In this document: positions 1 to 64,000 of the stretch, piece after piece
Position numbering within the stretch: the first letter of the stretch is position 1
Layout of the letters: every line of letters begins with the position of its first letter
Origin: Actinoallomurus purpureus
GTDB taxonomy: Bacteria > Actinomycetota > Actinomycetes > Streptosporangiales > Streptosporangiaceae
Direction: 5' to 3'
Length of the DNA stretch: 64,000 nucleotides
Assembly: GCF_024055795.1 (NCBI RefSeq)
Contig: NZ_JAMXMY010000003.1
Span: 248,001-312,000, forward strand
The notes under the pieces: generated by a model
Told to the model about the DNA's origin: nothing
Databases searched by the model: none
What the model saw: the letters and a program-made list of their open reading frames with translations, nothing else
Program-made: the position numbers and the translations under genes

Positions 1-1
1 C

Positions 2-370
2 GACGTGGTCTTCGACGTGTTCGCCGGTCGGTGCACCTCCCGGGAGGCGCTCGGGCATATCACCGGGCGCTGGGGGATCCTCGCGCTCGGTGCGCTGAGT
101 GAGGGCACCTACCGGTTCAACGCGCTGCGCCGCCGGGTGGACGGAGTGAGCGAGAAGATGCTCGCCCAGACCCTTCAGGCGCTGGAGCGCGACGGCTTCG
201 TGCTGAGGAAGGCCGAGCCCACCATCCCGCCGCGGGTCGAGTACAGCCTCACCCCGCTCGGACGCCAGGCGGCCGAACGCCTCCTGGGCGTCATCGAGTG
301 GCTCGAGAGCGCCATGCCCGAGGTCATGGCCGCTCAGGCGCGGCACGACCGGGCGAAGTCCGGCCTGTGA
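2..370 (+). CDS. HxlR-family transcriptional regulator (5-prime end outside the window)
   Basis: Small winged-helix DNA-binding protein of the HxlR type, which usually responds to small molecules or redox and controls a neighbouring gene. The visible part begins with a Cys-containing stretch (CTSREALGHITGRWG) followed by the wHTH (FNALRRRVDGVSEKMLAQTL) and the wing region ending in LTPLGRQAAERLL, the normal HxlR order. A GTG at 5 could be read as a start, but the frame is open to the window edge and family members usually have about ten more residues before the Cys, so I treat it as 5-prime partial. The target is not visible. Confidence 0.85.
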   Translation, partial: DVVFDVFAGRCTSREALGHITGRWGILALGALSEGTYRFNALRRRVDGVSEKMLAQTLQALERDGFVLRKAEPTIPPRVEYSLTPLGRQAAERLLGVIEWLESAMPEVMAAQARHDRAKSGL

Positions 371-557
371 GAGATTCGTCGCGCCCGTTCCGTGGGGATT
401 TCGGTTATCGCGACGCCTGATCCGCGTCTCCGGTACAGAGCGAACTGGTCCGCGACCACTGGCGCCGGGGCCGAGCCGCGCCGGTGGGCGGCTTGGTGAA
501 CGCCCCCCCGGCGGGACGTCGCCGACCCCGGGGGAGCGCCGCAGCACTCACGACTGA

Positions 558-569
558 GCTGAGCTCAGC
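558..569. promoter_or_regulatory. Perfect 12-bp palindrome upstream of the pentapeptide gene
   Basis: GCTGAGCTCAGC is a perfect palindrome 27 bp before the GTG start at 597. It lies where a promoter or operator would be expected. No binding protein can be named. The rest of 371-596 holds nothing else I can support. Confidence 0.25.
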
Positions 570-596
570 CGCCCGGCCCGGCGGGAGTCCTACGCT

Positions 597-1244
597 GTGC
601 GGATGACACCGCCGCAGCAACTGGCCGACCTCCCGTACGCCGAGGCACTGTCCGTCTACGACGGTTCCTGGCGGGAGGACGACTACGACACCGTCCACGT
701 CGACGGCCTGACGGTGACGGACGCCGACGTCTCCGGCGCCCGCTTCATGGAGTGCGCGGTCACGGGGACGACCTTCGAAGGCGGCCGGTTCCGGCGGGTC
801 CGGCTCATCGACACGTGGTTCCAGGAGACCCGCATCGTCGGCGCCGACCTGGCCGAGAGCAACTGGCAGGACGTCACCTTCCTCGGCGGTGTGCTCGCCG
901 GGCCCCAGCTGTTCGGCGCCGAGTTGACGCGCGTCGTCTTCCAGGGCTGCAAGCTCGACTCGCTGAACCTCCGGGACGCCCGGCTGTCCGACGTTCGATT
1001 CGACGACTGCCTCCTGCGCGACGTCGACTTCGGCGGGGCCACGCTGCGCCGGGTCACCTTCCCGGATTCTCGGCTCGCGGGGGTCGACTTCTCACGTGTC
1101 ACGCTGGAGAAGGTCGACCTGCGCGGCGCCGAGCTCGGCCTGTCCGGCGGCGCGGACCGCCTGCGCGGTGCCACGATCAGCGCCGCGCAGCTCATCGACC
1201 TCGCGCCCGCCCTCGCCGAGTCGCTCGGAATCACGGTGGAGTGA
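597..1244 (+). CDS. Pentapeptide-repeat protein
   Basis: A 215-residue protein built almost entirely of pentapeptide repeats of the A(D/N)LXX type, for example DADVSGARF, GADLAESNW and NLRDARLSDVRF. Such repeats fold into a right-handed quadrilateral beta helix. Related proteins range from gyrase-protecting DNA mimics (Qnr/MfpA) to many of unknown role. There is no signal peptide or membrane segment, so it is probably cytoplasmic. Start is GTG 597 with GGGAG about ten bases upstream; ATG 603 in frame is an alternative. It converges on the next gene with only three bases between stops. Function unknown; the MfpA/Qnr idea is only a family possibility. Confidence 0.8.
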   Translation: MRMTPPQQLADLPYAEALSVYDGSWREDDYDTVHVDGLTVTDADVSGARFMECAVTGTTFEGGRFRRVRLIDTWFQETRIVGADLAESNWQDVTFLGGVLAGPQLFGAELTRVVFQGCKLDSLNLRDARLSDVRFDDCLLRDVDFGGATLRRVTFPDSRLAGVDFSRVTLEKVDLRGAELGLSGGADRLRGATISAAQLIDLAPALAESLGITVE

Positions 1245-1247
1245 GCG

Positions 1248-1769
1248 TCAGCCGCCGCTTCCCGGGTCCGGCCGGGTGATCGCGGGCACCAGCCGGTAGT
1301 CGCGCTGGAAGACCAGACTGTGCAGGTCGGCCGCTGCGATCGCACGCAGGGTGGGCACCTCCGCGGCGGCCTGCTCGTCGTCGAAGACGTTGAGCGGCCA
1401 CTCGCCCACGGTGGCGCCGCGCAGATGCGGATGGTGGAAGCTCCGCTCGAAATGCGCCTCCAGCGTGATCGGCCGGACGCCCGCCGCACGCTGCTCCGGC
1501 CATGACAGGGTCCACGAGGCGGTAAGGCCGCCGTCCGCCGTCCGCGTCAACCCGCTCTCGTCGATGTCGCCCGTGCCCCGCAGCAGGTCCCGGTCGACCT
1601 CCTCCAGCACCCGCCGGGCATGCGGGCGGAGCAGTACGACCGTGCCGGCGAACCGCTCCTCCTTCCGCTCCCGCGTGACCACGCCGCCGTGCACGCCGTC
1701 ACGCAGGTCCTCGAAGTGCCGCCGCAGCGCCGGCAGCGTCGTGTTGTCCTCGTGCGCCGATCCGCTCAT
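1248..1769 (-). CDS. Hypothetical protein, 173 aa
   Basis: I do not recognise this protein. The open frame extends further upstream, but the ATG at 1769 (MSGSAHEDNTTLP) gives a compact protein that does not run into the phosphoglucomutase gene read in the same direction. It is soluble, with no signal peptide or transmembrane segment, rich in Arg and acidic residues, and has a conserved-looking core around FERSFHHPHLRGATVGEWPL. It lies 23 bases after the pgm stop and could be co-transcribed with it, but nothing in it suggests a role in sugar-phosphate metabolism. Confidence 0.6.
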   Translation of the reverse strand: MSGSAHEDNTTLPALRRHFEDLRDGVHGGVVTRERKEERFAGTVVLLRPHARRVLEEVDRDLLRGTGDIDESGLTRTADGGLTASWTLSWPEQRAAGVRPITLEAHFERSFHHPHLRGATVGEWPLNVFDDEQAAAEVPTLRAIAAADLHSLVFQRDYRLVPAITRPDPGSGG

Positions 1770-1792
1770 GCGTCCATTGTGCGTCGCGCGGG

Positions 1793-3442
<1,650 letters not shown>

Positions 3443-3560
3443 CGGATGCTCCTTCGGCCCTCGCGGGCCGTCGACGTTCGGTCTCTTACGCCAGTCTGTC
3501 CCAGTAGGGGGGCGGTAATCGAGGCGGCCCGCGATGAGCGGAACAATCCCCGGAGGGATG

Positions 3561-3578
3561 TGGTTGAAGGTTCAACCA
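3561..3578. promoter_or_regulatory. Perfect inverted repeat (operator candidate) before the pirin gene
   Basis: TGGTTGAA, a two-base GG spacer, then TTCAACCA form a perfect 8+8 inverted repeat 17 bases upstream of the ATG at 3596. Its size and AT-rich core inside GC-rich DNA are what a dimeric regulator of the MarR, HxlR or TetR type would bind. Pirin genes are often under such control, but no regulator lies next to this gene except the HxlR fragment 3 kb away. Confidence 0.5.
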
Positions 3579-3595
3579 AACCAGGGAGGGACGTC

Positions 3596-4357
3596 ATGAA
3601 CCTTCGGCCCACGGTCGACATCCGCCGAGCCGGCGAGCGCTCCGCCACGAAGATCTCGTGGCTGGATTCGAAGCACTCATTCTCCTTCGGCCACCACCAC
3701 GACCCGAACAACACCCACCACGGGCTCCTGCTCGTCAACAACGACGACGTGGTCAAGCCCGGCACCGGCTTCGAGACGCATCCGCACCGCGACATGGAGA
3801 TCGTCACCTGGGTGCTCCGCGGCTCGTTGGTCCACCAGGACTCCGAGGGGCACAACGGCGTGATCTATCCGGGCCTGGCGCAGCGCATGAGCGCCGGCAC
3901 GGGGATCCTTCACTCGGAGAAGAACGACCACCGCGGCCCGGCGGCCGGTGACGAGCCGACCGAGCCCGTGCACTTCGTCCAGATGTGGGTGGTGCCCGAC
4001 GAGGCCGGGATCGGCCCCGGATACGAGCAGATGGAGATCGACGACGAGCTTCTGCGCGGCGGCCTCGTCACCGTCGCCTCCGGCATGGAGCGGCACGACG
4101 GCGAGACGGCCATCCGCATCAAGAACAAGTACGCGGCGCTGCACGTGGCGCGGCTGGGGGCGGGCGAGAGCGTCGACCTGCCGGACGCGCCGTTCCTGCA
4201 CCTGTTCGTGCCGCGCGGCGGCGTCGCGCTCGAAGGCGCGGGCGCCCTCGGCGAGGGTGACGCGGTGCGGTTCACCGCGACGGGCGGTCAGCGGGTCACG
4301 GCGGCCGAACCGGCGGAGATCCTGGTCTGGGAGATGCACGCCACGATCGCCGCGTGA
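3596..4357 (+). CDS. Pirin-family cupin protein
   Basis: Bicupin metal-binding protein of the pirin family (253 aa). The N-terminal cupin carries the iron-binding His cluster: FGHHHDPNN and then THPHRDMEIVTWVL, followed by GLAQRMSAGTGILHSE, the typical pirin signature. Some bacterial pirins have quercetinase activity, others act as redox-linked modulators; which applies here cannot be told. I chose ATG 3596 because GGGAGGG lies just upstream and the protein then begins at the conserved region; the frame is open about 240 bases further upstream but that part is not pirin-like. A perfect palindrome sits between promoter region and start. Confidence 0.9.
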   Translation: MNLRPTVDIRRAGERSATKISWLDSKHSFSFGHHHDPNNTHHGLLLVNNDDVVKPGTGFETHPHRDMEIVTWVLRGSLVHQDSEGHNGVIYPGLAQRMSAGTGILHSEKNDHRGPAAGDEPTEPVHFVQMWVVPDEAGIGPGYEQMEIDDELLRGGLVTVASGMERHDGETAIRIKNKYAALHVARLGAGESVDLPDAPFLHLFVPRGGVALEGAGALGEGDAVRFTATGGQRVTAAEPAEILVWEMHATIAA

Positions 4358-4765
4358 ACGCGGACGGCGGGCGGGGCCGGAAGGAAAGGGCCGGCGGAAT
4401 CGGCGCGCGGCGCGCCCCGCGCCCCGGTGGTCGCGGGCCGTGCCCTGGCCGGACCGGCGGGTGAGCGTTGCGGAGGCGGCCGTACCCAGGTCAGTTCGAC
4501 GCCGAGTGCGGGCCGGCGGTGTGCGGGGCCGTGCCGTGACGGGCGATCGGGATCGCCTCCCGATCGCCCTCCCGGATTCGCCTGACCCGGGATCGCCGGT
4601 CGCACGTGACTAGCGATAAATGCGCCATCGCATTCCGAATCGACCGCAATGCGCGGTCTCCTAAACTGTGCCGGGTGACCGTCTGTGACGTCAAGTGCGC
4701 AAACTGTAAACAATCGTTTAGCGCTCCTATTCCGCCAAATCCGGGTGGACCGCCCAGCGGTGCCG
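4358..4765. other. Intergenic region, 408 bp, with an AT-richer stretch
   Basis: No supported gene. The stretch 4605-4740 is clearly less GC-rich than its surroundings and holds TAAAC/GTTTA arms separated by four bases (AATC) near 4705 and two copies of AAACTGT. It looks like promoter or old inserted DNA, but there is no strand-specific gene start to attach it to. Short open frames here have no family resemblance and overlap each other on both strands. Confidence 0.3.
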
Positions 4766-5344
4766 TCACCTCCGGGCGCGGCCGATGGCCTTTCGGACCA
4801 CGTCGCGCGTCCGGTCGGCGGCGGCGGCGAACGTGCCGATCAGGATGTTCTTGGAGGCGGACTCCACGCCCGGGTGCGGGTGCGTCGGCGCCATCGCCTC
4901 GGCCGCCTTGATCGCCGCGGCGAGACCGCGCAACTCGGCGCCGCCCATCTCCCTCAGGCGGTTGAACTCCTCGCGTTCCTCGTGTTCGGCGTGGTCGATG
5001 ACCGCCTTGCGGAACTCGGCGAACAGCGGCTCGAAGCCGGCCGACGAGGTGCCCATCTTCTCCAGGGCCTGCAGGACGCGCTTGCCCTCGTTCTCCTCCT
5101 CCAGCAGGGCGTCGATGAGGGGGTCGCCGTCCGGAATGACCCGGCGGGCCAAGGGGTGGACGACCTCCTCTTCGGCCGTCTCGTGCACAGCCAGGAAGCG
5201 GCAGAGCTTCTCGAACGCCTCCTCGCGGGCGTGGCCCGTACTCCTGTCGACCTCTTCGAAGAGGCGACGGATCTCCCGATGCTGGTGGATCAGCAGGTCG
5301 ATCGCGTCCTTCTCCGGCATCGTCTCAGGTCGCTGAGTCATCAC
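4766..5344 (-). CDS. Hemerythrin HHE cation-binding domain protein
   Basis: Four-helix-bundle protein of the hemerythrin HHE group, expected to bind a di-iron centre and sense or handle oxygen, NO or iron. The ligand pattern is visible: HQHREIRRLFEEV, then HETAEEEVVHP, then HAEHEEREEF, each with the His and acidic residues of the family. At 192 aa it is longer than the bare domain (about 150) because of a C-terminal basic tail ending in RKAIGRARR. Two adjacent starts exist, GTG 5342-5344 and ATG 5339-5341, behind an AAGGAA ribosome site; spacing fits the ATG slightly better. Monocistronic by appearance. Confidence 0.85.
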   Translation of the reverse strand: MMTQRPETMPEKDAIDLLIHQHREIRRLFEEVDRSTGHAREEAFEKLCRFLAVHETAEEEVVHPLARRVIPDGDPLIDALLEEENEGKRVLQALEKMGTSSAGFEPLFAEFRKAVIDHAEHEEREEFNRLREMGGAELRGLAAAIKAAEAMAPTHPHPGVESASKNILIGTFAAAADRTRDVVRKAIGRARR

Positions 5345-5608
5345 GCGGTTCCTTCCCCCTGGTGTCTCCCCGTATGTACCTATTGCGACATTGCCGGTGC
5401 CGACCTGCTTAAACGCTCGTCCGGGGCGGGCCGAGCGCGTCGCCCGGGCGCCGAGTGGACAGGCGTACCTCGGTCTCCCCGCCTGCGGGCTGACGGCCGA
5501 GGACGGGAAGCCGGTACGACCTGGTCGGACTTTCTTTGATCATGTAAGTGGGCCGACCCTGGGTTTGATCGACGATCTCTAGCCTGGTGCACGGAGTGGT
5601 CACGCACG

Positions 5609-6874
5609 GTGACGTCCGTCCGCGTGGCCGTCATCGGATTTCGGGAGGCGCGCCATGCCCGGCACCATCAGACAGGTCGTCGAGAGCCGGTGGCCGTGCC
5701 GCCGTGGCTGACGGCGGCCGGCGCGGCGCTCGCGGCGCTCGTGCTGGCCGACGTGCTGAGTGAGGGACTCGGCCGGTACGCCCTGCGGCGTGGCCTTACC
5801 GACCGGCCGGACGTGCGCAAGGCCCACACGCGACCGACCCCGTACCTCGGCGGTGTCGCGATCGCGGTCGGTGCGCTGGCCTCGGGCACGGTGTCGATCC
5901 CCCACTGGGATCGGCGGATCACGGTCCTCGTCCTGGCGGGCGTCGTCGTCGCCCTGGTCGGGCTGTTCGACGATCTGAGACCGACGCACCCGGCGTTCCG
6001 GTTGGTGCTGGAGGGCGGCGCCGCAACGGCGGTCGTCATGGCCGGGGGACGCATCGGCCTGTTCGGGCACTGGTTGGACCCCGTGGTGACGGCGGTGTGG
6101 ATCGTGGTGCTCACCAACTCCTTCAACCTGCTGGACAACATGGACGGCGCCGCCGCGACGGTGGCCGCCGCCAGCGGCTGTCTCATCGCCGGGGCGGCCT
6201 ATCTCGGCGGCCAGAGCGGTCTGGCGCTGCTGCTGATGACGCTGTCCGCGGGCTGCCTGGGGTTCCTCGTCCACAACTGGGCGCCCGCCCGGATGTTCAT
6301 GGGGGACGCCGGCTCGCTGTTCATCGGCTTCCTCCTGGCGGCCGCCGCCGTCATGGTCCGGGTCCCGGCCGGCACGACGGCGAGGCTGGCGGAGCTCTTC
6401 CTGTTCACCTTCGTCGCCACGGTGGACACCTGCCTCGTCGTCATCGCGCGCCCGCGCGCCGGCCGGGGGTGCTTCACCGCCGGTACCGACCACGTGTCCC
6501 ACCGGCTGAGGACCATGGGGTTCACCGTCCCGCAGGTCGCTCTGACCCTGTTCGCCATCGCGGCCGTGGCGGGGCTGTGCGGCGTCGGCGTCGCCGCCGC
6601 GCGGCTGCCCGGGATCCTCACACTCGCGGCGGCCGCCACCGGAGCCGCGGTTCTGGTCCTGCTGCTGATGAAGGTCCCGGTGTACGCGGCACCGGACGCC
6701 GCCGGGATCCCGCCGGCGACGGCCTCTCCGCCCGGCTCCGGCGGCCTCCCCTTCCCGCGGGCGGTCCGCGTCGTCGACGCCGCCGACGAGCCGGAGGATC
6801 GGAGGTCCCGGCGCGAGAGGGGGACCGGCTCCGGCCCGGGATCCGTCCTGCACATCGACGAACGGCGAAAATAA
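5609..6874 (+). CDS. MraY/WecA-type polyprenyl-phosphate sugar-1-phosphate transferase
   Basis: Integral membrane enzyme that moves a HexNAc-1-phosphate from UDP-sugar to undecaprenyl or decaprenyl phosphate, the first step of a wall polymer or exopolysaccharide. Family motifs are all present: VGLFDDL (Mg-binding Asp pair), NSFNLLDNMDG, FMGDAGSLFIGF, and DHVSHRL as the His motif on the last cytoplasmic loop. There are about ten hydrophobic segments and an unusual Pro/Arg-rich C-terminal tail of some 55 residues. The start is uncertain: the longest frame from GTG 5609 adds a His/Arg-rich leader, while GTG 5690 or 5696 would start directly at the first membrane segment. No other glycan genes adjoin it. 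WecA/TagO-like rather than true MraY by motif spacing. Confidence 0.85.
   Translation: MTSVRVAVIGFREARHARHHQTGRREPVAVPPWLTAAGAALAALVLADVLSEGLGRYALRRGLTDRPDVRKAHTRPTPYLGGVAIAVGALASGTVSIPHWDRRITVLVLAGVVVALVGLFDDLRPTHPAFRLVLEGGAATAVVMAGGRIGLFGHWLDPVVTAVWIVVLTNSFNLLDNMDGAAATVAAASGCLIAGAAYLGGQSGLALLLMTLSAGCLGFLVHNWAPARMFMGDAGSLFIGFLLAAAAVMVRVPAGTTARLAELFLFTFVATVDTCLVVIARPRAGRGCFTAGTDHVSHRLRTMGFTVPQVALTLFAIAAVAGLCGVGVAAARLPGILTLAAAATGAAVLVLLLMKVPVYAAPDAAGIPPATASPPGSGGLPFPRAVRVVDAADEPEDRRSRRERGTGSGPGSVLHIDERRK
5655..5711 (+). CDS. Possible 18-residue upstream ORF
   Basis: ATG 5655 has the best ribosome-binding site in the area (GGGAGG seven bases upstream) but reads MPGTIRQVVESRWPCRRG and stops at 5711, in a different frame from the transferase gene it overlaps. 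It could be a short leader peptide that couples translation to the GTG starts at 5690/5696, or just a chance ORF. Confidence 0.2.
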   Translation: MPGTIRQVVESRWPCRRG

Positions 6875-6912
6875 GGGCCGGAATTAAGGGTCCGGAAATA
6901 AAGGGCCCGGAC
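6875..6912. repeat. Three short tandem repeats after the transferase gene
   Basis: Beginning at the TAA stop, the motif TAAGGGCCGGA is followed by TTAAGGGTCCGGA and TAAAGGGCCCGGA, three imperfect copies of about 13 bases. A further pair of GACCGTCCCCGG copies lies at about 6969 and 7000. The rest of the 153-bp gap up to 7028 shows nothing else. Confidence 0.4.
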
Positions 6913-7027
6913 AGTCGCGACCCGACAGGGCCGGCGGGCGGCCGGCCCGCACCTGGTCGTCTGCCCAGACCGTCCCCGGAGCGTCTCCAGGCAGCCCCGG
7001 ACCGTCCCCGGCCGGCCGCCATCCGGC

Positions 7028-8044
7028 TCAGTGGGGATTGCCGGCGAGCAGCTCGCTGAGCAGGTCGTCGAGGCTGACGATCCCGATGAAGGCGTTCTCC
7101 GGCGTCGCGACGAGGGCGAGCTGGGCGCGGGCCCGCCGCAGTCCGCTTACGGCGGCCAGCACGGTGGTGCCGGGCGACAGGGTCGGGACCGGATACGTCA
7201 TGTCCCCGGCGGTACGGCCGTCGGCCGCGCGGGGGAGGGCGTCGCGTACGTGCAGCAGCCCGCGGATGCGGGCCTGGCCGTCACGGACGAGCAGCCGGGT
7301 GTGCCCGCTGGCCGCGGACGCGCGCCTGATCTCCTCCGGGGTGGCGTCGGCGGGCACCGCCGTGACCCGCTCGGCGGGCACGACCAGGTGGTCGATGCCC
7401 GCGTGCCGGGTGGTGATGGCCCGTCCCAGCAGGTCGTGCTCGGCGTGGTCGATCAGCCCCATCCGGCGCGACTCGCCGATCAGGTGGGTCAGCCGCTGTG
7501 GGTCGGCCGGTGCCTCCGTCTCCTCGCCGGGCCGCACCCCGGCGAGCCGGAGCAGGCCGCCCGTCACCCCGTTGAGGGCGGCGAGGAGAGGGCGCGACAG
7601 CCGGGCGAACCCGCGGAACGGGATCGCGAGGATCAGGGCGGAGCGTTCGGGGTGGGCGATCGCCCAGGACTTCGGCGCCATCTCCCCGGCGACCATGTGC
7701 AGGAAGGTCACCACGCCCAGCGCCAGGGTGAACGCCACGGCGTGCCCGGCGGCCTCCGGCACGCCCGCGGCCGCCAGCGGCGCGTCCAGCAGGGTCTCGA
7801 AGGCCGGTTCGGTGACGACGCCCAGTCCCAGCGAGCACATCGTGATGCCCAGTTGCGCCCCGGCCAGCATCAGCGACAGCTCGTCGATCCCGGCGACGGC
7901 GGCCCGCGCCGCCGTGCTGCCGCGTGCGGCGGTCCGTTCGAGGCGCGGTCGCTTGGCCGCGACGAGGGCGAACTCCGATGCGACGAAGAAGGCGTTGCAG
8001 GCCAGCAGCAGGAGCGTGACCACGGCGGAGGTCAGCGGGTCCAT
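7028..8044 (-). CDS. DUF21/CBS-domain membrane protein (CNNM/HlyC-CorC group), short form
   Basis: Membrane protein with an N-terminal DUF21 (CNNM transmembrane) domain followed by a CBS pair, 338 aa. N-terminal membrane part: ACNAFFVASEFALV, typical of the family, then QLGITMCSLGLG and FLHMVAGEMAPKSWA, which is the conserved acidic/Pro motif of DUF21. The CBS region ends at FIGIVSLDDLLSELL. The C-terminal CorC_HlyC domain of longer members is absent. Family members are linked to Mg2+/Co2+ efflux or resistance; substrate here is inferred only. Its start overlaps the stop of the upstream paralogue by 13 bases, so the two are almost certainly co-translated and may form a heterodimer. Confidence 0.9.
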   Translation of the reverse strand: MDPLTSAVVTLLLLACNAFFVASEFALVAAKRPRLERTAARGSTAARAAVAGIDELSLMLAGAQLGITMCSLGLGVVTEPAFETLLDAPLAAAGVPEAAGHAVAFTLALGVVTFLHMVAGEMAPKSWAIAHPERSALILAIPFRGFARLSRPLLAALNGVTGGLLRLAGVRPGEETEAPADPQRLTHLIGESRRMGLIDHAEHDLLGRAITTRHAGIDHLVVPAERVTAVPADATPEEIRRASAASGHTRLLVRDGQARIRGLLHVRDALPRAADGRTAGDMTYPVPTLSPGTTVLAAVSGLRRARAQLALVATPENAFIGIVSLDDLLSELLAGNPH

Positions 8045-9474
8045 GACACCTCGTCCGGCGGCGCGGCGGTGGCGAGCGGGAGGGTACGGACCCGTACGGT
8101 CCGCGCGACGCGACGGCGCACGCCGAGCACCTCGATCACGGCGCGTCCCGGCGGACCGTGATCGGGATCGAGCTCGACCTCGACCCGGTCGCCCGCGCGC
8201 GGCAGGCGGCGCAGCCGCGTCATGACCAGTCCGCTGAGGCTGTCGTAGGCCGCGTCGCCGGGCAGCGCCAGGCCCGTCAGGTCCCGGACCTGCGCTATCC
8301 GTGTCGCGGCGTTCAGCACCCAGATCCCCTCGCCACGGGTGGGGTCGGCCTCCGCGACGTCGTTCTCGTCGGCGATCTCGCCCACGAGCTCTTCGGCGAT
8401 GTCCTCGAAGGTGAGGATCCCGGCGAGGCCGCCGTATTCGTCGACGACGGCGGCGAACTCCTGACCGGCCTCGCGCATCCGGGCCGTCACCGCCCGCAGG
8501 TCGAGCGTGTCCGGGACCAGCAGCGCCGGGCGCATCACCGTCTCCACCGGCCGGTCGTCGCCGGGTCCGCCGCCGGGGGCTCCGGCCGCGTCAGTGACGT
8601 CGAGGGCGGCCAGTTCCCGTACGCCCACGACGCCGATGACGTCGTCGATGTCGCGCCCCCAGACGGGGTAGTCGGTGTGCCCCGCGCGGGCGACCAGGTC
8701 GGTCAGCTCGACCACGGTCGTGGACCGGGAGACGGCGACGACGTCGGGACGGGGCACCATGACCTCCGCCGCCGTGCGCGCCTGGAAGGTCAGCGCGCGC
8801 TGCAGCAGGTCGGACAGGTCCGGCGGTAGATGGCCCGCGCGCCGGGACTCGCCGATGATGTCGCTGAGCTCCTCCAGGGTCGCCCCGTGGTGCAGCTCCT
8901 CCACCGGCTCGACGCCGAACGACCGCACGAGCCGGGCGGCGGCCGCGTCGAACAGCCTGATCACCGGGCCCGCCGCCGCCAGGTAGGCCAGGGTCGAGGC
9001 GGCGAGCGCCTTGGCGACCGGCTCGGCGCGGGCCAGCGAGAGGTTCTTGGGCAGCAGCTCGCCGAGCACCATCTGGACCGTGGTCGCCAGCAGGAACCCG
9101 GCGACGACCGCTACGCCCCCGGCCTGGGCTCCGGACAGGCCCGCGTGTTCGAGCGCCGGGGCGATCAGCGCGGACGTGGCGGGCTCGGCGATGAAGCCGA
9201 CGATCAGGGCGGTGACCGTGATGCCGAGCTGGGCGCCGGACAGCATGAACGACAGCCGGCCCATCACGGCCAGGGCGCGCCGGGCCCGCTTGTCGCCGCG
9301 GTCGGCCTCCGCGCCGAGCGCGGCACGGTCGGCGGAGATGTAGGCGAACTCCTGGGCCACGAAGTAACCGGTCGCGGCCGTCAACGCGAGGATCGCGACG
9401 ACACCGGCCAGGGCGGTCACCATCGCGGTGCCCCCGGCCCAGGACTGGAAGGGTCCGACGCCGCGGACACCCAC
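8032..9474 (-). CDS. DUF21/CBS/CorC_HlyC membrane protein (CNNM group), long form
   Basis: 480-residue paralogue of the next gene. It has the DUF21 membrane domain (GYFVAQEFAYIS, SGAQLGITVTALIVG, VLGELLPKNLSLA), a CBS pair (MVPRPDVVAVSRST and FAAVVDEYGGLAGILTFEDI), and the C-terminal CorC_HlyC domain with WVLNAATRIAQV and GDAAYDSLSGLVM. Probable role is divalent-cation transport or regulation at the membrane. GTG 9474 follows a G-rich ribosome site (GAAGAGGGGGGAT); ATG 9423 in frame (MVTALAGVV) starts nearer the first membrane helix and is also plausible. It forms an operon with the short form downstream. Confidence 0.9.
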   Translation of the reverse strand: MGVRGVGPFQSWAGGTAMVTALAGVVAILALTAATGYFVAQEFAYISADRAALGAEADRGDKRARRALAVMGRLSFMLSGAQLGITVTALIVGFIAEPATSALIAPALEHAGLSGAQAGGVAVVAGFLLATTVQMVLGELLPKNLSLARAEPVAKALAASTLAYLAAAGPVIRLFDAAAARLVRSFGVEPVEELHHGATLEELSDIIGESRRAGHLPPDLSDLLQRALTFQARTAAEVMVPRPDVVAVSRSTTVVELTDLVARAGHTDYPVWGRDIDDVIGVVGVRELAALDVTDAAGAPGGGPGDDRPVETVMRPALLVPDTLDLRAVTARMREAGQEFAAVVDEYGGLAGILTFEDIAEELVGEIADENDVAEADPTRGEGIWVLNAATRIAQVRDLTGLALPGDAAYDSLSGLVMTRLRRLPRAGDRVEVELDPDHGPPGRAVIEVLGVRRRVARTVRVRTLPLATAAPPDEVSWTR

Positions 9475-9550
9475 ATCCCCCCTCTTCAGTCACGTCGTTA
9501 TTACGGCAACGACCCGTGTGCGCCCCGGTGTTCCCGGGGCGGGGCGGGGC

Positions 9551-9693
9551 GCCGCCGAGCGGGCGGATCCGTGATGGTCTCACGTCCCCCCTTCTGACGC
9601 TGCCGGGCGCCCGCCCGTGATGGTCGTACGTCCCTCCTTCCGACACCGCCGGGCGCCCGCCCGTGATGGTCTTGCGTCCCCCTCTTCCGGTGG
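9551..9693. repeat. Three tandem repeats of about 46-51 bp
   Basis: Units begin at about 9551, 9602 and 9648. Units two and three are exactly 46 bases apart and share GCCGGGCGCCCGCCC then GTGATGGTC, then CGTCCC and a pyrimidine-rich end; unit one is more diverged (GCGGGCGGATCC then GTGATGGTCT). They lie between the DUF21 gene start and the LacI promoter and do not look coding. No leader, no conserved spacing of spacers and only three units, so not a CRISPR. Confidence 0.75.
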
Positions 9694-9792
9694 CGCGTCG
9701 TGCGTGGCATCGTCCTGTCCAGGGACGACGAGCTGCCAGGACTCGCTACCGACACGCCCATGTAACGAGCTGGAAACGTGTTCGACATGTCC

Positions 9793-9840
9793 TTGACATC
9801 ACTTCTCGCGTGGTGGCAATTTGAACGATCAAATCGCCAC
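9793..9840 (+). promoter_or_regulatory. Promoter with LacI-type operator for the alpha-glucan regulator gene
   Basis: TTGACA at 9793-9798 is a good -35 box. Covering the expected -10 position is a 12+12 inverted repeat: GTGGCAATTTGA (9813-9824), ACGA, TCAAATCGCCAC (9829-9840), with one mismatch. The core TTTGAACGATCAAA has the central CG typical of LacI-family operators. Its position before the LacI gene suggests autoregulation by blocking the promoter. Confidence 0.65.
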
Positions 9841-9881
9841 GGTTGTGACGGTTTTTCCGAACCGGAACGCGAGGGAGAGGC

Positions 9882-10892
9882 ATGAGCGGCCGAGACGCGA
9901 ACGGAGTGACGATCTCCGATGTCGCCGCGGCCGCCGGGGTCTCCCGCCAGACCGTCTCGAACGTGCTGAACGCCCCGGCCCGCGTGGCGCCGCAGACCGC
10001 CGCGCGCGTACGCCGGGCCATCGAGGAGCTCGGCTACCGGCCGAACCGCGCCGCGCAGAACCTCCGGGAACGTGCCAGCCGGTGCATCGGCCTGAAGATC
10101 GCCGCGCCGATCGGCGTCAGCAACTTCCTCGACCGCTTCCTGTACTCGCTCACGGCGGCCGCCGGGGCGGCCGGCTACCACCTGCTGCTGTTCGCCCCCA
10201 CCGCCGTGGACGAAGAGCTCGCCGTGTACGAGGACCTGATCCGCACCGGCACGGTCGACGGTTTCGTGCTGGCCGACGTGTCGGCCAGGGACCGGCGGCT
10301 GCCGTGGTTCGCCGAGCGCGACATCCCCTTCGTCTGCTTCGGCCGCCCCTGGGGACAGGAGGACGGGCCGTACACCTGGGTGGACGTCGACGGGGCGTAC
10401 GGCATCGACCAGGCGGTCGAGCACCTGATCGCCCGTGGGCACCAGCGCGTCGCCTACCTCGGCTGGCCCGAGGGCACCGGGTTCGGCGACGAGCGGAGGA
10501 AGGGCTGGCTGCGGGCCATGGGCCGGCACGGCCTGGACACCGACGGCCTGATCGGTGTGTGCGCCGAGGGCGTCGCGGTCGCGGCCGAGGCGGCCGAGCG
10601 GATCCTGGCCCAGCCGGCACCGCCGACCGCGTTCGTGTGCGGCAGCGACACCCATGCCGTCGGAGCCAGGCTCGCGGGCGGGCTCGACGCGAACGGCCGC
10701 CCGCGGGTCGAGGTGGTGGGTTTCGACGACTCGCCCGCCGCGACCCTGATATCGCCCCGGATGTCGAGTATCCGGCAGCCGCTGGACGAGGTCGCGCGCC
10801 GCGTCGTCGGCCTGCTGACCACCCGCGTCCAGGGCAGTGATTCCCCGCCCGAGGGGGTGATGTTGCGTCCAGAACTCGTGGCACGGGAATGA
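9882..10892 (+). CDS. LacI-family transcriptional regulator of the alpha-glucoside locus
   Basis: 336-residue LacI/GalR repressor. The N-terminal helix-turn-helix and hinge (DVAAAAGVSRQTVSNVLN, then ARVAPQTAARVRRAIEELGY) precede a periplasmic-binding-protein-like sugar pocket (from about residue 60) with the usual DDSPAATLISPRMSSIRQP region near the C-terminus. It probably represses the importer and glycosidase genes directly downstream and is released by a maltooligosaccharide-type sugar; the effector is inferred from the neighbours. ATG 9882 follows GAGGGAGAGGC. A strong palindrome at 9813-9840 in its own promoter supports autoregulation. Confidence 0.92.
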   Translation: MSGRDANGVTISDVAAAAGVSRQTVSNVLNAPARVAPQTAARVRRAIEELGYRPNRAAQNLRERASRCIGLKIAAPIGVSNFLDRFLYSLTAAAGAAGYHLLLFAPTAVDEELAVYEDLIRTGTVDGFVLADVSARDRRLPWFAERDIPFVCFGRPWGQEDGPYTWVDVDGAYGIDQAVEHLIARGHQRVAYLGWPEGTGFGDERRKGWLRAMGRHGLDTDGLIGVCAEGVAVAAEAAERILAQPAPPTAFVCGSDTHAVGARLAGGLDANGRPRVEVVGFDDSPAATLISPRMSSIRQPLDEVARRVVGLLTTRVQGSDSPPEGVMLRPELVARE

Positions 10893-10944
10893 CGAGGGCC
10901 GGTATCCGGCCGCTATAGAGAAGAACCCCGAGGATGGAGTAAGA

Positions 10945-12231
10945 GTGGCATCCATATCGAGAATGACCCGCTGGACGGTCGTCGCGGCGAGCGTCGCTCT
11001 TGCTGCCGCCGCGTGCGGCAGCAGCAAGAGTGACGACAACGGCGGGTCCAAGACCGCCGGTGCGCTGAGCGGCCGTGGGCCGATCACGCTGGCGACCGGC
11101 AAGGACACGTCGGGCAACCTGCAGAACCTGGTCAACACCTGGAACCAGCAGCACCCGAAGGAGCAGGCTCGGATCGTCGAGCTGCCCGAGGACGCCGACG
11201 CGCAGCGCCAGCAGATGGTGCAGAACGCCCAGACCAAGTCCAACGCGTACAGCGTGCTGAACCTGGACGTCGTCTGGACGGCGGAGTTCGCGGCCAACAA
11301 GTGGATCACGCAGCTGCCGAAGGACCAGTTCGACCTGTCGAAGTTCCTCCCGTCGGCGACCAAGACGGGTGAGTACCGGGGCAACCTGTACGCCGCCCCC
11401 TGGAAGACCGACTCGGGCCTGCTGTACTACCGCAAGGACCTGCTGGACCAGGCCGGGATCAAGACGCCCCCGAAGACCTGGGCGGAGATGCAGCAGGACT
11501 GCGCCAAGGTCAAGGGCGTCAACTGCTACGCCGGCCAGTTCGAGAAGTACGAGGGCCTGACCGTCAACTTCTCCGAGGCCGTCAACAGCGCCGGCGGCGT
11601 GGTCGTCGGCGACGACGGCAAGCCGAACGTCAACACCCCGCAGGCCAAGCAGGGCCTGAACTTCCTCGTCCAGGGCTTCAAGAGCGGGATGATCCCCAAG
11701 GAGGCCATCAGCTACAAGGAGGAGGAGTCCCGCCGCGCGTTCGAGAAGGGCAACCTGCTCTTCTACCGCCAGTGGCCGTACGCGGAGTCCCTGTCGAACA
11801 AGAAGGGCGACTCCAAGGTCGCCGGCAAGTTCGACGTCGCCCCGCTGCCGGGTCTGAACGGCCCGGGCTCGCCGACCCTCGGTGGCCACAACCTGGCGAT
11901 CTCCGACTTCGCCCCGAACAAGGCCACCGCGCTGGACTTCATCAAGTACCTCACCAGCGAGCAGACCGAGCGCGCCAACCTCATCGCGTCATCTGAGGCC
12001 CCGACTCTCGCCTCGCTGTACGACGACCCGGAGCTGCAGAAGAAGTTCCCCTACCTGCCGACCCTCAAGGCGTCCCTCCAGAACGCCAAGCCCCGGCCGC
12101 AGGCCGTGCGCTACGGCGACGTGACCGCCGCCATCCAGGAGGCCGCCTACGCGGCCCTCACCGGCAAGTCGACCACCGACCAGGCGCTGGCCGACCTGCA
12201 GACCAAGCTCGGACAGCTCATCACGTCATAG
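10945..12231 (+). CDS. Extracellular sugar-binding lipoprotein of an ABC importer
   Basis: Solute-binding protein (428 aa) of the MalE-like class. The N-terminus is a lipoprotein signal: basic residues, a hydrophobic stretch, and the lipobox LAAAAC with Cys 24 as the probable lipidated residue; then a Ser/Lys/Asp-rich linker. The mature part has the family pattern, for example APWKTDSGLLYYRKDLLDQ and the substrate-contacting region FYRQWPYAESL. It should capture alpha-glucosides outside the cell for the two permeases downstream. Start is GTG 10945 behind GGAGTAAGA; ATG 10963 is a weaker alternative. A perfect hairpin follows its stop. Confidence 0.93.
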   Translation: MASISRMTRWTVVAASVALAAAACGSSKSDDNGGSKTAGALSGRGPITLATGKDTSGNLQNLVNTWNQQHPKEQARIVELPEDADAQRQQMVQNAQTKSNAYSVLNLDVVWTAEFAANKWITQLPKDQFDLSKFLPSATKTGEYRGNLYAAPWKTDSGLLYYRKDLLDQAGIKTPPKTWAEMQQDCAKVKGVNCYAGQFEKYEGLTVNFSEAVNSAGGVVVGDDGKPNVNTPQAKQGLNFLVQGFKSGMIPKEAISYKEEESRRAFEKGNLLFYRQWPYAESLSNKKGDSKVAGKFDVAPLPGLNGPGSPTLGGHNLAISDFAPNKATALDFIKYLTSEQTERANLIASSEAPTLASLYDDPELQKKFPYLPTLKASLQNAKPRPQAVRYGDVTAAIQEAAYAALTGKSTTDQALADLQTKLGQLITS

Positions 12232-12237
12232 CCGTGC

Positions 12238-12270
12238 CCCGTGGCGGGACGCCCGGCGTCCCGCCACGGG
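12238..12270 (+). promoter_or_regulatory. Perfect 14-bp stem-loop between binding-protein and permease genes
   Basis: Left arm 12238-12251 (CCCGTGGCGGGACG), loop CCCGG, right arm 12257-12270 perfectly complementary. There is no T-run, so it is more likely an mRNA-stabilising or attenuating element than a full terminator. In sugar ABC operons such hairpins let the binding protein be made in excess over the permeases (general knowledge); the function here is inferred from position. Confidence 0.7.
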
Positions 12271-12286
12271 CCCCGAGGAGGGCTCC

Positions 12287-13297
12287 ATGACCACTACGAC
12301 CGCCGAACCGGGAATCGCGGCCCCGGTAAAGCAAAAGAAGCGCGACGTCCAGGGCTCGGGTCGCCTGGCCGCCGTGCTGCTCTCGCCGACCTTCCTGGTG
12401 CTCGCACTGGTCGTCGGCTACCCCATCATCGAGGCGCTGCGCGAGTCGCTGTACCAGAGCAGCCAGGGCCTCGACGCCAACGGCTTCGTCGTCAAGGGCG
12501 ACAAGTTCGTCGGCCTCAAGAACTACACCGACATCTTCACCGGCGCGAAGTCCCACGCCTTCTGGAACGCCTTCTGGAACACCACGTTCTTCACCATCAC
12601 CGGCGTGATCATCGAGGTCGTGCTCGGCATCGCGATGGCGCTGATCATGCACCGGGCGTTCCGCGGCCGGGCCTTCGTCCGGGCGAGCATCCTCGTGCCC
12701 TGGGCGATCCCGACGGCGGTGTCCGGGCTGCTGTGGCGCTGGGTCTTCCAGGCCGACGGTGTGGCCAACGCGATGATCGGCCACCAGATCCTCTGGACCA
12801 CCGAGGGTTTCCACGCGAAGGTCGCCGTCATCATCGCCGACACGTGGAAGACCGCGCCGTTCGTCGGCCTGCTCGCCCTCGCCGGGCTCCAGCTGATCCC
12901 GGCCGAGGTCTACGAGGCCGCCAAGGTGGACGGCGCCACCGCGGGGCAGACGTTCGTCAAGATCACCCTGCCGCTGATCAAACCGGTGCTGCTCGTCGCC
13001 GTGCTGTTCCGGCTGCTCGACGTGCTGCGGATGTTCGACCTTCCGTTCGTGCTCATCGGCGCGCACAAGGACTCGGTGAACACCCTGTCCATGCTCGCCT
13101 TCGACGAGGCGAACAACCTGCGGTACGGTCCGGCGGCCGCCTTCGCCACGATCCTGTTCGTCTACGTCGCGGTCGTCGCGTACGCCTTCGTGAAGCTGCT
13201 CGGCGCCGACATCATGGGTGACGCGCGGGTGCGGAAGACAGCGGCCTCCAAGCGCGCGAAGAAGCGCGCGTCGGCCACCCAGGAGGTAACGGCATGA
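12287..13297 (+). CDS. Sugar ABC transporter permease, MalF-like
   Basis: Inner-membrane permease (336 aa) with six predicted membrane segments after a hydrophilic N-terminus. The cytoplasmic EAA loop that docks the ATPase is clear: YEAAKVDGATAGQTFVKI followed by LPLIKP. The C-terminus is a basic tail (KTAASKRAKKRAS). It pairs with the next gene, which starts inside its end (4-base ATGA overlap), so the two subunits are co-translated. ATG 12287 follows GAGGAGGG. Substrate, likely maltooligosaccharides, is inferred from the LacI/GH13 neighbours. Confidence 0.93.
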   Translation: MTTTTAEPGIAAPVKQKKRDVQGSGRLAAVLLSPTFLVLALVVGYPIIEALRESLYQSSQGLDANGFVVKGDKFVGLKNYTDIFTGAKSHAFWNAFWNTTFFTITGVIIEVVLGIAMALIMHRAFRGRAFVRASILVPWAIPTAVSGLLWRWVFQADGVANAMIGHQILWTTEGFHAKVAVIIADTWKTAPFVGLLALAGLQLIPAEVYEAAKVDGATAGQTFVKITLPLIKPVLLVAVLFRLLDVLRMFDLPFVLIGAHKDSVNTLSMLAFDEANNLRYGPAAAFATILFVYVAVVAYAFVKLLGADIMGDARVRKTAASKRAKKRASATQEVTA

Positions 13298-14163
13298 CTG
13301 CCATTTCCACCGCCAAGCCGGGTTCCGCGGGGGGCCGGAGCTTCAACCTGCGCAAGGTGCTCTCGTACCTCGGCATGGCCGTCGTGGCGATCTACTGTCT
13401 GGCGCCGTTCTACTGGATGGTCGTGTCGGCGTTCCGGCGGCCTCAGGACCAGTTCGACAACTCGCCGATCCCCGCGCCGTTCTCGATCAAGAACTTCACG
13501 GCGGTGTTCGGGCATGACGTGGGGTTCCAGCGGGCGCTGCTGAACAGCGTCATCGTGGCGGGCACGACGACGTTGCTCACGCTCGTCGTCGGCACCTTCA
13601 CCGCGTACGCGCTGGCCCGGCTGGACTTCCGGTTCAAGAACATCGTGCTCGGCATCATCATCGCGACGTCGATGTTCCCGCCGATCTCCCTGATCGTCCC
13701 GCTGCTGCACCTGTTCACGAACATCCAGTGGATCAACACCTACCAGTCGATGATCCTGCCGAGCCTGTCGTTCGCGCTGCCGCTGGCGGTCTGGAACCTC
13801 ACCGCGTTCTTCCGGCAGATGCCGTTCGAGCTGGAGTACGCGGCGATGGTCGACGGGTGCACCCGCGGCCAGGCGTTCCGGAAGATCATCGTTCCGCTCG
13901 CGGCGCCGGGCGTCTTCACCACCGCGATCATCGCGTTCATCGCCGCGTGGAACGAGTTCATGATCGCGCTGAGCATGGTGAACAAGAAGGAGATGCAGAC
14001 GGCCACCGTGTCGATCTCCAAGTTCACCGGAGCGTACGGGTTCGATCAGCCGTTCGGCACGCAGATGGCGGCCGGTGTGCTCGTCACCGTGCCGCTGGTC
14101 ATCGTCGTGCTGATCCTCCAGCGCCGTATCATCGCCGGTCTGACCGCCGGCGGCGTGAAGTAG
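13294..14163 (+). CDS. Sugar ABC transporter permease, MalG-like
   Basis: Second permease subunit (289 aa) with six membrane segments and the EAA loop EYAAMVDGCTRGQAFRKI followed by VPLAAPG. Typical N-terminal segment YCLAPFYWMVVSAFRRP and C-terminal QRRIIAGLTAGGVK, which ends like MalG-type subunits. It overlaps the previous gene by four bases. No ATPase gene follows: as in streptomycetes, the importer probably borrows a shared MsiK-type ATPase encoded elsewhere (inference from family knowledge). Confidence 0.93.
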   Translation: MTAISTAKPGSAGGRSFNLRKVLSYLGMAVVAIYCLAPFYWMVVSAFRRPQDQFDNSPIPAPFSIKNFTAVFGHDVGFQRALLNSVIVAGTTTLLTLVVGTFTAYALARLDFRFKNIVLGIIIATSMFPPISLIVPLLHLFTNIQWINTYQSMILPSLSFALPLAVWNLTAFFRQMPFELEYAAMVDGCTRGQAFRKIIVPLAAPGVFTTAIIAFIAAWNEFMIALSMVNKKEMQTATVSISKFTGAYGFDQPFGTQMAAGVLVTVPLVIVVLILQRRIIAGLTAGGVK

Positions 14164-14196
14164 CGCGACGCCGTCCCCACCCCCCGAAGGGAAACC

Positions 14197-15831
14197 GTGC
14201 ACGTCAACGCCCCCTGGTGGCGCAGCGCCGTCATCTACCAGATCTACATTCGCAGCTTCGCCGACGCGAACGGCGACGGGATCGGTGACATCACCGGCAT
14301 CCGGTCCCGGCTTCCGTACCTGCGCGACCTCGGCGTCGACGCCGTCTGGATCACGCCGTGGTACCCGTCGCCGATGGCGGACGGGGGCTACGACGTGGCG
14401 GACTACACCGATATCGACCCGATGTTCGGCGACCTCGCCGACGCGGACGCCCTGATCCGTGACGCACACGATCACGGTCTCAAGGTGATCATCGATATCG
14501 TTCCCAACCACACCTCCGACCGGCACAAGTGGTTCCAGGCCGCGCTCGCGGCCGGCCCGGGAAGCCCCGAACGCGACCGGTACGTCTTCCGTGCCGGTCG
14601 CGGCGCCGACGGCGAACTGCCCCCGAACGACTGGCGGAGCACGTTCGGCGGCAGCGCCTGGACCCGGCTGCCGGACGGAGAGTGGTACCTCCACCTGTTC
14701 GCCCCCGAACAACCGGACCTGAACTGGGAGAACCCCGAGGTCCGCGCGGAGTTCGAACAGGTGCTGGCGTTCTGGTTCGACCGCGGCGTCGACGGGTTCC
14801 GCATCGACGTCGCGCACGGCATGATCAAGCAGGACGGGCTGCCGGACATCGGCGGTGAGGGCGAGGACGTCCTCGAGCCGAGCATGCGGCTCGACCACCC
14901 GCACTGGGACCGCGACGGGGTCCACGAGATCTACCGCGGCTGGCGGCGGGTGGCCGGCCGCTACGACGGCGACCGCACGTTCGTGGCGGAGGCATGGGTG
15001 GCCACCCCGGAGCGGCTGGCGCGGTACCTCCGCCCCGACGAGCTGCACACCGCCTTCAACTTCGACTACCTGCGCGCCCCCTGGGACGCCGTGAGCCTGC
15101 GGGCCGTCATCGACGAGAGCCTGGGCGCCTTCGCCCTGGAGAACGCGCCCGCCACCTGGGTCCTGTCCAACCACGACGTGGTCCGCCACGTCACGCGGTA
15201 CGGCCGGACCCACACCGGCGGCCGCGGCCCGCAGAACGACGTCGAGGAACCCGTCGACATCGAGCTCGGCACCCGCCGGGCCCGCGCCGCCGCGCTGCTC
15301 ATGCTGGCCCTGCCCGGCGGGGCGTACGTCTACCAGGGCGAGGAACTCGGCCTCCCGGAGGTCGAGGACCTTCCCGAGTCCGCCTTGCAGGACCCGGTTT
15401 GGGAACGTTCCGGCCACACGTCTCGTGGCCGGGACGGCTGCCGGGTGCCGATTCCGTGGTCCGGTGACACCGAACCGTACGGATTCGGCCCGGACGGGAG
15501 CACGCCCTGGCTGCCGCAGCCGGACTCCTGGAAGGGCTGCACGGTCGAGGCGGAGGCCGGCGACCCGGCGTCCATGCTGGAGCTCTACCGCGCCGCGCTG
15601 CGGATCCGGCATGAGCACGCCGCCCTGGGTGACGGCGGGCTGACCTGGGACGACGACGCACGCGAGGGCGTGCTGCGGTTCACCCGCACGCCCGGCTTCG
15701 CCTGCGTCGTCAACCTGTCCGGCACGCCGCACGAACTGCCCGCCGACGCCGAGGTGCTGCTGGCCAGCGGCCGTCTCGACGGCGGGCTGCTGCCCACGGA
15801 CACGGCCGTCTGGCTGGCCGTGTCGGACTGA
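14197..15831 (+). CDS. GH13 alpha-glucosidase / oligo-1,6-glucosidase family enzyme
   Basis: Cytoplasmic alpha-glucosidase (544 aa) of glycoside hydrolase family 13; it should release glucose from imported maltooligosaccharides. Conserved regions are intact: IIDIVPNHTSD (region I), GFRIDVAHG with nucleophile Asp 204, FVAEAW with acid/base Glu 265, and LSNHDVVRH with Asp 327. The N-terminus WWRSAVIYQIYIRSFADANG is characteristic of oligo-1,6-glucosidase/trehalulose-hydrolase-like members, and the DGIGD loop lies nearby. No signal peptide. GTG 14197 follows GAAGGGAAA. Exact linkage preference (alpha-1,4 versus 1,6) cannot be read safely. Confidence 0.92.
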   Translation: MHVNAPWWRSAVIYQIYIRSFADANGDGIGDITGIRSRLPYLRDLGVDAVWITPWYPSPMADGGYDVADYTDIDPMFGDLADADALIRDAHDHGLKVIIDIVPNHTSDRHKWFQAALAAGPGSPERDRYVFRAGRGADGELPPNDWRSTFGGSAWTRLPDGEWYLHLFAPEQPDLNWENPEVRAEFEQVLAFWFDRGVDGFRIDVAHGMIKQDGLPDIGGEGEDVLEPSMRLDHPHWDRDGVHEIYRGWRRVAGRYDGDRTFVAEAWVATPERLARYLRPDELHTAFNFDYLRAPWDAVSLRAVIDESLGAFALENAPATWVLSNHDVVRHVTRYGRTHTGGRGPQNDVEEPVDIELGTRRARAAALLMLALPGGAYVYQGEELGLPEVEDLPESALQDPVWERSGHTSRGRDGCRVPIPWSGDTEPYGFGPDGSTPWLPQPDSWKGCTVEAEAGDPASMLELYRAALRIRHEHAALGDGGLTWDDDAREGVLRFTRTPGFACVVNLSGTPHELPADAEVLLASGRLDGGLLPTDTAVWLAVSD

Positions 15832-16070
15832 CCGGTGCCGCCGGCCGGCGCCCACGGTCAGGGTCGCCGGCAGGCGGTGTCCGACTGAGCGGCGCCACCC
15901 GCCGGCGGCCCTTCGCCGGCGAACGCGCCTGACCGAGTGACGCGGCCCGCCGACACCGGGATGTCGCCGACCGGCGCCTCGGGCCGACGGGCCTCCGCCC
16001 GCGGAGACGGCCGCCTGGCCGGCCGTCTCCACCGACACGCTCCATCCGTCTCGGGGGTCATCTACGAGAG
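15832..16070. other. Intergenic gap with GC-rich hairpins
   Basis: No gene. It holds GCCGGCG, a six-base loop and CGCCGGC (15901-15920), a 7-bp hairpin with no T-run, and neighbouring GCCGGC-rich sequence. This may be a weak intra-operon terminator before the secreted glycosidase-like gene. Confidence 0.4.
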
Positions 16071-16075
16071 GTGAT
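16066..16075 (+). promoter_or_regulatory. Near-perfect Shine-Dalgarno that decides a start
   Basis: GAGAGGTGAT matches the anti-SD complement (AGGAGGTGAT) at all but one or two positions. It covers the GTG at 16071 and most of the ATG at 16074, so those are unlikely starts. The TTG at 16080 sits at ideal spacing downstream. Confidence 0.5.
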
Positions 16076-16079
16076 GTTC

Positions 16080-18695
16080 TTGCGAGGACATGTCATCAGG
16101 CCCGTCTCCGCTGCCGCCGTCGCGCTGGTCCTGATCGCCGGGACCATGGCCGCGCGGACCGCCCCGGTCCGCGCGGCGACCGCCCCCGCCACGGCGGCCG
16201 TCCCGGCCGAGCTGTCGGAGACCACCCGGCTCCCGGACCGGCGGTCGGTCGTCAACGGGGACCGCTTCTACTCGGTCTCGACCGAGGACGGGCTCTACCC
16301 GGCCGCGGGCTGGCACACGAACGGGGAGATGGGCGGGCTCTGGACACCGCCGCTGAAGCTCCTCGACGGCGTCTGGTTCGGCCTGAACGGTGCCTGGCTC
16401 GGCAAGCAGGCCGCCGCCGAACGGTTCACGGCCGGGCACGGCTACACCCGGATCGCGTACGGCGCGGCGGACGGTGTGCGCGCCGAGCGCACGGACGTCG
16501 CGCCTGACGGCGTACGCGCCGGGCTCATCGGCATCACCCTCAGCTCCGCGTCCCGCCGGACCGTACGCCTCGACGTGGACGCGCACTCGGAGCTGATGAC
16601 CGCCTACCCGTGGGGTTGGACGACGCCCGACCAGCAGGCGATGAACCTGCCGGACACCGGCGCGTACGAAAACGGGGGACTGGTCTTCCGTGAGCAGGGA
16701 ACCCCGAAGGTGCCGAACGCCGCGCCGCACGACTACGCCGCCCTCGTGGCCGCCGACCGCGCGCCGGTCGGGCACGGGCTCGGTGCGGGCCACCGGGGGC
16801 CGCAGGAGCCGGCCGTCGTCTGCCCCGCGACCGGCGAGCAGCCGAAGCGCTGCGACGACTCGGCGTTCGGCAAGGGGACCGGCGGGCGCCTCTCCTACGA
16901 CGTGACGGTCCCGGCGGGTGGCAGGGCCACCGTGTGGATCGCGGTCGCCGGCTCCGACCACGGCGTCTCCGAGGCTCGCGGTGCGCTGCGCACCGCGCTG
17001 CGCGACCCGGCCGCACTGCTCGCCCGCAAGATCGCCGCCCGCCGCGCCGTCGCCGCGAACACCGTCGTCGACCTGCCCGGTGACCGGCTGCTGCAGCAGA
17101 GCGTCGAGTGGAGCAAGCAGAACCTCGCCGACTCGGTGCAGGAGGCCCGCGATCTGACGATGCGGGTCACCCACGAGGGCAAGGAGTACCCCGCGCCCAA
17201 GGGCACCGTCGCCAGGGCGCGCTGGCTCGGCGCGGGCTGGCCGGACTACCCGTGGCTGTTCGGCACCGACGGCGAGTACACCGCCTTCGCGACCGTGGCG
17301 GCCGGGCAGTTCGACCCGATCGAGGACCACCTGCGGGCGATCCGCGACACCAGCGACCTCGTCAACGACCGCAGCGGCAAGGTGATCCACGAGGTCGTCT
17401 CCGACGGCTCCGTGTACTTCGGCGCCAACGGCGAGGCGGGCAACACCGACGAGACCGCCAAGTTCCCCAGCGCCGTCGCGCTCGTCTGGCGCTGGACCGG
17501 CGACCCGGCCTTCCTGCGCGAGATGTACGACTTCACCAGGCGCAACATGCGCTACGTCGTCGACAAGCTGGACGCCGACGGCGACGGCTGGCCCGAGGGC
17601 CTGGGCAACGTCGAGCGCACCGGCATGGGCGCCGAGAAGCTCGACAACACGGTCTACACGATCCGCGGCCTGCGCGACCTGGCCGACCTGGCGACCGCCC
17701 GGGGCGACACGGCCACGGCCCGCTGGGCCGGCGAGCGCGCCGCGAACCTGGAGCGCCGCTTCGAGACGGCCTGGTGGTACGGCGGTGACACCGACCAGTA
17801 CGCCGACTCCGTCGACGACCCGGCGAACCCCGCCAACGACAACACCAAGATCTTCCAGCGCCACTGGACCGGCGTGACCCCCATGGACGCCGAGCTGGTC
17901 CGCCCCGGCCAGGTCACCCGCCCGCTCGCGAGCGACGAGCACGCGCAGGCCGCCCTGTCCCGCCGCGAGCAGCCCTGCTACACGGGCGTGAACGGCCTCT
18001 ACCACAGCGGCACCGGCCCGACCTCCGCCGAGGGCGGCAACAAGGGATCGTCCTGTGACACCGCGACATCGGCGGTGCAGAGCGAGCGTGCCACCTACTC
18101 CCTCGGCAACGGCATCATGGCCGTCGCCGAGGGCAACTACGGCCGCCTCGCCCAGCAGCGGACGTACACCACCGACAACGCCCGCATCCAGCTCGACCCG
18201 TCCCTGTGGGAGATGCCGGGCGCCATGCCGGAGATCGCGCCGAGCCCCGACTTCGACCCGCCGAACATCGACCGCCGGTTCACCGAGCGCTCGATGGTCC
18301 TGCAGGCGTGGGGCGCGTACGGCAACCTGTGGCCGGTCGTCCACCAGCAGCTCGGCGTCTCCCCGGACATGGGCCGGGGACGGCTGGAGGTCGTGCCGCA
18401 GGTGCCGCCGGGGCAGTCCCGCGTCGCCGGGCGTAAGATCCGGGTCGGCGGCGGCGCGGTCGACGTGACCGCCGAGGCGGCCGGGAAGTCCCTGCGCACG
18501 ACGGTGACCGGCCGATCCGCCGAGGCCGCGCTGCTGATCGGCCAGGTCCTGCCGGCCGGCGCGACGGTCGCGTCGGCGACCCTCGACGGGCACCCGGTCG
18601 CGTACAAGCTCCGGCGCACCGCGCGCGGCACCGAGGTCGTCGCCGACGCCGGATCCCTCCGCGGCACCTCGGTCCTCGCCGTCGCCCTCCGCTGA
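16080..18695 (+). CDS. Secreted six-hairpin glycosidase-like protein
   Basis: 871 residues from the TTG at 16080, which I prefer because a near-perfect ribosome site ends just before it; GTG 16071 and ATG 16074 are in frame. An N-terminal signal peptide (hydrophobic SAAAVALVLIAGTMA followed by APVRAATA) predicts export. The N-terminal half is beta-rich; from about residue 340 it resembles (alpha/alpha)6-barrel enzymes such as glucoamylase, GH63 or debranching proteins: YPWLFGTDGEYTAFATVAAG, ETAKFPSAVALVWRWTG, DGDGWPEGLGNVERTG, and GNGIMAVAEGNYGRLAQQ. It probably acts outside the cell on a glucan or glycoconjugate to feed the importer. Exact family and catalytic acids are not certain. Confidence 0.75.
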   Translation: MRGHVIRPVSAAAVALVLIAGTMAARTAPVRAATAPATAAVPAELSETTRLPDRRSVVNGDRFYSVSTEDGLYPAAGWHTNGEMGGLWTPPLKLLDGVWFGLNGAWLGKQAAAERFTAGHGYTRIAYGAADGVRAERTDVAPDGVRAGLIGITLSSASRRTVRLDVDAHSELMTAYPWGWTTPDQQAMNLPDTGAYENGGLVFREQGTPKVPNAAPHDYAALVAADRAPVGHGLGAGHRGPQEPAVVCPATGEQPKRCDDSAFGKGTGGRLSYDVTVPAGGRATVWIAVAGSDHGVSEARGALRTALRDPAALLARKIAARRAVAANTVVDLPGDRLLQQSVEWSKQNLADSVQEARDLTMRVTHEGKEYPAPKGTVARARWLGAGWPDYPWLFGTDGEYTAFATVAAGQFDPIEDHLRAIRDTSDLVNDRSGKVIHEVVSDGSVYFGANGEAGNTDETAKFPSAVALVWRWTGDPAFLREMYDFTRRNMRYVVDKLDADGDGWPEGLGNVERTGMGAEKLDNTVYTIRGLRDLADLATARGDTATARWAGERAANLERRFETAWWYGGDTDQYADSVDDPANPANDNTKIFQRHWTGVTPMDAELVRPGQVTRPLASDEHAQAALSRREQPCYTGVNGLYHSGTGPTSAEGGNKGSSCDTATSAVQSERATYSLGNGIMAVAEGNYGRLAQQRTYTTDNARIQLDPSLWEMPGAMPEIAPSPDFDPPNIDRRFTERSMVLQAWGAYGNLWPVVHQQLGVSPDMGRGRLEVVPQVPPGQSRVAGRKIRVGGGAVDVTAEAAGKSLRTTVTGRSAEAALLIGQVLPAGATVASATLDGHPVAYKLRRTARGTEVVADAGSLRGTSVLAVALR

Positions 18696-18704
18696 ATCAC
18701 CCCT

Positions 18705-18736
18705 GGGGCGCCCCGTCACGACCGGCGGGGCGCCCC
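18705..18736 (+). promoter_or_regulatory. Perfect 11-bp stem-loop between two glycosidase genes
   Basis: GGGGCGCCCCG (18705-18715), a ten-base loop, then CGGGGCGCCCC (18726-18736). It starts ten bases after the preceding stop and has no T-run. Likely an mRNA processing or attenuation hairpin within the operon. Confidence 0.6.
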
Positions 18737-18755
18737 CGACCTCCCTGGAGTCGTC

Positions 18756-20891
18756 GTGCCCCAGCCCTCCCTGAACGAGCACCTGACCTGCGTGGCGGCG
18801 CCCGCCATCTGGCTCTCGCCGCCCAGCGGGCGGCTGACCGGAGGCGGTGACGGGCTGTACGTCGCCGACCGGCGTGTCCTGTCGCGTCTCGTGCTGACCG
18901 TCGACGGGACCGAGCCCGAGCCGGTGGACGCGGCCGCGCTCGGGGCGAACGGCGCCCGGTTCACCGCCGTGCTCGGCGCCCTGACCGTCGAGCGGACCCG
19001 CACGGTCCGCCGCGACGGCGGCACCGAGGAGATCCGCGTCCGGAACACCGGCGCCGAGCCCGTCACCGCGGTGCTGGCGGTGGAGGCGGCCGCCGACCTG
19101 GCGGAGATCAGCGCGGTGAAGGCCGGAACGTTCGGCGAGCCGGGCATGGAGGCCATGCCCGGCGGCGACCCGGGGAGTGAGGCGCCGCTGCGGGACGGGG
19201 TCGCGCACACCGCACCGGACGGGTACGCGGTGACGCTGACGGGCCGGACCCACGCCGAGCTGTCCCTGGCGCCCGGCGAGGAGTTCACGACCACACTCAC
19301 CGTACGGGCGACGCCCCCGCCGGTGGAGGGGTTCCGGCAGTGCCCGCCGAGCGGGCCGCCGCCGTGGACGGCCGCCCCGCTCACCGTGAAGTCCGCCGAC
19401 CGCCGCCTGGAGGCGCTCGTCGACCAGGGGATCGCCGACCTCGGCGCGCTGCTCCTCGCCGACGAGGGCGACCCGTACTGCGCGGCGGGCAGTCCCTGGT
19501 ACCTCACGCTGTTCGGCCGGGACTCGCTGTGGAGCGCGCGGCTGGCGCTTCCGCTCGGGTACGAGCTCGCCGCCGGCACCCTGCGCGCCCTGGCCCGGCA
19601 CCAGGGCGCCGGGCACGACCCGGACACCGAGGAGGAGCCCGGCAAGATCCCGCACGAGCTCCGGCCCGTGCACGCGGCCGGCTGGCTGCCGCCGGTGTAC
19701 TACGGGACCGTCGACGCCACGCCCCTGTTCGTCATCACCCTCGCCGAGGCCTGGCGCTGGGGCATGCCCGCCTCGCAGGTCGAGGCGCTGCTGCCCGCCG
19801 CCGAACGCGCGCTGGACTGGCTGGCGGGCTTCGACGGGTTCGTCTCCTACACCGGCTCGCCGGACCGGCTCGTCAACCAGGGCTGGAAGGACTCCACGGA
19901 CGGCGTCCAGCATGCCGACGGCCGCCTGGCCAAGCCTCCGGTCGCCCTGTCGGAGGTGCAGGCGTACGCCTTCCAGGCGGCCATGCTCGGCGCCGACCTG
20001 CTCGACGCCTTCGGCCGGCCCGGCGGCGAGCGCCGCCGCGCGTGGGCCGCCGCCCTCGCCGAGCGGTTCCGCGCGTGCTTCTGGGTGGACGGCTACCCGG
20101 CGATCGCCCTCGACGGCGGGGGACACCCGGTCGACGGCCCGGCATCCAACCTCGGGCACCTCCTCGGCACCGGCCTGCTCACCCCGGCCGAGGAGGATCA
20201 GGTCGCGCCCCGCATCGCCGAGCTGGACTCGGGGTGGGGCCTGCGGACCCTGGGCACGGGCTCGGCCGGATTCGACCCGCTGTCGTACCACCTGGGCTCG
20301 GTGTGGCCGCACGACACCGTCATCGCCGTGCTCGGCCTCGTCCGCGCCGGCCACCGCGACATCGCCGCGAACCTGGCACGCGGCCTGATCGCCGCCGCGC
20401 CGAGCTTCGGCTACCGCCTGCCGGAGCTCTTCGGCGGCCAGGCCGCCCCGCCGGGCCAAGGCAGCCGTACGAACCGCGGGTCTCTTACGGGCGACGGCAC
20501 CCCGGGGGCCTCCCCAGCGGGGACGGACGGCGGCCCAGGTCGCGGCGCCGAGGATGAGGGTGTCCCGGTCCACGGTGGGGGGACGGACGACGGTGGGGGA
20601 ACGGCCGACGGGGGAGGGGAGGCCGGCCGCCCGGCCGGTCCCGTGCCGTACCCGGCGGCGTGCCGACCACAGGCGTGGGCCGCCGCGGTCTCCCCGGCGC
20701 TGGTCACCGCACTGCTCGGGCTCGACATCGACGTCCCGTCCGGCCGCATGGCCGTGTCCCCGATCGGAGGGTTCGGGGCGCTGTCCGTGAGCAACGTGCG
20801 CGTCGGCGACGCGACCGTCTCGATCGACGTGGACCCCCAGGGGGCCGTGTCACTCATCGGCACACCTCCCGGCCTGACCCTCGAGATCTGA
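18756..20891 (+). CDS. Amylo-alpha-1,6-glucosidase / glycogen-debranching-like protein
   Basis: 711-residue protein with an N-terminal glycogen-debranching beta-sandwich domain (LTGGGDGLYVADRRVLSRL, TRTVRRDGGTEEIRVRNTG) and a C-terminal six-hairpin domain (GSPWYLTLFGRDSLWSARLA, PVYYGTVDATPLFVITL, YHLGSVWPHDTVIAVLGL). These are hallmarks of the actinobacterial debranching-enzyme-like family, expected to trim alpha-1,6 branches or related oligosaccharides. No signal peptide, so cytoplasmic. A Gly/Asp/Thr-rich low-complexity insert at about residues 567-625 interrupts the barrel before the final helices, which is unusual. GTG 18756 follows CTGGAG. Last gene of the alpha-glucan locus. Confidence 0.85.
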   Translation: MPQPSLNEHLTCVAAPAIWLSPPSGRLTGGGDGLYVADRRVLSRLVLTVDGTEPEPVDAAALGANGARFTAVLGALTVERTRTVRRDGGTEEIRVRNTGAEPVTAVLAVEAAADLAEISAVKAGTFGEPGMEAMPGGDPGSEAPLRDGVAHTAPDGYAVTLTGRTHAELSLAPGEEFTTTLTVRATPPPVEGFRQCPPSGPPPWTAAPLTVKSADRRLEALVDQGIADLGALLLADEGDPYCAAGSPWYLTLFGRDSLWSARLALPLGYELAAGTLRALARHQGAGHDPDTEEEPGKIPHELRPVHAAGWLPPVYYGTVDATPLFVITLAEAWRWGMPASQVEALLPAAERALDWLAGFDGFVSYTGSPDRLVNQGWKDSTDGVQHADGRLAKPPVALSEVQAYAFQAAMLGADLLDAFGRPGGERRRAWAAALAERFRACFWVDGYPAIALDGGGHPVDGPASNLGHLLGTGLLTPAEEDQVAPRIAELDSGWGLRTLGTGSAGFDPLSYHLGSVWPHDTVIAVLGLVRAGHRDIAANLARGLIAAAPSFGYRLPELFGGQAAPPGQGSRTNRGSLTGDGTPGASPAGTDGGPGRGAEDEGVPVHGGGTDDGGGTADGGGEAGRPAGPVPYPAACRPQAWAAAVSPALVTALLGLDIDVPSGRMAVSPIGGFGALSVSNVRVGDATVSIDVDPQGAVSLIGTPPGLTLEI

Positions 20892-20905
20892 TCCGCGAGC
20901 CTCCT

Positions 20906-20969
20906 CGTTGACTTTGGATGAACCGCCCTTTGCGCGCACCGGCGATGGGCGGTTCTCCCAAGGTCAACG
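20906..20969 (+). terminator. Long stem-loop after the alpha-glucan locus
   Basis: Arms 20906-20928 and 20947-20969 are complementary at 20 of 23 positions (CGTTGACTTTGG...AACCGCCC against GGGCGGTT...CCAAGGTCAACG) around an 18-base loop. It lies 14 bases after the debranching gene stop and has no T-run. Probable transcription end or mRNA stabiliser. Confidence 0.6.
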
Positions 20970-21081
20970 GAGCGGCGGCAGCCGAGCGGGCGGACTGCGT
21001 TTCGTTAGCGCGGAGTAAAGGTTCTTATCCCATTTTGTGGACAGCCGGAAGTCATGATCACGTTCGGGTTACTCTGTCGCG

Positions 21082-22500
21082 ATGATCTTGTCTCGAATTC
21101 GAAAACACGGTCAGGCCCTGGTCGCGCTCGGCGGCGCGGCCGCGTTGACGGCCACCCTGGTCCAGCCGGCGAACGCGGCCACGCACCGGTCCGGCGACCT
21201 CGCCGAACAGCTCCAGAAGACCATGACCGCGCAGAACTTCGGCGACGTCCTGGACACGACCCCGCCCGGATCGGCCCAGGCCCGCGCTCTCGCCGCCCAG
21301 CCGGAGTCCGAATCGGGCCGGCCGAAGCACGCGCCCGCGCTGAGCGCGGCCGCCGCCACGTCGATCCACCAGCAGCCGCAGGTCGACGTGTCCGTCATCG
21401 AGCTCGACACGAAGGGCCGGCCGGTCTCGTCCGGCACCGTCCTGATGAGCCCGCAGTACAAGAACGGCGTCGTCGTCCCGGTGGACAAGAACCTCCACAC
21501 CGACGGGGTCCGGTACCGCCTCTGGGACACGGACCAGTGGGACGCGAACAACGGTCAGGGAACGACCGACACCGTCCCCGGCCGCGAGAACGCGCCCATC
21601 GACTTCATGGAGCCCTACCCGGCATCGATCATCAAGCTGATGGTCGGCTTCGGGATCCTGCAGTTGGTGGACAAGGGCACCATCAAGCTGAGCGACACCT
21701 ACGCCTACACGCCGACGAAGGCCTCCGACCGCTGTGAGGGTGCCACCACCCGGACCATCGGCGAGTACTTCGACCGGATGATCACCATCTCGGACAACGG
21801 CTCGGCGTGCACGCTCATCAAGGTGATGCACGACCACGGCGGGGTCGACTGGCTCAACCAGCAGTTCCAGGACCTCGGCCTGGACATGCTCCAGCTGAAG
21901 GGCACCGACCCGGCCAACGGTGACTGGTCCCCGAACGTCACGATGTCGTCTCTGGACACCGCCAAGCTGCTGATGCTCATCAACGGTGTCTCCGGCACGG
22001 CGTGGACCGCTCCGAACGGGAAGCCGGTCACCAGCGGCCTGCTGAGCAAGGCGTCCCGCGAATACTTCATGAAGGAGCTCGGCGAGCAGGGCTGGAACAA
22101 CGTCCTGTCGACGACGAACTACTGCGGCTACACCTACCCGACGGCCGGCATGCCGCAGCGCATCGCGCAGCGGTGGATCGGCGCCGACGGGACCGTGACG
22201 GTCAACGAGGACCCGACCGACGGGAAGTACCTCTACCCGGTGCAGCCCTGCCAGGACGCCGCCGAGGTGACGTTCGCCCACAAGACCGGTCTGACGGCGT
22301 TCGCCGCCGGGGACGCGGGCATCGTGCACTCGCTGCCCGGTAAGCCGAAGCGCGACTACATCATCGTCGCCTTCAGCAACCTCGGCTGGCGCTACCAGGA
22401 CACGAACCGCCCAGACCCGGGCCCCCAGCCCGCGGTGAACCGCACCGACAAGTTCGCGACGCTCGGCCGTGTGATGGACGACTACGAGGCCCAGCGGTAA
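21082..22500 (+). CDS. Exported serine hydrolase, class A beta-lactamase / penicillin-binding-like
   Basis: 472-residue exported protein. N-terminal signal peptide: basic MILSRIRKHG, hydrophobic ALVALGGAAALTATLV, likely cleavage after PANAA. It has all three serine penicillin-recognising motifs: SIIK (Ser 182, Lys 185), SDN (237-239), and KTG (401-403), so it should acylate beta-lactam-like or peptide substrates. Compared with class A beta-lactamases it is long, with an extra N-terminal region of about 130 residues, and I do not see a clear Glu-166 omega-loop motif, so a peptidoglycan-related hydrolase is as likely as a resistance enzyme. Flanked by its own terminator. Confidence 0.82.
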   Translation: MILSRIRKHGQALVALGGAAALTATLVQPANAATHRSGDLAEQLQKTMTAQNFGDVLDTTPPGSAQARALAAQPESESGRPKHAPALSAAAATSIHQQPQVDVSVIELDTKGRPVSSGTVLMSPQYKNGVVVPVDKNLHTDGVRYRLWDTDQWDANNGQGTTDTVPGRENAPIDFMEPYPASIIKLMVGFGILQLVDKGTIKLSDTYAYTPTKASDRCEGATTRTIGEYFDRMITISDNGSACTLIKVMHDHGGVDWLNQQFQDLGLDMLQLKGTDPANGDWSPNVTMSSLDTAKLLMLINGVSGTAWTAPNGKPVTSGLLSKASREYFMKELGEQGWNNVLSTTNYCGYTYPTAGMPQRIAQRWIGADGTVTVNEDPTDGKYLYPVQPCQDAAEVTFAHKTGLTAFAAGDAGIVHSLPGKPKRDYIIVAFSNLGWRYQDTNRPDPGPQPAVNRTDKFATLGRVMDDYEAQR

Positions 22501-22513
22501 CCACCCGGAAGCG

Positions 22514-22543
22514 AATAAGGGGCCGGATCTCCGTCCCCTTATT
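22514..22543 (+). terminator. Intrinsic terminator of the serine hydrolase gene
   Basis: AATAAGGGG (22514-22522), a 12-base loop, and CCCCTTATT (22535-22543) form a perfect 9-bp stem starting 13 bases after the stop codon, followed by a short T-containing tail (TTATTTC). Confidence 0.75.
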
Positions 22544-22618
22544 TCATGCGCGAAGGCGCCGCTCTCAGAGCGCCCGCCTCGGCGGACCGTCGGGGGGCGA
22601 GGGTCGTCTCGGCGAACG

Positions 22619-22668
22619 TACGACTGAAAAGCGGAAGGTCGGCGGTTCGACCCCGCCCCTGCCAACCA
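22619..22668 (+). tRNA. tRNA 3-prime remnant (Phe-like, GAA loop), not a complete gene
   Basis: A tRNA 3-prime half is visible: a seven-base loop CTGAAAA (22624-22630; GAA at the anticodon position), GCGGA, variable loop AGGTC, a perfect T-arm GGCGG-TTCGACC-CCGCC (22641-22657), then CCTGCCA, A and CCA ending at 22668. The matching acceptor strand, D-arm and a well-paired 5-prime anticodon strand are missing upstream. This is what is left when an integrative element duplicates or splits a tRNA end, so it may mark an attachment site. A terminator follows directly. Confidence 0.5.
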
Positions 22669-22680
22669 TCTTTGACCTGA

Positions 22681-22718
22681 AAAAAGACCGTGGAGCGAAA
22701 TCGCCCCGGGTCTTTTTG
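22681..22718. terminator. Bidirectional intrinsic terminator
   Basis: AAAAAGACC (22681-22689) and GGTCTTTTT (22709-22717) form a perfect stem around a GC-rich interior, with T-runs on both strands. On the plus strand it would end transcripts of the tRNA remnant; on the minus strand it sits 13 bases beyond the small gene 22731-22934. Confidence 0.8.
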
Positions 22719-22730
22719 ACGGCAACGTCC

Positions 22731-22934
22731 TTAGGCAATCTGTGCGGTTCCCGGCCGAGACGGCTTGTCGAGCAGTTCCTGCCGCTTGCGGAACATCACG
22801 CCCATCGCTGTGCTTCCCTTTATGCCTTGCAGGTAGGTGCGCCAGCAGGTGCCCGCCATGCCCGCGCCGAACTTCCCGCACTTCAGGCCGATGAAAGTCG
22901 GCCAAGGTACGAAAGAGGTGATTACCCTACGCAC
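22731..22934 (-). CDS. Small hypothetical protein, 67 aa or shorter
   Basis: I do not recognise it. From GTG 22934 the product is basic and Gly/Cys-containing with a C-terminal part GVMFRKRQELLDKPSR. Support: it reads straight into a strong terminator 13 bases after its stop, and its base composition is lower in GC at third positions than neighbours, like other cargo in this region. No ribosome site is obvious before the GTG, and an internal ATG (MAGTCWRTYLQG) preceded by GCGGGAAG may be the real start. Possibly mobile-element cargo, given the tRNA remnant beside it. Confidence 0.35.
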   Translation of the reverse strand: MRRVITSFVPWPTFIGLKCGKFGAGMAGTCWRTYLQGIKGSTAMGVMFRKRQELLDKPSRPGTAQIA

Positions 22935-22944
22935 AACCCTGATA

Positions 22945-22976
22945 AAAAAGCGGCCCCCCCGGGTGGGGGGCGGCCG
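22945..22976 (-). terminator. Intrinsic terminator for the minus-strand small gene at 23040
   Basis: Read on the minus strand, CGGCCGCCCCCC, ACC and CGGGGGGGCCG form a GC-rich stem (one bulge) followed by six Ts (22950-22945). It lies about 64 bases beyond the stop of the 52-residue gene. Confidence 0.7.
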
Positions 22977-23039
22977 TTGAGCTGAAGAGGCTCGCTGTCA
23001 GCGCGACTCACCCGCAGGGGGTGGTCCGACTGGCAGCGG

Positions 23040-23198
23040 CTAGTTGTGGCTGTGACGGACGTTGGCCTCGGCCGTGTCCTGGTCCTCGCCGGCGTCCTGC
23101 TGACGGGCCTCGCTGAGGCCGCCCCGCGTGATCTCGACGCCCCTCTTCGAGGACCCGCTGGGCTCCTGGTTCATCTTGGACGTCTGCGAGTTCACCAT
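23040..23198 (-). CDS. Small hydrophilic hypothetical protein, 52 aa
   Basis: An ATG at 23198 preceded by AGGGAG at ideal spacing opens a 52-residue frame starting MVNSQTSKMNQEPSGSSKRG and ending in NVRHSHN before TAG. It is highly polar, rich in Ser, Gln, Glu, Asp and Gly, with no hydrophobic core, so probably disordered. A clear terminator follows. Ribosome site, compact frame and terminator together make it a credible gene despite its size. Function unknown; polar small proteins of this kind can be spore- or stress-related in actinomycetes, but I have no direct evidence. Confidence 0.6.
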   Translation of the reverse strand: MVNSQTSKMNQEPSGSSKRGVEITRGGLSEARQQDAGEDQDTAEANVRHSHN

Positions 23199-23518
23199 CT
23201 GTTGCTCCCTTTGTCTGGCCCCGCGAAGCGCGGGCTTGAACTTTGGTCACATGGGACTGTTCCGGCCGCTCTCCGAACGGCATCGTGCTGTTGATCACAC
23301 GACCCGATGGCCGTTCGAAACGAGATCCAGCTCAAGGTGAGCGGCCTCGGCGCGATTTAGTCAACCCGTTGCACAAGCCGCCATTCGTGCATAGAACCCT
23401 AGTAACGGCCGGATTCCGGGTGTCGTTCGCTGACGGGAGGGTGGTATGGCCCACTCCGACAAGGCACTGAGTAGAGGAGCCCTACTGCGCGCGGGAGGTC
23501 GCCGCGACAGGACGTACG

Positions 23519-23802
23519 ATGACCGACGAGATCGCCGAGATCGTCGCTCTCACCGAGAGGTCTTCCTGGCGCTGATGAAGCACGATCCGAGCGTTCGCGC
23601 GCTGCTCCTCGCCATGCCGGACGTCTTCCCCTGGGTGCGTCATCTGAGCACCGAGGAGGTCCGCTCCTTCACAGTCGAACTGGTCGACGCGCTGTCTGAC
23701 ATCTGGCATGCAGGAACAGCCCTGAGGTCTCGTGTCTCAGGGCTTTCTGACGACAGCAACCGCAGCGCAACGACCGTCCGTTTGTGTCATTCCCATCACT
23801 GA
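23519..23802 (+). pseudogene. Small helical protein gene split by a frameshift
   Basis: ATG 23519 (weak AGGA site upstream) reads MTDEIAEIVALTERSSWR and stops at 23575; the stop overlaps an ATG (TGATG) that opens MKHDPSVRALLLAMPDVFPW and continues through HLSTEEVRSFTVELVDALSD. Joining the two frames near 23560 gives a continuous helical protein (ALTER then EVFLALMKHDPSVRALL), so a one-base indel is likely. The downstream frame then runs through a strong terminator hairpin to 23802, which real coding would not. Either a decayed gene or two overlapping small ORFs. Function unknown. Confidence 0.4.
23718..23744 (+). terminator. Intrinsic terminator
   Basis: AGCCCTGAG (23718-23726), nine-base loop, CTCAGGGCT (23736-23744), then TTCTG. 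Perfect 9-bp stem. It ends the small gene(s) starting at 23519. The stretch from 23745 to 23945 holds nothing else I can support. Confidence 0.75.
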
Positions 23803-23945
23803 CAGGTGACAGTTCGTCGTATATGCGCTGATCAGATACCTTTCAGGGGTTTCGATCGAGCAGTCGCGGTGGCGGCGTCTGATCTACGGCTCGTCTCTGG
23901 GTGGTAGCCGTTCTCCAGAGAGCCGCTCAGCGACGGCCGGGAAGC

Positions 23946-24500
23946 TCATGCTTCCCAATCGGCTTTGGTCAGCGCGTACTCGACCACTCCGTGCTCGGAG
24001 CCTTCGATGGCGTCCAGCCCGTCGCGGTGGAAGGTGCGGACGAACGTCAGGCCCGACTTCTCCATCACGCGTCGGGAGCCGAGATTGACCGTCATCGTCT
24101 CCGCGACCACGCGTTCCACCCCCAACTCGGTGAAACCTTTATGGATCAACGCGCGCGACCCTTCGGTGGCGTAGCCCATGCCCCAGGCCGATCTGCGCAG
24201 CCGATAGCCGAGCTCGATCTCGCCGTCACGCGGTTCGTTCAGGTTCGGCCGGAAGTGGAACCAGCCCAGAAACCGTCCGGTGGACTTCTCCTCCGCTGCC
24301 CAGTAGCCGAACCCTTCGAACCGCTCGTAGTAGCCGAAGAGTGCCGGCAGCCGGCTCCGTACCTCCTCGCGGGGAGTCGGCCTGCCACCGTTCAGGAAGC
24401 GCATGACCTCAGGGTCACTGTCGAGCTCGACCAGGTTGTCTTCGTCAGCCTCGGTGAAACGGCGCAGTGTCAGGCGGTTGGTCTCCAGGAAGATCGACAT
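23946..24500 (-). CDS. GNAT-family N-acetyltransferase (RimJ/RimL type)
   Basis: 184-residue acetyltransferase using acetyl-CoA on an N-terminal amine or small-molecule amine. The N-terminus ETNRLTLRRFTEADEDNL and the acetyl-CoA loop RRSAWGMGYATEGSRALI are typical of the RimJ/RimL-like group, followed by GVERVVAETMTVNLGSRRVMEKSGL. Start ATG 24500 begins at the conserved first strand; a GAGGA sequence directly abuts it, so translation may start with unusual spacing. Substrate unknown. It faces away from the HEAT-repeat gene. Confidence 0.88.
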   Translation of the reverse strand: MSIFLETNRLTLRRFTEADEDNLVELDSDPEVMRFLNGGRPTPREEVRSRLPALFGYYERFEGFGYWAAEEKSTGRFLGWFHFRPNLNEPRDGEIELGYRLRRSAWGMGYATEGSRALIHKGFTELGVERVVAETMTVNLGSRRVMEKSGLTFVRTFHRDGLDAIEGSEHGVVEYALTKADWEA

Positions 24501-24598
24501 TCCTCGATTATCGACGGGAAGCACCGGTTGCGGACGGCAAGGGGATCCGTCATCATCGGTCGCATGATCGATGGAAAGGGCGGCCTCCGCCCCGGCCG

Positions 24599-27500
24599 TT
24601 GAGGCCCGCCGAGCCGGTCGGAGCACCGGCCCAGAGCACTGTCGAATTCCTTCACCTCTTTGAATCCCTTCCCTACGCGCGCCGTATGCGGGAACAGGCC
24701 CTGTACGCGCGCCGGCACCGCCGGACCTCGGGCTTCAGTGACCTCTTGGCGGACCTGGGACGGCTCGGCCGGTACGAGCGGCGGACCGCTCTGCACCTGG
24801 CCATGGCAGCCCGCGACCTGGAGTACGTCGAGACGATCCTCACGGAACCGGACATGGCGTTGCGCCGGGCCGCCCTGCGCGCCGTCCGGACCCTTCCGGT
24901 CTCCGACGAGGCGGCGGCCGCAGTCCTCGACGACGCGCCGCTGGACCTGCGGCTGGCGCTGTACCGCACGCTGGCGCACGCGCGGCGCTCGGCCCTGGCG
25001 GACCGGCTCCTCACGGAGGTCCGCGATCGCTGGGGCGACCGCGAGGGCGCGGCCCTGCTGCCCGCCTGTACGGCCGCGGTCGTCTCTCGTCATCTCCCGG
25101 ACCTCACCCACGCCGTGACCTCATGGCGCGCACTGGGCCGCCGCCATCCGAACGCGGTCCTGGACACCGTCGAGAGGGAGCTGTCCGAGGCACCCGGCTG
25201 GTGGCGGCGGCATGAGGACGCGGTCATCGCCGCCGCCTCGGCGGAGCCCGGCCGCGTCCTGGCGATCCTGGAACGCCACGACATCGGCTGGCACGCGGCA
25301 CACCTGCCAGCGGCGGTCGCCGGCGCACTGTTCGAGGTGGACCCCGATCGTACGGCCCGGGTGCTGTTGGGCGCCCGAGGCTGGGGCCTGCCGTGGAACA
25401 CGCCCTCGCGAACGCTGCTCACCCTCCTGCGCCGATGCTCCGACGAACAGATCGTGGCGGTCGCAAAGGACATCCACCACCACCTGGGCCCGATTCTGCG
25501 CGCGCTGCCACCTGCCCGCCGGACGGCGATCTTTCAGTCCGTGCGGGTCGGGGATCGGGCGTTGCCGGTGTGGTGGAACTCCCTTCTGGCGATCCTCCCG
25601 GCCGAGCGAGCGGCGGCCGAGGCGCGGCGGTCGCTGGAGTGGCACGCCTCCGTCTGGCATTCGGCCCGTAGCCGGCTGGACGATCCCGATATCCCGCTTC
25701 GGCTGACCTCCCACTTGCCGTACGAGGAGGCGGCCGGTTCGCTCAGGGAGGCCGCCTTCGGCGGTGACCCTCGGCGGCGGGGACTCGCCCGCACCCTGCT
25801 GGTCGAGTGCGCGGCCCGTAGCGGGGACCGGACGCTGCTCGCGGAACTGCTCGACGAACTGACCCGGCGTACGGAGAACGAACAGGACCCGCTGCGGGGA
25901 ACCCTTCTGACCGCGGTGCGCGAGCTGCGTCCCGGGCTGCTGGACGATCGATGCGCGGGTGCCCTCGAACGGCTCGCCGCCCGCGTCGCCGAAGCCGGGG
26001 ACTCCTCTCCCGCCACCTGCGCGGCCCTACGGGGTCTGGCCGCGCGGGTGCTGCGCCACCATGATCCGGGCGTCTCGCCCGACCTGATCGCCTGGGCCTT
26101 CGGCGTGTACGACCGGCTCGTGCGGCGTTACGGGGCGGATGCCCTCACGTGGGATGAGGAGGCGTGTTCGACCGTCCGCCGACGGCGGCGCCGCGGGGCG
26201 GAGCCGACGCGGGACGACCGGCGGGAGCGCCTGGACACGATCCTGCGCGCGGGCCAGGAGCGCGAACTCCTCACGGTTTTGCGTCCCCACCTGCGAGCCT
26301 CCCGGGAACGCGCCGACTTCGCCCTGGTCGTCGCCCTCAGACGGGCGCTCGGCCGGAGGGCCCGGCCACTCGACGAGCTCCAGGACGACCTGCGCCTGGC
26401 GGCCCTCCGCGCGCCGGAGCCACTGGCCCGGCAGGCGGCCGAGTTCTGGCTCGCCGACGCACCCGACCGCGACGAGCGGGCGGCCTCCCTCGTGCGCGAT
26501 GATCCGTCCACCATCGAACTGCCCGCCGTCTGGCGAACGATCGCAGGGCGCCGCACCGACCTGCTCGGCATACCGGTCTCCGACGGTTCGGCGAGTCGTC
26601 GCCCTGATTCCGGTCCCTGGGTCCCGGACGCCGGCGGTGGTCTGCCGGGACGATGGACCCCTCATCAGTGCGACCAGGTGCGCGGCCGGCTGCGCCGGGT
26701 CATTCAGGACGACCGTCTGCCCGTCGCCGACAGGATGGCCGCGGTTCGGGCGGCCGGCCGGCTTCCCGCCGCCTTGGGCGAGCTCACCACCCTGGCCGAG
26801 CGGGCGGATCCGGTCATCGCCGAGACGGCGATCGAGGCACTCGCCGGGACGGACACGCCCGCCGAGGCACTGCCGATCCTGCTGACGTACGCGCGGGGTC
26901 CCGCCTCCCGCACCGCCGTGGCGGCCGCGGCGCGGTGCTGCCGGGCCGTCCGGTCGTCACGGCTCCGCCCGATCCTCGAACGCGCGCTGCTCGGCCCGGA
27001 CACCAAGGTCACGGTGCGGAAGGAGGCGGCCAGGCAATTGGCCGGTTGCCGCGTGCCGGGCGCGGTGGACCTGTTGCTGCGCGCGTGGGAGTCGCCGGAC
27101 ACCCACCGTGACGTACGCGTGGCGGTGGCGGTGGCGCTGCGCCGGGTTCCGGAGGACCCGCGAACCCTGCCGGCGCTGCGGGCGGCCGCGGACCCGTACG
27201 CCGGGGAGCTCATGGCGCGGACGTTGTTCCAGGCGAACCCGCATGAATACGGGACGGTTCACCGCCCCGCCTACGCCGACCTCGTCCGCCGGCTGCTGCT
27301 GGCGGCGGACGGTCCGGGTGTCCGGTTCCGTGCCTCGAAGGCGTTCGCCACCTGGGCTCCCTGGTACCAAGGCGGGTTCGTGGAGATCATCCGGGCCGCC
27401 GGGGATCCGGAGGACCCGGCCGGCGACGGCGAAGTGTCCGTGCTCCTTTCTCTCCTCAGGGCCGGCACGCTCCACGACGAGATCCTCGACGTGCTCGGCC

Positions 27501-28171
27501 GCTTGGCCGCCGTTCACCGGTTGTTCGGCACGGACACGACCGGGTCCGCGGATCACCGTGACGACACCGCCTCCCGGGCGCCGGCCCGGATACGGTCGAT
27601 CGTCGACATACTGGCGACCGACCGGTCCGCCGGTCGGCGATTCACGCCCTGGGAGCCGCGGCTCGTGCGGGAGGCGATGCGCCTGCTCGCCGCCGAGCCC
27701 CGGCACCTGCCGGAGGCGGCCCGTCTCGGCGTCGCGCTCCTCCCCGTGCCGGAACGCGCCGACGGCGCCGGGCCGGAGTCCGCGAGTTCCGGTGCGGGAG
27801 GTGGACCGGTCGCCGAGGCGGCAGAGGGGGACACGAAGGCGGCCCGCCTCGCCGACCACCTCGGCGAGCTGGCCGACCTGCTCGCGAACCGGCCGGTCCT
27901 CGCGACCCGGGCGGCGAAACTGGTCGCGAGCCAGTTCCGCGACTACAGGAGTCACAGCAATGCCGATCCCGCGTTGCTCCTGGCCACTCTCCGGCGCCTG
28001 TCCGGGCGGATCGACCTCGCGGCCGGACTGTTCGCCGTCGCCCTGACCCGCATCGGCGGGGACCGCGCCGGCTGGCCGGGCGAATGGCGAGAGGTTCTCT
28101 GGCACTGGCGCGGCTCCTCGCAACCGGAGGTCGCCCAGGACGCCTGGAACGTCATGATGCTTGATCATTGA
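24599..28171 (+). CDS. Large HEAT-repeat-like protein, about 1190 aa
   Basis: Very long soluble protein made of helical repeat pairs. Segments such as DMALRRAALRAVRTLPVSDE, DPVIAETAIEALAGTDTPAE and LPILLTYARGPASRTAVAAA read like HEAT/armadillo repeats, which build binding scaffolds. No catalytic domain or membrane segment is seen. The start is unclear: homologous sequence seems to begin at about VEFLHLFESLPYARRMREQ, which needs the TTG at 24599 or another non-ATG start; the first in-frame ATG is 24686. Single gene with a promoter-free upstream; partner and role unknown. Actinomycetes carry several such orphan scaffolds. Confidence 0.7.
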   Translation: MRPAEPVGAPAQSTVEFLHLFESLPYARRMREQALYARRHRRTSGFSDLLADLGRLGRYERRTALHLAMAARDLEYVETILTEPDMALRRAALRAVRTLPVSDEAAAAVLDDAPLDLRLALYRTLAHARRSALADRLLTEVRDRWGDREGAALLPACTAAVVSRHLPDLTHAVTSWRALGRRHPNAVLDTVERELSEAPGWWRRHEDAVIAAASAEPGRVLAILERHDIGWHAAHLPAAVAGALFEVDPDRTARVLLGARGWGLPWNTPSRTLLTLLRRCSDEQIVAVAKDIHHHLGPILRALPPARRTAIFQSVRVGDRALPVWWNSLLAILPAERAAAEARRSLEWHASVWHSARSRLDDPDIPLRLTSHLPYEEAAGSLREAAFGGDPRRRGLARTLLVECAARSGDRTLLAELLDELTRRTENEQDPLRGTLLTAVRELRPGLLDDRCAGALERLAARVAEAGDSSPATCAALRGLAARVLRHHDPGVSPDLIAWAFGVYDRLVRRYGADALTWDEEACSTVRRRRRRGAEPTRDDRRERLDTILRAGQERELLTVLRPHLRASRERADFALVVALRRALGRRARPLDELQDDLRLAALRAPEPLARQAAEFWLADAPDRDERAASLVRDDPSTIELPAVWRTIAGRRTDLLGIPVSDGSASRRPDSGPWVPDAGGGLPGRWTPHQCDQVRGRLRRVIQDDRLPVADRMAAVRAAGRLPAALGELTTLAERADPVIAETAIEALAGTDTPAEALPILLTYARGPASRTAVAAAARCCRAVRSSRLRPILERALLGPDTKVTVRKEAARQLAGCRVPGAVDLLLRAWESPDTHRDVRVAVAVALRRVPEDPRTLPALRAAADPYAGELMARTLFQANPHEYGTVHRPAYADLVRRLLLAADGPGVRFRASKAFATWAPWYQGGFVEIIRAAGDPEDPAGDGEVSVLLSLLRAGTLHDEILDVLGRLAAVHRLFGTDTTGSADHRDDTASRAPARIRSIVDILATDRSAGRRFTPWEPRLVREAMRLLAAEPRHLPEAARLGVALLPVPERADGAGPESASSGAGGGPVAEAAEGDTKAARLADHLGELADLLANRPVLATRAAKLVASQFRDYRSHSNADPALLLATLRRLSGRIDLAAGLFAVALTRIGGDRAGWPGEWREVLWHWRGSSQPEVAQDAWNVMMLDH

Positions 28172-28440
28172 GCGGGTACGGCGTCGCCCCCCGCCTCCAC
28201 AGGACCCCGCTGAAGCTCCCGCCGCCCCTGGACGGTCTGGTCCTCCAGCTCGTCGACATCGCCCACGACGACGAGCGCACGGTGATATCGAAGGAGCACA
28301 ACGCACCCTGGCTACAGCAAACAGCTCGCCCGCCACCTCCGCGACATCGGACTTCCCACCCATCTCGCTGAAGGTGCGGCAGGGCAGCGCTCTGCCCCAG
28401 AACCGGCTTGGCGAGACGGCACTCATCGCGGCATGAGAGT
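28172..28440 (+). pseudogene. Degraded C-terminal fragment of an integrase/recombinase-like protein
   Basis: Two frames together resemble the C-terminal module of actinobacterial site-specific recombinase-like proteins: frame one gives LKLPPPLDGLVLQLVDIAHD then APWL; a second frame continues YSKQLARHLRDIGLPTHLAE. The usual sequence between these two parts and the catalytic core are missing, so this is a broken remnant, not a gene. The 21-bp repeat described below sits at its right end, which fits a past integration event. The identification rests on recalled family pattern and is tentative. Confidence 0.35.
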
Positions 28441-28442
28441 GC
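28422..28442. repeat. Left copy of a 21-bp direct repeat (possible attachment site)
   Basis: Identical 21-bp sequence occurs at 28422-28442 and 36832-36852, beginning CTCATCGCGGCATGAG, which itself has CTCAT/ATGAG inverted arms. The two copies bracket 8.4 kb of accessory genes, and an integrase-like remnant ends at this copy. Confidence 0.6.
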
Positions 28443-28453
28443 ATCGGCGCAGA

Positions 28454-29416
28454 TCACCGATAAACCCAGCGGTGATAAGCATCCAGGTCGACGTTGCTGC
28501 CGCAGATGACAGTGACGACGTGACGGCCGACGAAACGGTCACGGTCTTCCAGGACGGCAGCGACGCCAAGGGCGGCTGATGGCTCGACGACCAGGCCCGT
28601 GTGCTCTAGGAGCATCTGAATGCCCGCGATGATCGACGACTCGTGGACAAGGACGGCGTCGTCAGCCACCGTGAGGAGGTCGTCCAGGACCGCTGGGATG
28701 GGGTGCCGGCCGGCGACGCCGTCGGCGATGGTGTCGGTCGATTCGGTGGTGATGACGCGGCGCTCGTGCCAGGAGCGAGTCATCGCTGGTGCACCCATGG
28801 GCTGCACGCAGATCACCTCGACTCCGGGTACCAGGGTCTTCAGGACGTATCCCACGCCGCTAGCCATCGCGCCGCCACCCAGGGCGATCAGAACAGCGTC
28901 GAACGCGGATTCCTCGCCCGCCAACTCAAGGCCGATCGTCGCGGCGCCCTCGCAGGTCTCAACGTCCAGACTGTCCTCGACCAGCCGAACGCCGCGCCAT
29001 TGCGCGATACTCGCAGCCCGCTCACGGGCCATTTCGAAGTCGCCGTCCACCAATTCCAACTCCGCACCCAGCGCGCGGATCCGATCGAGCTTGGCAACAG
29101 GTGCCCGCCGCGATGCCACGACCGTCACGTTGAGGCCACGGCGGCGGCCTGACCAACTGAGCGCCTGGCCGAGGTTGCCGGCGCTGGCGCACACCACGGC
29201 AGTCCGGCCCTGCTCGGTCAGCAGGCTCGCTACAAGCTCGGTACCCCGGGCCTTGAAGCTGCGGACCGGGTTCGCCGTTTCCAGTTTGATACTCACTGTG
29301 CAGCCAAGCCGGCGTCCCAGTGCATCGCACTGGTACATCGGGGTACTCAGAAATATGGGGTCGATCACGCGGCGGGCCGCGTGGATCCGGTCAAGATCAA
29401 GGCGCGTCTTGAGCAC
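28454..29416 (-). CDS. Threonine/serine dehydratase-like PLP enzyme
   Basis: Fold-type II pyridoxal-phosphate enzyme, about 320 aa, resembling catabolic threonine dehydratase or serine/threonine racemase. The PLP lysine motif SFKARG, the substrate loop SAGNLGQA, the phosphate-binding GGGAMASG loop and the C-terminal CGSNVD are all recognisable. SAGNLGQ differs from the canonical SAGNHAQ, so substrate preference may differ. No regulatory ACT domain follows. Start GTG 29416 (VLKTRLDLDRIH) matches where such enzymes begin, although GTG 29431 is possible and no ribosome site is clear. Divergent from the YCII gene; inside the repeat-bounded island. Confidence 0.82.
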   Translation of the reverse strand: MLKTRLDLDRIHAARRVIDPIFLSTPMYQCDALGRRLGCTVSIKLETANPVRSFKARGTELVASLLTEQGRTAVVCASAGNLGQALSWSGRRRGLNVTVVASRRAPVAKLDRIRALGAELELVDGDFEMARERAASIAQWRGVRLVEDSLDVETCEGAATIGLELAGEESAFDAVLIALGGGAMASGVGYVLKTLVPGVEVICVQPMGAPAMTRSWHERRVITTESTDTIADGVAGRHPIPAVLDDLLTVADDAVLVHESSIIAGIQMLLEHTGLVVEPSAALGVAAVLEDRDRFVGRHVVTVICGSNVDLDAYHRWVYR

Positions 29417-29633
29417 GCCGAGACCATACACACCCGACGGTGCCGTCTTGACCGTCAGTGCCACGGACCCGGCGGACGCGTCCCGCACATTCGCTGGTGC
29501 CTCCCCGAAAGCCCGCCCGGCCCATGCGTTAGGACGCCTCGGCGCGGCTGACCCCGGTGTGCGGAGCGTCGGACGCACCGATGAGTTCGGGGCGCGATGA
29601 AGGTCAGTACTGGCGAGCAGTCCGGACGGACCA

Positions 29634-29641
29634 AAGGAGGA
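29634..29641 (+). promoter_or_regulatory. Strong ribosome-binding site AAAGGAGG
   Basis: AAAGGAGG lies six bases before ATG 29648 and fixes the start of the YCII-domain gene, ruling out the earlier in-frame ATG at 29597. Confidence 0.7.
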
Positions 29642-29647
29642 CCTGCT

Positions 29648-29980
29648 ATGGCGAGATTTGTGACCATCGGGTATGGCGACCAGGAAGGTTACGACCGCAC
29701 CGACGCGGCGGTCCGCGACCAGGCGCACGCGCATGACACTCGCTTGCGTGCGGCGGGAGCCGATATGGGGATTACCGGCTCGCCCGTACAGGTGCGAAAC
29801 CACGACGGTGCCGGCATGAGCGTGGAGAGCGGATCGTTCATGTCGTCGGCTCTCCCGGTCGCCGGATTCGCGATCATCGAAGCGGCAACGCTGGAGGAAG
29901 CCATCCAGCTCGTGTCACGGACCCCCTGCGCGGTCGCGCACGGTGTTGTCGAGGTCTGGCCGTTGCGGGAAACGCCGTAG
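29648..29980 (+). CDS. YCII-related (DGPF-like) domain protein
   Basis: 110-residue soluble protein with the ferredoxin-like alpha/beta YCII fold: strand FVTIGYGDQEGYDRTD, a helix region HAHDTRLRAAGADMG, and the end ATLEEAIQLVSRTPCAVAHG followed by VVEVWPL, typical of DGPF/YCII members. Related proteins are found with sigma factors or as small enzymes and stress proteins; no sigma-factor partner is seen here. Start fixed by the AAAGGAGG site. Divergent from the dehydratase-like gene. Function unknown. Confidence 0.8.
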   Translation: MARFVTIGYGDQEGYDRTDAAVRDQAHAHDTRLRAAGADMGITGSPVQVRNHDGAGMSVESGSFMSSALPVAGFAIIEAATLEEAIQLVSRTPCAVAHGVVEVWPLRETP

Positions 29981-30098
29981 GCTGCTGGCTGCGACGTACG
30001 CACATCGCAGCGTCAGCACGATGTCGGGCGTGGACAGCAGCCGTGACCCGCTCGGAATCGACTCCTCGGGGAAGACGTCGAAAGCGACACGACCAGAA

Positions 30099-30836
30099 TC
30101 ACCGCTTCGCTCGCGAGCGCTTCTCTGAAACACGAGCTGCCAGAATGGGTATCGCATCGATCTTCTCCGGAGGAAGATCATTCCAGAGGAGTCCGGCCGG
30201 CCGACGCCGCGCGGGGCACTCGATCACCTCATCCGGCGTGACGATGAGGTCGACGCTGAAGTCATGCTCGGTCTCGGGGATCTCCTCGTCCACGACTTGA
30301 AGCTGATGAACGGGCGTGATGATGGTCGTCTGTTCCGTCACGAGGCCCGCTTCGATGAGTAGGGCCACTTCCAGGTCCGAGTATCCGGCGCCCTTGCCGA
30401 TTCGCGCCCCGGACCGGTTCACCGCCACGCTGCCGCAGATCACGATATGGATGGGCTGCATGTCCTCAACGCCGACACGGCGAGCGACCTGCGCGGCCCC
30501 CCTTTTCTCGGCCGCCCGCTCAGGGGGAAGGTCGAGGGATGCCGGATCGAGGAGGAAGAACGGCTGGAGGCTGGCCATCCTGGGGACGGCCATGTAAAGC
30601 AGCTTCCCGTCCTTGAGCGCCTGGATACGGACCGGGAGTTGCGCCCAGTCCGGGTTCGCCTTGATCGTGCCCGCGCGCTCCCAGAGGCTGAGCTCGGTCA
30701 GGCGCTGGGCCGTCGCCTCCGCGCCGTGGAAGCCGGGGATCTTGCCGTACGAGCCTTCCGGCGCCGCACCTTCGCGCTCAAGCAGGCGCCATACCCGGTC
30801 GCGGACGGATTTCTTGGCCTGGTCGATGTTGGTCAC
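30099..30836 (-). CDS. 5-formyltetrahydrofolate cyclo-ligase-like protein
   Basis: 245-residue protein of the 5-FTHF cyclo-ligase (MTHFS) superfamily, which converts 5-formyl-THF with ATP to 5,10-methenyl-THF. The glycine-rich nucleotide loop RIGKGAGYSDLE near residue 165 is the family hallmark, and the N-terminal helix IDQAKKSVRDRVWRLLEREG matches. It is longer than housekeeping MTHFS (about 190 aa) and closer to the divergent MTHFSD-like group, so the folate reaction is only probable. GTG 30836 is the start (GGTGAGGC upstream). It lies 15 bases after the XRE gene stop in the same direction, so the two are probably one transcript. Confidence 0.8.
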   Translation of the reverse strand: MTNIDQAKKSVRDRVWRLLEREGAAPEGSYGKIPGFHGAEATAQRLTELSLWERAGTIKANPDWAQLPVRIQALKDGKLLYMAVPRMASLQPFFLLDPASLDLPPERAAEKRGAAQVARRVGVEDMQPIHIVICGSVAVNRSGARIGKGAGYSDLEVALLIEAGLVTEQTTIITPVHQLQVVDEEIPETEHDFSVDLIVTPDEVIECPARRRPAGLLWNDLPPEKIDAIPILAARVSEKRSRAKR

Positions 30837-30851
30837 GCCTCACCACTATCT

Positions 30852-32018
30852 CTAGATCGCTGCCATAAGGGCCAGCAGGCGATCGTTAATGTCCTGCACC
30901 CATGGCTCCTGCCGCCACTCCCGGAGCTCTCTTCCGGCAGCGAACGCCAGGTTAAGCCCGCCGCCACCGCGCGTCAGTTCCACGGCGTCGATCGTCCGGT
31001 GCATGGTGGCCGCCGCCTCGTCGAGCTTGTGCTGACGGATCAATGACAGGGTGAGGTTGCCCAAGGCGATGGCCTGGCTCTTCTTCTTCGGGGCGAGCGC
31101 CCTGGCGGTCGAGCGCAGGATCGGCTCGGCCCGATCCGGCATGCCAAGGAAGAGATGACACGACCCGCTCAAGCGGTTGAATTCATTGATCGTGTAGCAC
31201 TCCGCTGCCACGTCATCCGCGCTCACTCGATCGAACTGGCCCTCGGCCTTCTTCAATGCATTTTCGCACGCTCTCACGTCGCCGGTGATGGCGTAGCTTT
31301 CGGCTATGTGCAGCAGGCTCAGTCCGGTCAGCGAGGGACTGGTCAAAGTGGCGACCTCGGCCGCCTGCGCAGCCAGTGCGAGGCCCTTGTGCGGATCGTT
31401 ATCACCGTAGAGCGCGACGAAGCCCTTGCGTAGGATGGCGTACGCCTCGGTACAGGCGTCACGTACCTGGCGCGCCGCAGCGATGGCCTCGTCGAGATAG
31501 GCGATCGGTGCGGCATGGTCGCGCCGTTGGCTGACGTCCCACATGAGCTGCCCCATTAAGGTAGCGGACTCGGCCTCCACCTCGAACAGTGCCTTGCGCA
31601 CGCGGGGGTTGGTCGCGTTCTCTCGAAGGAACTTCACTTGCCCGTGGACTTGTCCGGCGGGACCGAGCAGGGCTGTCGATGGTGCCTTGTCGTACTGCTC
31701 GTCGAACTGGCGGATGTGCTCGTGCAGGTAGGCGACCGCCACCAAATCGACCGACGAGGGCTGTTCGAGCACATAGCTCATGCGCTCACTCGGATTAGCC
31801 TGCGTGATCGTGACTTCGTCGAGCAGGGCCTGCAACTCTTCGAGTGTCACCTTCAGCGCAGCGGCCAACTTGGGCCGGACCCACGGCTGCGGTTCGCTCT
31901 CGGCCGTCTCCCAGCGCACGACTGTTGATCGCTCAACGCCCAGGCGTTCGGCAAGCTTCTCCTGGCTGTAGCCCGCCGATTTCCGGCGCTGGGCAAGGCG
32001 TGCGCGCCTACTCGCCAT
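30852..32018 (-). CDS. XRE-family helix-turn-helix regulator with TPR-like C-terminus
   Basis: 388-residue regulator. N-terminal XRE HTH (residues about 1-60): RKSAGYSQEKLAERLGVERS then TVVRWETAESEPQPW. The remainder is helical and repeat-like (ALAAQAAEVATLTSPSLTG, LLHIAESYAITGDVRACENA) as in TPR-containing XRE proteins of actinomycetes that sense peptides or partner proteins. ATG 32018 has GGGAGGGAAG upstream, whereas the longer frame start at 32039 has none. Followed by the 5-FTHF cyclo-ligase-like gene and divergent from the recombinase-like gene, so it may control both directions. Confidence 0.88.
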   Translation of the reverse strand: MASRRARLAQRRKSAGYSQEKLAERLGVERSTVVRWETAESEPQPWVRPKLAAALKVTLEELQALLDEVTITQANPSERMSYVLEQPSSVDLVAVAYLHEHIRQFDEQYDKAPSTALLGPAGQVHGQVKFLRENATNPRVRKALFEVEAESATLMGQLMWDVSQRRDHAAPIAYLDEAIAAARQVRDACTEAYAILRKGFVALYGDNDPHKGLALAAQAAEVATLTSPSLTGLSLLHIAESYAITGDVRACENALKKAEGQFDRVSADDVAAECYTINEFNRLSGSCHLFLGMPDRAEPILRSTARALAPKKKSQAIALGNLTLSLIRQHKLDEAAATMHRTIDAVELTRGGGGLNLAFAAGRELREWRQEPWVQDINDRLLALMAAI

Positions 32019-32224
32019 CCACTCTTCCCTCCCACGCATTCCAGGGACGTACCCAACATAGCCACTGAGAGAATGTCCGCCCAGGTCAGAAGCTCTATCG
32101 CCTCTTTTTTGCGTCTATCCCGCCTCTCCTCTGCTCTGGTTCTTCGCAGGTCAACCGGCTTTTCTGGTGTACAGCGGCCCGGCGATGCCGAGCCCACCCC
32201 CGTTACAGACACCGAAGGAGCACG

Positions 32225-32548
32225 ATGCGACCTGCGATCTACGGCTACATGCGCGTAGTAAGTAGCGAAGAACAAGAGGGCGAAGCCCAACAAATCAGAC
32301 AAGAACTCGCCGAGTATGCCGAACATGAAGGTTTCACTCTCGACCAGGTGTTCACCGAAAGCATCAGGTGTCAGGAACCTGCGTTCTACACCATGATCGA
32401 AGCGCTGAAGCGCCACGACGTCAAAGACATCATTGTTCCCTCTCTCTGGCACTTTGCTCGGCTGCCGGGCCTGCAGAACGCCATGCGCCAGCACATCGAG
32501 CAGGAGACCGGAGCGCACATCTGGGTCGTTCAGGGGAAGTGGCGATGA
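32225..32548 (+). CDS. Small serine-recombinase-like (resolvase N-terminal) protein
   Basis: 107-residue protein resembling only the catalytic N-terminal domain of serine recombinases: IYGYMRVVSSEEQEGEAQQI at the start and HDVKDIIVPSLWHFARLPGL in the middle where resolvases have the LSRLGR helix. There is no DNA-binding C-terminal domain, and the canonical YxRVS catalytic context is altered to YMRVVSSEE, so recombination activity is doubtful; such short forms are common in actinomycete regulatory clusters. ATG 32225 follows a strong GAAGGAG. Its stop overlaps the next small ORF (ATGA), and an RsbW-like ATPase follows, suggesting one unit. Confidence 0.8.
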   Translation: MRPAIYGYMRVVSSEEQEGEAQQIRQELAEYAEHEGFTLDQVFTESIRCQEPAFYTMIEALKRHDVKDIIVPSLWHFARLPGLQNAMRQHIEQETGAHIWVVQGKWR

Positions 32549-32619
32549 ACGAGACAAATCCCCTGGACTGCACTGAGGTCCACGACGCTTATCGCCAGCT
32601 GCCCGTAAGCGAGGGCTGA
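32545..32619 (+). CDS. 24-residue ORF coupled to the recombinase-like gene
   Basis: Reads MNETNPLDCTEVHDAYRQLP then VSEG. It starts at ATG 32545 overlapping the preceding stop by four bases, with GGGGAAG upstream, and ends four bases before the ATG of the ATPase gene. Its exact fit between two genes suggests translation, either as a tiny protein or simply as a coupling ORF. No family known. Confidence 0.4.
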   Translation: MNETNPLDCTEVHDAYRQLPVSEG

Positions 32620-32623
32620 GCAC

Positions 32624-33244
32624 ATGTCCCAGCCCCGCTTCGTTGATCGGCTCGACCTGGCAGCCGTAGTGACAGCGGTCAATTGCTCGCGCGTGTTCAC
32701 CAAGCTCACGCTCGCCAAGTGGGGCGCGTCGACCATCCTCGATGATGCCGTCCTCATCACGAGCGAGTTGGTGACCAACGCCGTGAAGGCAACGGGCGTG
32801 ATGGAGCCCAACCCCAACTGGAGCAGCCTCGGCAAGCTGAACCTCGTCGGGATACGGCTCCTCGGCTTCAACGCCTCCATCGTGATAGAGGTCTGGGACG
32901 CCGCTCCCTGCACGCCTGCCGCGAAGGGTGAAGACCTTGAGGCGGAGTCGGGGCGCGGGCTTAACATCATCGCCGAGATCGCGCATCGCTGGGGCTTCTA
33001 TCCGACAAATCGCGGCAAGGTGGTGTGGGCGGAGCTGGTCGTTCCGCCGCGATCCCCATGGCTCCATGCTGCCGCCGCCGAAGCGAGTGTTCAGCCAGTA
33101 CTCGAGCCGACCTGGCCCATCGCCGGGCAACACGACCCCGAACTGCTGAAGTGCCTGATGGAAGGGCACCGCGGGCCAGACGGCAATCGGACGCGGGGCG
33201 AGCGAACCGCGTCCGGCCGCTCCCAGACGCCGCAGCCTCGGTAG
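32624..33244 (+). CDS. RsbW-like ATP-binding protein (HATPase_c, anti-sigma kinase type)
   Basis: 206-residue single-domain GHKL ATPase. The N box SELVTNAVKATG and the G box GRGLNIIAEIAHRWG are present; the C-terminal 60 residues are an added tail. Actinomycetes encode many of these; they are presumed switch proteins that bind sigma or anti-anti-sigma factors, but no partner is encoded here. ATG 32624 follows GCGAGGGC. Co-oriented with the recombinase-like gene upstream and, after a 49-base gap, with the glycosylase-radical SAM cassette, which it may help regulate. Confidence 0.85.
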   Translation: MSQPRFVDRLDLAAVVTAVNCSRVFTKLTLAKWGASTILDDAVLITSELVTNAVKATGVMEPNPNWSSLGKLNLVGIRLLGFNASIVIEVWDAAPCTPAAKGEDLEAESGRGLNIIAEIAHRWGFYPTNRGKVVWAELVVPPRSPWLHAAAAEASVQPVLEPTWPIAGQHDPELLKCLMEGHRGPDGNRTRGERTASGRSQTPQPR

Positions 33245-33293
33245 TCATCGTGGGCACCGGGACCTCGGCTTTCGCCACCAGGAGCGGCTGGAG

Positions 33294-34091
33294 ATGGAGA
33301 CGATTGGCCGCATGACAGTCGTGATGCGTGAACATCCAGCGTGGTCGCCGATAGATGGTGCCTGGCTGCGGGCATTCGGCCGCGCGGACGAGTGGAGCGC
33401 GGTATTGGTCACCGGGGACAGCTGGCGCTCCTACGGCCCGGCAGCGAACGACCCGCAGGTCGTCGAACTGATAGCGCTGCCGTCGACGGTTCCGGCTTCG
33501 CTGGCACGAAACCTGGCCGGGCTGGGGGCCGTGGCGCGGTGGCGTAGCCCGGACCTATGGGAGGCGATCGCGACAGCGATCATCCGGCAGGTGATCCGCG
33601 CCGACCAGGCCCGTCGACTACACGAACGCTTCCGCACCGCACACGGGACACCGGTCCCTACTCCGCACGGCGCCGCGTATCTGATGCCGGACGCCGCCGC
33701 GGTCGTCGAGCTACCGGCCGAGGCTTTCACGTCGCTGGGCTTGGCCTTCAAACGCCGGCCTCTGCAGGCCGCTGCCAAGGCTTACCTGGAGCAGGGCGCG
33801 AAGTGGCGTGAACTGCCATCGGCGCGGCTGGTGGAGGAGCTGCAGACCGTATCGCGGATCGGCCCATGGACGGCCGGTGCCGCCGTCGCGGACTTCACCC
33901 ACGACTGGGCCCTCTATCCCCACGGCGACCTGGCGGTCCGCAAATGGGCCGCTGCCGCCTCCCCCGACATCGACTGGCCGACTAAAGAAGAGGACTTCGC
34001 CGCACGGTGGCGGTACATCGCCGCCGACCAACTCGGACCACTCACCCTGTTCACTCTGGCATGGGGAGCACACCATGGAGACTCACCCTGA
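33294..34091 (+). CDS. HhH-GPD superfamily DNA glycosylase-like protein
   Basis: 265-residue protein of the AlkA/3-methyladenine glycosylase branch of HhH-GPD base-excision enzymes. The helix-hairpin-helix and following helix are clear: VSRIGPWTAGAAVADF, then ALYPHGDLAVRKWA, where Asp 212 matches the catalytic Asp of AlkA. The N-terminal 80 residues are not AlkA-like. It should excise a damaged or modified base from DNA. ATG 33294 or 33312 may be the start; both have poor spacing to GGAG. The next gene starts inside it (17-base overlap), tying it to radical SAM, kinase and NUDIX partners. Confidence 0.8.
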   Translation: METIGRMTVVMREHPAWSPIDGAWLRAFGRADEWSAVLVTGDSWRSYGPAANDPQVVELIALPSTVPASLARNLAGLGAVARWRSPDLWEAIATAIIRQVIRADQARRLHERFRTAHGTPVPTPHGAAYLMPDAAAVVELPAEAFTSLGLAFKRRPLQAAAKAYLEQGAKWRELPSARLVEELQTVSRIGPWTAGAAVADFTHDWALYPHGDLAVRKWAAAASPDIDWPTKEEDFAARWRYIAADQLGPLTLFTLAWGAHHGDSP

Positions 34092-35541
34092 TCCCACGCC
34101 CGTCCTGGGCGCCGACCTGACCCGCCCCCTCGACTGCCTGTTCGTCAACGCGCCCCTGCGCGACTACGCGATACGTCCGCGGGTCAACGACTACACCCTG
34201 CCGGTGCTCGGCATGGCCTACATCGCCACGTACGCCGCCCACCACGGCTTCAACGTCGGCATCCTCGACGCCGAAGCCCACGGCATGCCGATCACCAAGG
34301 TCGTCCGTACAATCAACGGCCTCTCACCCCGATGGGCCGGCTTCAACCTCCTCGCCCCCACCTACGAGATCTCCGCGCAGATCGCCGACCGACTCGACCC
34401 GGCGATCATGGTCATGGCCGGCGGCCACCACGCCAAGGCCATGCCGACCGAGATCCTCGCCGACCCACGCATGCGACGCTGCGCGGCGCTGGTCTTAGGT
34501 GAAGCCGAGACCCGCGTCGCCGAACTCCTCGTCGATCACCGCAACCGCGCAGATCTTCCCGGCGTGATGTGGACCGATCCGATCCTCGGACACCCCGTGA
34601 CCGGCGGGCGCCCCGGCACCTCCCGGTATCTGGCCCCTGACATCGACGCCCTCCCGTTCGTCGACCGCACGTACTTGGCCCAGGACCCCTACCCGGCCGC
34701 CGGTCGGATCGAGGCCAACATGGTCGGAGCGCGTGGCTGCCCATATGACTGCAGCTTCTGTGGCGCTGCGGTCTCGGCCAATCCCGACATCACCATCCGC
34801 ACCCGACGCCCCGATCAGGTCCTGCGCGAGATGGAAGCCCTCCGCGACGCCTACGGAGTGACGGCATTCCGGTTCGTCGACGACCTGTTCCTCGGTGCAC
34901 GGCGAGTCATCGAACAGATGCTGACTGCCTTCACGGCCGCCGGCATCGGCGACTGGGCGGTCTGGGACGCGACCGGCCGGATCAACGTCCTGCACCGCGC
35001 GGATGACGCCACTCTCGACCGGCTCGTCGCCAACGGCCTGCGCGAGGTCGCGCTCGGGATCGAGTCCGGCAGCGAGCGGATGCTGTCCTACATCGACAAA
35101 CGGATCACCCCGGACATGGTCCGTTCGGTCGTCGCCCGGCTCACCGCGCGCGGCATCCGTGTGAAGGGCTACTTCATCCTCGGCTTCCCCACCGAGACCC
35201 GCGCGGAGCTGAACGACACTGTTCGGCTCGTGCACGACCTCTGGGAGATGACCGGTCGCCAACCCGGCACCTTTCGGGCTTCGGTATTCGAGTTCCGCCC
35301 CTACCCCGGCACCCCCGAATGGTCCCGCCTGATCGCGACCGGCCGGTACACCACCGACCAGCTCCTCGGCTACACCGCCATCGATCTCACCGGCGACGAC
35401 GTGGACGAGTCGATGCGCCAACGCGACGAGTTCAACTTTTCGGTCGGCATCCAGTTCGGCGAACCAACCATCGCCGAGATCCGCCAGCATCTGGTCGATC
35501 TCTCACGCGAGCAGCACGCCCGAACCGGGAGATCCACATGA
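34075..35541 (+). CDS. B12-binding-domain radical SAM protein
   Basis: 488-residue radical SAM enzyme with an N-terminal cobalamin-binding-like domain (FVNAPLRDYAIRPRVNDYTL, YIATYAAHHGFNVGILDAEA, AGGHHAKAMPTEIL) and the [4Fe-4S] motif CPYDCSFC with Cys 222, 226 and 229. Later GIESGSERMLSYIDK and FILGFPTETRAELNDTV are typical of the class B/MTTase-like group. The B12 domain lacks the DxHxxG motif, so cobalamin may bind base-off without a His ligand or not at all. Reaction unknown: methylation or rearrangement are possible. ATG 34075 (GGGGAG upstream) overlaps the glycosylase gene, and its stop overlaps the kinase start (ATGA). Confidence 0.88.
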   Translation: METHPDPTPVLGADLTRPLDCLFVNAPLRDYAIRPRVNDYTLPVLGMAYIATYAAHHGFNVGILDAEAHGMPITKVVRTINGLSPRWAGFNLLAPTYEISAQIADRLDPAIMVMAGGHHAKAMPTEILADPRMRRCAALVLGEAETRVAELLVDHRNRADLPGVMWTDPILGHPVTGGRPGTSRYLAPDIDALPFVDRTYLAQDPYPAAGRIEANMVGARGCPYDCSFCGAAVSANPDITIRTRRPDQVLREMEALRDAYGVTAFRFVDDLFLGARRVIEQMLTAFTAAGIGDWAVWDATGRINVLHRADDATLDRLVANGLREVALGIESGSERMLSYIDKRITPDMVRSVVARLTARGIRVKGYFILGFPTETRAELNDTVRLVHDLWEMTGRQPGTFRASVFEFRPYPGTPEWSRLIATGRYTTDQLLGYTAIDLTGDDVDESMRQRDEFNFSVGIQFGEPTIAEIRQHLVDLSREQHARTGRST

Positions 35542-36158
35542 CAACCACGGGATACCTCATCACGATCGACGGACCGGGCTGCGCCGGCAAGTCCACGCTC
35601 ACCCAGCTCGTCGTCGACCGGCTCGCCCAGGTCGGCCTCCCAGCCCTGGCCACCACCGAGCCGTCCAAGGGCCCAGCCGGACGGCTCGCGCGGCACCACA
35701 CCGCGATGTTCCGCGGGTATGCACTGGCATGTCTGGTCACGGCCGATCGCTACCACCACCTGGAGACCGAAATCCAGCCCGCGCTCAACTCCGGCACCAT
35801 CGTCGTCTGCGACCGGTACGTACCGTCCTCTCACGTTCTGCAGATCCTCGACGGAGTCGGCCCGGACTTCGTCACGCAGATCAACGCCCACGCCACGCCG
35901 CCGGACCTGGCAGTGATCCTCACCTGCGACGAGGCCGAGCTGCGACGACGATTGACCATCCGGGGATCTCACGGCCGGTTCGAAGACGACCCCCGGATAA
36001 CGCTCGCCGAGACCCGCCTGTACCGGGACGTCGCGGACATGCTCGCGCGCAATGGCATCCCGGTCCTGCTTCTGGATTCGACCAAGCACGATGCCGATTT
36101 CCTCGCCAGGCAAGTCGTCACGTCCATCCAGACGCTAAGGTCGCCCACGCATCAGTGA
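35538..36158 (+). CDS. Thymidylate-kinase-family nucleotide kinase
   Basis: 206-residue P-loop kinase of the dTMP kinase family. The P-loop GPGCAGKST (12-20), the base-binding motif CDRYVPSSHVLQ, the LID arginines RLTIRGSHGRFEDD and the end ETRLYRDVADML are recognisable. It should phosphorylate dTMP or a related or modified nucleoside monophosphate with ATP; chromosomal Tmk is normally elsewhere, so this is probably an extra, specialised copy. DRYVPSSHVLQ differs from the usual DRYxxSxxAYQ, hinting at another substrate. Starts at ATG 35538 overlapping the radical SAM stop by four bases. Confidence 0.82.
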   Translation: MTTTGYLITIDGPGCAGKSTLTQLVVDRLAQVGLPALATTEPSKGPAGRLARHHTAMFRGYALACLVTADRYHHLETEIQPALNSGTIVVCDRYVPSSHVLQILDGVGPDFVTQINAHATPPDLAVILTCDEAELRRRLTIRGSHGRFEDDPRITLAETRLYRDVADMLARNGIPVLLLDSTKHDADFLARQVVTSIQTLRSPTHQ

Positions 36159-36172
36159 CCAGAGGGGGACAC

Positions 36173-36610
36173 ATGCCAGAGCGGTACCGGTCGATCATCG
36201 ACGTCCACGTCATCCTCGAACGCGGCAGCGAGATCCTGCTCCTGGAACGCCAGGGCACCGGCTACTGCGACGGCATGCTCCACCTGCCCAGCGGCCACCT
36301 CGACGAAGGCGAGCCCGTCACCGACGGCGCCGCCCGCGAAGCCTATGAAGAGGTCGGCGTCCGGATCGATCCCACAGACCTGCGACTGGCCACCGTCATC
36401 CACCACCGGCAGCGAACCGACCTCGCCAGGGTCGGCATGTTCTTCGCGACCGCCCGGTGGAAGGGCGAGCCGTACAACGCCGAACCCCATAAATGCGGCA
36501 AGCTCCTGTGGTGCGACCCGACTGTGCTGCCCTCCAACACCATCGACTACCCGGCAGCCGGCATCAACGCCTACCTGACCGACGCTCCCCTCACACTCCA
36601 CGGCTGGTAA
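36173..36610 (+). CDS. NUDIX hydrolase
   Basis: 145-residue NUDIX pyrophosphatase cutting nucleoside diphosphate-X compounds. The box GX5EX7REUXEEXGU is perfect: Gly 41, Glu 47, Arg 55, Glu 56, Glu 59, Glu 60, Gly 62. It lies 14 bases after the kinase stop with a GAGGGGG ribosome site, and is last in the cassette. With a nucleotide kinase, a radical SAM enzyme and a DNA glycosylase it may recycle or sanitise a modified nucleotide (inference). Substrate cannot be read from the box. Confidence 0.88.
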   Translation: MPERYRSIIDVHVILERGSEILLLERQGTGYCDGMLHLPSGHLDEGEPVTDGAAREAYEEVGVRIDPTDLRLATVIHHRQRTDLARVGMFFATARWKGEPYNAEPHKCGKLLWCDPTVLPSNTIDYPAAGINAYLTDAPLTLHGW

Positions 36611-36925
36611 TCAAATAACCGGTGCCCAACCTGCGATTGGAATACAGACGATCCGGCCCGTGAGCCGCCCGTCTTGCTGCGGCGGAGTGGTGTACTAAGC
36701 CAAGCCTCGCAAGAACAGCAACTCGGCGGCGCCCTCACAACGGAAGCCGTGTCACGCTAAGCACCTAACGCTTGCGGCCCAAAAGATAGTCGGTGGCATG
36801 ACCGGCTACCCGGTCAGTCCCCCAGGTGGTCCTCATCGCGGCATGAGAGTGCCCGATGCCGGCCCCTCGACGCGGCGAAGCGAAGCACCCGGGTGCCGGG
36901 CGACGTCTCGCGAGGGAGCGAGGAT
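36611..36925. other. Intergenic DNA holding the right copy of the direct repeat
   Basis: No supported gene in 315 bases. Contains the right 21-bp repeat (36832-36852) and the inverted sequence CACCCGGGTG near 36886. GC content drops between 36611 and 36790, resembling the accessory side rather than the GNAT side. Confidence 0.4.
36832..36852. repeat. Right copy of the 21-bp direct repeat
   Basis: Identical to 28422-28442 and in the same orientation, ending GAGAGTGC in both. A 12-base partial copy (GCGGCATGAGAG) occurs at 37652-37663, so part of the sequence may be a locally common motif. Confidence 0.6.
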
Positions 36926-37507
36926 TCAGCGGGCGGGAACTGGCTCGGACGACGGCCGCCATTCCCGCCTGATCAGCCCGTAGACCCACGAGTCAGAGAC
37001 CTCGCCGTTCACGACGCAGTCTTCCCGCAACGTCCCTTCACGCACGAAGCCGAGCTTCTCCAGCACGCGGGCAGATGCCACGTTGCGCGTATCGGTCTCA
37101 GCCTGGACGCGATTTAGGTCCAGCGTGTCGAATGCCCACCGCAGCAAAACGCGCGTGGCCTCCGTCGCGTAGCCGTGGCCCCACGCTGCATCATCAAAGC
37201 AGTAGCCTAGCGATGCGCTGCGGTAGTCCGGATTCCACCGGTTCAGGCTGCACCAGCCGATGAACGTCCCGTCGGAGATGCGATCCACGGCCAGCCGCGC
37301 CCCGGTGCCTCCCTGTGCCATCTGCCGGCAAGCCGTGATGAAACGCTCGGCGCGCACTCGTTCGCTCCACGGCGGCGCGTCCCAGTAGCGCAGCACGTAG
37401 GCGTTGCTGTGCAGCGCGAAGAGGTCGTTCGCATCCGCGTCGTCGAAGGGGCGCAGCCGAAGGCGAGCGGTGTGCAATGTGGGGGTGGGCAGCGCCATGC
37501 GCGTCAT
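36926..37507 (-). CDS. GNAT-family N-acetyltransferase (RimJ/RimL type)
   Basis: 193-residue acetyltransferase. N-terminal LHTARLRLRPFDDADANDLF, acetyl-CoA loop DDAAWGHGYATEATRVLLRW, and C-terminal NVASARVLEKLGFVREGTLR are classic RimJ-like features. I place the start at ATG 37507 (MTRMALPTP) because GGGAGGGAAC precedes it; the frame is open further upstream but that part is a LysR-like remnant. Substrate unknown. It borders the repeat-bounded island on its right side. Confidence 0.88.
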   Translation of the reverse strand: MTRMALPTPTLHTARLRLRPFDDADANDLFALHSNAYVLRYWDAPPWSERVRAERFITACRQMAQGGTGARLAVDRISDGTFIGWCSLNRWNPDYRSASLGYCFDDAAWGHGYATEATRVLLRWAFDTLDLNRVQAETDTRNVASARVLEKLGFVREGTLREDCVVNGEVSDSWVYGLIRREWRPSSEPVPAR

Positions 37508-37675
37508 GTTCCCTCCCGTGATTAATGGCCAGTCAATCAGACTCTCGATGTCGGCCACTCGCAACGGGTTTTCTCGGCGGACGGGCAGAACGAAGTGCCC
37601 GCTCATCGGCAGAAGCGGGTACTGCTCAGGATCGACACCATCGCGCGGTCGGCGGCATGAGAGGACGAGGTCGGC
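37508..37675 (-). pseudogene. Remnant of a LysR substrate-binding domain
   Basis: In frame directly upstream of the GNAT gene, the translation ADLVLS...DGVDPEQYPLL and FVLPVRRENPLRVADIE then LIDWPLI follows the pattern of a LysR effector domain (a short strand, a -PLL- turn, FVLPVRxxxPL, then -DxPLI). No HTH domain, start codon or ribosome site is present. It is best seen as the tail of a deleted LysR gene left between the GNAT and AraC genes. Confidence 0.35.
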
Positions 37676-37744
37676 GCGACGTCGGTTTGGGCGTCCGCTG
37701 CCCTTCGTTGGCGCCGTTCTGGTCTGGCTGGCAGTATCGAGAAT

Positions 37745-38443
37745 GTGAACGCCGGGACGGAGTTGGTGCCTCGCTTCGCCGTCGGCGAGGGTTATGCGGT
37801 GTATCGAGGCCCGACGACGGACAGCGCCTTTCACCGTCATGCCGCCTTCCAGATCGCCATCGCGGTTCGGGGCGAGGTCGCCATGGTGGACGCGTCGGCA
37901 ACCCATCATCGGGCCGTGGCGCTGGTCGTGCCGCCGATGGCGCGGCACCGCATGCTCGCCACGGTGGAACTGCTCACCTTCTTCGTTGAGCCGCATTGCG
38001 TGTTCGCCGACCGGCTGCGCGAGCGCTGCGCCAACGGCATCACCGCTGTCCCCGAGATGTGTGACTTGCGGGAGGAAGACATCGGCCGGGCAGGCGTGTG
38101 CCCGTCCAGCGAGCTTGATCCTCGACTGGTGGAGGCGCTGAACACGTTGAGGGATCGAAGTGTTCCGATGCCGAGTCTGGCCGCGATGGTCGGGCTCTCA
38201 CCCCAGCGCCTGCGCGCCTTGGCGCGGCATCAGGTGGGCATGCCGCTGACGCGCTGGCGGGTGTGGGCGCGGCTGCGTCGGGCGGCCGAGGAGCTGCGGG
38301 CGGGTCGGTCGCCGGCCGACGCGGCGATCACGGCGGGCTTCGCTGACCAAGCGCATCTCACCCGCTGGATGCGCGAGATGGTGGGCCTCACGCCCGCGGC
38401 CGTGCTGCCGGTTCTGCGCGGTCATTCCCGGCGCGCGACGTAG
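37745..38443 (+). CDS. AraC-family transcriptional regulator
   Basis: 232-residue regulator with an N-terminal cupin-like sensor part (AFHRHAAFQIAIAVRGEV, VPPMARHRMLA) and a C-terminal double-HTH AraC domain: SLAAMVGLSPQRLRALARHQ and SPADAAITAGFADQAHLTRW followed by MREMVGLTPAAVLP. The sensor part is shorter than in AraC itself. GTG 37745 is the start. It converges on and overlaps the methyltransferase gene by 22 bases. Regulon unknown. Confidence 0.88.
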   Translation: MNAGTELVPRFAVGEGYAVYRGPTTDSAFHRHAAFQIAIAVRGEVAMVDASATHHRAVALVVPPMARHRMLATVELLTFFVEPHCVFADRLRERCANGITAVPEMCDLREEDIGRAGVCPSSELDPRLVEALNTLRDRSVPMPSLAAMVGLSPQRLRALARHQVGMPLTRWRVWARLRRAAEELRAGRSPADAAITAGFADQAHLTRWMREMVGLTPAAVLPVLRGHSRRAT

Positions 38444-39075
38444 ACCGAGATCGAGCCGGTGGCCGTGGGCACCACCTCGGCCTCGCGCACGTCGCGGAAC
38501 CCGGCGTTGGACATCAGCCCCGGAAGGGCGCCATCGGCGTTGGGCTGGGTGTCCTCCTTTCCGTCCGCGAGCTGGACGGTCCGGAACGCCAGGCGCATCA
38601 GCCTCGTCCGTTGCTGCCCATAGTCAGCGACCACCAGCTTCCCGCCTGGGCGCAGTACCGCGGACATCGACGCGAGTACCGCCCGTTTCACCGCGACCGG
38701 GCATTGGTGGAGCACGAGGGTGGACACGACGGTGTCCACCGATTCCGCGCCCAGCAACTCCGCCAACGCATCACCCATGCCGACCTGCCACCGCACCGCC
38801 GCGTCAGCAACATCGGCCTTACGCCGCGCCACCGCCAGCACATCAGGATCGGGGTCCAGGCCGACAATCCGGGCCCGCGGCTCCACACGACCCAGCAACA
38901 GCGCCAGTGAGCCGGTGCCGCAACCCACGTCGACGATCACATCATCGGGCCGCGGCGCCACGTACATGGCGGCCAGAGCCCGCCACAGACGCTCGCGCGT
39001 CAGCGCGACCACGTGGTCGTAGAACCTGGTGGGTGCGAAGCGGCCCAGGGCAGGGGTGAAGACGTTCTCGCTCAT
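38422..39075 (-). CDS. Class I SAM-dependent methyltransferase
   Basis: 217-residue methyltransferase of the UbiE/Methyltransf_25 type. The SAM-binding motif I VIVDVGCGTGSLALLLG, the acidic end of strand two (VGLDPDPDVLAVARR) and motif IV VDTVVSTLVLHQCP are clear, and the N-terminus FTPALGRFAPTRFYDHVVAL is typical of small-molecule enzymes. Substrate unknown. ATG 39075 is the start. Its C-terminal end overlaps the end of the convergent AraC gene. Confidence 0.88.
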   Translation of the reverse strand: MSENVFTPALGRFAPTRFYDHVVALTRERLWRALAAMYVAPRPDDVIVDVGCGTGSLALLLGRVEPRARIVGLDPDPDVLAVARRKADVADAAVRWQVGMGDALAELLGAESVDTVVSTLVLHQCPVAVKRAVLASMSAVLRPGGKLVVADYGQQRTRLMRLAFRTVQLADGKEDTQPNADGALPGLMSNAGFRDVREAEVVPTATGSISVYVARRE

Positions 39076-39174
39076 GCCGGCAGTCTCGACCGCGCGACGG
39101 AGCCCGGTCTTGAACGAATCGCTCGCCCTGGCCGATCGTTCGATCTCACGGACATATGGGCGGCCCGCCGGCGC

Positions 39175-39657
39175 TCAGCGGTGGCGCGTCCGGCCGATGG
39201 CGGTGCGCAGCAGCAGGACGCTCCCCGCGAGGACGAGCCCACCCGTGATCAGCGTGGCGACGGCGTCGCCGATCCACACGTGGGAGTGCCTGGGATAGGC
39301 GACGCTCGCGTGGGCGCCTGAGAGCTCCGCCGGGATCATCTGGTCGGGGCGGTGCCGCCCGTCGCCGTCGAGGGTCACCAGGCGGCGTACGGCACCGTCG
39401 CCGGAGACGAACGATCCCGAGGTCACGTATCCGCCCTTCAGCCGGCGGGTGCTCCACTCGACCGTCAAGACGCCCTTCACGCCGTCATGGGTGGCGCGGT
39501 AGGCGTCGACCGTCCGCGTCGCGGCGACGACGGAGCCGATCCCGAGCAGGGAGAGCGGGACGACGATGATGACGAGGACGAACAACGCCGCCGACAGCGG
39601 CGGGCGGCGGCGCCCGGTCAGACGCCTCAGCTCGGGAGGTTCGGGGGGCATGCTCAT
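39175..39657 (-). CDS. Small two-helix membrane protein (DUF3592-like)
   Basis: 160-residue membrane protein: cytoplasmic Pro/Arg-rich N-terminus, membrane segment AALFVLVIIVVPLSLLGIGS, an external domain with VKGVLTVEWSTRRLKGGYVT, and a second membrane segment ATLITGGLVLAGSVLLLRTA. This topology matches DUF3592-type proteins of unknown function. ATG 39657 has GGAGACC upstream. It is in the same direction as the PlsC-LarA group, 116 bases beyond the PlsC gene, and may be its last member. Confidence 0.7.
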   Translation of the reverse strand: MSMPPEPPELRRLTGRRRPPLSAALFVLVIIVVPLSLLGIGSVVAATRTVDAYRATHDGVKGVLTVEWSTRRLKGGYVTSGSFVSGDGAVRRLVTLDGDGRHRPDQMIPAELSGAHASVAYPRHSHVWIGDAVATLITGGLVLAGSVLLLRTAIGRTRHR

Positions 39658-39773
39658 GCGGTCGGTCTCCGTGAACCACGCAGCGATGTCATCGGCGCCG
39701 CACCACCGTGGAGACGGTCGTACGCGGGGCGGCGGACGGGTGCGGGCCCCGGCTCGGCCGGGGCCCGCGTCGG

Positions 39774-40739
39774 TCAGTCGCGCCAGACGCGGCGGCGCCG
39801 GCCGGTGAGGGGCTCGGTCGAGGCCCAGACCCGGCGCCAGTCGGCGGGCTTCTCGCCCGTGGCGTTCTCGTCCCGTACGGCGCCGGGACGGGTCGGCTGG
39901 GAGCCGCCGGGGATCTCGAGCCGGTCGTCGGCCGCCGCGCGCAGCGCGTCGTACCAGCCCAGGTCCTCCTCGGCGGCCAGCGCGGCGACGGCCTTGGCCA
40001 TCCGCGCGCGGAACGCCCGGACTTCCTCGCCCTCCTCTGGGATGAGGGGACGGCCATAGCGGACGGTGACGCGCGGCTTGCCCGGCTGCGGCCAGTTGCG
40101 CCCGCGCGGCATCGCGGCGTACGAGCCCCGGATCGCGATCGGGACGCACGGGATGCCCTTCGTGACGCACAGCACCGCGGCGCCGAGCTTGAAGGGGTTC
40201 ATCCAGCCGTCCTCCGACCGGGTGCCCTCCGGGTACAGCAGCAGGCTCCAGCCGTCGTCGACGAGGTCGAGGGCCAGGCTCCGCAGCCGCTTCGAGCCGT
40301 AGCGTTCGACGGGGAAGGCGTTGAAGAACACCGCCGTCAGCGTCGCGCGCCAGCGTACGTCGAAGAAGTAGTCGGAGGCGGCGCCGACGGCGACCCGGTT
40401 GGCGAACCGCTCCGGCAGCGACCCGAGGATCAGCGGGGTGTCCAGGTGGCTCGAGTGGTTCGCCACGAACACCACCGGCCCGCGCACCCCGTCGAGGTAC
40501 TCCGAGCCCTCGATCACCGGCGTGATCTGCTTCCAGGCGACCGGCTTGAGCAGCCCCTTGCGCAGCACGGACCGGGCCGCGACGGCGAACGGCGTACGGG
40601 CCCACGCCGTCGGGAAGACCCGCTCCTCGGGCTCGACGACGTGCGGCTCCGCCGAGCGGGGAACGGTCGAGCGCCCCCGCCAGTCCCGGCCATGCCGCAG
40701 CAGCCGGAGCTCCCCGCGGATGCTCGTCTTCCGCCTCAT
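39774..40739 (-). CDS. PlsC-type 1-acylglycerol-3-phosphate acyltransferase-like protein
   Basis: 321-residue acyltransferase of the LPLAT/PlsC family, membrane-associated, moving an acyl group from acyl-CoA or acyl-ACP to a lysophospholipid or similar alcohol. Catalytic HX4D motif: NHSSHLD; the phosphate-binding motif YPEGTRS; and a later VPIAIRGSYAAMPRG. N- and C-terminal extensions are Arg-rich. ATG 40739 overlaps the stop of the LarA homologue by four bases, so the pair is translationally coupled. With the acyl reductase upstream this suggests that the operon makes or modifies a lipid. Confidence 0.85.
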   Translation of the reverse strand: MRRKTSIRGELRLLRHGRDWRGRSTVPRSAEPHVVEPEERVFPTAWARTPFAVAARSVLRKGLLKPVAWKQITPVIEGSEYLDGVRGPVVFVANHSSHLDTPLILGSLPERFANRVAVGAASDYFFDVRWRATLTAVFFNAFPVERYGSKRLRSLALDLVDDGWSLLLYPEGTRSEDGWMNPFKLGAAVLCVTKGIPCVPIAIRGSYAAMPRGRNWPQPGKPRVTVRYGRPLIPEEGEEVRAFRARMAKAVAALAAEEDLGWYDALRAAADDRLEIPGGSQPTRPGAVRDENATGEKPADWRRVWASTEPLTGRRRRVWRD

Positions 40740-42313
40740 CGGACGTCCGCCAAAGCCAGCGGCGGGGCGTGCTGGTAGGAGATCGACGGGCTGGACCCGA
40801 CGGTGTCCTTGGCCATCTCCAGTGCGTCGGCGAGGGTGCTGGCCGCCCGGAAGCCCATCCGCGTGGTGGTCTTCCGGTTGCCGCCCACGAAGATCACGTC
40901 GCCGAGGTGCTGCATCGCGTGCGCACCCCAGTACCACATGTAGAAGGGGTGGACGCCGTGGTAGGCGTAGCTGTTGCGGTACAGCTGGATGTACCACGGG
41001 TCGGTGGCGAACTGCTCCTCGTACTTCGTCTCCAGGAGCACCGGGTCGGTGCTCTCGGTGAGGATCTCCTCGAAGAAGTCGATGTAGCTCGGGTGGTGCA
41101 CCGGGTGGAACTCGTTCGGCACCGGGTGGTAGAAGATCGCCACGCCGCCCTGCCGGACGATCGGCCTGTTCTTGTACAGGTTGAAGAAATAGCCGAGTCC
41201 GAGCGACATCACCAGGATCGGGTTCATCACCGAGTTGACGTTGTAGGGGCAGATGTACGGCAGGCCCCAGATCGCGATGTCGGACTGGCCGTTGACCTCG
41301 GTGAGCTGCTGGCGGTGGACGTTCTGCAGCGTGAGGGGGTGCACCTCGGACTGCAGGCCGGCGTGCACGCCGGTGACGCCGTACGGCGCGGCCGTCGACT
41401 GCCAGATCCGGCGCCGCGTCTTCTGCGGCAGCATCTCGTTGGCTCGCTTGACCGCGAGGTAGGACGCCTGGTCGCGGACGTTCCACTCCCACTCGCGCTT
41501 GTTCAGGAAGCCCATCGAGGAGGGGAAGGTGTCGTTGTTGAGCGTCGTCTCGATCGTGAAGACCTTGACGTGCTCGTCGATCAGGCCCTTCATCCGCTCG
41601 TACGAGTGGTGCATCGCGGAGTTCGGCGGGTCGTTGAAGGAGTTGGAGTGCCGCAGCGTGTGCACGTTGTGGTGGTGCTTCAGGCTGCGGTAGCTCGCCA
41701 GGCCGACCGACACCGACTTCGCGCCGCCGCTCATCGCGGTCAGCGTGATGTTGACGTAGACGATGAGATCGCTCTCGGCCGCGCGCCGGTTGATCTCGAC
41801 GTCCTCCCCGTGGCGGGTCTTGCCCATGTGGAGGAGGTTGTCGTGGTCCTCGGCGTCGTGGTTCTTCAGGTGCTCGGGGAAGAACGCGTGGAACACCCGG
41901 TCGCCGACGGTGCGCCGCAGCTCGGCCGGGGTCATCCGGCGGTGCAGAGCGTTGGCCGCGATCAGCTCGACGTCGTCGACGCCCTTGGCGGCCGCCATCT
42001 CCAGGACCTGTTCGATGATGCGCTGGCGCACGTCCGGGGTCTGCATCTGAGGCAGCGGCAGCGACAGGTCGTCGAAGACGATCGTGAGACGCATGCCGGA
42101 CCGCAGCAGCTCCGGGAGCGGCTCGGTGCCGTGCGGGTGCAACAGCGCGTGCCGGATCTCGGCGTCGACGTCGCGGATTCCCGGCAGGGAGTCCGGCGGG
42201 TAGATGACCTTGGACCCGAGCGGCAGCCGCTCCAGCCGGAAGCTTTCGCCTTGGTGCATGATGAGCGGCGGAGTCCGCTCATCCACATCGAGTACGAAGC
42301 CTGGTCTGCTCAC
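40736..42313 (-). CDS. Divergent LarA-family (lactate racemase-like) nickel-pincer enzyme
   Basis: 525-residue protein of the LarA/DUF2088 family, longer than LarA (about 425). LarA holds a nickel-pincer nucleotide covalently on a Lys. Here SGGAKSV supplies that Lys (199), KHHHNVH the Ni-ligand His (215, spaced 16 as in LarA) and ANALHRRMT one catalytic His (124). The second catalytic His expected ten residues before Lys 199 is Ile 189, and the substrate Arg of the DxTRP motif is Leu (DLSLP, 82-86). So the reaction is probably not a simple 2-hydroxyacid racemisation. GTG 42313 is the start. Its cofactor genes larE, larB and larC lie 4 kb away; neighbours are lipid-type enzymes. Confidence 0.85.
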   Translation of the reverse strand: MSRPGFVLDVDERTPPLIMHQGESFRLERLPLGSKVIYPPDSLPGIRDVDAEIRHALLHPHGTEPLPELLRSGMRLTIVFDDLSLPLPQMQTPDVRQRIIEQVLEMAAAKGVDDVELIAANALHRRMTPAELRRTVGDRVFHAFFPEHLKNHDAEDHDNLLHMGKTRHGEDVEINRRAAESDLIVYVNITLTAMSGGAKSVSVGLASYRSLKHHHNVHTLRHSNSFNDPPNSAMHHSYERMKGLIDEHVKVFTIETTLNNDTFPSSMGFLNKREWEWNVRDQASYLAVKRANEMLPQKTRRRIWQSTAAPYGVTGVHAGLQSEVHPLTLQNVHRQQLTEVNGQSDIAIWGLPYICPYNVNSVMNPILVMSLGLGYFFNLYKNRPIVRQGGVAIFYHPVPNEFHPVHHPSYIDFFEEILTESTDPVLLETKYEEQFATDPWYIQLYRNSYAYHGVHPFYMWYWGAHAMQHLGDVIFVGGNRKTTTRMGFRAASTLADALEMAKDTVGSSPSISYQHAPPLALADVR

Positions 42314-42327
42314 TCGTAATCAGTCCT

Positions 42328-42475
42328 TTCCCAACCAACCTGCACCCGACCGACCTCCCGGCCCTTCCCAACCAACCTGCACAAGACCGACCTCCCGGCC
42401 TTCCCCCGCCAACCTGCACCCGGCCGACCGCCGGGTCCTTTCACGACGAACCTGCACCCGACCGACCTGCCTACC
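42328..42475. repeat. Four tandem repeats of about 37 bp between ADH and LarA-like genes
   Basis: Units start at about 42328, 42365, 42401 and 42439. Each contains the core AACCTGCAC followed by CCGACCGACCTCCCGG or a close variant (units one, three and four have CACCCG; unit two CACAAG). They fill almost the whole 157-bp gap and reach into the last codon of the alcohol dehydrogenase gene. Non-coding; function unknown, possibly a transcript-structure or recombination hot spot. Confidence 0.8.
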
Positions 42476-43667
42476 GGGCCAGGTCGAAGGCGACTTTCAC
42501 GGTACCCAGCCGTCCGGAGTCGGACGCGTGGTTCAGGGCCTCCCGCCAGCGGGCGAGAGGGTAGGTCGTGCCGACGTATCCGTCCAGCGGGGCCGAGCCG
42601 GCGAGTCGGAGCGCGTCGGCGAAGTCGGCCCCGTCGGCGCCGGAGCAGTACGCCCCGACCAGTTCGAGCTCACGGAACCACAGCGGCGTCAGGTCGACGC
42701 CGCCGGACGGCATGCCCGACATCACGACCGTACCCCCCGCCCGCGCGAGCCGCAGGGAGGTGTCCAGGCCGCTGGCGCCGCCGGTGCACTCGAAGACGGT
42801 GTCGACCCCGCCGAGCAGGAAGTCCGCGCCCATCTCGGGGGTGTGCATCCGCGCGGTGGTGACGCGCCGCAGCGCACGCACGGCCTTGCGGGGCTCGATG
42901 ACGGCGGTGGCGCCGAGCGCCTTGGCCTTCTCCTTCTGGTGCCCGTGCTTGGCGATGACGTACACCGCGCCGACCTCCGTGAGCTCCCGCAGGGCCAGCA
43001 GAGTGAGCAGCCCGACCGTGCCCGCGCCGATGACCACGGCGGTGGAGCCCGGCTCGATCGGCATGCGGCGCACCGAGTGGATCGCGCAGGCGAGCGGCTC
43101 GGCGAGCACGGCGCGCTCGTCGGGCAGGTCCTCGGGCACCACGTGCAGCTGGCTGGCGTGCGCGACCAGCTGACGGCTCCAGCCCCCGCCGGTGTCGGCG
43201 CAGGTGCCGGTCTGGATTCCGGCGGAGATGCGGCCGGCCGTGATGTGGTCGCAGCGGCTCTGGTGGCCGGAGGCGCACCAGCGGCAGGGCTCCATGCCGC
43301 GCACGGCGCACGACAGGACCGGGTCCATGACGACGCGGCTGCCCTTCGGGATGCCGGGCAGGTCGTCCATGGTCCGACCGACGATCTCGTGGCCGGGAAC
43401 GAACGGCATCGACGTCATCGGCGAGAGGTACGGCGAGGAGTGGCCGGTGAGCAGGCTCAGGTCGGAGCCGCAGATGCCGGACAGGATCGGCGTGACGCGG
43501 GTCCAGCCGTCGCCGGGCAGCTCCTGCGCCTGGCGGTTGACCAGGCGCAGCGGCGCGACGTTTCCGGCGACCATGCCGCTCAGCCGGCTCCCCACGCGGG
43601 TGGAGGTCAGGCCGCGGGCGGCCACGAACCGGCTCGGCGAGCGGTGGTATTCGAGCGAGAGGATCAT
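42471..43667 (-). CDS. Zinc-dependent alcohol dehydrogenase (MDR superfamily)
   Basis: 398-residue medium-chain dehydrogenase. Catalytic zinc site: SGICGSDL (Cys) and VPGHEIVG (His, Glu). Structural zinc cysteines appear as CAVRG followed by CRWCASGHQSRC. The Rossmann loop VVIGAGTVGLLTLLA binds NAD(P). It should interconvert an alcohol and a carbonyl compound. It starts at ATG 43667, overlapping the stop of the acyl-reductase gene by four bases, so the two enzymes are made together and may act in sequence: acid or thioester to aldehyde, then alcohol (inference). Confidence 0.88.
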   Translation of the reverse strand: MILSLEYHRSPSRFVAARGLTSTRVGSRLSGMVAGNVAPLRLVNRQAQELPGDGWTRVTPILSGICGSDLSLLTGHSSPYLSPMTSMPFVPGHEIVGRTMDDLPGIPKGSRVVMDPVLSCAVRGMEPCRWCASGHQSRCDHITAGRISAGIQTGTCADTGGGWSRQLVAHASQLHVVPEDLPDERAVLAEPLACAIHSVRRMPIEPGSTAVVIGAGTVGLLTLLALRELTEVGAVYVIAKHGHQKEKAKALGATAVIEPRKAVRALRRVTTARMHTPEMGADFLLGGVDTVFECTGGASGLDTSLRLARAGGTVVMSGMPSGGVDLTPLWFRELELVGAYCSGADGADFADALRLAGSAPLDGYVGTTYPLARWREALNHASDSGRLGTVKVAFDLAR

Positions 43668-45949
43668 CGGGCGGACCTCGCTCCCACGGTGTCGATCAGC
43701 ACGTCGCCCCGTCCACGGGTATGGGCACCCCACTCTTGGATGCGCCAGTGCTTGCGCTTGGCATGGCGGTACAGCGAGGGGTCCGGGTTGACCGCGTTCG
43801 GGTTGCCCACGGCCTCCAGCAGCGGCCGGTCGGAGTAACTGTCCGCGTAGGCGTACGACTGGGACAGATCCAGGCCCGTGTCCTCGGCGTGGCGGCGCAG
43901 CCAGGCGGCGCGCGCCTCGTCGACCAGCGGCGGCGCGTCGAGGTACCCCGTGAGCACGCCGTCGCGGGCGTGCATGCGGCTGGCGACGACCTCGTCGAAC
44001 AGCGACGCGAGCGGCTCGACGAACACGTCGATCGTGCCGGTGATCAGGATGGTCTTGTGGCCCGCCGCGCGGTGCGCCCGGATGCGGCGGACCGCCTCCG
44101 GCATGACCCGCTGCAGCACGGCCTCGCCCAGCACGTCGTCGACCAGGGACCGCAGCTCGGCGATGTCGGCGCCCTCGTAGCGCCGCAGGAACGCGCGCAC
44201 GAAGTCGCCGCGGTCGCGGCGCTCGGCCCGAAGGTAGCGGGGGAGCGAGCGGGCCAGGTCGGCGAGCTCACCGCTCCACCGCGAACGCGGCAGCGACGAC
44301 AGCCGCGCCCACAGGTACGACTCGATGAGGTTCGAGGCGATGATCGTGCCCTCGAGGTCGAAGACCGCCGCGACGTCGGTGCGCTCGGGCAGCACCGGGT
44401 CGGCGGTCTTGCGGCCGCCGCCGCGGCTCTTGGAGAAGCCGCGCATCAGCTCGGTCACGCTGGGGGAGTGCACCTCCTGGAGGTAGTGCGCCCAGTCGAT
44501 GATCGACGGGTCGAAGCCGTACTCCTCGACCCGCTCGGGCGGCACGGCCCGGTGCAGCGCGTGCGTGCGGTTGTCCTCGTAGATGACCTCGGCCTGGGTG
44601 TAGGCCTGGTAGAGGTCGGCGTAGCGGCGCAGGAAGTCCAGGTTGGTCTGCTGCCGGTGCACCGACGTCATCCAGTCGCGGGTCTTGGCGGACGCGGGCA
44701 GCCGCAGCAGCGCCCGCTCGGCCGCCGAGGTGGCCCGCTCGCTGCCGCTCAGCATCATCTCGACCTGCCGGCTGCCCGGGAACCGCCACTGCGGCACCCG
44801 GATGTGGCCGCGCTCGCCGGCCGGCATCGGGTGGCGCCGGAAGTAGTCGCGGACGTTCTCGTACAGGCCGCGGAAGGACAGCGGGTTGCGCGAGCCGGAG
44901 CCCACGTGGAAGTAGCCGGTCTCGCCGCGCTCGGGCGGCGTGGCCGCGACGGCGATGGTGGCGTTGACCACCAGGTCGACCGGGATGATGTCGACGACGC
45001 TGTCGGGCAGGCCGGGGAACTCCGGCAGGACGCCCCGACCGTACGCGATGATCAGCGGGTCGGCCATCTTGTAGCCGTCGATCCAGCCTGGGTACGGGTG
45101 GCGCAGGGAGCTCTCCACGATCGCCGGGCGGACGATCGACAGCCGCCGCTCGCCCCACATCTCCTCGGCCGCGCGCTCGCCTTGCGCCTTGGTGAAGGTG
45201 TAGACGTCCGGCCAGCCGAGGCTCTGGGCGCGCGCCCGGCCGTAGTCGACGAGCCGGTCGGTCACCCACTCCTGCCGGGCCTCCTCGGCGGCCGACACCA
45301 CCGACTGCGGACCCGCCTTGCGGTGCTCGCTCTGTGCCCGCGCCATCGACTTGCGCAGCACCTCGGGCCGCCGCGAGTCGCGCTCGACGTCGGCGCGGGC
45401 GGCCAGCGCCCCGGCCATCTCGGTGCGCCAGTCGACGGTGTGGTCCAGCCGGGCCTCCGGCACGACGCCCTTGCGGACGCCGGCGACGTAGGCGGTGGAG
45501 ACGTGCACGACGTGCGGGTCGGCGCCGGCCTTGTGCAGCGCCTCGTACAGGGTCACGACGCCGGAGACGTTGGTGCGGAAGGCCTCGTCGATCGGCGGGT
45601 CGAAGGACACCGTGGACGCGCCGTGGATGACCACGTCGATGTCGGAGGGGAGGGTCACCCCGCCGAGGTCGCCCTCGATCACGGTGACCCGCTCGGCGGC
45701 GATGCGGCGCAGCTCGTCATCGCCGATGCGCTCGCGCAGCGTGCGGAAGACCGGCTTGCGCAGCAGGCCGTCGAAGCGGCGCTGCGCGGACGTGCCGCCC
45801 CGCGGCCGGATCAGCACTGACACGCGTACGCCCGGATGCGCGGACAGCAGTTTCTCCAGCGTCGCCTGGCCGAGGAAGCCGGTGGCGCCCGTCAGGAGAA
45901 CGTGGGAGCCGTCAAGAGACGGAAAGTCGTGAGGTCGGTCTGGCGCCAT
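43664..45949 (-). CDS. Fatty acyl-CoA reductase-like SDR fused to a HAD-IB hydrolase
   Basis: 761-residue two-domain protein. Residues about 8-400: extended SDR of the male-sterility/thioester-reductase (NAD_binding_4) type, with VLLTGATGFLGQATLEKLL, VIHGASTVSFDPP, VVHVSTAYVAG and the YTFTKAQGE catalytic Tyr-Lys pair. Residues about 525-735: HAD-IB domain with AVFDLEGTIIASN, ILITGTIDVFV and YAYADSYSDRPLLEAVG. The first HAD motif has Glu in place of the second Asp (DLEGT), seen in some SDR-HAD fusions and possibly lowering phosphatase activity. Likely reduces an acyl thioester. Start ATG 45949 has GGAGAG upstream; ATG 45976 has none. Confidence 0.85.
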   Translation of the reverse strand: MAPDRPHDFPSLDGSHVLLTGATGFLGQATLEKLLSAHPGVRVSVLIRPRGGTSAQRRFDGLLRKPVFRTLRERIGDDELRRIAAERVTVIEGDLGGVTLPSDIDVVIHGASTVSFDPPIDEAFRTNVSGVVTLYEALHKAGADPHVVHVSTAYVAGVRKGVVPEARLDHTVDWRTEMAGALAARADVERDSRRPEVLRKSMARAQSEHRKAGPQSVVSAAEEARQEWVTDRLVDYGRARAQSLGWPDVYTFTKAQGERAAEEMWGERRLSIVRPAIVESSLRHPYPGWIDGYKMADPLIIAYGRGVLPEFPGLPDSVVDIIPVDLVVNATIAVAATPPERGETGYFHVGSGSRNPLSFRGLYENVRDYFRRHPMPAGERGHIRVPQWRFPGSRQVEMMLSGSERATSAAERALLRLPASAKTRDWMTSVHRQQTNLDFLRRYADLYQAYTQAEVIYEDNRTHALHRAVPPERVEEYGFDPSIIDWAHYLQEVHSPSVTELMRGFSKSRGGGRKTADPVLPERTDVAAVFDLEGTIIASNLIESYLWARLSSLPRSRWSGELADLARSLPRYLRAERRDRGDFVRAFLRRYEGADIAELRSLVDDVLGEAVLQRVMPEAVRRIRAHRAAGHKTILITGTIDVFVEPLASLFDEVVASRMHARDGVLTGYLDAPPLVDEARAAWLRRHAEDTGLDLSQSYAYADSYSDRPLLEAVGNPNAVNPDPSLYRHAKRKHWRIQEWGAHTRGRGDVLIDTVGARSAR

Positions 45950-46096
45950 CCGCTGAGTCTCTCCGATCGTGGGCATGAGCCGTCCCGGCCGCGAACTGAC
46001 AGGGGAAACCCTAACGGTTCGCAGGCACCGCACAAACGGCCGGGCGGGTCACCCGGCGTTCATGTCGCCGACATCCCACCGTCCGGGCCCCTCGGG

Positions 46097-46924
46097 TCAG
46101 CGGCCGGAGGCGGCGAGCCGGTCGTTCATCGAACCGGATCGGAACACCTCGATGTGGACGGGCGCGGCGGCGAACCCGGCCTCGCGGATCGCGGCGCTCA
46201 CGGCATGGTCGTCGCGGGCGCGCTCGACCAGGTCGGAATCGATCTCCAGGCGCACGGCATCGCCGAGGTCACGGACCCGCAGGTCCCGGAGCGCGCCGCC
46301 GAACAGCGCGCGCACGGCCGTCTCCGCCCGTTCGATCCGCGCCAGCCGCGCCGAGGTCACCTCGATGCCGTACGCGACGCGGCTCGCCATGCAGGCCGCG
46401 GCCGGCTTGTCCCACACCGGCAGGTCCCAGTGCCGGGCGATGGCCCGCACCGCCTCCTTGTCCAGGCCCAGGTCGGCCAGTGGCGTACGGGCCCCGCGCT
46501 CGGACGCGGCGCGGATGCCGGGCCGGAACCCGGCGACGACGTCGGAGGCGTTCGTGCCGGTCGTGATGGTCGAGAAGCCCAGGTGGTCGGCGAGGGCGTT
46601 CGCGGTGTCGAGCAGGACGCTCTTGCAGAAGTAGCAGCGCTGCGGGCCGTTCTCCCGGTATCCGGGCACCTCGAGCTCGGAGGTGGCCGGCGTGTGATGG
46701 GTCACGCCCAGGTCCGCGCAGAACTCCCGTGCCGCGTCGAGCTCGGCGGCCGGCAGCGAGGCCGACACGGCGGTGACGGCGGCCACCCGGTCGGGGCCGA
46801 GCGCGCGGGCCGCCGCCGCGAGTACGACACTGGAGTCCACACCGCCGGAGAACGCCACGAGTGTTCTGCCGTAGCCTGCCATCTCGGCCAGCAGTTCGTC
46901 GGAGAGGACCACCACGTCCACCAT
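46097..46924 (-). CDS. larE: LarE, ATP-dependent sulfur insertase for the nickel-pincer cofactor
   Basis: 275-residue PP-loop ATP pyrophosphatase that turns the two carboxylates of pyridinium biscarboxylate mononucleotide into thiocarboxylates. PP-loop: VAFSGGVDSSVVL (23-35). The conserved NASDVVAGFRPG and KPAAACMASRVAYG motifs are present; Cys 178 in the latter matches the sacrificial sulfur-donor Cys (176) of the lactobacillus enzyme, and no further Cys follows, so the one-sulfur sacrificial type rather than the [4Fe-4S] type is likely. ATG 46924; divergent from larB with only 30 bases between starts, and in the same direction as the acyl-reductase-LarA group 147 bases downstream. Confidence 0.93.
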   Translation of the reverse strand: MVDVVVLSDELLAEMAGYGRTLVAFSGGVDSSVVLAAAARALGPDRVAAVTAVSASLPAAELDAAREFCADLGVTHHTPATSELEVPGYRENGPQRCYFCKSVLLDTANALADHLGFSTITTGTNASDVVAGFRPGIRAASERGARTPLADLGLDKEAVRAIARHWDLPVWDKPAAACMASRVAYGIEVTSARLARIERAETAVRALFGGALRDLRVRDLGDAVRLEIDSDLVERARDDHAVSAAIREAGFAAAPVHIEVFRSGSMNDRLAASGR

Positions 46925-46954
46925 GCAACCCCGATCCGTTGAGGAACGACTCTC

Positions 46955-47647
46955 ATGACGGTATCCCAGCCGAACGGCGTGACCGATCTGGGCTTCGCGC
47001 GGCTCGACGTCGACCGCGCCGCCCGGACCGGGGACCCGGAAGTGGTCTTCGGCCAGGGGAAGACGCCCGATCAGATCGTCACCGCGCTGCGCGCCCTGCA
47101 TGAGGCCCACCCCGACCGCGCCGTGCTCGCCACCCGGCTGTCGGAGGAGGCGATCACCGCGTGCGTGGAGCGGCTGCCGGACGCCGACGTCGACCCCGTC
47201 GGCCGCACGGCGGTGCTGGGCACCGCCGAGACACGGGGAACCGTCGCCGTCGTCGCCGCGGGCACCTCCGACCTGCCCGTCGTCCGCGAGTGCGCGACCA
47301 CCGTGCGCGTGTTCGGGGCCGAGCCCGACGAGATCGTCGACGTCGGTGTGGCGGGCCTGCACCGGCTCCTGGCCCAGCGCGACCGGATCGCCGAGGCCGA
47401 CGTCGTCGTCGCGGTCGCGGGCATGGAGGCGGCCCTGCCCTCGGTGCTCGGCGGGCTCGTGGGCACGCCCCTGATCGCCGTGCCGACGAGCGTGGGCTAC
47501 GGCTGGAATCTCGACGGCGTCACCGCCTGGCTGGCCACGGTGAACAGCTGCGCCCCCGGCGTGGTCTCGGTCAACGTCGACAACGGCTTCGGCGCCGGCG
47601 TCGCCGCCGCCCGCATCGCCCGCCGCACCGCTCAGGCGCGCCCATGA
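46955..47647 (+). CDS. larB: LarB, pyridinium-3,5-biscarboxylic acid mononucleotide synthase
   Basis: 230-residue enzyme of the LarB/PurE-like family that carboxylates and hydrolyses nicotinic acid adenine dinucleotide, the first step of nickel-pincer cofactor synthesis. Visible: VVFGQGKTPDQIV, VVAAGTSDLPVVREC, VVVAVAGMEAALPSVLGGL and VPTSVGYG, all family signatures in the AIR-carboxylase-like C-terminal half. Length is normal. ATG 46955 follows GAGGAACGA. First gene of the larB-larC pair and divergent from larE, so one short region of 30 bases must serve both directions. Confidence 0.93.
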   Translation: MTVSQPNGVTDLGFARLDVDRAARTGDPEVVFGQGKTPDQIVTALRALHEAHPDRAVLATRLSEEAITACVERLPDADVDPVGRTAVLGTAETRGTVAVVAAGTSDLPVVRECATTVRVFGAEPDEIVDVGVAGLHRLLAQRDRIAEADVVVAVAGMEAALPSVLGGLVGTPLIAVPTSVGYGWNLDGVTAWLATVNSCAPGVVSVNVDNGFGAGVAAARIARRTAQARP

Positions 47648-47696
47648 GGGCCGAACGGTCGCCGTCGTACGCCGCACGTGAAGGGAAGGCCGTCCG

Positions 47697-48899
47697 ATGA
47701 GGACCCTGTGGGTCGACGCGGGCAACGGCGCGGCCGGCGACATGCTGCTCGCCGCGCTCGTCGACGCCGGCGCCGACCTCGACGCCGTACGCTCCGGCCT
47801 GCGGGGCCTCGCCGTCGAGCCCGTGGACGTCGAGGTGACCCAGGTGCGCCGGCACGGGCTGCGCGCGCTGTACGCCGACGTGCGCGCCCCGCACAGCGAC
47901 GTCTCCCGGAACCTCGCCGACGTCACCGCGATCCTGACGGCCGCCGCCCTGCCGGAGGAGGCGCGGGAGTTCGCCCTCGCCGTCTTCGAGCGGCTCGCCC
48001 GCGCGGAGGCGCGCGTGCACGGCGTGGGCGTCTCGGAGATCCACTTTCACGAGGTCGGCGCGCTCGACGCCATCGCCGACGTCACCGGCTGCGCGCTCGC
48101 CCTGCACGGCCTCGGACTGCTCGGGCCGGCGACCCGGATCGTGTCGCCGGTCGCGGCCGGCTCCGGGGTCGTCCGCGCCGCGCACGGGCCGCTGCCCGTC
48201 CCGGTGCCCGCCGTCCTGGAGCTGCTCACCGAGGCGGGCGCGCCGCTGCGCTCGCACCCCGCCGCGATGGAGCTGTGCACCCCGACCGGCGCGGCGCTGC
48301 TCGCCACGCTCGCCACCGACTGGGGCCCGGCACCGGACTGCGTGCCGCGCGCCACGGGCACCGGTGCCGGCCGCGCGGATCCCGACGGTCACCCGAACGT
48401 CCTGCGGGTCCTGGTCGGCGAGGTCGAGGTCCCGTCCGGCTGGGCGACCGCGGAGATGCGCCGGGTCGACACCACCGTCGACGACCTGGACCCTCGCCTG
48501 TGGCCGGACGTCCTGGAGGCGCTGCGGTCCGCCGGCGCGGCCGACGCGTGGTGCGCGCCCGCGCTCATGCGCAAGGGCCGTCCGGGCCAGGTGCTGAGCG
48601 TCCTCGTCGACCCGGAACGGCTGGACGCCGTGTGCCGCGTCGTGTTCGAGCAGACCACGACGCTGGGCGTGCGGATCTCGCCGGTGGAGCGCCGCTCCCT
48701 GCACCGCGACGAGATCACCGTGAGGGTGGCCGGAGGCCCGGCCGTCGGCGTCAAGCGGGGGTTGCTGAACGGCGAGGTCGTGACCGTGCAGCCGGAGTAC
48801 GACGACGTTAGCGCCGCCGCGGCGGCCACCGGCCGTCCCGTACGGGATGTGCTCGCCGAGGCCGCGAGGCGGGCGGACGAAGGCGACCGCGCCTCCTAG
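47697..48899 (+). CDS. larC: LarC, nickel insertion protein of the pincer cofactor
   Basis: 400-residue CTP-dependent nickel insertase completing the cofactor. The N-terminal half has the signature WVDAGNGAAGDMLLAALVDA, the central His motif EIHFHEVGALDAIADVTG supplies metal ligands, and the C-terminal ferredoxin-like part has PALMRKGRPGQVLSVLVDP. A single uninterrupted frame: the split LarC1/LarC2 arrangement of some lactobacilli is absent. ATG 47697 has AAGGGAAGG upstream; 49 bases after larB. Together with larB and larE the cofactor pathway is complete in 2.8 kb. Confidence 0.93.
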   Translation: MRTLWVDAGNGAAGDMLLAALVDAGADLDAVRSGLRGLAVEPVDVEVTQVRRHGLRALYADVRAPHSDVSRNLADVTAILTAAALPEEAREFALAVFERLARAEARVHGVGVSEIHFHEVGALDAIADVTGCALALHGLGLLGPATRIVSPVAAGSGVVRAAHGPLPVPVPAVLELLTEAGAPLRSHPAAMELCTPTGAALLATLATDWGPAPDCVPRATGTGAGRADPDGHPNVLRVLVGEVEVPSGWATAEMRRVDTTVDDLDPRLWPDVLEALRSAGAADAWCAPALMRKGRPGQVLSVLVDPERLDAVCRVVFEQTTTLGVRISPVERRSLHRDEITVRVAGGPAVGVKRGLLNGEVVTVQPEYDDVSAAAAATGRPVRDVLAEAARRADEGDRAS

Positions 48900-49551
48900 C
48901 GCCGCGGCATCGCCGCGATCATTCGCGGTTCTGCCGTTGTTCTCCGTCGTGCCCAAGACGGGCTACTTCCCGGACTTCCTCACGCCGATGGAGGGGCTAC
49001 TCGGCCTCGAGGCCGGGATCGAGGCCATGTGCCGCGTCCCGTCCCGGCGTCTCGCCGCGGAGTTGGAGCGGCTGGGCGGCGAGAACGATACGGCATCCTG
49101 GCTTCGCGCCCTGGCCGAGCGCGGCACACGAACGCGGGCGGAGCTCGGCGAGAGCTTCCGGACCTACCACGAGGCCGCTCTCCGCCCGTACTGGGCCGAC
49201 ATTCGATCCCGCGTCCACGTCGATCGGGCGCTGCGAGCCCGGCTGTTACGAGAAAAGGGGACCGACGCTCTCTTGGGCGGTTTCGCCCCCTACATGCGCT
49301 GGCGAGCCCCGGTTCTGGAGGTGGACTATCCGGTCGATCAGGAGTTGCGTCTCGGTGGACGCGGAGTGCTTCTCATCCCGTCCTATTTCTGCTGGGGACA
49401 TCCGGTCTCGCTCGCCGATCCCGGACTCTCGCCGACCCTCGTCTACCCCGTCGAGCACGATCCCGAGTGGCTCGCCCCGGCGTCCTTGTCCGACCGCCCC
49501 GACGCGGCGCTGGCGCGGAGCCGCTCGTCTCGCAAAGGCCCTACCAGTTAG
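48900..49551 (+). pseudogene. Truncated ArsR-like (DUF5937-type) regulator
   Basis: Directly after larC an open frame resembles the central sensor part of actinomycete winged-helix regulators: VVPKTGYFPDFLTPMEG, YHEAALRPYWADIRSRVHVD, APYMRWRAPVLEVDYPVDQE and LLIPSYFCWGHPVSL. Both ends are missing: about 50 N-terminal residues and the whole C-terminal winged-helix domain. No start codon with a ribosome site is seen and its stop overlaps the convergent DUF1963 gene. Therefore a decayed copy, not a working regulator. Confidence 0.6.
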
Positions 49552-50395
49552 AGGAGTCGGCCACTACGTGGCTGAAGTCCCCGTCACGTAGCGGGCGGGA
49601 GGGGCTGACAAAGTGCAGCGACCCTCCGTCTCCCCACTCGAATTCTCTAGTGCTTGAGAGCTCGAGAATGTGAGTGAACTCCTCTTCGGGCCGCATGCTG
49701 GTCTGCAGGCATGAGCCGCCTCCCAGCGTCGGCCAGCCGAAGCATTGGTGACTACGGTCGTCGTACAGGGGCTGCCGGGACGTGTAGTCGGCCCAGGCCG
49801 GACCGAACCTCTCTTCGACGAACAGGCCCGGCATCGCCCCGTAGATGCCTTCGGCGGCGTGGGGCCCCAGATCCAGGCCATTGAGCGCCGGGTCGTCCGT
49901 GAAGTCCGGAAGCGTGATCCCGGGCGCGGTGTCCAGCGGAATCGAGGAGAAGGAGATCGCGCGCGCCGGTCCGTGCACCTCGGCGGCGTAAGCGGGGTCC
50001 GCCGGAACGATTCGGCACGTCAGCGGATTGCCCAAGCCGGGAAGCGCCGCCAGATACGGCTGCACCTCCGGGTCGTCCAGATCGAAGATCTCCAGGAAGA
50101 AGAAGTTGAGCAGGCTGGGAGGACCTGGAAGGCTCGCGCCGGCCCAGGGGCCGAGTTGTGCTGTGTCGATCACTGCGAGCAGGCTGAGCGGATAACCCTC
50201 ATACTCAGGCCACGCGGTACCGGGATCGAGCAGCGCCGGGCCGCCGAGCCGGGACCGTCCGGGCGGTGACCCGTTCGTCGCCGGGATGAGGGCGGAGGCG
50301 GGTTCGGCCAGTGCCGCCAACTGCGTCCCGACATGCTCTCCCAGGTGCTCCACGCACAACGCGCGAAGTTCGTCCAGCGCCTCTTCGAGGTCCAT
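49541..50395 (-). CDS. DUF1963 (YwqG-family) protein
   Basis: 284-residue soluble protein of the DUF1963/YwqG family, function unknown. Family features: SRLGGPALLDPGTAWPEYEG near the start, LSLLAVIDTAQLGPW, and late in the protein the DRSHQCFGWPTLGGGSC region, where the family has H-xx-GG-P. It is intact with ATG 50395. It converges on the truncated ArsR-like fragment and overlaps it by 11 bases. No neighbour suggests a role. Confidence 0.82.
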   Translation of the reverse strand: MDLEEALDELRALCVEHLGEHVGTQLAALAEPASALIPATNGSPPGRSRLGGPALLDPGTAWPEYEGYPLSLLAVIDTAQLGPWAGASLPGPPSLLNFFFLEIFDLDDPEVQPYLAALPGLGNPLTCRIVPADPAYAAEVHGPARAISFSSIPLDTAPGITLPDFTDDPALNGLDLGPHAAEGIYGAMPGLFVEERFGPAWADYTSRQPLYDDRSHQCFGWPTLGGGSCLQTSMRPEEEFTHILELSSTREFEWGDGGSLHFVSPSRPLRDGDFSHVVADSSNW

Positions 50396-50650
50396 GAGCT
50401 GATCATGCCGGGTTTTGTGATCGGGAGCACCTTAAGATCGATGCAGATCGCACCCGTCCCGACGGGCCCCGGGCCGCCTCGTTCGGCGGTGTCTACTGAG
50501 CGTGCAATTTTCTTGCCTCAGAAGACAGCCGTGGAAGGACGCCCTGCACGGCCCGCGTGATTCGCCGCAATCGTCGGCTTCTGTTGCCCGCCCTACCCGC
50601 ACGCCGGGCGGATCCGCGCTCCCTGACCGCGGATCCCCGGAGTCGATCGT

Positions 50651-50743
50651 CTAGGCGTCTGCGAGAACGGTGACCTCGACACAATTACCGCCGTTCTCAC
50701 TGCTGCGCGCGGACTTACGCCATTCAACGCGGCTCAGGTCCAT
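50651..50743 (-). pseudogene. DUF397 partner gene cut by an in-frame stop
   Basis: Starts at ATG 50743 inside the end of the XRE gene with MDLSRVEWRKSARSSENGGN then CVEVTVLADA, a typical DUF397 N-terminus, but ends at TAG after 30 residues instead of about 60. Past the stop the same frame still reads DSGDP where DUF397 has DSKDP, then degenerates. So the partner is probably inactivated by a nonsense change. Short functional forms cannot be excluded. Confidence 0.65.
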
Positions 50744-51510
50744 CTCTCCGCCACCACCTTCATGATGAGGTCGATCGACTCCTGCTGTGACAAGGTGAAA
50801 GTCCGGATGGACTCCCATAGGTCCGACAGAACCAGGATGTCCTCCCGGTTGCTCGTGACCATGCCACGGATGGGTGTTTCCACGTAGGCTACCTCGCCGC
50901 CGTCGACGGTAGCGAGGGTGAATGCGCCACTTCGGTGTGGATTTGTGGTGGCAGGAACGACTTGAATGGTGACGCGTGGCGATGCGCGGGCGACCAGATG
51001 TTCCAGCTGTGTGCGCATGGCGGCTACATCCCCGACTTGGCGGTAGAGGACCATCTCATCGATGATGCAGCGCAGGGTGGGAGGGTTGTCGCGGGAGAGG
51101 ATCTCCTGGCGCTCCAGTCGGGCGGCTACGGCAGCCTCGTCTCCGTTCAGCAGCGCGCGGGCGTACTCCTCGTGCTGCACCAGGCCTGGAACGATGGATT
51201 GCTCGAACGAGCGGAGGATGGTGGCGGTGCGTTCCTCGTCGAGCCAGGGGCGGAACCAGCCGGGCGGGGTCTCCTCGGTAAGTAGATCGTGGAGGTCCAT
51301 GAGGACCCCGTCGGGCAGGCCGAGTGCCTTCTCGACCAAGCGGACGGCCTGGCCTTTGGGGCGAAGCTGCCCGGTCTCCAGGTTGCTCAGCCAGCCTTCG
51401 GAGTAATTGACCCGTTGGGCGAGCTGCGCCTGCGTGAGCCCGTCGGCCTGCCGGTAACGGCGTATCGCCGCGCCGAGTTTGATCAGCGTGGGGCTGGGGG
51501 GATTGCCCAC
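50734..51510 (-). CDS. XRE-family regulator with DUF5753 domain
   Basis: 258-residue protein of the actinomycete-specific XRE/DUF5753 group that pairs with DUF397. HTH: RRYRQADGLTQAQLAQRVNY followed by SEGWLSNLETGQLRPK. The C-terminal DUF5753 sensor has FEQSIVPGLVQHEEYARALL, PPTLRCIIDEMVLYRQVG and NPHRSGAFTLATVDGG, all normal. Several such pairs regulate development or metabolism in Streptomyces; the target here is unknown. Its stop overlaps the DUF397 start by ten bases as usual. Divergent from the RsbW-like gene. Confidence 0.92.
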   Translation of the reverse strand: MGNPPSPTLIKLGAAIRRYRQADGLTQAQLAQRVNYSEGWLSNLETGQLRPKGQAVRLVEKALGLPDGVLMDLHDLLTEETPPGWFRPWLDEERTATILRSFEQSIVPGLVQHEEYARALLNGDEAAVAARLERQEILSRDNPPTLRCIIDEMVLYRQVGDVAAMRTQLEHLVARASPRVTIQVVPATTNPHRSGAFTLATVDGGEVAYVETPIRGMVTSNREDILVLSDLWESIRTFTLSQQESIDLIMKVVAERWT

Positions 51511-51655
51511 TTGCCACCTCCGTGCCGGAGTTCAGTTTCCTTCAAGAACTTCTCGGTCGAGTTTCGTTGTTCGTGATCCGTATTCGAACGTGTACGCATT
51601 GTAGTCGGCGCACGGCATTGTTGGGGGCCCAACGGATACGACGGGAGAACGGCGT

Positions 51656-52096
51656 ATGACATCCCGCGAAATGACCGGGCTGAGAATTCTCGGAGAGATG
51701 CACATGCCCGCTGTGGCGTCGGAGGTCGGGGGAATGCGGCGGCGGTCGTACGACACGCTCGTACCGGCCTACGAGGCGATCGCCGACGACGTCGTGCTCC
51801 TCGCCTGTGAATTGGCGACGAACGCGGTCCGCCATTCCGGCTCCACCACCGTGACCATCACGCTCGTTGTCCTCGCCGACGCCATTCGTGTGGAGGTCGC
51901 GGACGACGGGAGCTCCGGTCGGGTCCCCCGGATCGCGGACGCGGGTCCGGACGCGACCGGTGGGCGCGGGCTGCGCATGGTCGACATCCTCACGGGCGGC
52001 CGGTGGGGCACCTACACGAGCGACGCCGGACGCGTCGTGTGGTGCGAGACGGCGTTCCCCGAGCCTCGCACCGTACGAGAGGAGCCGACGGCGTGA
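51656..52096 (+). CDS. RsbW-like ATP-binding protein
   Basis: 146-residue GHKL ATPase domain. N box LLACELATNAVRHSG, D-x-G motif EVADDGSSGRVPR and G box GGRGLRMVDILTGGRWG are all present. Divergent from an XRE/DUF5753 gene, an arrangement seen many times in actinomycete genomes. Presumed anti-sigma-type switch; partner unknown. ATG 51656; GAACGGCG precedes. Its stop overlaps the next small gene start by four bases (GTGA). Confidence 0.88.
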   Translation: MTSREMTGLRILGEMHMPAVASEVGGMRRRSYDTLVPAYEAIADDVVLLACELATNAVRHSGSTTVTITLVVLADAIRVEVADDGSSGRVPRIADAGPDATGGRGLRMVDILTGGRWGTYTSDAGRVVWCETAFPEPRTVREEPTA

Positions 52097-52308
52097 CGCC
52101 GGAGGAGCGGCTCCAGCACTCGCTCGAGGAGTACCACGCGGTGCTCGACTCGATGCGGTTCACCGGGGCGTCGCAGGTCGCGGAGGTCCAGCAGCTGCAG
52201 ATCCTGGTCACCAAGTACCCCGACCACGCCCGGCATTTCCTGGCCGACCTCGACCGGTCCGGCCAGGGAGGCCGCCACCGGGCCGGCAAGGGTAGGCGTC
52301 CGACATAG
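52093..52308 (+). CDS. Small hypothetical protein coupled to the RsbW-like gene, 71 aa
   Basis: GTG 52093 overlaps the preceding stop (GTGA). The product MTPEERLQHSLEEYHAVLDS begins a helical, Gln/Leu-rich protein (QVAEVQQLQILVTKYPDHAR) ending in a basic Gly/Arg tail. GGAGCC lies upstream. Tight coupling suggests it works with the ATPase, perhaps as its partner. Not in a family I know. Confidence 0.55.
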   Translation: MTPEERLQHSLEEYHAVLDSMRFTGASQVAEVQQLQILVTKYPDHARHFLADLDRSGQGGRHRAGKGRRPT

Positions 52309-52684
52309 GTTCGACGCGTTCGTGTCCCGTGAGAAGACGCTCCACGCCAATCCCGGCCGCCGCGGATGCGCTCGCCTTGGCGTCGTTGTTGACGCCCGTT
52401 TCCGGGCGAATCCGGCGACCTGCCGTCAACAGCGGCGGCAAAGCGGCAACGGCGGCGGCAAGGTGGCGTCGCCCTGCCGCCGCCACCGCCGCCGCACCGC
52501 GACCTATCCGGGTTACGGGACGTATTCGTAGCCGGACCATACGGTGCCGCCGCGCCAGGCGGCGCCGTCCCGGTGATGGAGCGCCCGATGGGAATCGGGG
52601 GCGAGGTTCTGTTGTCTCGGGTTTCAGACGCTTCGCGGGGGACGGTCCTTGCGGGCCGCCGGGTGTAGGCGTGAGGGTGCGCAC
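52309..52684. other. Intergenic region with CGCCGCC-rich hairpin
   Basis: No supported gene in 376 bases. At 52436-52500 GGCGGCAAAGCGGC and further GGCGGCGGCAAGG repeats are followed by CTGCCGCCGCCACCGCCGCC, able to form a long GC-rich hairpin and possibly terminating the ATPase transcript. The promoter of the permease gene must lie after about 52550. Confidence 0.4.
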
Positions 52685-54103
52685 ATGACAGAACAGCAGG
52701 TCAGTGGCGGCGCGCGCGCCGCCGGCGGGCACCCGGAGGGTGGTGCCCTCGGGGTCGAGCGGCGGTCGATCGACTTCGTGCCGCCCGAGGAGCGGCACGG
52801 GTCGGTGCGGAGTCTGTTCACCGTGTGGTTCGGCGCGAACATGCAGGTGACCACCGCGGTCACGGGCGCCCTGGGAGTGATCCTGGGGTTGCCATTGCCC
52901 TGGGCGATCGTCGCCCTCACCCTCGGCAACCTGCTCGGCGCGGTGTTCATGGCGCTGCACTCGGCGCAGGGACCGAAGCTCGGCATTCCGCAGATGATCC
53001 AGAGCCGGGCGCAGTTCGGGTTCTACGGGGCGATCGTTCCGCTGCTGCTCGTCGTGCTGATGTACGTCGGGTTCTTCGCCACCAGCGCCGTGCTCGGCGG
53101 TTCGGCGCTCGCGGGCTGGTGGGGGATCGGCCGGACGCCCGCCACGATCATCGTGTCCGCCCTCTGCACGGTCCTCGCCGCCTACGGGTACCGGCTCATC
53201 CATCAGTACGAGCGGTGGATCAGTCTCATCGCGGCGGTCGGATTCCTCTACCTGACGTACCGGCTGCTGACCGGGCACCACGTGGGCCGGGTCTGGCACT
53301 CCGGGCACGTCGGCGCGGGCACGTTCCTGCTGGTCATGGCGATCGCCGCCACCTGGCAGATCACGTATGCGCCGTACGTCGCCGACTACTCGCGCTACCT
53401 GCCGGAGACGACCTCGGTACGGGCGGCGTTCTGGTGGACCTATGCCGGAAGCGTGATCGGCACGGTGTGGATGATGGCGTTCGGCAGCGTCTGCGCCGCC
53501 GTGGCGGCCAAGTCGTTCGAAGGCGGCTCGGTGTCGTTCGTCGTCGGCCTGGCCGGCCCGCACTGGGCGTTCTCGCTGATCATCGTGCTGGGCATCATCG
53601 CGGTGAACGTGCTGAACCTGTACGGCATGTTCATGTCGGCGACGACGACCCTGACGGCGCTGCGCCCGATGCGGATGAACCGCGGCGTCCGGCTCGGGTT
53701 CATCGTCGTGGCCGCCGTCGTCGGCACGGTCGTCGCGCTCGCGGCGAGCGCCGACTTCCTGGACAACTTCGAGAACTTCATCCTTTTCTTGGCGTACTTC
53801 CTGATCCCGTGGACGGCGATCAATCTCGTCGACTTCTACTTCGTCCGCAAGGAGCGGTACGACATCGAGGCGATCTTCCGCCCGGACGGCGTGTACGGCG
53901 GGGTCAACTGGCGGACCATCGGCGCGTACGTCATCGGCGTCGCCGTCGAGGTGCCGTTCGTCAGCTCGACGTTCTACACCGGGCCGCTCGTGAAGCACCT
54001 CGGCGGCGCGGACGTCTCCTGGATCATCGGCCTGATCGTCGCCTCGGTGCTCTACTACGTCTGGATGCGCCCGGTGGCCCGCCTCGCCGGCGACGCAGCC
54101 TGA
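52685..54103 (+). CDS. NCS1-family nucleobase permease (cytosine/purine type)
   Basis: 472-residue, about 12-helix membrane transporter of the NCS1 (CodB/purine-cytosine permease) family, importing a nucleobase or related compound with H+ or Na+. Features: N-terminal FTVWFGANMQVTTAVTGALG (the family helix 1), HSAQGPKLGIPQMIQSRAQFG at the second signature, and later SRYLPETTS and WTAINLVDFYFVRKERYD. No salvage enzyme or deaminase adjoins it, so the substrate is open. ATG 52685 (GAGGGTG upstream) rather than the earlier frame start. Confidence 0.9.
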   Translation: MTEQQVSGGARAAGGHPEGGALGVERRSIDFVPPEERHGSVRSLFTVWFGANMQVTTAVTGALGVILGLPLPWAIVALTLGNLLGAVFMALHSAQGPKLGIPQMIQSRAQFGFYGAIVPLLLVVLMYVGFFATSAVLGGSALAGWWGIGRTPATIIVSALCTVLAAYGYRLIHQYERWISLIAAVGFLYLTYRLLTGHHVGRVWHSGHVGAGTFLLVMAIAATWQITYAPYVADYSRYLPETTSVRAAFWWTYAGSVIGTVWMMAFGSVCAAVAAKSFEGGSVSFVVGLAGPHWAFSLIIVLGIIAVNVLNLYGMFMSATTTLTALRPMRMNRGVRLGFIVVAAVVGTVVALAASADFLDNFENFILFLAYFLIPWTAINLVDFYFVRKERYDIEAIFRPDGVYGGVNWRTIGAYVIGVAVEVPFVSSTFYTGPLVKHLGGADVSWIIGLIVASVLYYVWMRPVARLAGDAA

Positions 54104-54128
54104 CGGCGCGTCGTCGGCCGGGACATCG

Positions 54129-54614
54129 TCATCGGCTCAGAGCGGGCGAGGCCTGACCGGCACACGCCGACCCGGCGGGCGCGGCGGCGGTGGCCTGGTC
54201 CACGACGGACAGCAGTTCGATCAGGCGCCGGCGATCGTCGCCGGAGAGTGGCGCGAACAGGTCCTCGCTGGCCTGCCGCCGGGCTTCGCGCATCCCTTCG
54301 CGTACTGCGAGGCCCGCGTCGGTGAGGTGAAGGCGGATCGCGCGCCGGTTCTCCGGATCGACGGCGCGATGGACCAGCCCGGTCTGCTCGAGCGCGTCGA
54401 CCACGGTGGTGACCGAGCGGGGAACGACGCCGAGCCGCTCGGCCAGCTCCGTCATCCGCAGCGGCTCCTCGCTACGAGTGATCACCCGCAACGCACGCTC
54501 CTGGGCCGGAGTGAGGCCGAACGGGGCGAGCCGGGACAGCTGGGCCCGCCGCAGGCGCTTGGTCAGCCGCTGGAGCAGATCGGCCAGCTGCGCCGACGAC
54601 TCCTCTTGATCCAT
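54129..54614 (-). CDS. MarR-family transcriptional regulator
   Basis: 161-residue winged-helix repressor: LTPAQERALRVITRSEEPLR then MTELAERLGVVPRSVTTVVD (HTH) and DPENRRAIRLHLTDAGLAVR (wing). Very likely controls the divergent ABC exporter and itself; two matching palindromes lie between the genes. MarR repressors are commonly relieved by phenolics, antibiotics or redox compounds; ligand unknown. ATG 54614 is the start. Confidence 0.92.
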   Translation of the reverse strand: MDQEESSAQLADLLQRLTKRLRRAQLSRLAPFGLTPAQERALRVITRSEEPLRMTELAERLGVVPRSVTTVVDALEQTGLVHRAVDPENRRAIRLHLTDAGLAVREGMREARRQASEDLFAPLSGDDRRRLIELLSVVDQATAAAPAGSACAGQASPALSR

Positions 54615-54636
54615 GGCTCGATCGTATCAGGATGTG

Positions 54637-54664
54637 ACTCAAACTGAGTTAGGCTCATTGTGAG
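54637..54664. promoter_or_regulatory. Pair of CTCAnnnTGAG palindromes (MarR operator)
   Basis: ACTCA-AAC-TGAGT (54637-54649) and CTCA-TTG-TGAG (54654-54664) are both perfect inverted repeats with three-base spacers, centres 16 bases apart, in the 101-bp region between the MarR and exporter genes. Two like half-site pairs fit cooperative binding of MarR dimers. Confidence 0.7.
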
Positions 54665-54715
54665 TGTTACTCTGTTTTGGTCGGCATCGCCCTCGATCGT
54701 GCTGTGGAGGCGCCT

Positions 54716-56734
54716 GTGAATGTCCCCGTACGCAAGCACGGCCTGCCGCTCCCGGAGCGGTCTCACCTCGACGGCTCCGGGCCCCGGGCGGCGCGCGAAG
54801 GGTCGGCGGCGAACCGGGACGGCGGCGGCGCCCGCGAGGATCCGAGCCCGCCCATCGCGGAGACGGGCCCGTCGGCACGCGTTCCGCTCCGGCGGGTCGT
54901 ACGCCTGTTCCGGCCCTACCGGTGGAGCCTGGCCTTCGTCGGCCTGCTCGTCCTCACGTCGTCGTTGGTGTCGCTGGTCAACCCGTTCCTGATCCGCCAG
55001 GTGATCGACGTCGCCCTGCCGCGGCAGCGCGTCGGGCTGCTGGCCGTCCTGGCCATCGGCATGATCGTCATTTCGGTGGCGAACAGTTCGTTCAGCGTCT
55101 CGCAGGCGTACGTGTCGACGAAGGTGGGCCAGCGGGTCATGCATGACCTGCGCACCGGTGTGTACGCGCACCTACAGCGCATGTCCCTGGCCTTCTTCAC
55201 GCGTACGCGCACCGGCGAGGTCCAGTCGCGCATCGCCAACGACATCGGTGGCATGCAGGCGACGGTGACCACCACCGCGACCACGCTGGTGTCCAACCTC
55301 ACGACCGTCGTCGCGACCGTCATCGCCATGGTGGTCCTGGACTGGCGGCTGACCATCGTCTCGCTGGTCATGATGCCGGTGTTCGTGTGGATGAGTCGCC
55401 GCGTCGGCAAGGAGCGCCGCCGCATCACCGGCCGGCGGCAGCGGCAGCTCGCCACGCTGGCCTCGATCGTCCAGGAGTCCCTGTCGGTCAGCGGGATCCT
55501 GCTCGGGCACACGATGGGCCGCTCGCGGGCGCTCACCGATTCCTTCGCCGCCGAATCCGCCGTGCTGTCCGATCTCGAGGTGCGCGCGAACATGGCGGGC
55601 CGGTGGCGGCAGTCCATCATCCAGATCGTCATGTCCTCCATGCCCGCGGTGATCTACTGGGCGGCCGGCCTCACCGGGCGGGACGGCCACATGATGATCT
55701 CCATCGGGACGCTGGTGGCCTTCACGACCCTGCAGCAGAGCCTGTTCCGGCCCACAGTGCAGCTGCTTCAGGTCGGCGTGGACCTGCAGAGCTCACTCGA
55801 GTTGTTCGGCCGCATCTTCGAGTACCTCGACCTGCCCGTCGACATCGCCGAACCTCAACACCCCGCGGGCGTCGGCGAGGTCCGCGGCGACGTGGGGCTG
55901 CGCGCCGTCGGATTCCGCTACGCGGGGGCCGAGCGGGAGACGCTGCGCGACATCGACATCACCGTCCCGGCCGGGAGCACCCTCGCGATCGTCGGCGAGA
56001 CGGGATCCGGGAAGACGACCCTCGGTTACCTGGTCCCACGCCTGTACGACGTGACCTCGGGCAGCGTGGCCATCGACGGCGTCGACGTACGCGACCTGTC
56101 CTTCGACACCCTCAGCGCGGCGGTGGGAGTCGTCTCGCAGGAGACCTATCTCCTCCACGCCTCCGTCGCGGCGAATCTGCGGTTCGCCAAGCCGGACGCG
56201 ACCGATGAGGAGATCGTCACCGCGGCCGAGGTCGCGCAGATCCACGAGCACATCGCCGCGCTGCCCGACGGCTATGACACGCTGGTCGGGGAGCGGGGAT
56301 ACCGATTCTCCGGCGGAGAGAAACAACGACTCGCGATCGCGCGCGCCGTCCTGCGGGACCCGCCCATCCTCGTCCTCGACGAGGCGACCAGCGCCCTCGA
56401 CACCCAGACCGAGCAGGCCGTGCAGCAGGCGATCGACGCGCTGTCGGCCGGGCGTACCACGATCACCATCGCGCACCGGCTCTCGACCATCAGGGATGCC
56501 GATGAGATCGTGGTCCTCGACCGCGGCCGGATCGCCGAGCGCGGCACCCACGAGGAGTTGCTCGCCCTCGGCGGCCAGTACGCCACCCTCGTCGACCGCG
56601 ACGCCGAGACCGGTCAGGTGATTCGTTCCGCCCGAGGCGAACGGGAAGATCCACCAAGCCCGCGCCGGACCGGCGATGGGGCGGGCTGCGATTGCGGGCC
56701 GAGCGGGTCAGGACGGTGTCGTGGCCGCGGGTGA
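54716..56734 (+). CDS. ABC multidrug-type exporter (fused permease and ATPase)
   Basis: 672-residue half transporter: a Pro/Arg-rich cytoplasmic N-terminal stretch of about 65 residues, six membrane helices, then the ATPase with Walker A GETGSGKTTLG, signature FSGGEKQRLAIARA, Walker B ILVLDEATSALD and H-loop TIAHRLSTI. Works as a homodimer exporting a hydrophobic compound. Start GTG 54716 is preceded by GTGGAGG. Under control of the divergent MarR gene. Its C-terminal end overlaps the convergent MFS gene by 27 bases. Confidence 0.92.
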   Translation: MNVPVRKHGLPLPERSHLDGSGPRAAREGSAANRDGGGAREDPSPPIAETGPSARVPLRRVVRLFRPYRWSLAFVGLLVLTSSLVSLVNPFLIRQVIDVALPRQRVGLLAVLAIGMIVISVANSSFSVSQAYVSTKVGQRVMHDLRTGVYAHLQRMSLAFFTRTRTGEVQSRIANDIGGMQATVTTTATTLVSNLTTVVATVIAMVVLDWRLTIVSLVMMPVFVWMSRRVGKERRRITGRRQRQLATLASIVQESLSVSGILLGHTMGRSRALTDSFAAESAVLSDLEVRANMAGRWRQSIIQIVMSSMPAVIYWAAGLTGRDGHMMISIGTLVAFTTLQQSLFRPTVQLLQVGVDLQSSLELFGRIFEYLDLPVDIAEPQHPAGVGEVRGDVGLRAVGFRYAGAERETLRDIDITVPAGSTLAIVGETGSGKTTLGYLVPRLYDVTSGSVAIDGVDVRDLSFDTLSAAVGVVSQETYLLHASVAANLRFAKPDATDEEIVTAAEVAQIHEHIAALPDGYDTLVGERGYRFSGGEKQRLAIARAVLRDPPILVLDEATSALDTQTEQAVQQAIDALSAGRTTITIAHRLSTIRDADEIVVLDRGRIAERGTHEELLALGGQYATLVDRDAETGQVIRSARGEREDPPSPRRTGDGAGCDCGPSGSGRCRGRG

Positions 56735-58150
56735 ATCGGCTGAATCGGTGGGTTGTGCCTGCGGGGCAGAGACTTCCGCGGGCTTGGAATTCACCAGCCA
56801 CAGGCCGGTGAACACGGCACTGGCCAAGGTGACGGCGCCGGCCGCGACGAAGGCGCTGCCCAGGCCGGCCTCGAAGGACGCGCCACCGGATTCCCGGGTG
56901 CGCACGATGGCTCCGAGCACGGCCACGCCGAGTACCGCACCGATCTGCCGGGTGGTGCTGCTGATGCCCGAAGCGAGGCCTCCCTCCTGCGGGCTGACCG
57001 CCTGGATGGCGGCGCCGGTCAGCGGGGACATGGTCAGAGCGAAACCGATGCCGACGACCGCCAGCCGCCACCACACGTTCCCGTAGCCGGTGTGCTCGTG
57101 CACGAAGCCCAGCGCCAGCAGCCCCAGCCCGGCCAGCGCCAGGCCGATGGTGACCACGATCCGGAAGCCGTACCTGGCGGCGAACCGGCCCGCGTACGGG
57201 CTGACGACCACCATGCCGAGGGAGGCGGGCAGGGTCTGCAGGCCGGCGCGCAGAACCGAACTGCCCTGGACGTACACGAAGAACTGGGAGAAGAAGAAGG
57301 ACGAACCCATCAGCGCGAAACCCACCACGACCATCGCCGTGTTGGCCATCGTGAACAGTCGCTGCCGGAACAGCCGCAGCGGCAGCATCGGCGTCGAACG
57401 ACGTCCTTCGACGGCGACGAAGACGGCGAGGATCACGACCGCGGCGGCGAAACTCCCCAGGATCACCGGCGAGGTCCAGCCACGGGAGCCGCCCTCGATC
57501 AGCCCATAGGTCAGCGCACCCACGCCCAGGACGGACAGGACCGTCCCCGGGATGTCGATCGCCGGCGCGCTGGGATTGCGGGACTCGCCCAGGATGCGCA
57601 GACCGGCCAGCAGCAGGACCGCGCCGATGGGCACGTTGACGAGGAAGATGGCGGGCCAGCCGAAGGCGTCCACCAGAATGCCACCGGCCAACGGTCCGGC
57701 GGCCAGGCCGATTCCGCTGAAGCCGGCCCACAGCCCGATCGCCTTGACTCGTTCTTGCGGAACGGGATACGCGGCGGCGAGCAGGGCCAGCGAGGCGGGG
57801 CTCAGCGCCGCGGCCCCGATGCCCTGCACCACCCGTCCGATGATCAGCCAGCCGATCGAGGGCGCGACGGAGCACAGCACGGACGCGACGGTGAACACCG
57901 CGACGCCGGCCAGGAACATCCGTTTGCGGCCGAAGCGGTCCGCGAAGACGCCGCCGGACAGCAACAGCATGGCGACCAGCAGGACGTAGGCGTCGACGAT
58001 CCATTGCAGACCGGTCAACTGGGTGTGCAATCGCTGCTGCATGTCGGGCAGCGCCGCGCCGACAATGGTGCTGTCGAGCAGCACCATGAACTGACCCAGG
58101 CAGGTCACTGTGAGCAAGGCTGCCCGGTTCGATCGAATGCCTACGGACAC
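56708..58150 (-). CDS. MFS multidrug exporter (DHA2, 14-TM type)
   Basis: 480-residue H+ antiporter with 14 hydrophobic segments. N-terminus LLTVTCLGQFMVLLDSTIVG is the DHA2 helix 1 signature; LLSGGVFADRFGRKRMFL is motif A; GLAAGPLAGGILVDAFGW is motif C, typical of exporters. Probably removes a drug or natural product. GTG 58150 with GAGGGACC upstream. Divergent from the ArsR-type regulator with a short 90-bp control region; its substrate is unknown. Confidence 0.9.
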   Translation of the reverse strand: MSVGIRSNRAALLTVTCLGQFMVLLDSTIVGAALPDMQQRLHTQLTGLQWIVDAYVLLVAMLLLSGGVFADRFGRKRMFLAGVAVFTVASVLCSVAPSIGWLIIGRVVQGIGAAALSPASLALLAAAYPVPQERVKAIGLWAGFSGIGLAAGPLAGGILVDAFGWPAIFLVNVPIGAVLLLAGLRILGESRNPSAPAIDIPGTVLSVLGVGALTYGLIEGGSRGWTSPVILGSFAAAVVILAVFVAVEGRRSTPMLPLRLFRQRLFTMANTAMVVVGFALMGSSFFFSQFFVYVQGSSVLRAGLQTLPASLGMVVVSPYAGRFAARYGFRIVVTIGLALAGLGLLALGFVHEHTGYGNVWWRLAVVGIGFALTMSPLTGAAIQAVSPQEGGLASGISSTTRQIGAVLGVAVLGAIVRTRESGGASFEAGLGSAFVAAGAVTLASAVFTGLWLVNSKPAEVSAPQAQPTDSADSPAATTPS

Positions 58151-58195
58151 AGGTGGTCCCTCCGAGCGCTCGAGATGCGGATGCCCGGGGACGAT

Positions 58196-58214
58196 AGTTC
58201 CATAATCCCGAACT
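58196..58214. promoter_or_regulatory. Inverted repeat between MFS and ArsR genes
   Basis: AGTTC (58196-58200), nine-base spacer, GAACT (58210-58214) lies midway in the divergent control region. A weak but well-placed operator candidate for the ArsR-type repressor. Confidence 0.35.
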
Positions 58215-58240
58215 GTCGAACGGTGGGGTATCGTCGAGGC

Positions 58241-58576
58241 ATGCGACCGCTCCCCCAGCCCCCGCGCGAGTCACTGACACTCGCGTCAGTACTCCACGCG
58301 CTCGGTGATCCGGTGCGCTTGGAGTTGGTGCGGCGGGCCTGGGCCAATCCCGAGTTGACCTGTTCCGTTCTCGCCGACGGTTTGGATGTGCCGATGTCGA
58401 CGCTGTCCAATCACTGGCGGATCCTGCGCGAGGCCGGGCTGATCAGCATGACCGTCGACGGCCGACACCGGCGGATCCGGCCACGCGCCGACGATCTACA
58501 CGATCGCTTTCCGGGTGTGCTCGATCCGATCCTGCGCCTCGGTACGGCCGAGTCATTGAACACCGGCCTGCTGTAA
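58241..58576 (+). CDS. ArsR-family winged-helix regulator
   Basis: 111-residue single-domain repressor: LASVLHALGDPVRLELVRRA, CSVLADGLDVPMSTLSNHWR and the wing GLISMTVDGRHRRIRPRADD are typical ArsR features. No metal-binding ELCVCDL-type Cys motif is seen, so it probably senses something other than metal. Divergent from the MFS exporter, its likely target. ATG 58241 with GTCGAGG upstream. Confidence 0.88.
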   Translation: MRPLPQPPRESLTLASVLHALGDPVRLELVRRAWANPELTCSVLADGLDVPMSTLSNHWRILREAGLISMTVDGRHRRIRPRADDLHDRFPGVLDPILRLGTAESLNTGLL

Positions 58577-58842
58577 AGGTTTCGGCCTGCGCTGAAAGAA
58601 CTCTGGGTGCGGCCGTCGTCGTCGGCCTGGCCGCTGTACACGATGCGGTGGATCGTGGACCGGCCGACGCCGTACTCGCCCGCCAGGTCGGCCAGGGACA
58701 CCTCGCCGACGGCATACCGGCGGCGGATCGACCGCTGCGCGGACTCAGGGAGCTTGGGCTGTCGGCTCGGCACTGGGGGACGCGCGGGCGGGGTGGCCCC
58801 CGAGGACACCCCGCCCGCACGATCGAGAGCGGCCGTCCGCAC
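58411..58842 (-). CDS. HTH protein, resolvase-DNA-binding-like, probably a remnant
   Basis: The first 75 residues look real: LPESAQRSIRRRYAVGEVSL then ADLAGEYGVGRSTIHRIV is a homeodomain-like HTH of the kind found at the C-terminus of Hin-type recombinases and in small transcription-factor-like proteins. After TQSSFSAGRN the frame runs antisense into the ArsR gene for 166 bases, where it is not protein-like. So either the 3-prime end has been lost or only about 58590-58842 is coding. Start at 58842 lacks a good ribosome site. Confidence 0.35.
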   Translation of the reverse strand: MRTAALDRAGGVSSGATPPARPPVPSRQPKLPESAQRSIRRRYAVGEVSLADLAGEYGVGRSTIHRIVYSGQADDDGRTQSSFSAGRNLYSRPVFNDSAVPRRRIGSSTPGKRSCRSSARGRIRRCRPSTVMLISPASRRIRQ

Positions 58843-58866
58843 GCGGCGGACCGCCGGAGAGAAGGG

Positions 58867-60573
58867 TCAGGAGGCGGCTCGTTCGGTGAACAGGCCCGGG
58901 ACCCGGCGGCGGGCGGCGTCCGCGGCGGTGTCGTCCACCTGGCGGCGGGCGTCCCGCTCGGCCTCGACCTGCCGCACGTAGTTATCCGTCTCGCGTTTCA
59001 CCGTCTCGTCGTTCCAGCCCAGTACCGGTGCGACGAGTTCGGCGACCTCGGCCGCGGCGGCGGCGCCCTGGTCCCGCTCCTCGATCGCGGCGCGGGTGCG
59101 GCGGCGCAGGACGTCCTCGACGTGCAGCGCGCCCTCGTGCGACGCGGCGTACACCGCCTCGGCCTTCAGGTAGTCCGTGGCCGCGTCGATCGGTTCGCCG
59201 AGAGACGGGTCTCGCTCGATGAGCTCCAGCAGTTCGTCGACGCACGCGCCGTACCGGTTGAGAAGGTGCTCGACGCGGGCGACGTGCAGGCCGCTGCGCC
59301 GGGCGAGGCGGTTCCGCTCGTTCCACAGCACCTCGTAGCCGACGGCCCCGATGAGCGGCACCCGGTCGGTGACGGAGGCGGGGACGACGGTGGGCAGGTC
59401 CTCGGCCGCCGCGTCCACGGCGTCCTTGGCCATCACCCGGTAGGTGGTGAACTTGCCGCCGGCGACCACGGTCAGGCCGGGCACCGGCTGGGCGACCGTG
59501 TGCTCCCGGGACAGCTTGGTCGTGTCGTCCGCCCCGCCGGAAAGCAGGGGACGCAGCCCGGCGTACACCCCCTCGATGTCCTCGGGGACCAGCGGGGTGC
59601 GCAGTACCGCGTTGACGTGCTCGAGGATGTAGTCGACGTCGGCCTGGCTGGCGGCGGGCTCGTCCTTGTCCAGGTCGTAGGCGGTGTCGGTGGTCCCGAT
59701 GATCCAGTGCCGGCCCCACGGGATGACGAACAGCACGCTCTTCTCCGTGCGCAGGATCAGCCCGGTGTCGAGCCGGATCCGGTCGCGGGGGACGAGGAGA
59801 TGCACGCCCTTGGACGCCGTGACCTTGGGACCGCCCCGCGCGTCCGCCAGCCGGCCGGCGTCGTCGGTCCACACGCCGGTGGCGTTGATGACGTGGCGGG
59901 CGCGTACGGTCAGCTCCCGGTCGTTCTCCAGGTCGCGGACCCGCGCCCCGACGACGCGGTCCGCCTCCCGGAGGAAGCCGACCGCGCGGGCCCGTGTCAG
60001 CACGGAGGCGCCGTAGGCGGCGGCCGTACGGGCCAGCGTCATCGTGAAGCGCGCGTCGTCGACCTGCGCGTCGAAGTACTGGATCGCGCCGACGAACGTG
60101 TCGCCGCGCAGCGCCGGGGCGATCTTCAGGGCGCCGCGGTGGCTCAGGTGCCGGTGGCGGGGCATCGCCCGGGCCCCGCCCATCGTGTCGTACAGCCCGA
60201 CGCCGGCGCCGACGTAGAACCGTTCCCACATCCGGTGCTTCAGCGGGTACAGGAACGGCACCGGGTGCACGAGGTGGGGGGCGAGGCGGTTCAGCAGGAG
60301 GCCGCGTTCGCGCAGCGCCTCGCGTACGAGGCCGAAGTCGCGCTGCTCCAGGTAGCGCAGTCCGCCGTGGATCAGCTTGCTGGACCGGCTGGACGTCCCG
60401 GCCGCCCAGTCCGCGGCCTCGACCAGCGCGACGGACAGGCCACGTGACACGGCGTCGAGCGCGGCACCGGCGCCCACGACTCCGCCGCCCACGATCAGCA
60501 CGTCGAACTCGTCGGCCGCCACGTCGCGCACGGCCTGTGCGCGGTAGGCCGGTCCGAGGGATACGGCTTTCAC
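58867..60573 (-). CDS. glpD: Glycerol-3-phosphate dehydrogenase, FAD-dependent
   Basis: 568-residue membrane-associated flavoenzyme oxidising sn-glycerol-3-phosphate to dihydroxyacetone phosphate and passing electrons to quinone. FAD-binding VLIVGGGVVGAGAALDAVSR, then TSSRSSKLIHGGLRYLEQ, VINATGVWTDD, ASKGVHLLVPRD and VAGGKFTTYRVMA are all classic GlpD signatures; the C-terminal domain ends in RRRVPGLFTE. GTG 60573 follows GGAGGAG at good spacing; the frame is open further upstream but only through repeats. Third gene after glpF and glpK, separated from glpK by a repeat-filled 299-bp gap. Confidence 0.95.
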   Translation of the reverse strand: MKAVSLGPAYRAQAVRDVAADEFDVLIVGGGVVGAGAALDAVSRGLSVALVEAADWAAGTSSRSSKLIHGGLRYLEQRDFGLVREALRERGLLLNRLAPHLVHPVPFLYPLKHRMWERFYVGAGVGLYDTMGGARAMPRHRHLSHRGALKIAPALRGDTFVGAIQYFDAQVDDARFTMTLARTAAAYGASVLTRARAVGFLREADRVVGARVRDLENDRELTVRARHVINATGVWTDDAGRLADARGGPKVTASKGVHLLVPRDRIRLDTGLILRTEKSVLFVIPWGRHWIIGTTDTAYDLDKDEPAASQADVDYILEHVNAVLRTPLVPEDIEGVYAGLRPLLSGGADDTTKLSREHTVAQPVPGLTVVAGGKFTTYRVMAKDAVDAAAEDLPTVVPASVTDRVPLIGAVGYEVLWNERNRLARRSGLHVARVEHLLNRYGACVDELLELIERDPSLGEPIDAATDYLKAEAVYAASHEGALHVEDVLRRRTRAAIEERDQGAAAAAEVAELVAPVLGWNDETVKRETDNYVRQVEAERDARRQVDDTAADAARRRVPGLFTERAAS

Positions 60574-60619
60574 GTTCGGTTCTCCTCCGAGGTCGGATGC
60601 GGCGAGATGGTGTGGAGCA

Positions 60620-60803
60620 AGGGTCACCATCCCGGCCGCGAGATGGGGGGAAGGGCGTCTGCGGGGGCCGGGCGCCGGGGCGGTACGAGGGGCACCACCC
60701 CGGCCGCGAGGTCGGGGGAAGGGGCGTCTGTTGAGGTCGGGCGGCGGACAGAGTGGCACCGGGGGCACCACCCCGGCCGCGCTCTGGCGGAAGGGGGCGG
60801 GCG
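60620..60803. repeat. Three tandem repeats of about 70 bp between glpK and glpD
   Basis: Copies begin near 60620, 60688 and 60761. Each contains GGGCACCACCCCGGCCGCG (first copy GGTCACCATCCCGGCCGCG) followed by a G-rich part with GGGGGAAGGGG and a GGGCGGCGGACAG-like end. They lie in the 299-bp gap between glpK stop and glpD start and may affect read-through between the two genes. Confidence 0.7.
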
Positions 60804-60872
60804 GCGGACGGGGCGATGCCCGGGGGAGCGGGGTGCGGGGGTGCACCGCTCCGTCCGCCGCGAGGGCAGGGT

Positions 60873-62390
60873 CTAGTCGACGTCGACCCAGTCGAGGGTC
60901 CGGGTCACGGCCTTCTTCCAGCCGGCGTAGCCGCGTTCACGTTCCTCCTCGCTCCAGCGCGGCTCCCAGCGCTCGGCCTCGTTCCAGTTCTGCCGCAGCT
61001 CGTCGGTCGAGTTCCAGAACCCGACGGCCAGGCCCGCGGCGTACGCGGCGCCGAGCGCGGTGGTCTCCGCGACGACCGGCTTGGAGACCGGAACGCCGAG
61101 GACGTCGGCCTGCAGCTCCATGCACAGGCGGTTGGCGGTCACGCCGCCGTCCACCCGCAGCACGTCGAGCGCGACGCCGGAGTCCTGCCGCATCGCCTCG
61201 ACGACGTCGCGGCTCTGGTAGCAGATCGCCTCGAGGGTCGCCCGCGCGAGGTGGGCGTTGGTGTTGAAGCGGGACAGTCCGACGATCGCGCCGCGGGCGT
61301 CGGAGCGCCAGTACGGGGCGAACAGGCCGGAGAAGGCGGGCACGAAATAGACGCCGCCGTTGTCCTCGACCTGCCGGGCCAGTGCCTCGCTCTCGGCGGC
61401 GCCGGAGATGATGCCGAGCTGGTCGCGCAGCCACTGGACCGCCGACCCGGTGACGGCGATGGAGCCTTCCAGGGCGTACGTCGGCCGGTCGTTGCCGAAC
61501 TGGTAGCAGACGGTGGTGAGCAGCCCGCTCTTGGAGCGCACCAGCTCGTGGCCGGTGTTGAGGAGCAGGAAGTTGCCGGTGCCGTAGGTGTTCTTCGCCT
61601 CGCCGACGCCGAAGCAGACCTGCCCGACGGTCGCCGCCTGCTGGTCGCCCAGGTCGCCGGTCAGCGGCACCTCGCCGCCGAGCGGGCCGAGGATGCGGGT
61701 GACGCCGTAGTAGTCCGGGTTGGACGACGGGCGGATCTCCGGCAGCATCTGCCGGGGGATGTTGAAGAACGACAGCAGCTCGTCATCCCAGTCCAGCGTC
61801 TCCAGGTTCATCAGCATCGTGCGGCTGGCGTTGGTGGGATCGGTGACGTGCACGCCGCCGTCGACACCGCCGGTGAGGTTCCACAGCAGCCAGGTGTCGG
61901 TGTTGCCGAAGATCGCCTCACCCGCTTCGGCCGCCTTACGCACGCCGTCGACGTTCTCCAGGATCCACTGGATCTTGCCGCCGGAGAAGTACGTCGCCGG
62001 CGGCAGCCCGGCCTTCTGGCGGATCACGTCGCCATGGCCGTTGCGCTCCAGCGCCGACGCGATGCGGTCGGTGCGGGTGTCCTGCCAGACGATCGCGTTG
62101 TAGTAGGGCCGCCCGGTGACGCGGTTCCACACGACCGTGGTCTCGCGCTGGTTGGTGATGCCGAGGGCGGCCAGGTCCGTGGCGCGCAGGTTCGCCTCGC
62201 GCAGGCCGGTTTCGACGACCGCCCGGGTGCGCTCCCAGATCTCGGTCGGGTTGTGCTCGACCCATCCGGGGTTCGGCAGGATCTGGTCATGCTCGAGCTG
62301 GTGCTTGGCCACCTCGTTCCCGCCGTGGTCGAAGATCATGAAACGGGTGCTCGTGGTGCCCTGGTCAACCGCTCCGACGAAGTCGGCCAT
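60873..62390 (-). CDS. glpK: Glycerol kinase
   Basis: 505-residue FGGY-family kinase making glycerol-3-phosphate from glycerol and ATP; commits glycerol to catabolism. N-terminal phosphate loop [14 protein letters not shown], substrate region [13 protein letters not shown], the FGGY signatures [20 protein letters not shown] and [20 protein letters not shown]. Length and motifs complete. ATG 62390 follows GAAGGCGA. Second gene of the glpFKD row, 92 bases after glpF. Confidence 0.96.
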
Positions 62391-62482
62391 GGGTATCGCC
62401 TTCCTTCTCGTCCATTTCGGGCCGTCCGGCCGGCCGCCGAGGGCGTCCGGCCGGACTGTGTCGTTGTGCCGCGCGGAGGCGG

Positions 62483-63310
62483 TCAGGCCTTCTCGAGTTC
62501 CGCGTCGGTCGGTATCCGGCCGGGTTCCGTAGCCTCCTCGGAGGGCAGGAAGCGGCCGACGAGCACCTGGTAGAGGCCCGCGCCGAGCACCGCGCCGATG
62601 AGCGGGCCGACGATGGGCACCCAGAAGTACAGCCCTCCGTACTGGTCGCGGAACGCGGTGCCGTACCCGGTGAAGAACGAGGCGAGACGCGGCCCGAGGT
62701 CGCGCGCCGGGTTGATCGCGTAGCCGGCGTCGGTGCCCCACGCCATGCCGATGGCCACGACGATCAGGCCGACGATGAACGGTGCGAGGTTGGCGGCGGG
62801 GGAGGAGTTGCGCAGGTCCGTCACGGCGAGGATCAGGAAGAGCAGGATGGCGGTGCCGATGATCTGGTCGCGGAGGGCACCGCCGGTGTGCACGGGCAGC
62901 GCGCCGTTGCCGGGCAGGGTCGAGAAGACGCCCTGGGTCTTGATGGTGTGACCGGGGTCCAGCTTGGCCAGGACCTCGCTGTAGTTCCAGCGCACGATCA
63001 GCGCCGCCGCGAACGCGCCGACCAGCTGGGCCAGCGAGTACGGCAGGACCTTGCGCCAGGAGAACCCCTTGAACACCGCCAGCGCGACGGTCACCGCGGG
63101 GTTCAGATGCGCGCCGCTGATCCGGCCCGCGACGTACACGCCCAGCGTGACGCCGAGGCCCCAGGCCCAGGCGATGCTGTCGTGGTCGCCGATCCCGCCG
63201 GCCACGACCTGCGCCACCACGCCTGTGCCGAACAGAATGAGCACCATGGTGCCCGCGAATTCGGCGGCCAGTTCCCCGGCCAGCCCGGGGATCTTGAGTC
63301 GCTCTGCCAC
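62483..63310 (-). CDS. glpF: Glycerol uptake facilitator (aquaglyceroporin)
   Basis: 275-residue MIP channel with six membrane helices and two NPA loops: [11 protein letters not shown] (NPA 70-72) and [11 protein letters not shown] (200-204). The Asp after the second NPAR marks the glycerol-conducting GlpF branch instead of water-only aquaporins. First gene of the catabolic row; ATG 63310 with AGGAGGAGA upstream. Divergent from the IclR-type regulator across a 298-bp region with repeated operator-like motifs. Confidence 0.94.
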
Positions 63311-63432
63311 GTCTCCTCCTTGGGGACGATGCCCAGCTCGGGGGCACCGTAGACACCGTCCGCGAGGAGGCTGCGAGCTTCCTCGCGACTGTCGGGACGC
63401 TAAGTCGCCCGCAGGGCCCGGTCAACAGACAT

Positions 63433-63603
63433 GTGCCGACATTGTCGAACCCGCGCCGAACGCTGGTCGGCTTCCTCTGGGGCGACTAGTGTCGGCCGCA
63501 GTGACGCAATTCACAGATCACACCCGAATACCCCGGCCTCGCCGTCAAATGGGCGGCCAGGGGAGTGAAAAGTGCCGACATTGTCGAATAGGTGCCGACT
63601 TGG
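63433..63603. promoter_or_regulatory. Repeated operator motif between glpF and the IclR-type regulator
   Basis: GTGCCGACATTGTCGAA occurs exactly at 63433-63449 and 63572-63588, and a partial copy GTGCCGACTTGG at 63592-63603, just before the regulator start. The core CGACA-T-TGTCG is a perfect 11-bp palindrome. Position on both sides of the divergent promoters fits binding by the GylR-like regulator itself, controlling glp genes and its own synthesis. Confidence 0.65.
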
Positions 63604-63608
63604 CTACC

Positions 63609-64000
63609 ATGGCCTACGTGCCAGGTCCGGTGCAGTCCATCGAGCGAGCCGCCGCGATCCTCCGCCTGCTCGCCCGTGGTTCCGGGCGTCTCGGGGTCAG
63701 TGAGATCGCGGGCTCTCTCGGGCTGGCCCGGGGCACCGCCCACGGACTCCTGCGGACCCTCCAGGGCGTCGGCTTCGTCGAGCAGGACGAGGAGACCGGC
63801 AAGTACCAGCTCGGCGCGGCCCTGCTCCACCTCGGCACGAGTTACCTGGACGTCAACGAGCTGCGCTCCCGCGCGATCAACTGGGCAGACGCCCTCGCCG
63901 CCCGCAGCGGTGAGGCCGTCCGGATCGGGACCACACTGGACGGCAAGGTCCTCGTCGTCCACCATGTCTTCCGGCCCGACGACACCCTCCAGGCCCTCGA
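63609..64000 (+). CDS. IclR-family regulator, GylR-like (3-prime end outside the window)
   Basis: First 130 residues of an IclR-type regulator: MAYVPGPVQSIERAAAILRL, the winged helix LGVSEIAGSLGLARGTAHGL then LRTLQGVGFVEQDEE, and the start of the effector domain (SYLDVNELRSRAINWADALA, EAVRIGTTLDGKVLVVHHVF). In Streptomyces the IclR protein GylR controls the glycerol operon and responds to glycerol-3-phosphate; the divergent glpF here supports the same role. ATG 63609 is the start. Runs past the window end. Confidence 0.9.
   Translation, partial: MAYVPGPVQSIERAAAILRLLARGSGRLGVSEIAGSLGLARGTAHGLLRTLQGVGFVEQDEETGKYQLGAALLHLGTSYLDVNELRSRAINWADALAARSGEAVRIGTTLDGKVLVVHHVFRPDDTLQAL

What the first reader, a model, noticed from the sequence alone, without database searches (positions are those of the whole stretch)
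33294..36610. Glycosylase, B12-type radical SAM, thymidylate kinase and NUDIX cassette
Three genes overlap and the fourth follows after 14 bases, so they act together. A base-removing glycosylase, a radical enzyme, a monophosphate kinase with altered DRY motif and a NUDIX hydrolase are what a pathway for making, charging, removing and clearing a modified pyrimidine nucleotide would need. It sits in an 8.4-kb repeat-bounded island with three regulator-like genes. Alternatives are a nucleoside natural product or a defence system using a modified nucleotide.
Basis: inference. Interest (0 to 1): 0.75.

Follow-up and report, generated by a model that had tools for sequence, protein, structure and literature searches.

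The report
Mobile four-gene nucleotide-enzyme cassette
Four neighbouring genes that travel together between actinobacteria, plasmids and temperate phages look like a small kit for making an unusual nucleotide and keeping it from harming the cell that makes it, possibly as a weapon against viruses or rival bacteria.

Summary
In detail: glycosylase, B12-type radical SAM, thymidylate-kinase-like and NUDIX genes overlap or abut at 33294-36610. The set is a real cassette. Of 95 de-duplicated loci found with the radical SAM as bait, 91 have the glycosylase beside it, and 85 have glycosylase, kinase and one of three unrelated fourth genes (NUDIX 62, CYTH 13, MazG 9, NUDIX plus CYTH 1, one MazG by weak Pfam matches). 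With the glycosylase as bait, the radical SAM is next door in 14 of 14 genomes, own included. The cassette occurs in Streptomyces phage SF3, prophage-like contigs, plasmids and bacterial contigs. In one same-genus genome only these four genes align; the regulators do not. The swapped fourth gene, a kinase pocket without its usual aromatic residues, and an AlkA/OGG1-fold glycosylase fit a module that makes a nucleotide analogue, charges it, and guards against its triphosphate and its presence in DNA. The nearest proven analogue is thmA-C (4'-thiothymidine). Substrate, product and role are unproven. The 'altered DRY motif' is wrong: DRY is intact. Ten literature searches, some with other aims, showed no description of the set.

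The parts
33294..34091 (+). AlkA/OGG1-fold DNA-glycosylase-like protein (265 aa); HhH residues G190, W192, A194 and catalytic-type D212 conserved
   Evidence: weak matches to AlkA-type chains 4ejy, 2jhn; pLDDT 93.8; Z 21.4 over 250 residues to hOGG1; 20.4 over 255 to A. fulgidus AlkA
34075..35541 (+). B12-binding-domain radical SAM enzyme (488 aa), CxxxCxxC at C222/C226/C229
   Evidence: pLDDT 88.0; Z 27.3 AprD4, 25.5 MgmA, 25.2 OxsB, 24.2 TsrM
35538..36158 (+). Thymidylate-kinase-family nucleotide kinase (206 aa) with altered base pocket (V67, L101); P-loop, R71 and D92-R93-Y94 kept
   Evidence: (TIGR00041 94.9 bits, cut-off 83.25)
36173..36610 (+). NUDIX hydrolase (145 aa), NUDIX box intact; this slot holds MazG or CYTH proteins in other loci
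28422..28442 (+). Left copy of the 21-base direct repeat (palindromic core CTCAT-6-ATGAG)
36832..36852 (+). Right copy of the repeat; similarity to two same-genus genomes begins just beyond it, at 36889 (G135) and 36896 (G115)
32624..33244 (+). HATPase_c_2 anti-sigma-like protein upstream; neighbour, absent from the part that aligns with G115
   Evidence: (below Pfam's curated cut-off)
32225..32548 (+). Resolvase N-terminal domain only (107 aa); possible recombinase remnant
30852..32039 (-). NsdA-family HTH/TPR regulator; neighbour, absent from the part that aligns with G115
30099..30836 (-). 5-formyltetrahydrofolate cyclo-ligase family protein; found in 45 of 200 family genomes without association with the cassette

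Best explanation
A self-contained nucleotide-analogue module. Proposed working: the B12-type radical SAM enzyme alters a cellular nucleotide, most likely at the monophosphate level; the thymidylate-kinase-like enzyme, whose base pocket no longer matches that of dTMP kinases, phosphorylates the product; the host's nucleoside diphosphate kinase makes the triphosphate, which is toxic because polymerases use it. Two safeguards protect the carrier: the fourth-slot enzyme (NUDIX, MazG or CYTH) hydrolyses the triphosphate, and the AlkA-type glycosylase removes the odd base if it enters DNA. Carriage by temperate phages and plasmids suggests a use against competing phages or competing cells; which of the two is open. 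Shown: linkage, order, mobility, selection, predicted folds, conserved catalytic-type residues, the altered kinase pocket and the replacement of the fourth gene. Inferred: substrate, product, order of steps, toxicity, target, and each protein's activity.
For: Linkage: 85 of 95 de-duplicated radical-SAM loci have glycosylase, kinase and a fourth gene of the NUDIX, MazG or CYTH family (L079 counted by weak Pfam MazG matches); 14 of 14 glycosylase genomes, own included, have the radical SAM next door. Three unrelated folds fill one slot, all of families whose known members act on nucleoside or other triphosphates (general knowledge). Kinase: V67 in 107 of 110 rows where Mtb TMPK has the thymine-stacking Phe70 (role), L/V/F/M101 in 109 of 110 where S. 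aureus Tmk and the genome's own Tmk have Tyr, while R71 (counterpart of Arg74, which binds thymine O4) is kept in 109 of 110 (rows not de-duplicated); the own Tmk has Tyr in place of V67. Radical SAM: OxsB, which acts on deoxyadenosine phosphates, matches over 425 residues, Z 25.2. Glycosylase: full-length AlkA/OGG1 fold, D212 in 114 of 114 rows. Mobility: phage SF3; two prophage-like contigs with endolysin on one side and integrase on the other; 13 plasmid records covering at least 80% of the radical SAM, of which 12 are Streptomyces or Kitasatospora. Precedents: thmA-C, where ThmC alone gives resistance and the drug enters DNA (section and passages); glycosylases as self-resistance in antibiotic producers (abstract).
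Against: No substrate or product is known. The best structural match of the radical SAM is AprD4, which acts on an aminoglycoside precursor, not a nucleotide; I recall that AprD4 does not use B12, so B12 use here is untested. The kinase passes the NCBIfam dTMP-kinase cut-off. AlkA-type enzymes also repair ordinary alkylation damage (general knowledge). Of the 95 loci, three not cut by a contig end lack the glycosylase and eight lack the kinase. The CYTH gene is on the opposite strand in all 16 loci that have it, so it is not co-transcribed. PADLOC hits among 298 scanned neighbours are few and have no background to compare with. Among the 25 commonest neighbour families shown (of 111 and of 119) the only transporter family is MMPL, in 2 proteins; lack of a recurring exporter argues mildly against a secreted antibiotic, although thmA-C has none either.
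Confidence: 0.5

Rival explanations
1. DNA-base modification kit: the radical SAM modifies a dNMP, the kinase charges it, the fourth enzyme depletes or recycles the unmodified dNTP, the glycosylase removes wrongly placed bases, and the carrier's own DNA bears the modified base (in the manner of phage 2-aminoadenine clusters).
For: Z-cluster phages use a MazG-fold enzyme (MazZ) beside PurZ and DatZ, and three genes sufficed to put 2-aminoadenine into E. coli DNA (abstract and outline). Monophosphate kinase plus triphosphatase is the same logic (inference). Temperate phage SF3 carries the cassette.
Against: In SF3 the integrase and other genes separate the cassette from the exonuclease and polymerase-subunit genes. 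No polymerase family is among the 25 commonest neighbour families shown (of 111 and 119). Most loci found are bacterial contigs rather than phage records.
Confidence: 0.22
2. Compact nucleoside-antibiotic cluster (thmA-C-like): the analogue is dephosphorylated and released to kill other bacteria; NUDIX/MazG/CYTH and the glycosylase are self-resistance. This is a sub-case of the best explanation that differs in target, so its odds overlap with it.
For: thmA-C is radical SAM + nucleoside kinase + nucleoside triphosphatase, without conserved neighbours, and active fractions with 4'-thiothymidine came from E. coli cultures that expressed it. Actinobacteria are usual producers (general knowledge).
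Against: Presence in temperate phages and prophage-like contigs near lysis genes is more typical of genes used inside the cell (inference). No exporter family recurs among those shown, except MMPL in 2 proteins.
Confidence: 0.3
3. Nucleotide-pool cleaning and base-repair cassette: NUDIX, kinase and glycosylase handle damaged nucleotides, and the radical SAM reverses or processes a lesion.
For: The NUDIX protein has MutT-like matches, all below their curated cut-offs, and AlkA/OGG1-type glycosylases have such roles elsewhere.
Against: Sporadic distribution: radical SAM in 22 of 200 family genomes, glycosylase in 14 of 394 class genomes, own included. A kinase that charges a nucleotide would work against cleaning (inference).
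Confidence: 0.1
4. The radical SAM makes a non-nucleotide product (for example from an aminocyclitol), and kinase and hydrolases act on that product.
For: Best fold match is AprD4, an aminoglycoside enzyme (Z 27.3).
Against: A DNA-glycosylase fold and three nucleotide-hydrolase families in one slot have no evident place in such a pathway.
Confidence: 0.08

Closest known systems
thmA-C, 4'-thiothymidine cluster of Photorhabdus asymbiotica (PMC12691670)
   Same: Radical SAM + nucleoside kinase + nucleoside triphosphatase in a compact set with changing neighbours; the triphosphatase alone gives self-resistance; the product enters DNA.
   Different: The kinase is described as a distant AbmG relative (nucleoside kinase), not as thymidylate-kinase-like; no glycosylase; found in gamma-proteobacteria. 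ThmA-C sequences were not at hand, so homology is untested.
Viperin with its kinase (CMPK2 in vertebrates; VakA in PADLOC)
   Same: Radical SAM enzyme beside a nucleotide kinase, giving an altered cytidine nucleotide (for CMPK2/viperin; VakA weak match E 0.0034).
   Different: Viperin has no B12 domain (recalled); its rows align only over the radical SAM core (Z about 12, residues 202-484); no glycosylase or triphosphatase named there.
OxsB/OxsA (oxetanocin) and albucidin enzymes
   Same: B12 radical SAM acting on deoxyadenosine phosphates with a phosphohydrolase partner (passages); OxsB fold match Z 25.2 over 425 residues.
   Different: No kinase or glycosylase in the oxs pair; HD hydrolase instead of NUDIX/MazG/CYTH.
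PADLOC candidate PDC-M51 (profiles A and B)
   Same: The kinase matches profile M51B (2.5e-9) and the radical SAM matches M51A (1e-4), so the candidate probably pairs the same protein types (inference; PADLOC gives no description).
   Different: Weak matches; the name occurs in no paper of the library. Nine M51A-like loci from the phylum had no kinase of this type in the 2.5-4 kb held.
Phage Z-cluster (PurZ, MazZ, DatZ; PMC8342488)
   Same: Small set that makes an unusual dNTP, with a MazG-fold hydrolase.
   Different: No radical SAM, glycosylase or NUDIX in the triad; replaces a base in phage DNA.

Membership tests
HhH-GPD DNA glycosylase (AlkA/OGG1 superfamily) | Full-length fold | tested here: met
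   Model pLDDT 93.8; Z 21.4, rmsd 2.9, 250 residues (hOGG1); Z 20.4, rmsd 3.5, 255 residues (A. fulgidus AlkA)
HhH-GPD DNA glycosylase (AlkA/OGG1 superfamily) | Helix-hairpin-helix and catalytic Asp | tested here: met
   G190, W192, A194 in 112 of 112 rows with letters there; D212 in 114 of 114. That D212 is the catalytic Asp rests on recalled AlkA/OGG1 motifs and the 2jhn alignment.
HhH-GPD DNA glycosylase (AlkA/OGG1 superfamily) | Base-excising activity on DNA | not testable with these tools
   Needs an enzyme assay
Cobalamin-dependent radical SAM enzymes | CxxxCxxC cluster motif and radical SAM domain | tested here: met
   C222 in 116, C226 in 117, C229 in 117 of 118 rows; Pfam 4.3e-18
Cobalamin-dependent radical SAM enzymes | N-terminal B12-binding domain | tested here: met
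   PF02310 1.6e-14; OxsB and TsrM align over residues 12-488 and 17-488
Cobalamin-dependent radical SAM enzymes | Binds and uses B12 | not testable with these tools
   AprD4, the best fold match, is recalled to lack B12
Thymidylate kinase (TMPK) | Curated family cut-off | tested here: met
   TIGR00041 94.9 bits vs 83.25; PF02223 92.6 vs 27
Thymidylate kinase (TMPK) | Aromatic residue that stacks on thymine (Mtb Phe70) | tested here: not met
   Val in 107 of 110 rows; one Ile, one Tyr, one gap
Thymidylate kinase (TMPK) | Arg that binds thymine O4 (Mtb Arg74) | tested here: met
   R71 in 109 of 110 rows, one gap; role
thmA-C (4'-thiothymidine) cluster | Radical SAM + kinase + triphosphatase side by side | tested here: met
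   85 of 95 loci by gene family, with a glycosylase added; triphosphatase activity itself untested
thmA-C (4'-thiothymidine) cluster | Homology of ThmA/B/C to these proteins | not tested
Prokaryotic viperin (pVip) | Match to pVip profiles | tested here: not met
   No pVip match for the window's radical SAM at E 0.01
PADLOC PDC-M51 | Both profiles matched by neighbouring genes | tested here: inconclusive
   M51B 2.5e-9, M51A 1e-4; PADLOC gives no cut-offs here
NUDIX hydrolase | NUDIX box residues | tested here: met
   G41, E47, R55, E56, E59, E60 in 85 of 85 rows; box pattern recalled

The most novel reading that the evidence does not exclude
A tag-and-excise defence carried by temperate phages and plasmids: a B12 radical SAM enzyme and a re-tuned thymidylate kinase make an unnatural nucleotide that is taken up mainly by fast-replicating invader DNA; the triphosphatase keeps its level low in resting cells; and the cassette's own glycosylase then strips the base from the invader's DNA, leaving abasic sites. 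I recall no immune system that uses base excision against DNA that it has itself marked.
Probability: 0.12. Interest if true: 0.92.

Novelty: new variant of a known kind. Interest (0 to 1): 0.72.

Why it matters
If right, this is a portable, widely spread nucleotide-analogue module with two immunity layers (triphosphate and DNA), and its fourth gene has been replaced by unrelated enzyme families, which marks the step that must be kept. It gives a direct route to a new nucleoside chemistry (B12 radical SAM), to a kinase that charges it, and to a test of whether temperate phages of Streptomyces carry chemical defence. The shared logic with 4'-thiothymidine and with viperin/CMPK2 suggests a broader class of radical-SAM-plus-kinase nucleotide weapons.

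Tried and rejected
Three-regulator island as functional unit: rejected, because only 33291-36611 aligns with the same-genus genome G115 (16 kb of the window against 19 kb around its cassette), and the 5-FCL gene, in 45 of 200 family genomes, shares only 6 genomes with the 22 that have the radical SAM, against about 5 expected (I take both calls to have drawn the same 200). Against this: NsdA- and 5-FCL-like genes do lie upstream of the cassette in L059 (also fetched as L037), L119 and L132, HATPase genes lie upstream in several loci, and phage SF3 also has a HATPase gene shortly upstream, so an occasional link is not excluded.

Altered DRY motif: rejected. Exact empty site: not found; the left flank has no match in the other seven genus genomes.

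Defence-island enrichment: not claimed. 298 of 313 chosen neighbours (two nearest genes on each side, under 900 aa, 84 loci, from 622 called by a home-made caller) were scanned; 15 chosen ones, longer ones and third and fourth neighbours were not. The tables show 9 of 9 and 25 of 37 PADLOC families, among them DarG 2, mad2 6, one protein matching viperin profiles, one type IV restriction enzyme; no background set was run. The viperin-like neighbour has a SPASM domain, so it is not a clear viperin.

A possible second architecture on Streptomyces nigrescens phiDSM40276 (glycosylase relative + another radical SAM + annotated phosphotransferase) was not used as evidence: its glycosylase has lost HhH residues, though it keeps the D212 counterpart. 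Its radical SAM matches pVip profiles at 5e-11 and, by sequence, SkfB, PqqE and cytosylglucuronate decarboxylase, and does not align with the cassette's radical SAM.

PDC-M51A relatives in the phylum: nine loci, no matching kinase in the held DNA. Literature: 10 searches; others were aimed at the set, the rest at parts or precedents. Of the listed papers, passages of PMC10853773, PMC13118837 and PMC7159879 were read and do not describe it; PMC5468394, PMC8224003, PMC12926258 and PMC12839542 were seen only in the listings.

Fold matches to families not listed by VIA-align are not excluded.
Full report
What is there. The four genes lie as described: glycosylase-like 33294-34091, B12 radical SAM 34075-35541, thymidylate-kinase-like 35538-36158, NUDIX 36173-36610, all on the + strand, with overlaps of 17 and 4 bases and a gap of 14. 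Pfam gives Radical_SAM and B12-binding, Thymidylate_kin and NUDIX; the first protein has no Pfam or NCBIfam hit at E 0.01. Trp192 stands where OGG1 has its lyase lysine by my reading of the motif (recalled, not aligned by a tool), which points to the AlkA-like, monofunctional type.

Is it a unit. A search for the radical SAM found it in 22 of 200 genomes of the family, own included, of which one match is a fragment and one a distant relative; in 16 plasmid records, 13 with at least 80% coverage, of which 12 are Streptomyces or Kitasatospora at 59-63% identity and one is a 29% match in Solidesulfovibrio; in Streptomyces phage SF3 (two records of one phage); in 126 stretches of genome contigs, of which the best 80 were returned; and in 9 contigs of IMG/VR, one of which is SF3 by its length. 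Of 118 radical-SAM loci held, 95 remain after removing those 97% or more alike. Of these 95, 91 have the glycosylase; 85 have glycosylase, kinase and a fourth gene: NUDIX on the same strand 53, NUDIX on the other strand with the kinase upstream 9 (all Nocardia by record title), CYTH 13, MazG 9, NUDIX plus CYTH 1. One of the nine MazG (L079) is counted from weak Pfam matches. The other ten: three without glycosylase and kinase (L057, L127, L128), two with glycosylase only (L058, L107), two with glycosylase and CYTH but no kinase (L094, L137), one with glycosylase and NUDIX but no kinase (L113), and two cut by a contig end (L035, L061). The bait was the radical SAM, so I repeated the test with the glycosylase: 14 of 394 genomes of the class, own included, and the radical SAM lies next to it in all 14; in two it aligns in two pieces (L170, L176) and in one only its residues 5-132 align (L178). 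Pairwise identities of the radical SAM correlate with those of glycosylase, kinase and NUDIX (r 0.76, 0.74, 0.73 over 3655, 3570 and 2016 pairs); shared descent alone would also give some correlation.

The fourth slot. Where NUDIX is missing I looked at what stands in its place (the output of 36 was cut). Pfam identifies NUDIX PF00293, MazG PF03819 or PRA-PH PF01503 (some below the curated cut-off) and CYTH PF01928. These are unrelated folds whose known members act on nucleoside or other triphosphates (general knowledge of the families). The annotator of plasmid pSITFR-21c also calls its fourth gene MazG-like. Replacement of one gene by unrelated enzymes of like activity is the strongest clue to the step: hydrolysis of a nucleoside triphosphate. 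A caution: CYTH is on the opposite strand in all 16 loci that have it.

The kinase. The motif DRY is intact. Two pocket residues differ from thymidylate kinases: Val67 for the thymine-stacking aromatic (Val in 107 of 110 rows) and Leu101 for the Tyr of SSxAYQ (Leu 96, Val 9, Phe 2, Met 2, gap 1); Arg71, the counterpart of the arginine that binds thymine O4, is kept in 109 of 110 (rows not de-duplicated; alignment to S. aureus TMPK; roles of Phe70, Arg74 and Asn100 in M. tuberculosis TMPK from passages in PMC3619541 and PMC8659263; the match of my positions to Mtb numbering is by motif, recalled). I recall that the Tyr helps to exclude a 2'-hydroxyl; I did not find this in a paper. The genome's own Tmk, on contig C44, has Tyr at both places. 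So the cassette kinase is probably not a spare dTMP kinase, although it passes the TIGR00041 cut-off.

The radical SAM. Its cluster motif is conserved. The model (pLDDT 88.0) is closest to AprD4 (Z 27.3, 410 residues), MgmA (25.5, 368), OxsB (25.2, 425) and TsrM (24.2, 412). OxsB works on deoxyadenosine phosphates (PMC7074753, passages). A review places a residue of the loop after strand 3 under the cobalt (Asn186 in OxsB; PMC13331322, passages); here predicted strand 3 (87-91) ends with invariant Asn91, which is suggestive only, as no residue-level superposition was made.

Mobility. In G115, of the same genus, only 33291-36611 is alike (77.6% over 3336 bases) when 16 kb of the window is compared with the 19 kb fetched around its cassette: the four genes move without the neighbours. 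In phage SF3 the set (gp35-gp38) stands between the lysis and tail genes and the integrase, with regulators and small genes in front of it. Two IMG/VR contigs show endolysin on one side and integrase on the other (L142, L144; L144 was dropped as 93% or more like a kept locus, so the two may not be independent), L140 has endolysin and head genes downstream, L146 has the same gene layout as L140, and L139 has a virion structural gene further downstream. Genomes with two copies exist (G010; Amycolatopsis sp. 2-2 and Streptomyces boncukensis). Integrase domains are rare among the nearest neighbours of the whole set (Phage_integrase 2, rve 2 in the first 150 proteins; neither among the 25 families shown for the other 148), so most chromosomal copies show no vehicle close by. 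In the window, the exact 21-base repeats bound an 8.4-kb segment, and similarity to two same-genus genomes begins 37 and 44 bases beyond the right copy, which supports a real right edge; the left edge could not be tested.

What it most likely does. Radical SAM plus nucleotide kinase plus triphosphatase is the make-up of thmA-C, which yields 4'-thiothymidine; there the triphosphatase alone confers resistance, the compound enters DNA, stops replication and induces SOS, and the three genes suffice in E. coli (PMC12691670, section 7 and passages). Viperin's gene stands beside the kinase gene CMPK2 in the human genome (PMC10058120, passage). PADLOC holds a defence candidate PDC-M51 whose two profiles match this kinase (2.5e-9) and, weakly, this radical SAM (1e-4). 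DNA glycosylases serve as self-resistance in antibiotic producers (PMC8934636, abstract; AlkZ and YtkR2 papers seen in the listing). On these grounds I take the cassette to be a nucleotide-analogue module with a triphosphate guard and a DNA guard. Whether the analogue is kept inside against phages or released against bacteria cannot be told; the phage location tilts towards the former. The main rival is base modification of the carrier's own DNA, for which the phage Z-cluster is a model (PMC8342488, abstract and outline).

Novelty. Ten searches of the open library, of which some were aimed at the set, showed no paper on it; subscription papers are mostly not held. The logic is known; the combination with a glycosylase and the fourth-slot swaps are not, as far as these searches show: new variant of a known kind.

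Limits. Row counts include near-duplicates. The gene caller used for neighbours was home-made. dN/dS by NG86 is rough at these distances. The host is inferred only: two same-genus contigs have the lengths of records named Actinomadura sp. DC4 and Actinoallomurus sp..

Noticed in passing
window 28422-28442, 36832-36852; G000 contig C11 356112-356136 (L003, L211, L212): The repeat has a palindromic core (CTCAT-6-ATGAG). The genome holds one more such site, on C11 near what look by eye like a HATPase gene and a SAM-methyltransferase gene; it could be a recombination or regulator site.
   Followed up: partly
window 30099-32039; L059, L119, L132: A 5-FCL-family gene and an NsdA-family HTH/TPR regulator lie upstream of the cassette on the opposite strand in Actinomadura sp. 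DC4 and two Streptantibioticus loci too; the 5-FCL gene is common without the cassette.
   Followed up: partly
L215 1287-4268 (Streptomyces nigrescens plasmid phiDSM40276): A relative of the glycosylase that has lost HhH residues stands beside another radical SAM gene (matches SkfB, PqqE, cytosylglucuronate decarboxylase and viperin profiles) and an annotated phosphotransferase gene, near a recombinase and RecT.
   Followed up: partly
L216 5001-6576 (Streptomyces sp. NBC_01320 plasmid); L058 (G027): Seemingly decayed cassettes: kinase and NUDIX with only a C-terminal piece of the radical SAM in one; glycosylase with only an N-terminal piece of the radical SAM in the other.
   Followed up: no
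L128 2777-9461 (Micromonospora rubida): An orphan radical SAM of this family, without glycosylase or kinase, follows a gene that by eye encodes a macro-domain (DarG-like) protein and a large helicase-like gene (DarG matches counted).
   Followed up: no
L033 5007-7067 (Streptomyces microflavus plasmid): A SPASM radical SAM gene (also matching viperin profiles, 2.7e-13) and a PCMT-like methyltransferase gene lie directly upstream of the cassette; perhaps a peptide-modification pair.
   Followed up: partly
window 32225-32548: A resolvase N-terminal domain without its DNA-binding part lies inside the repeat-bounded segment.
   Followed up: no
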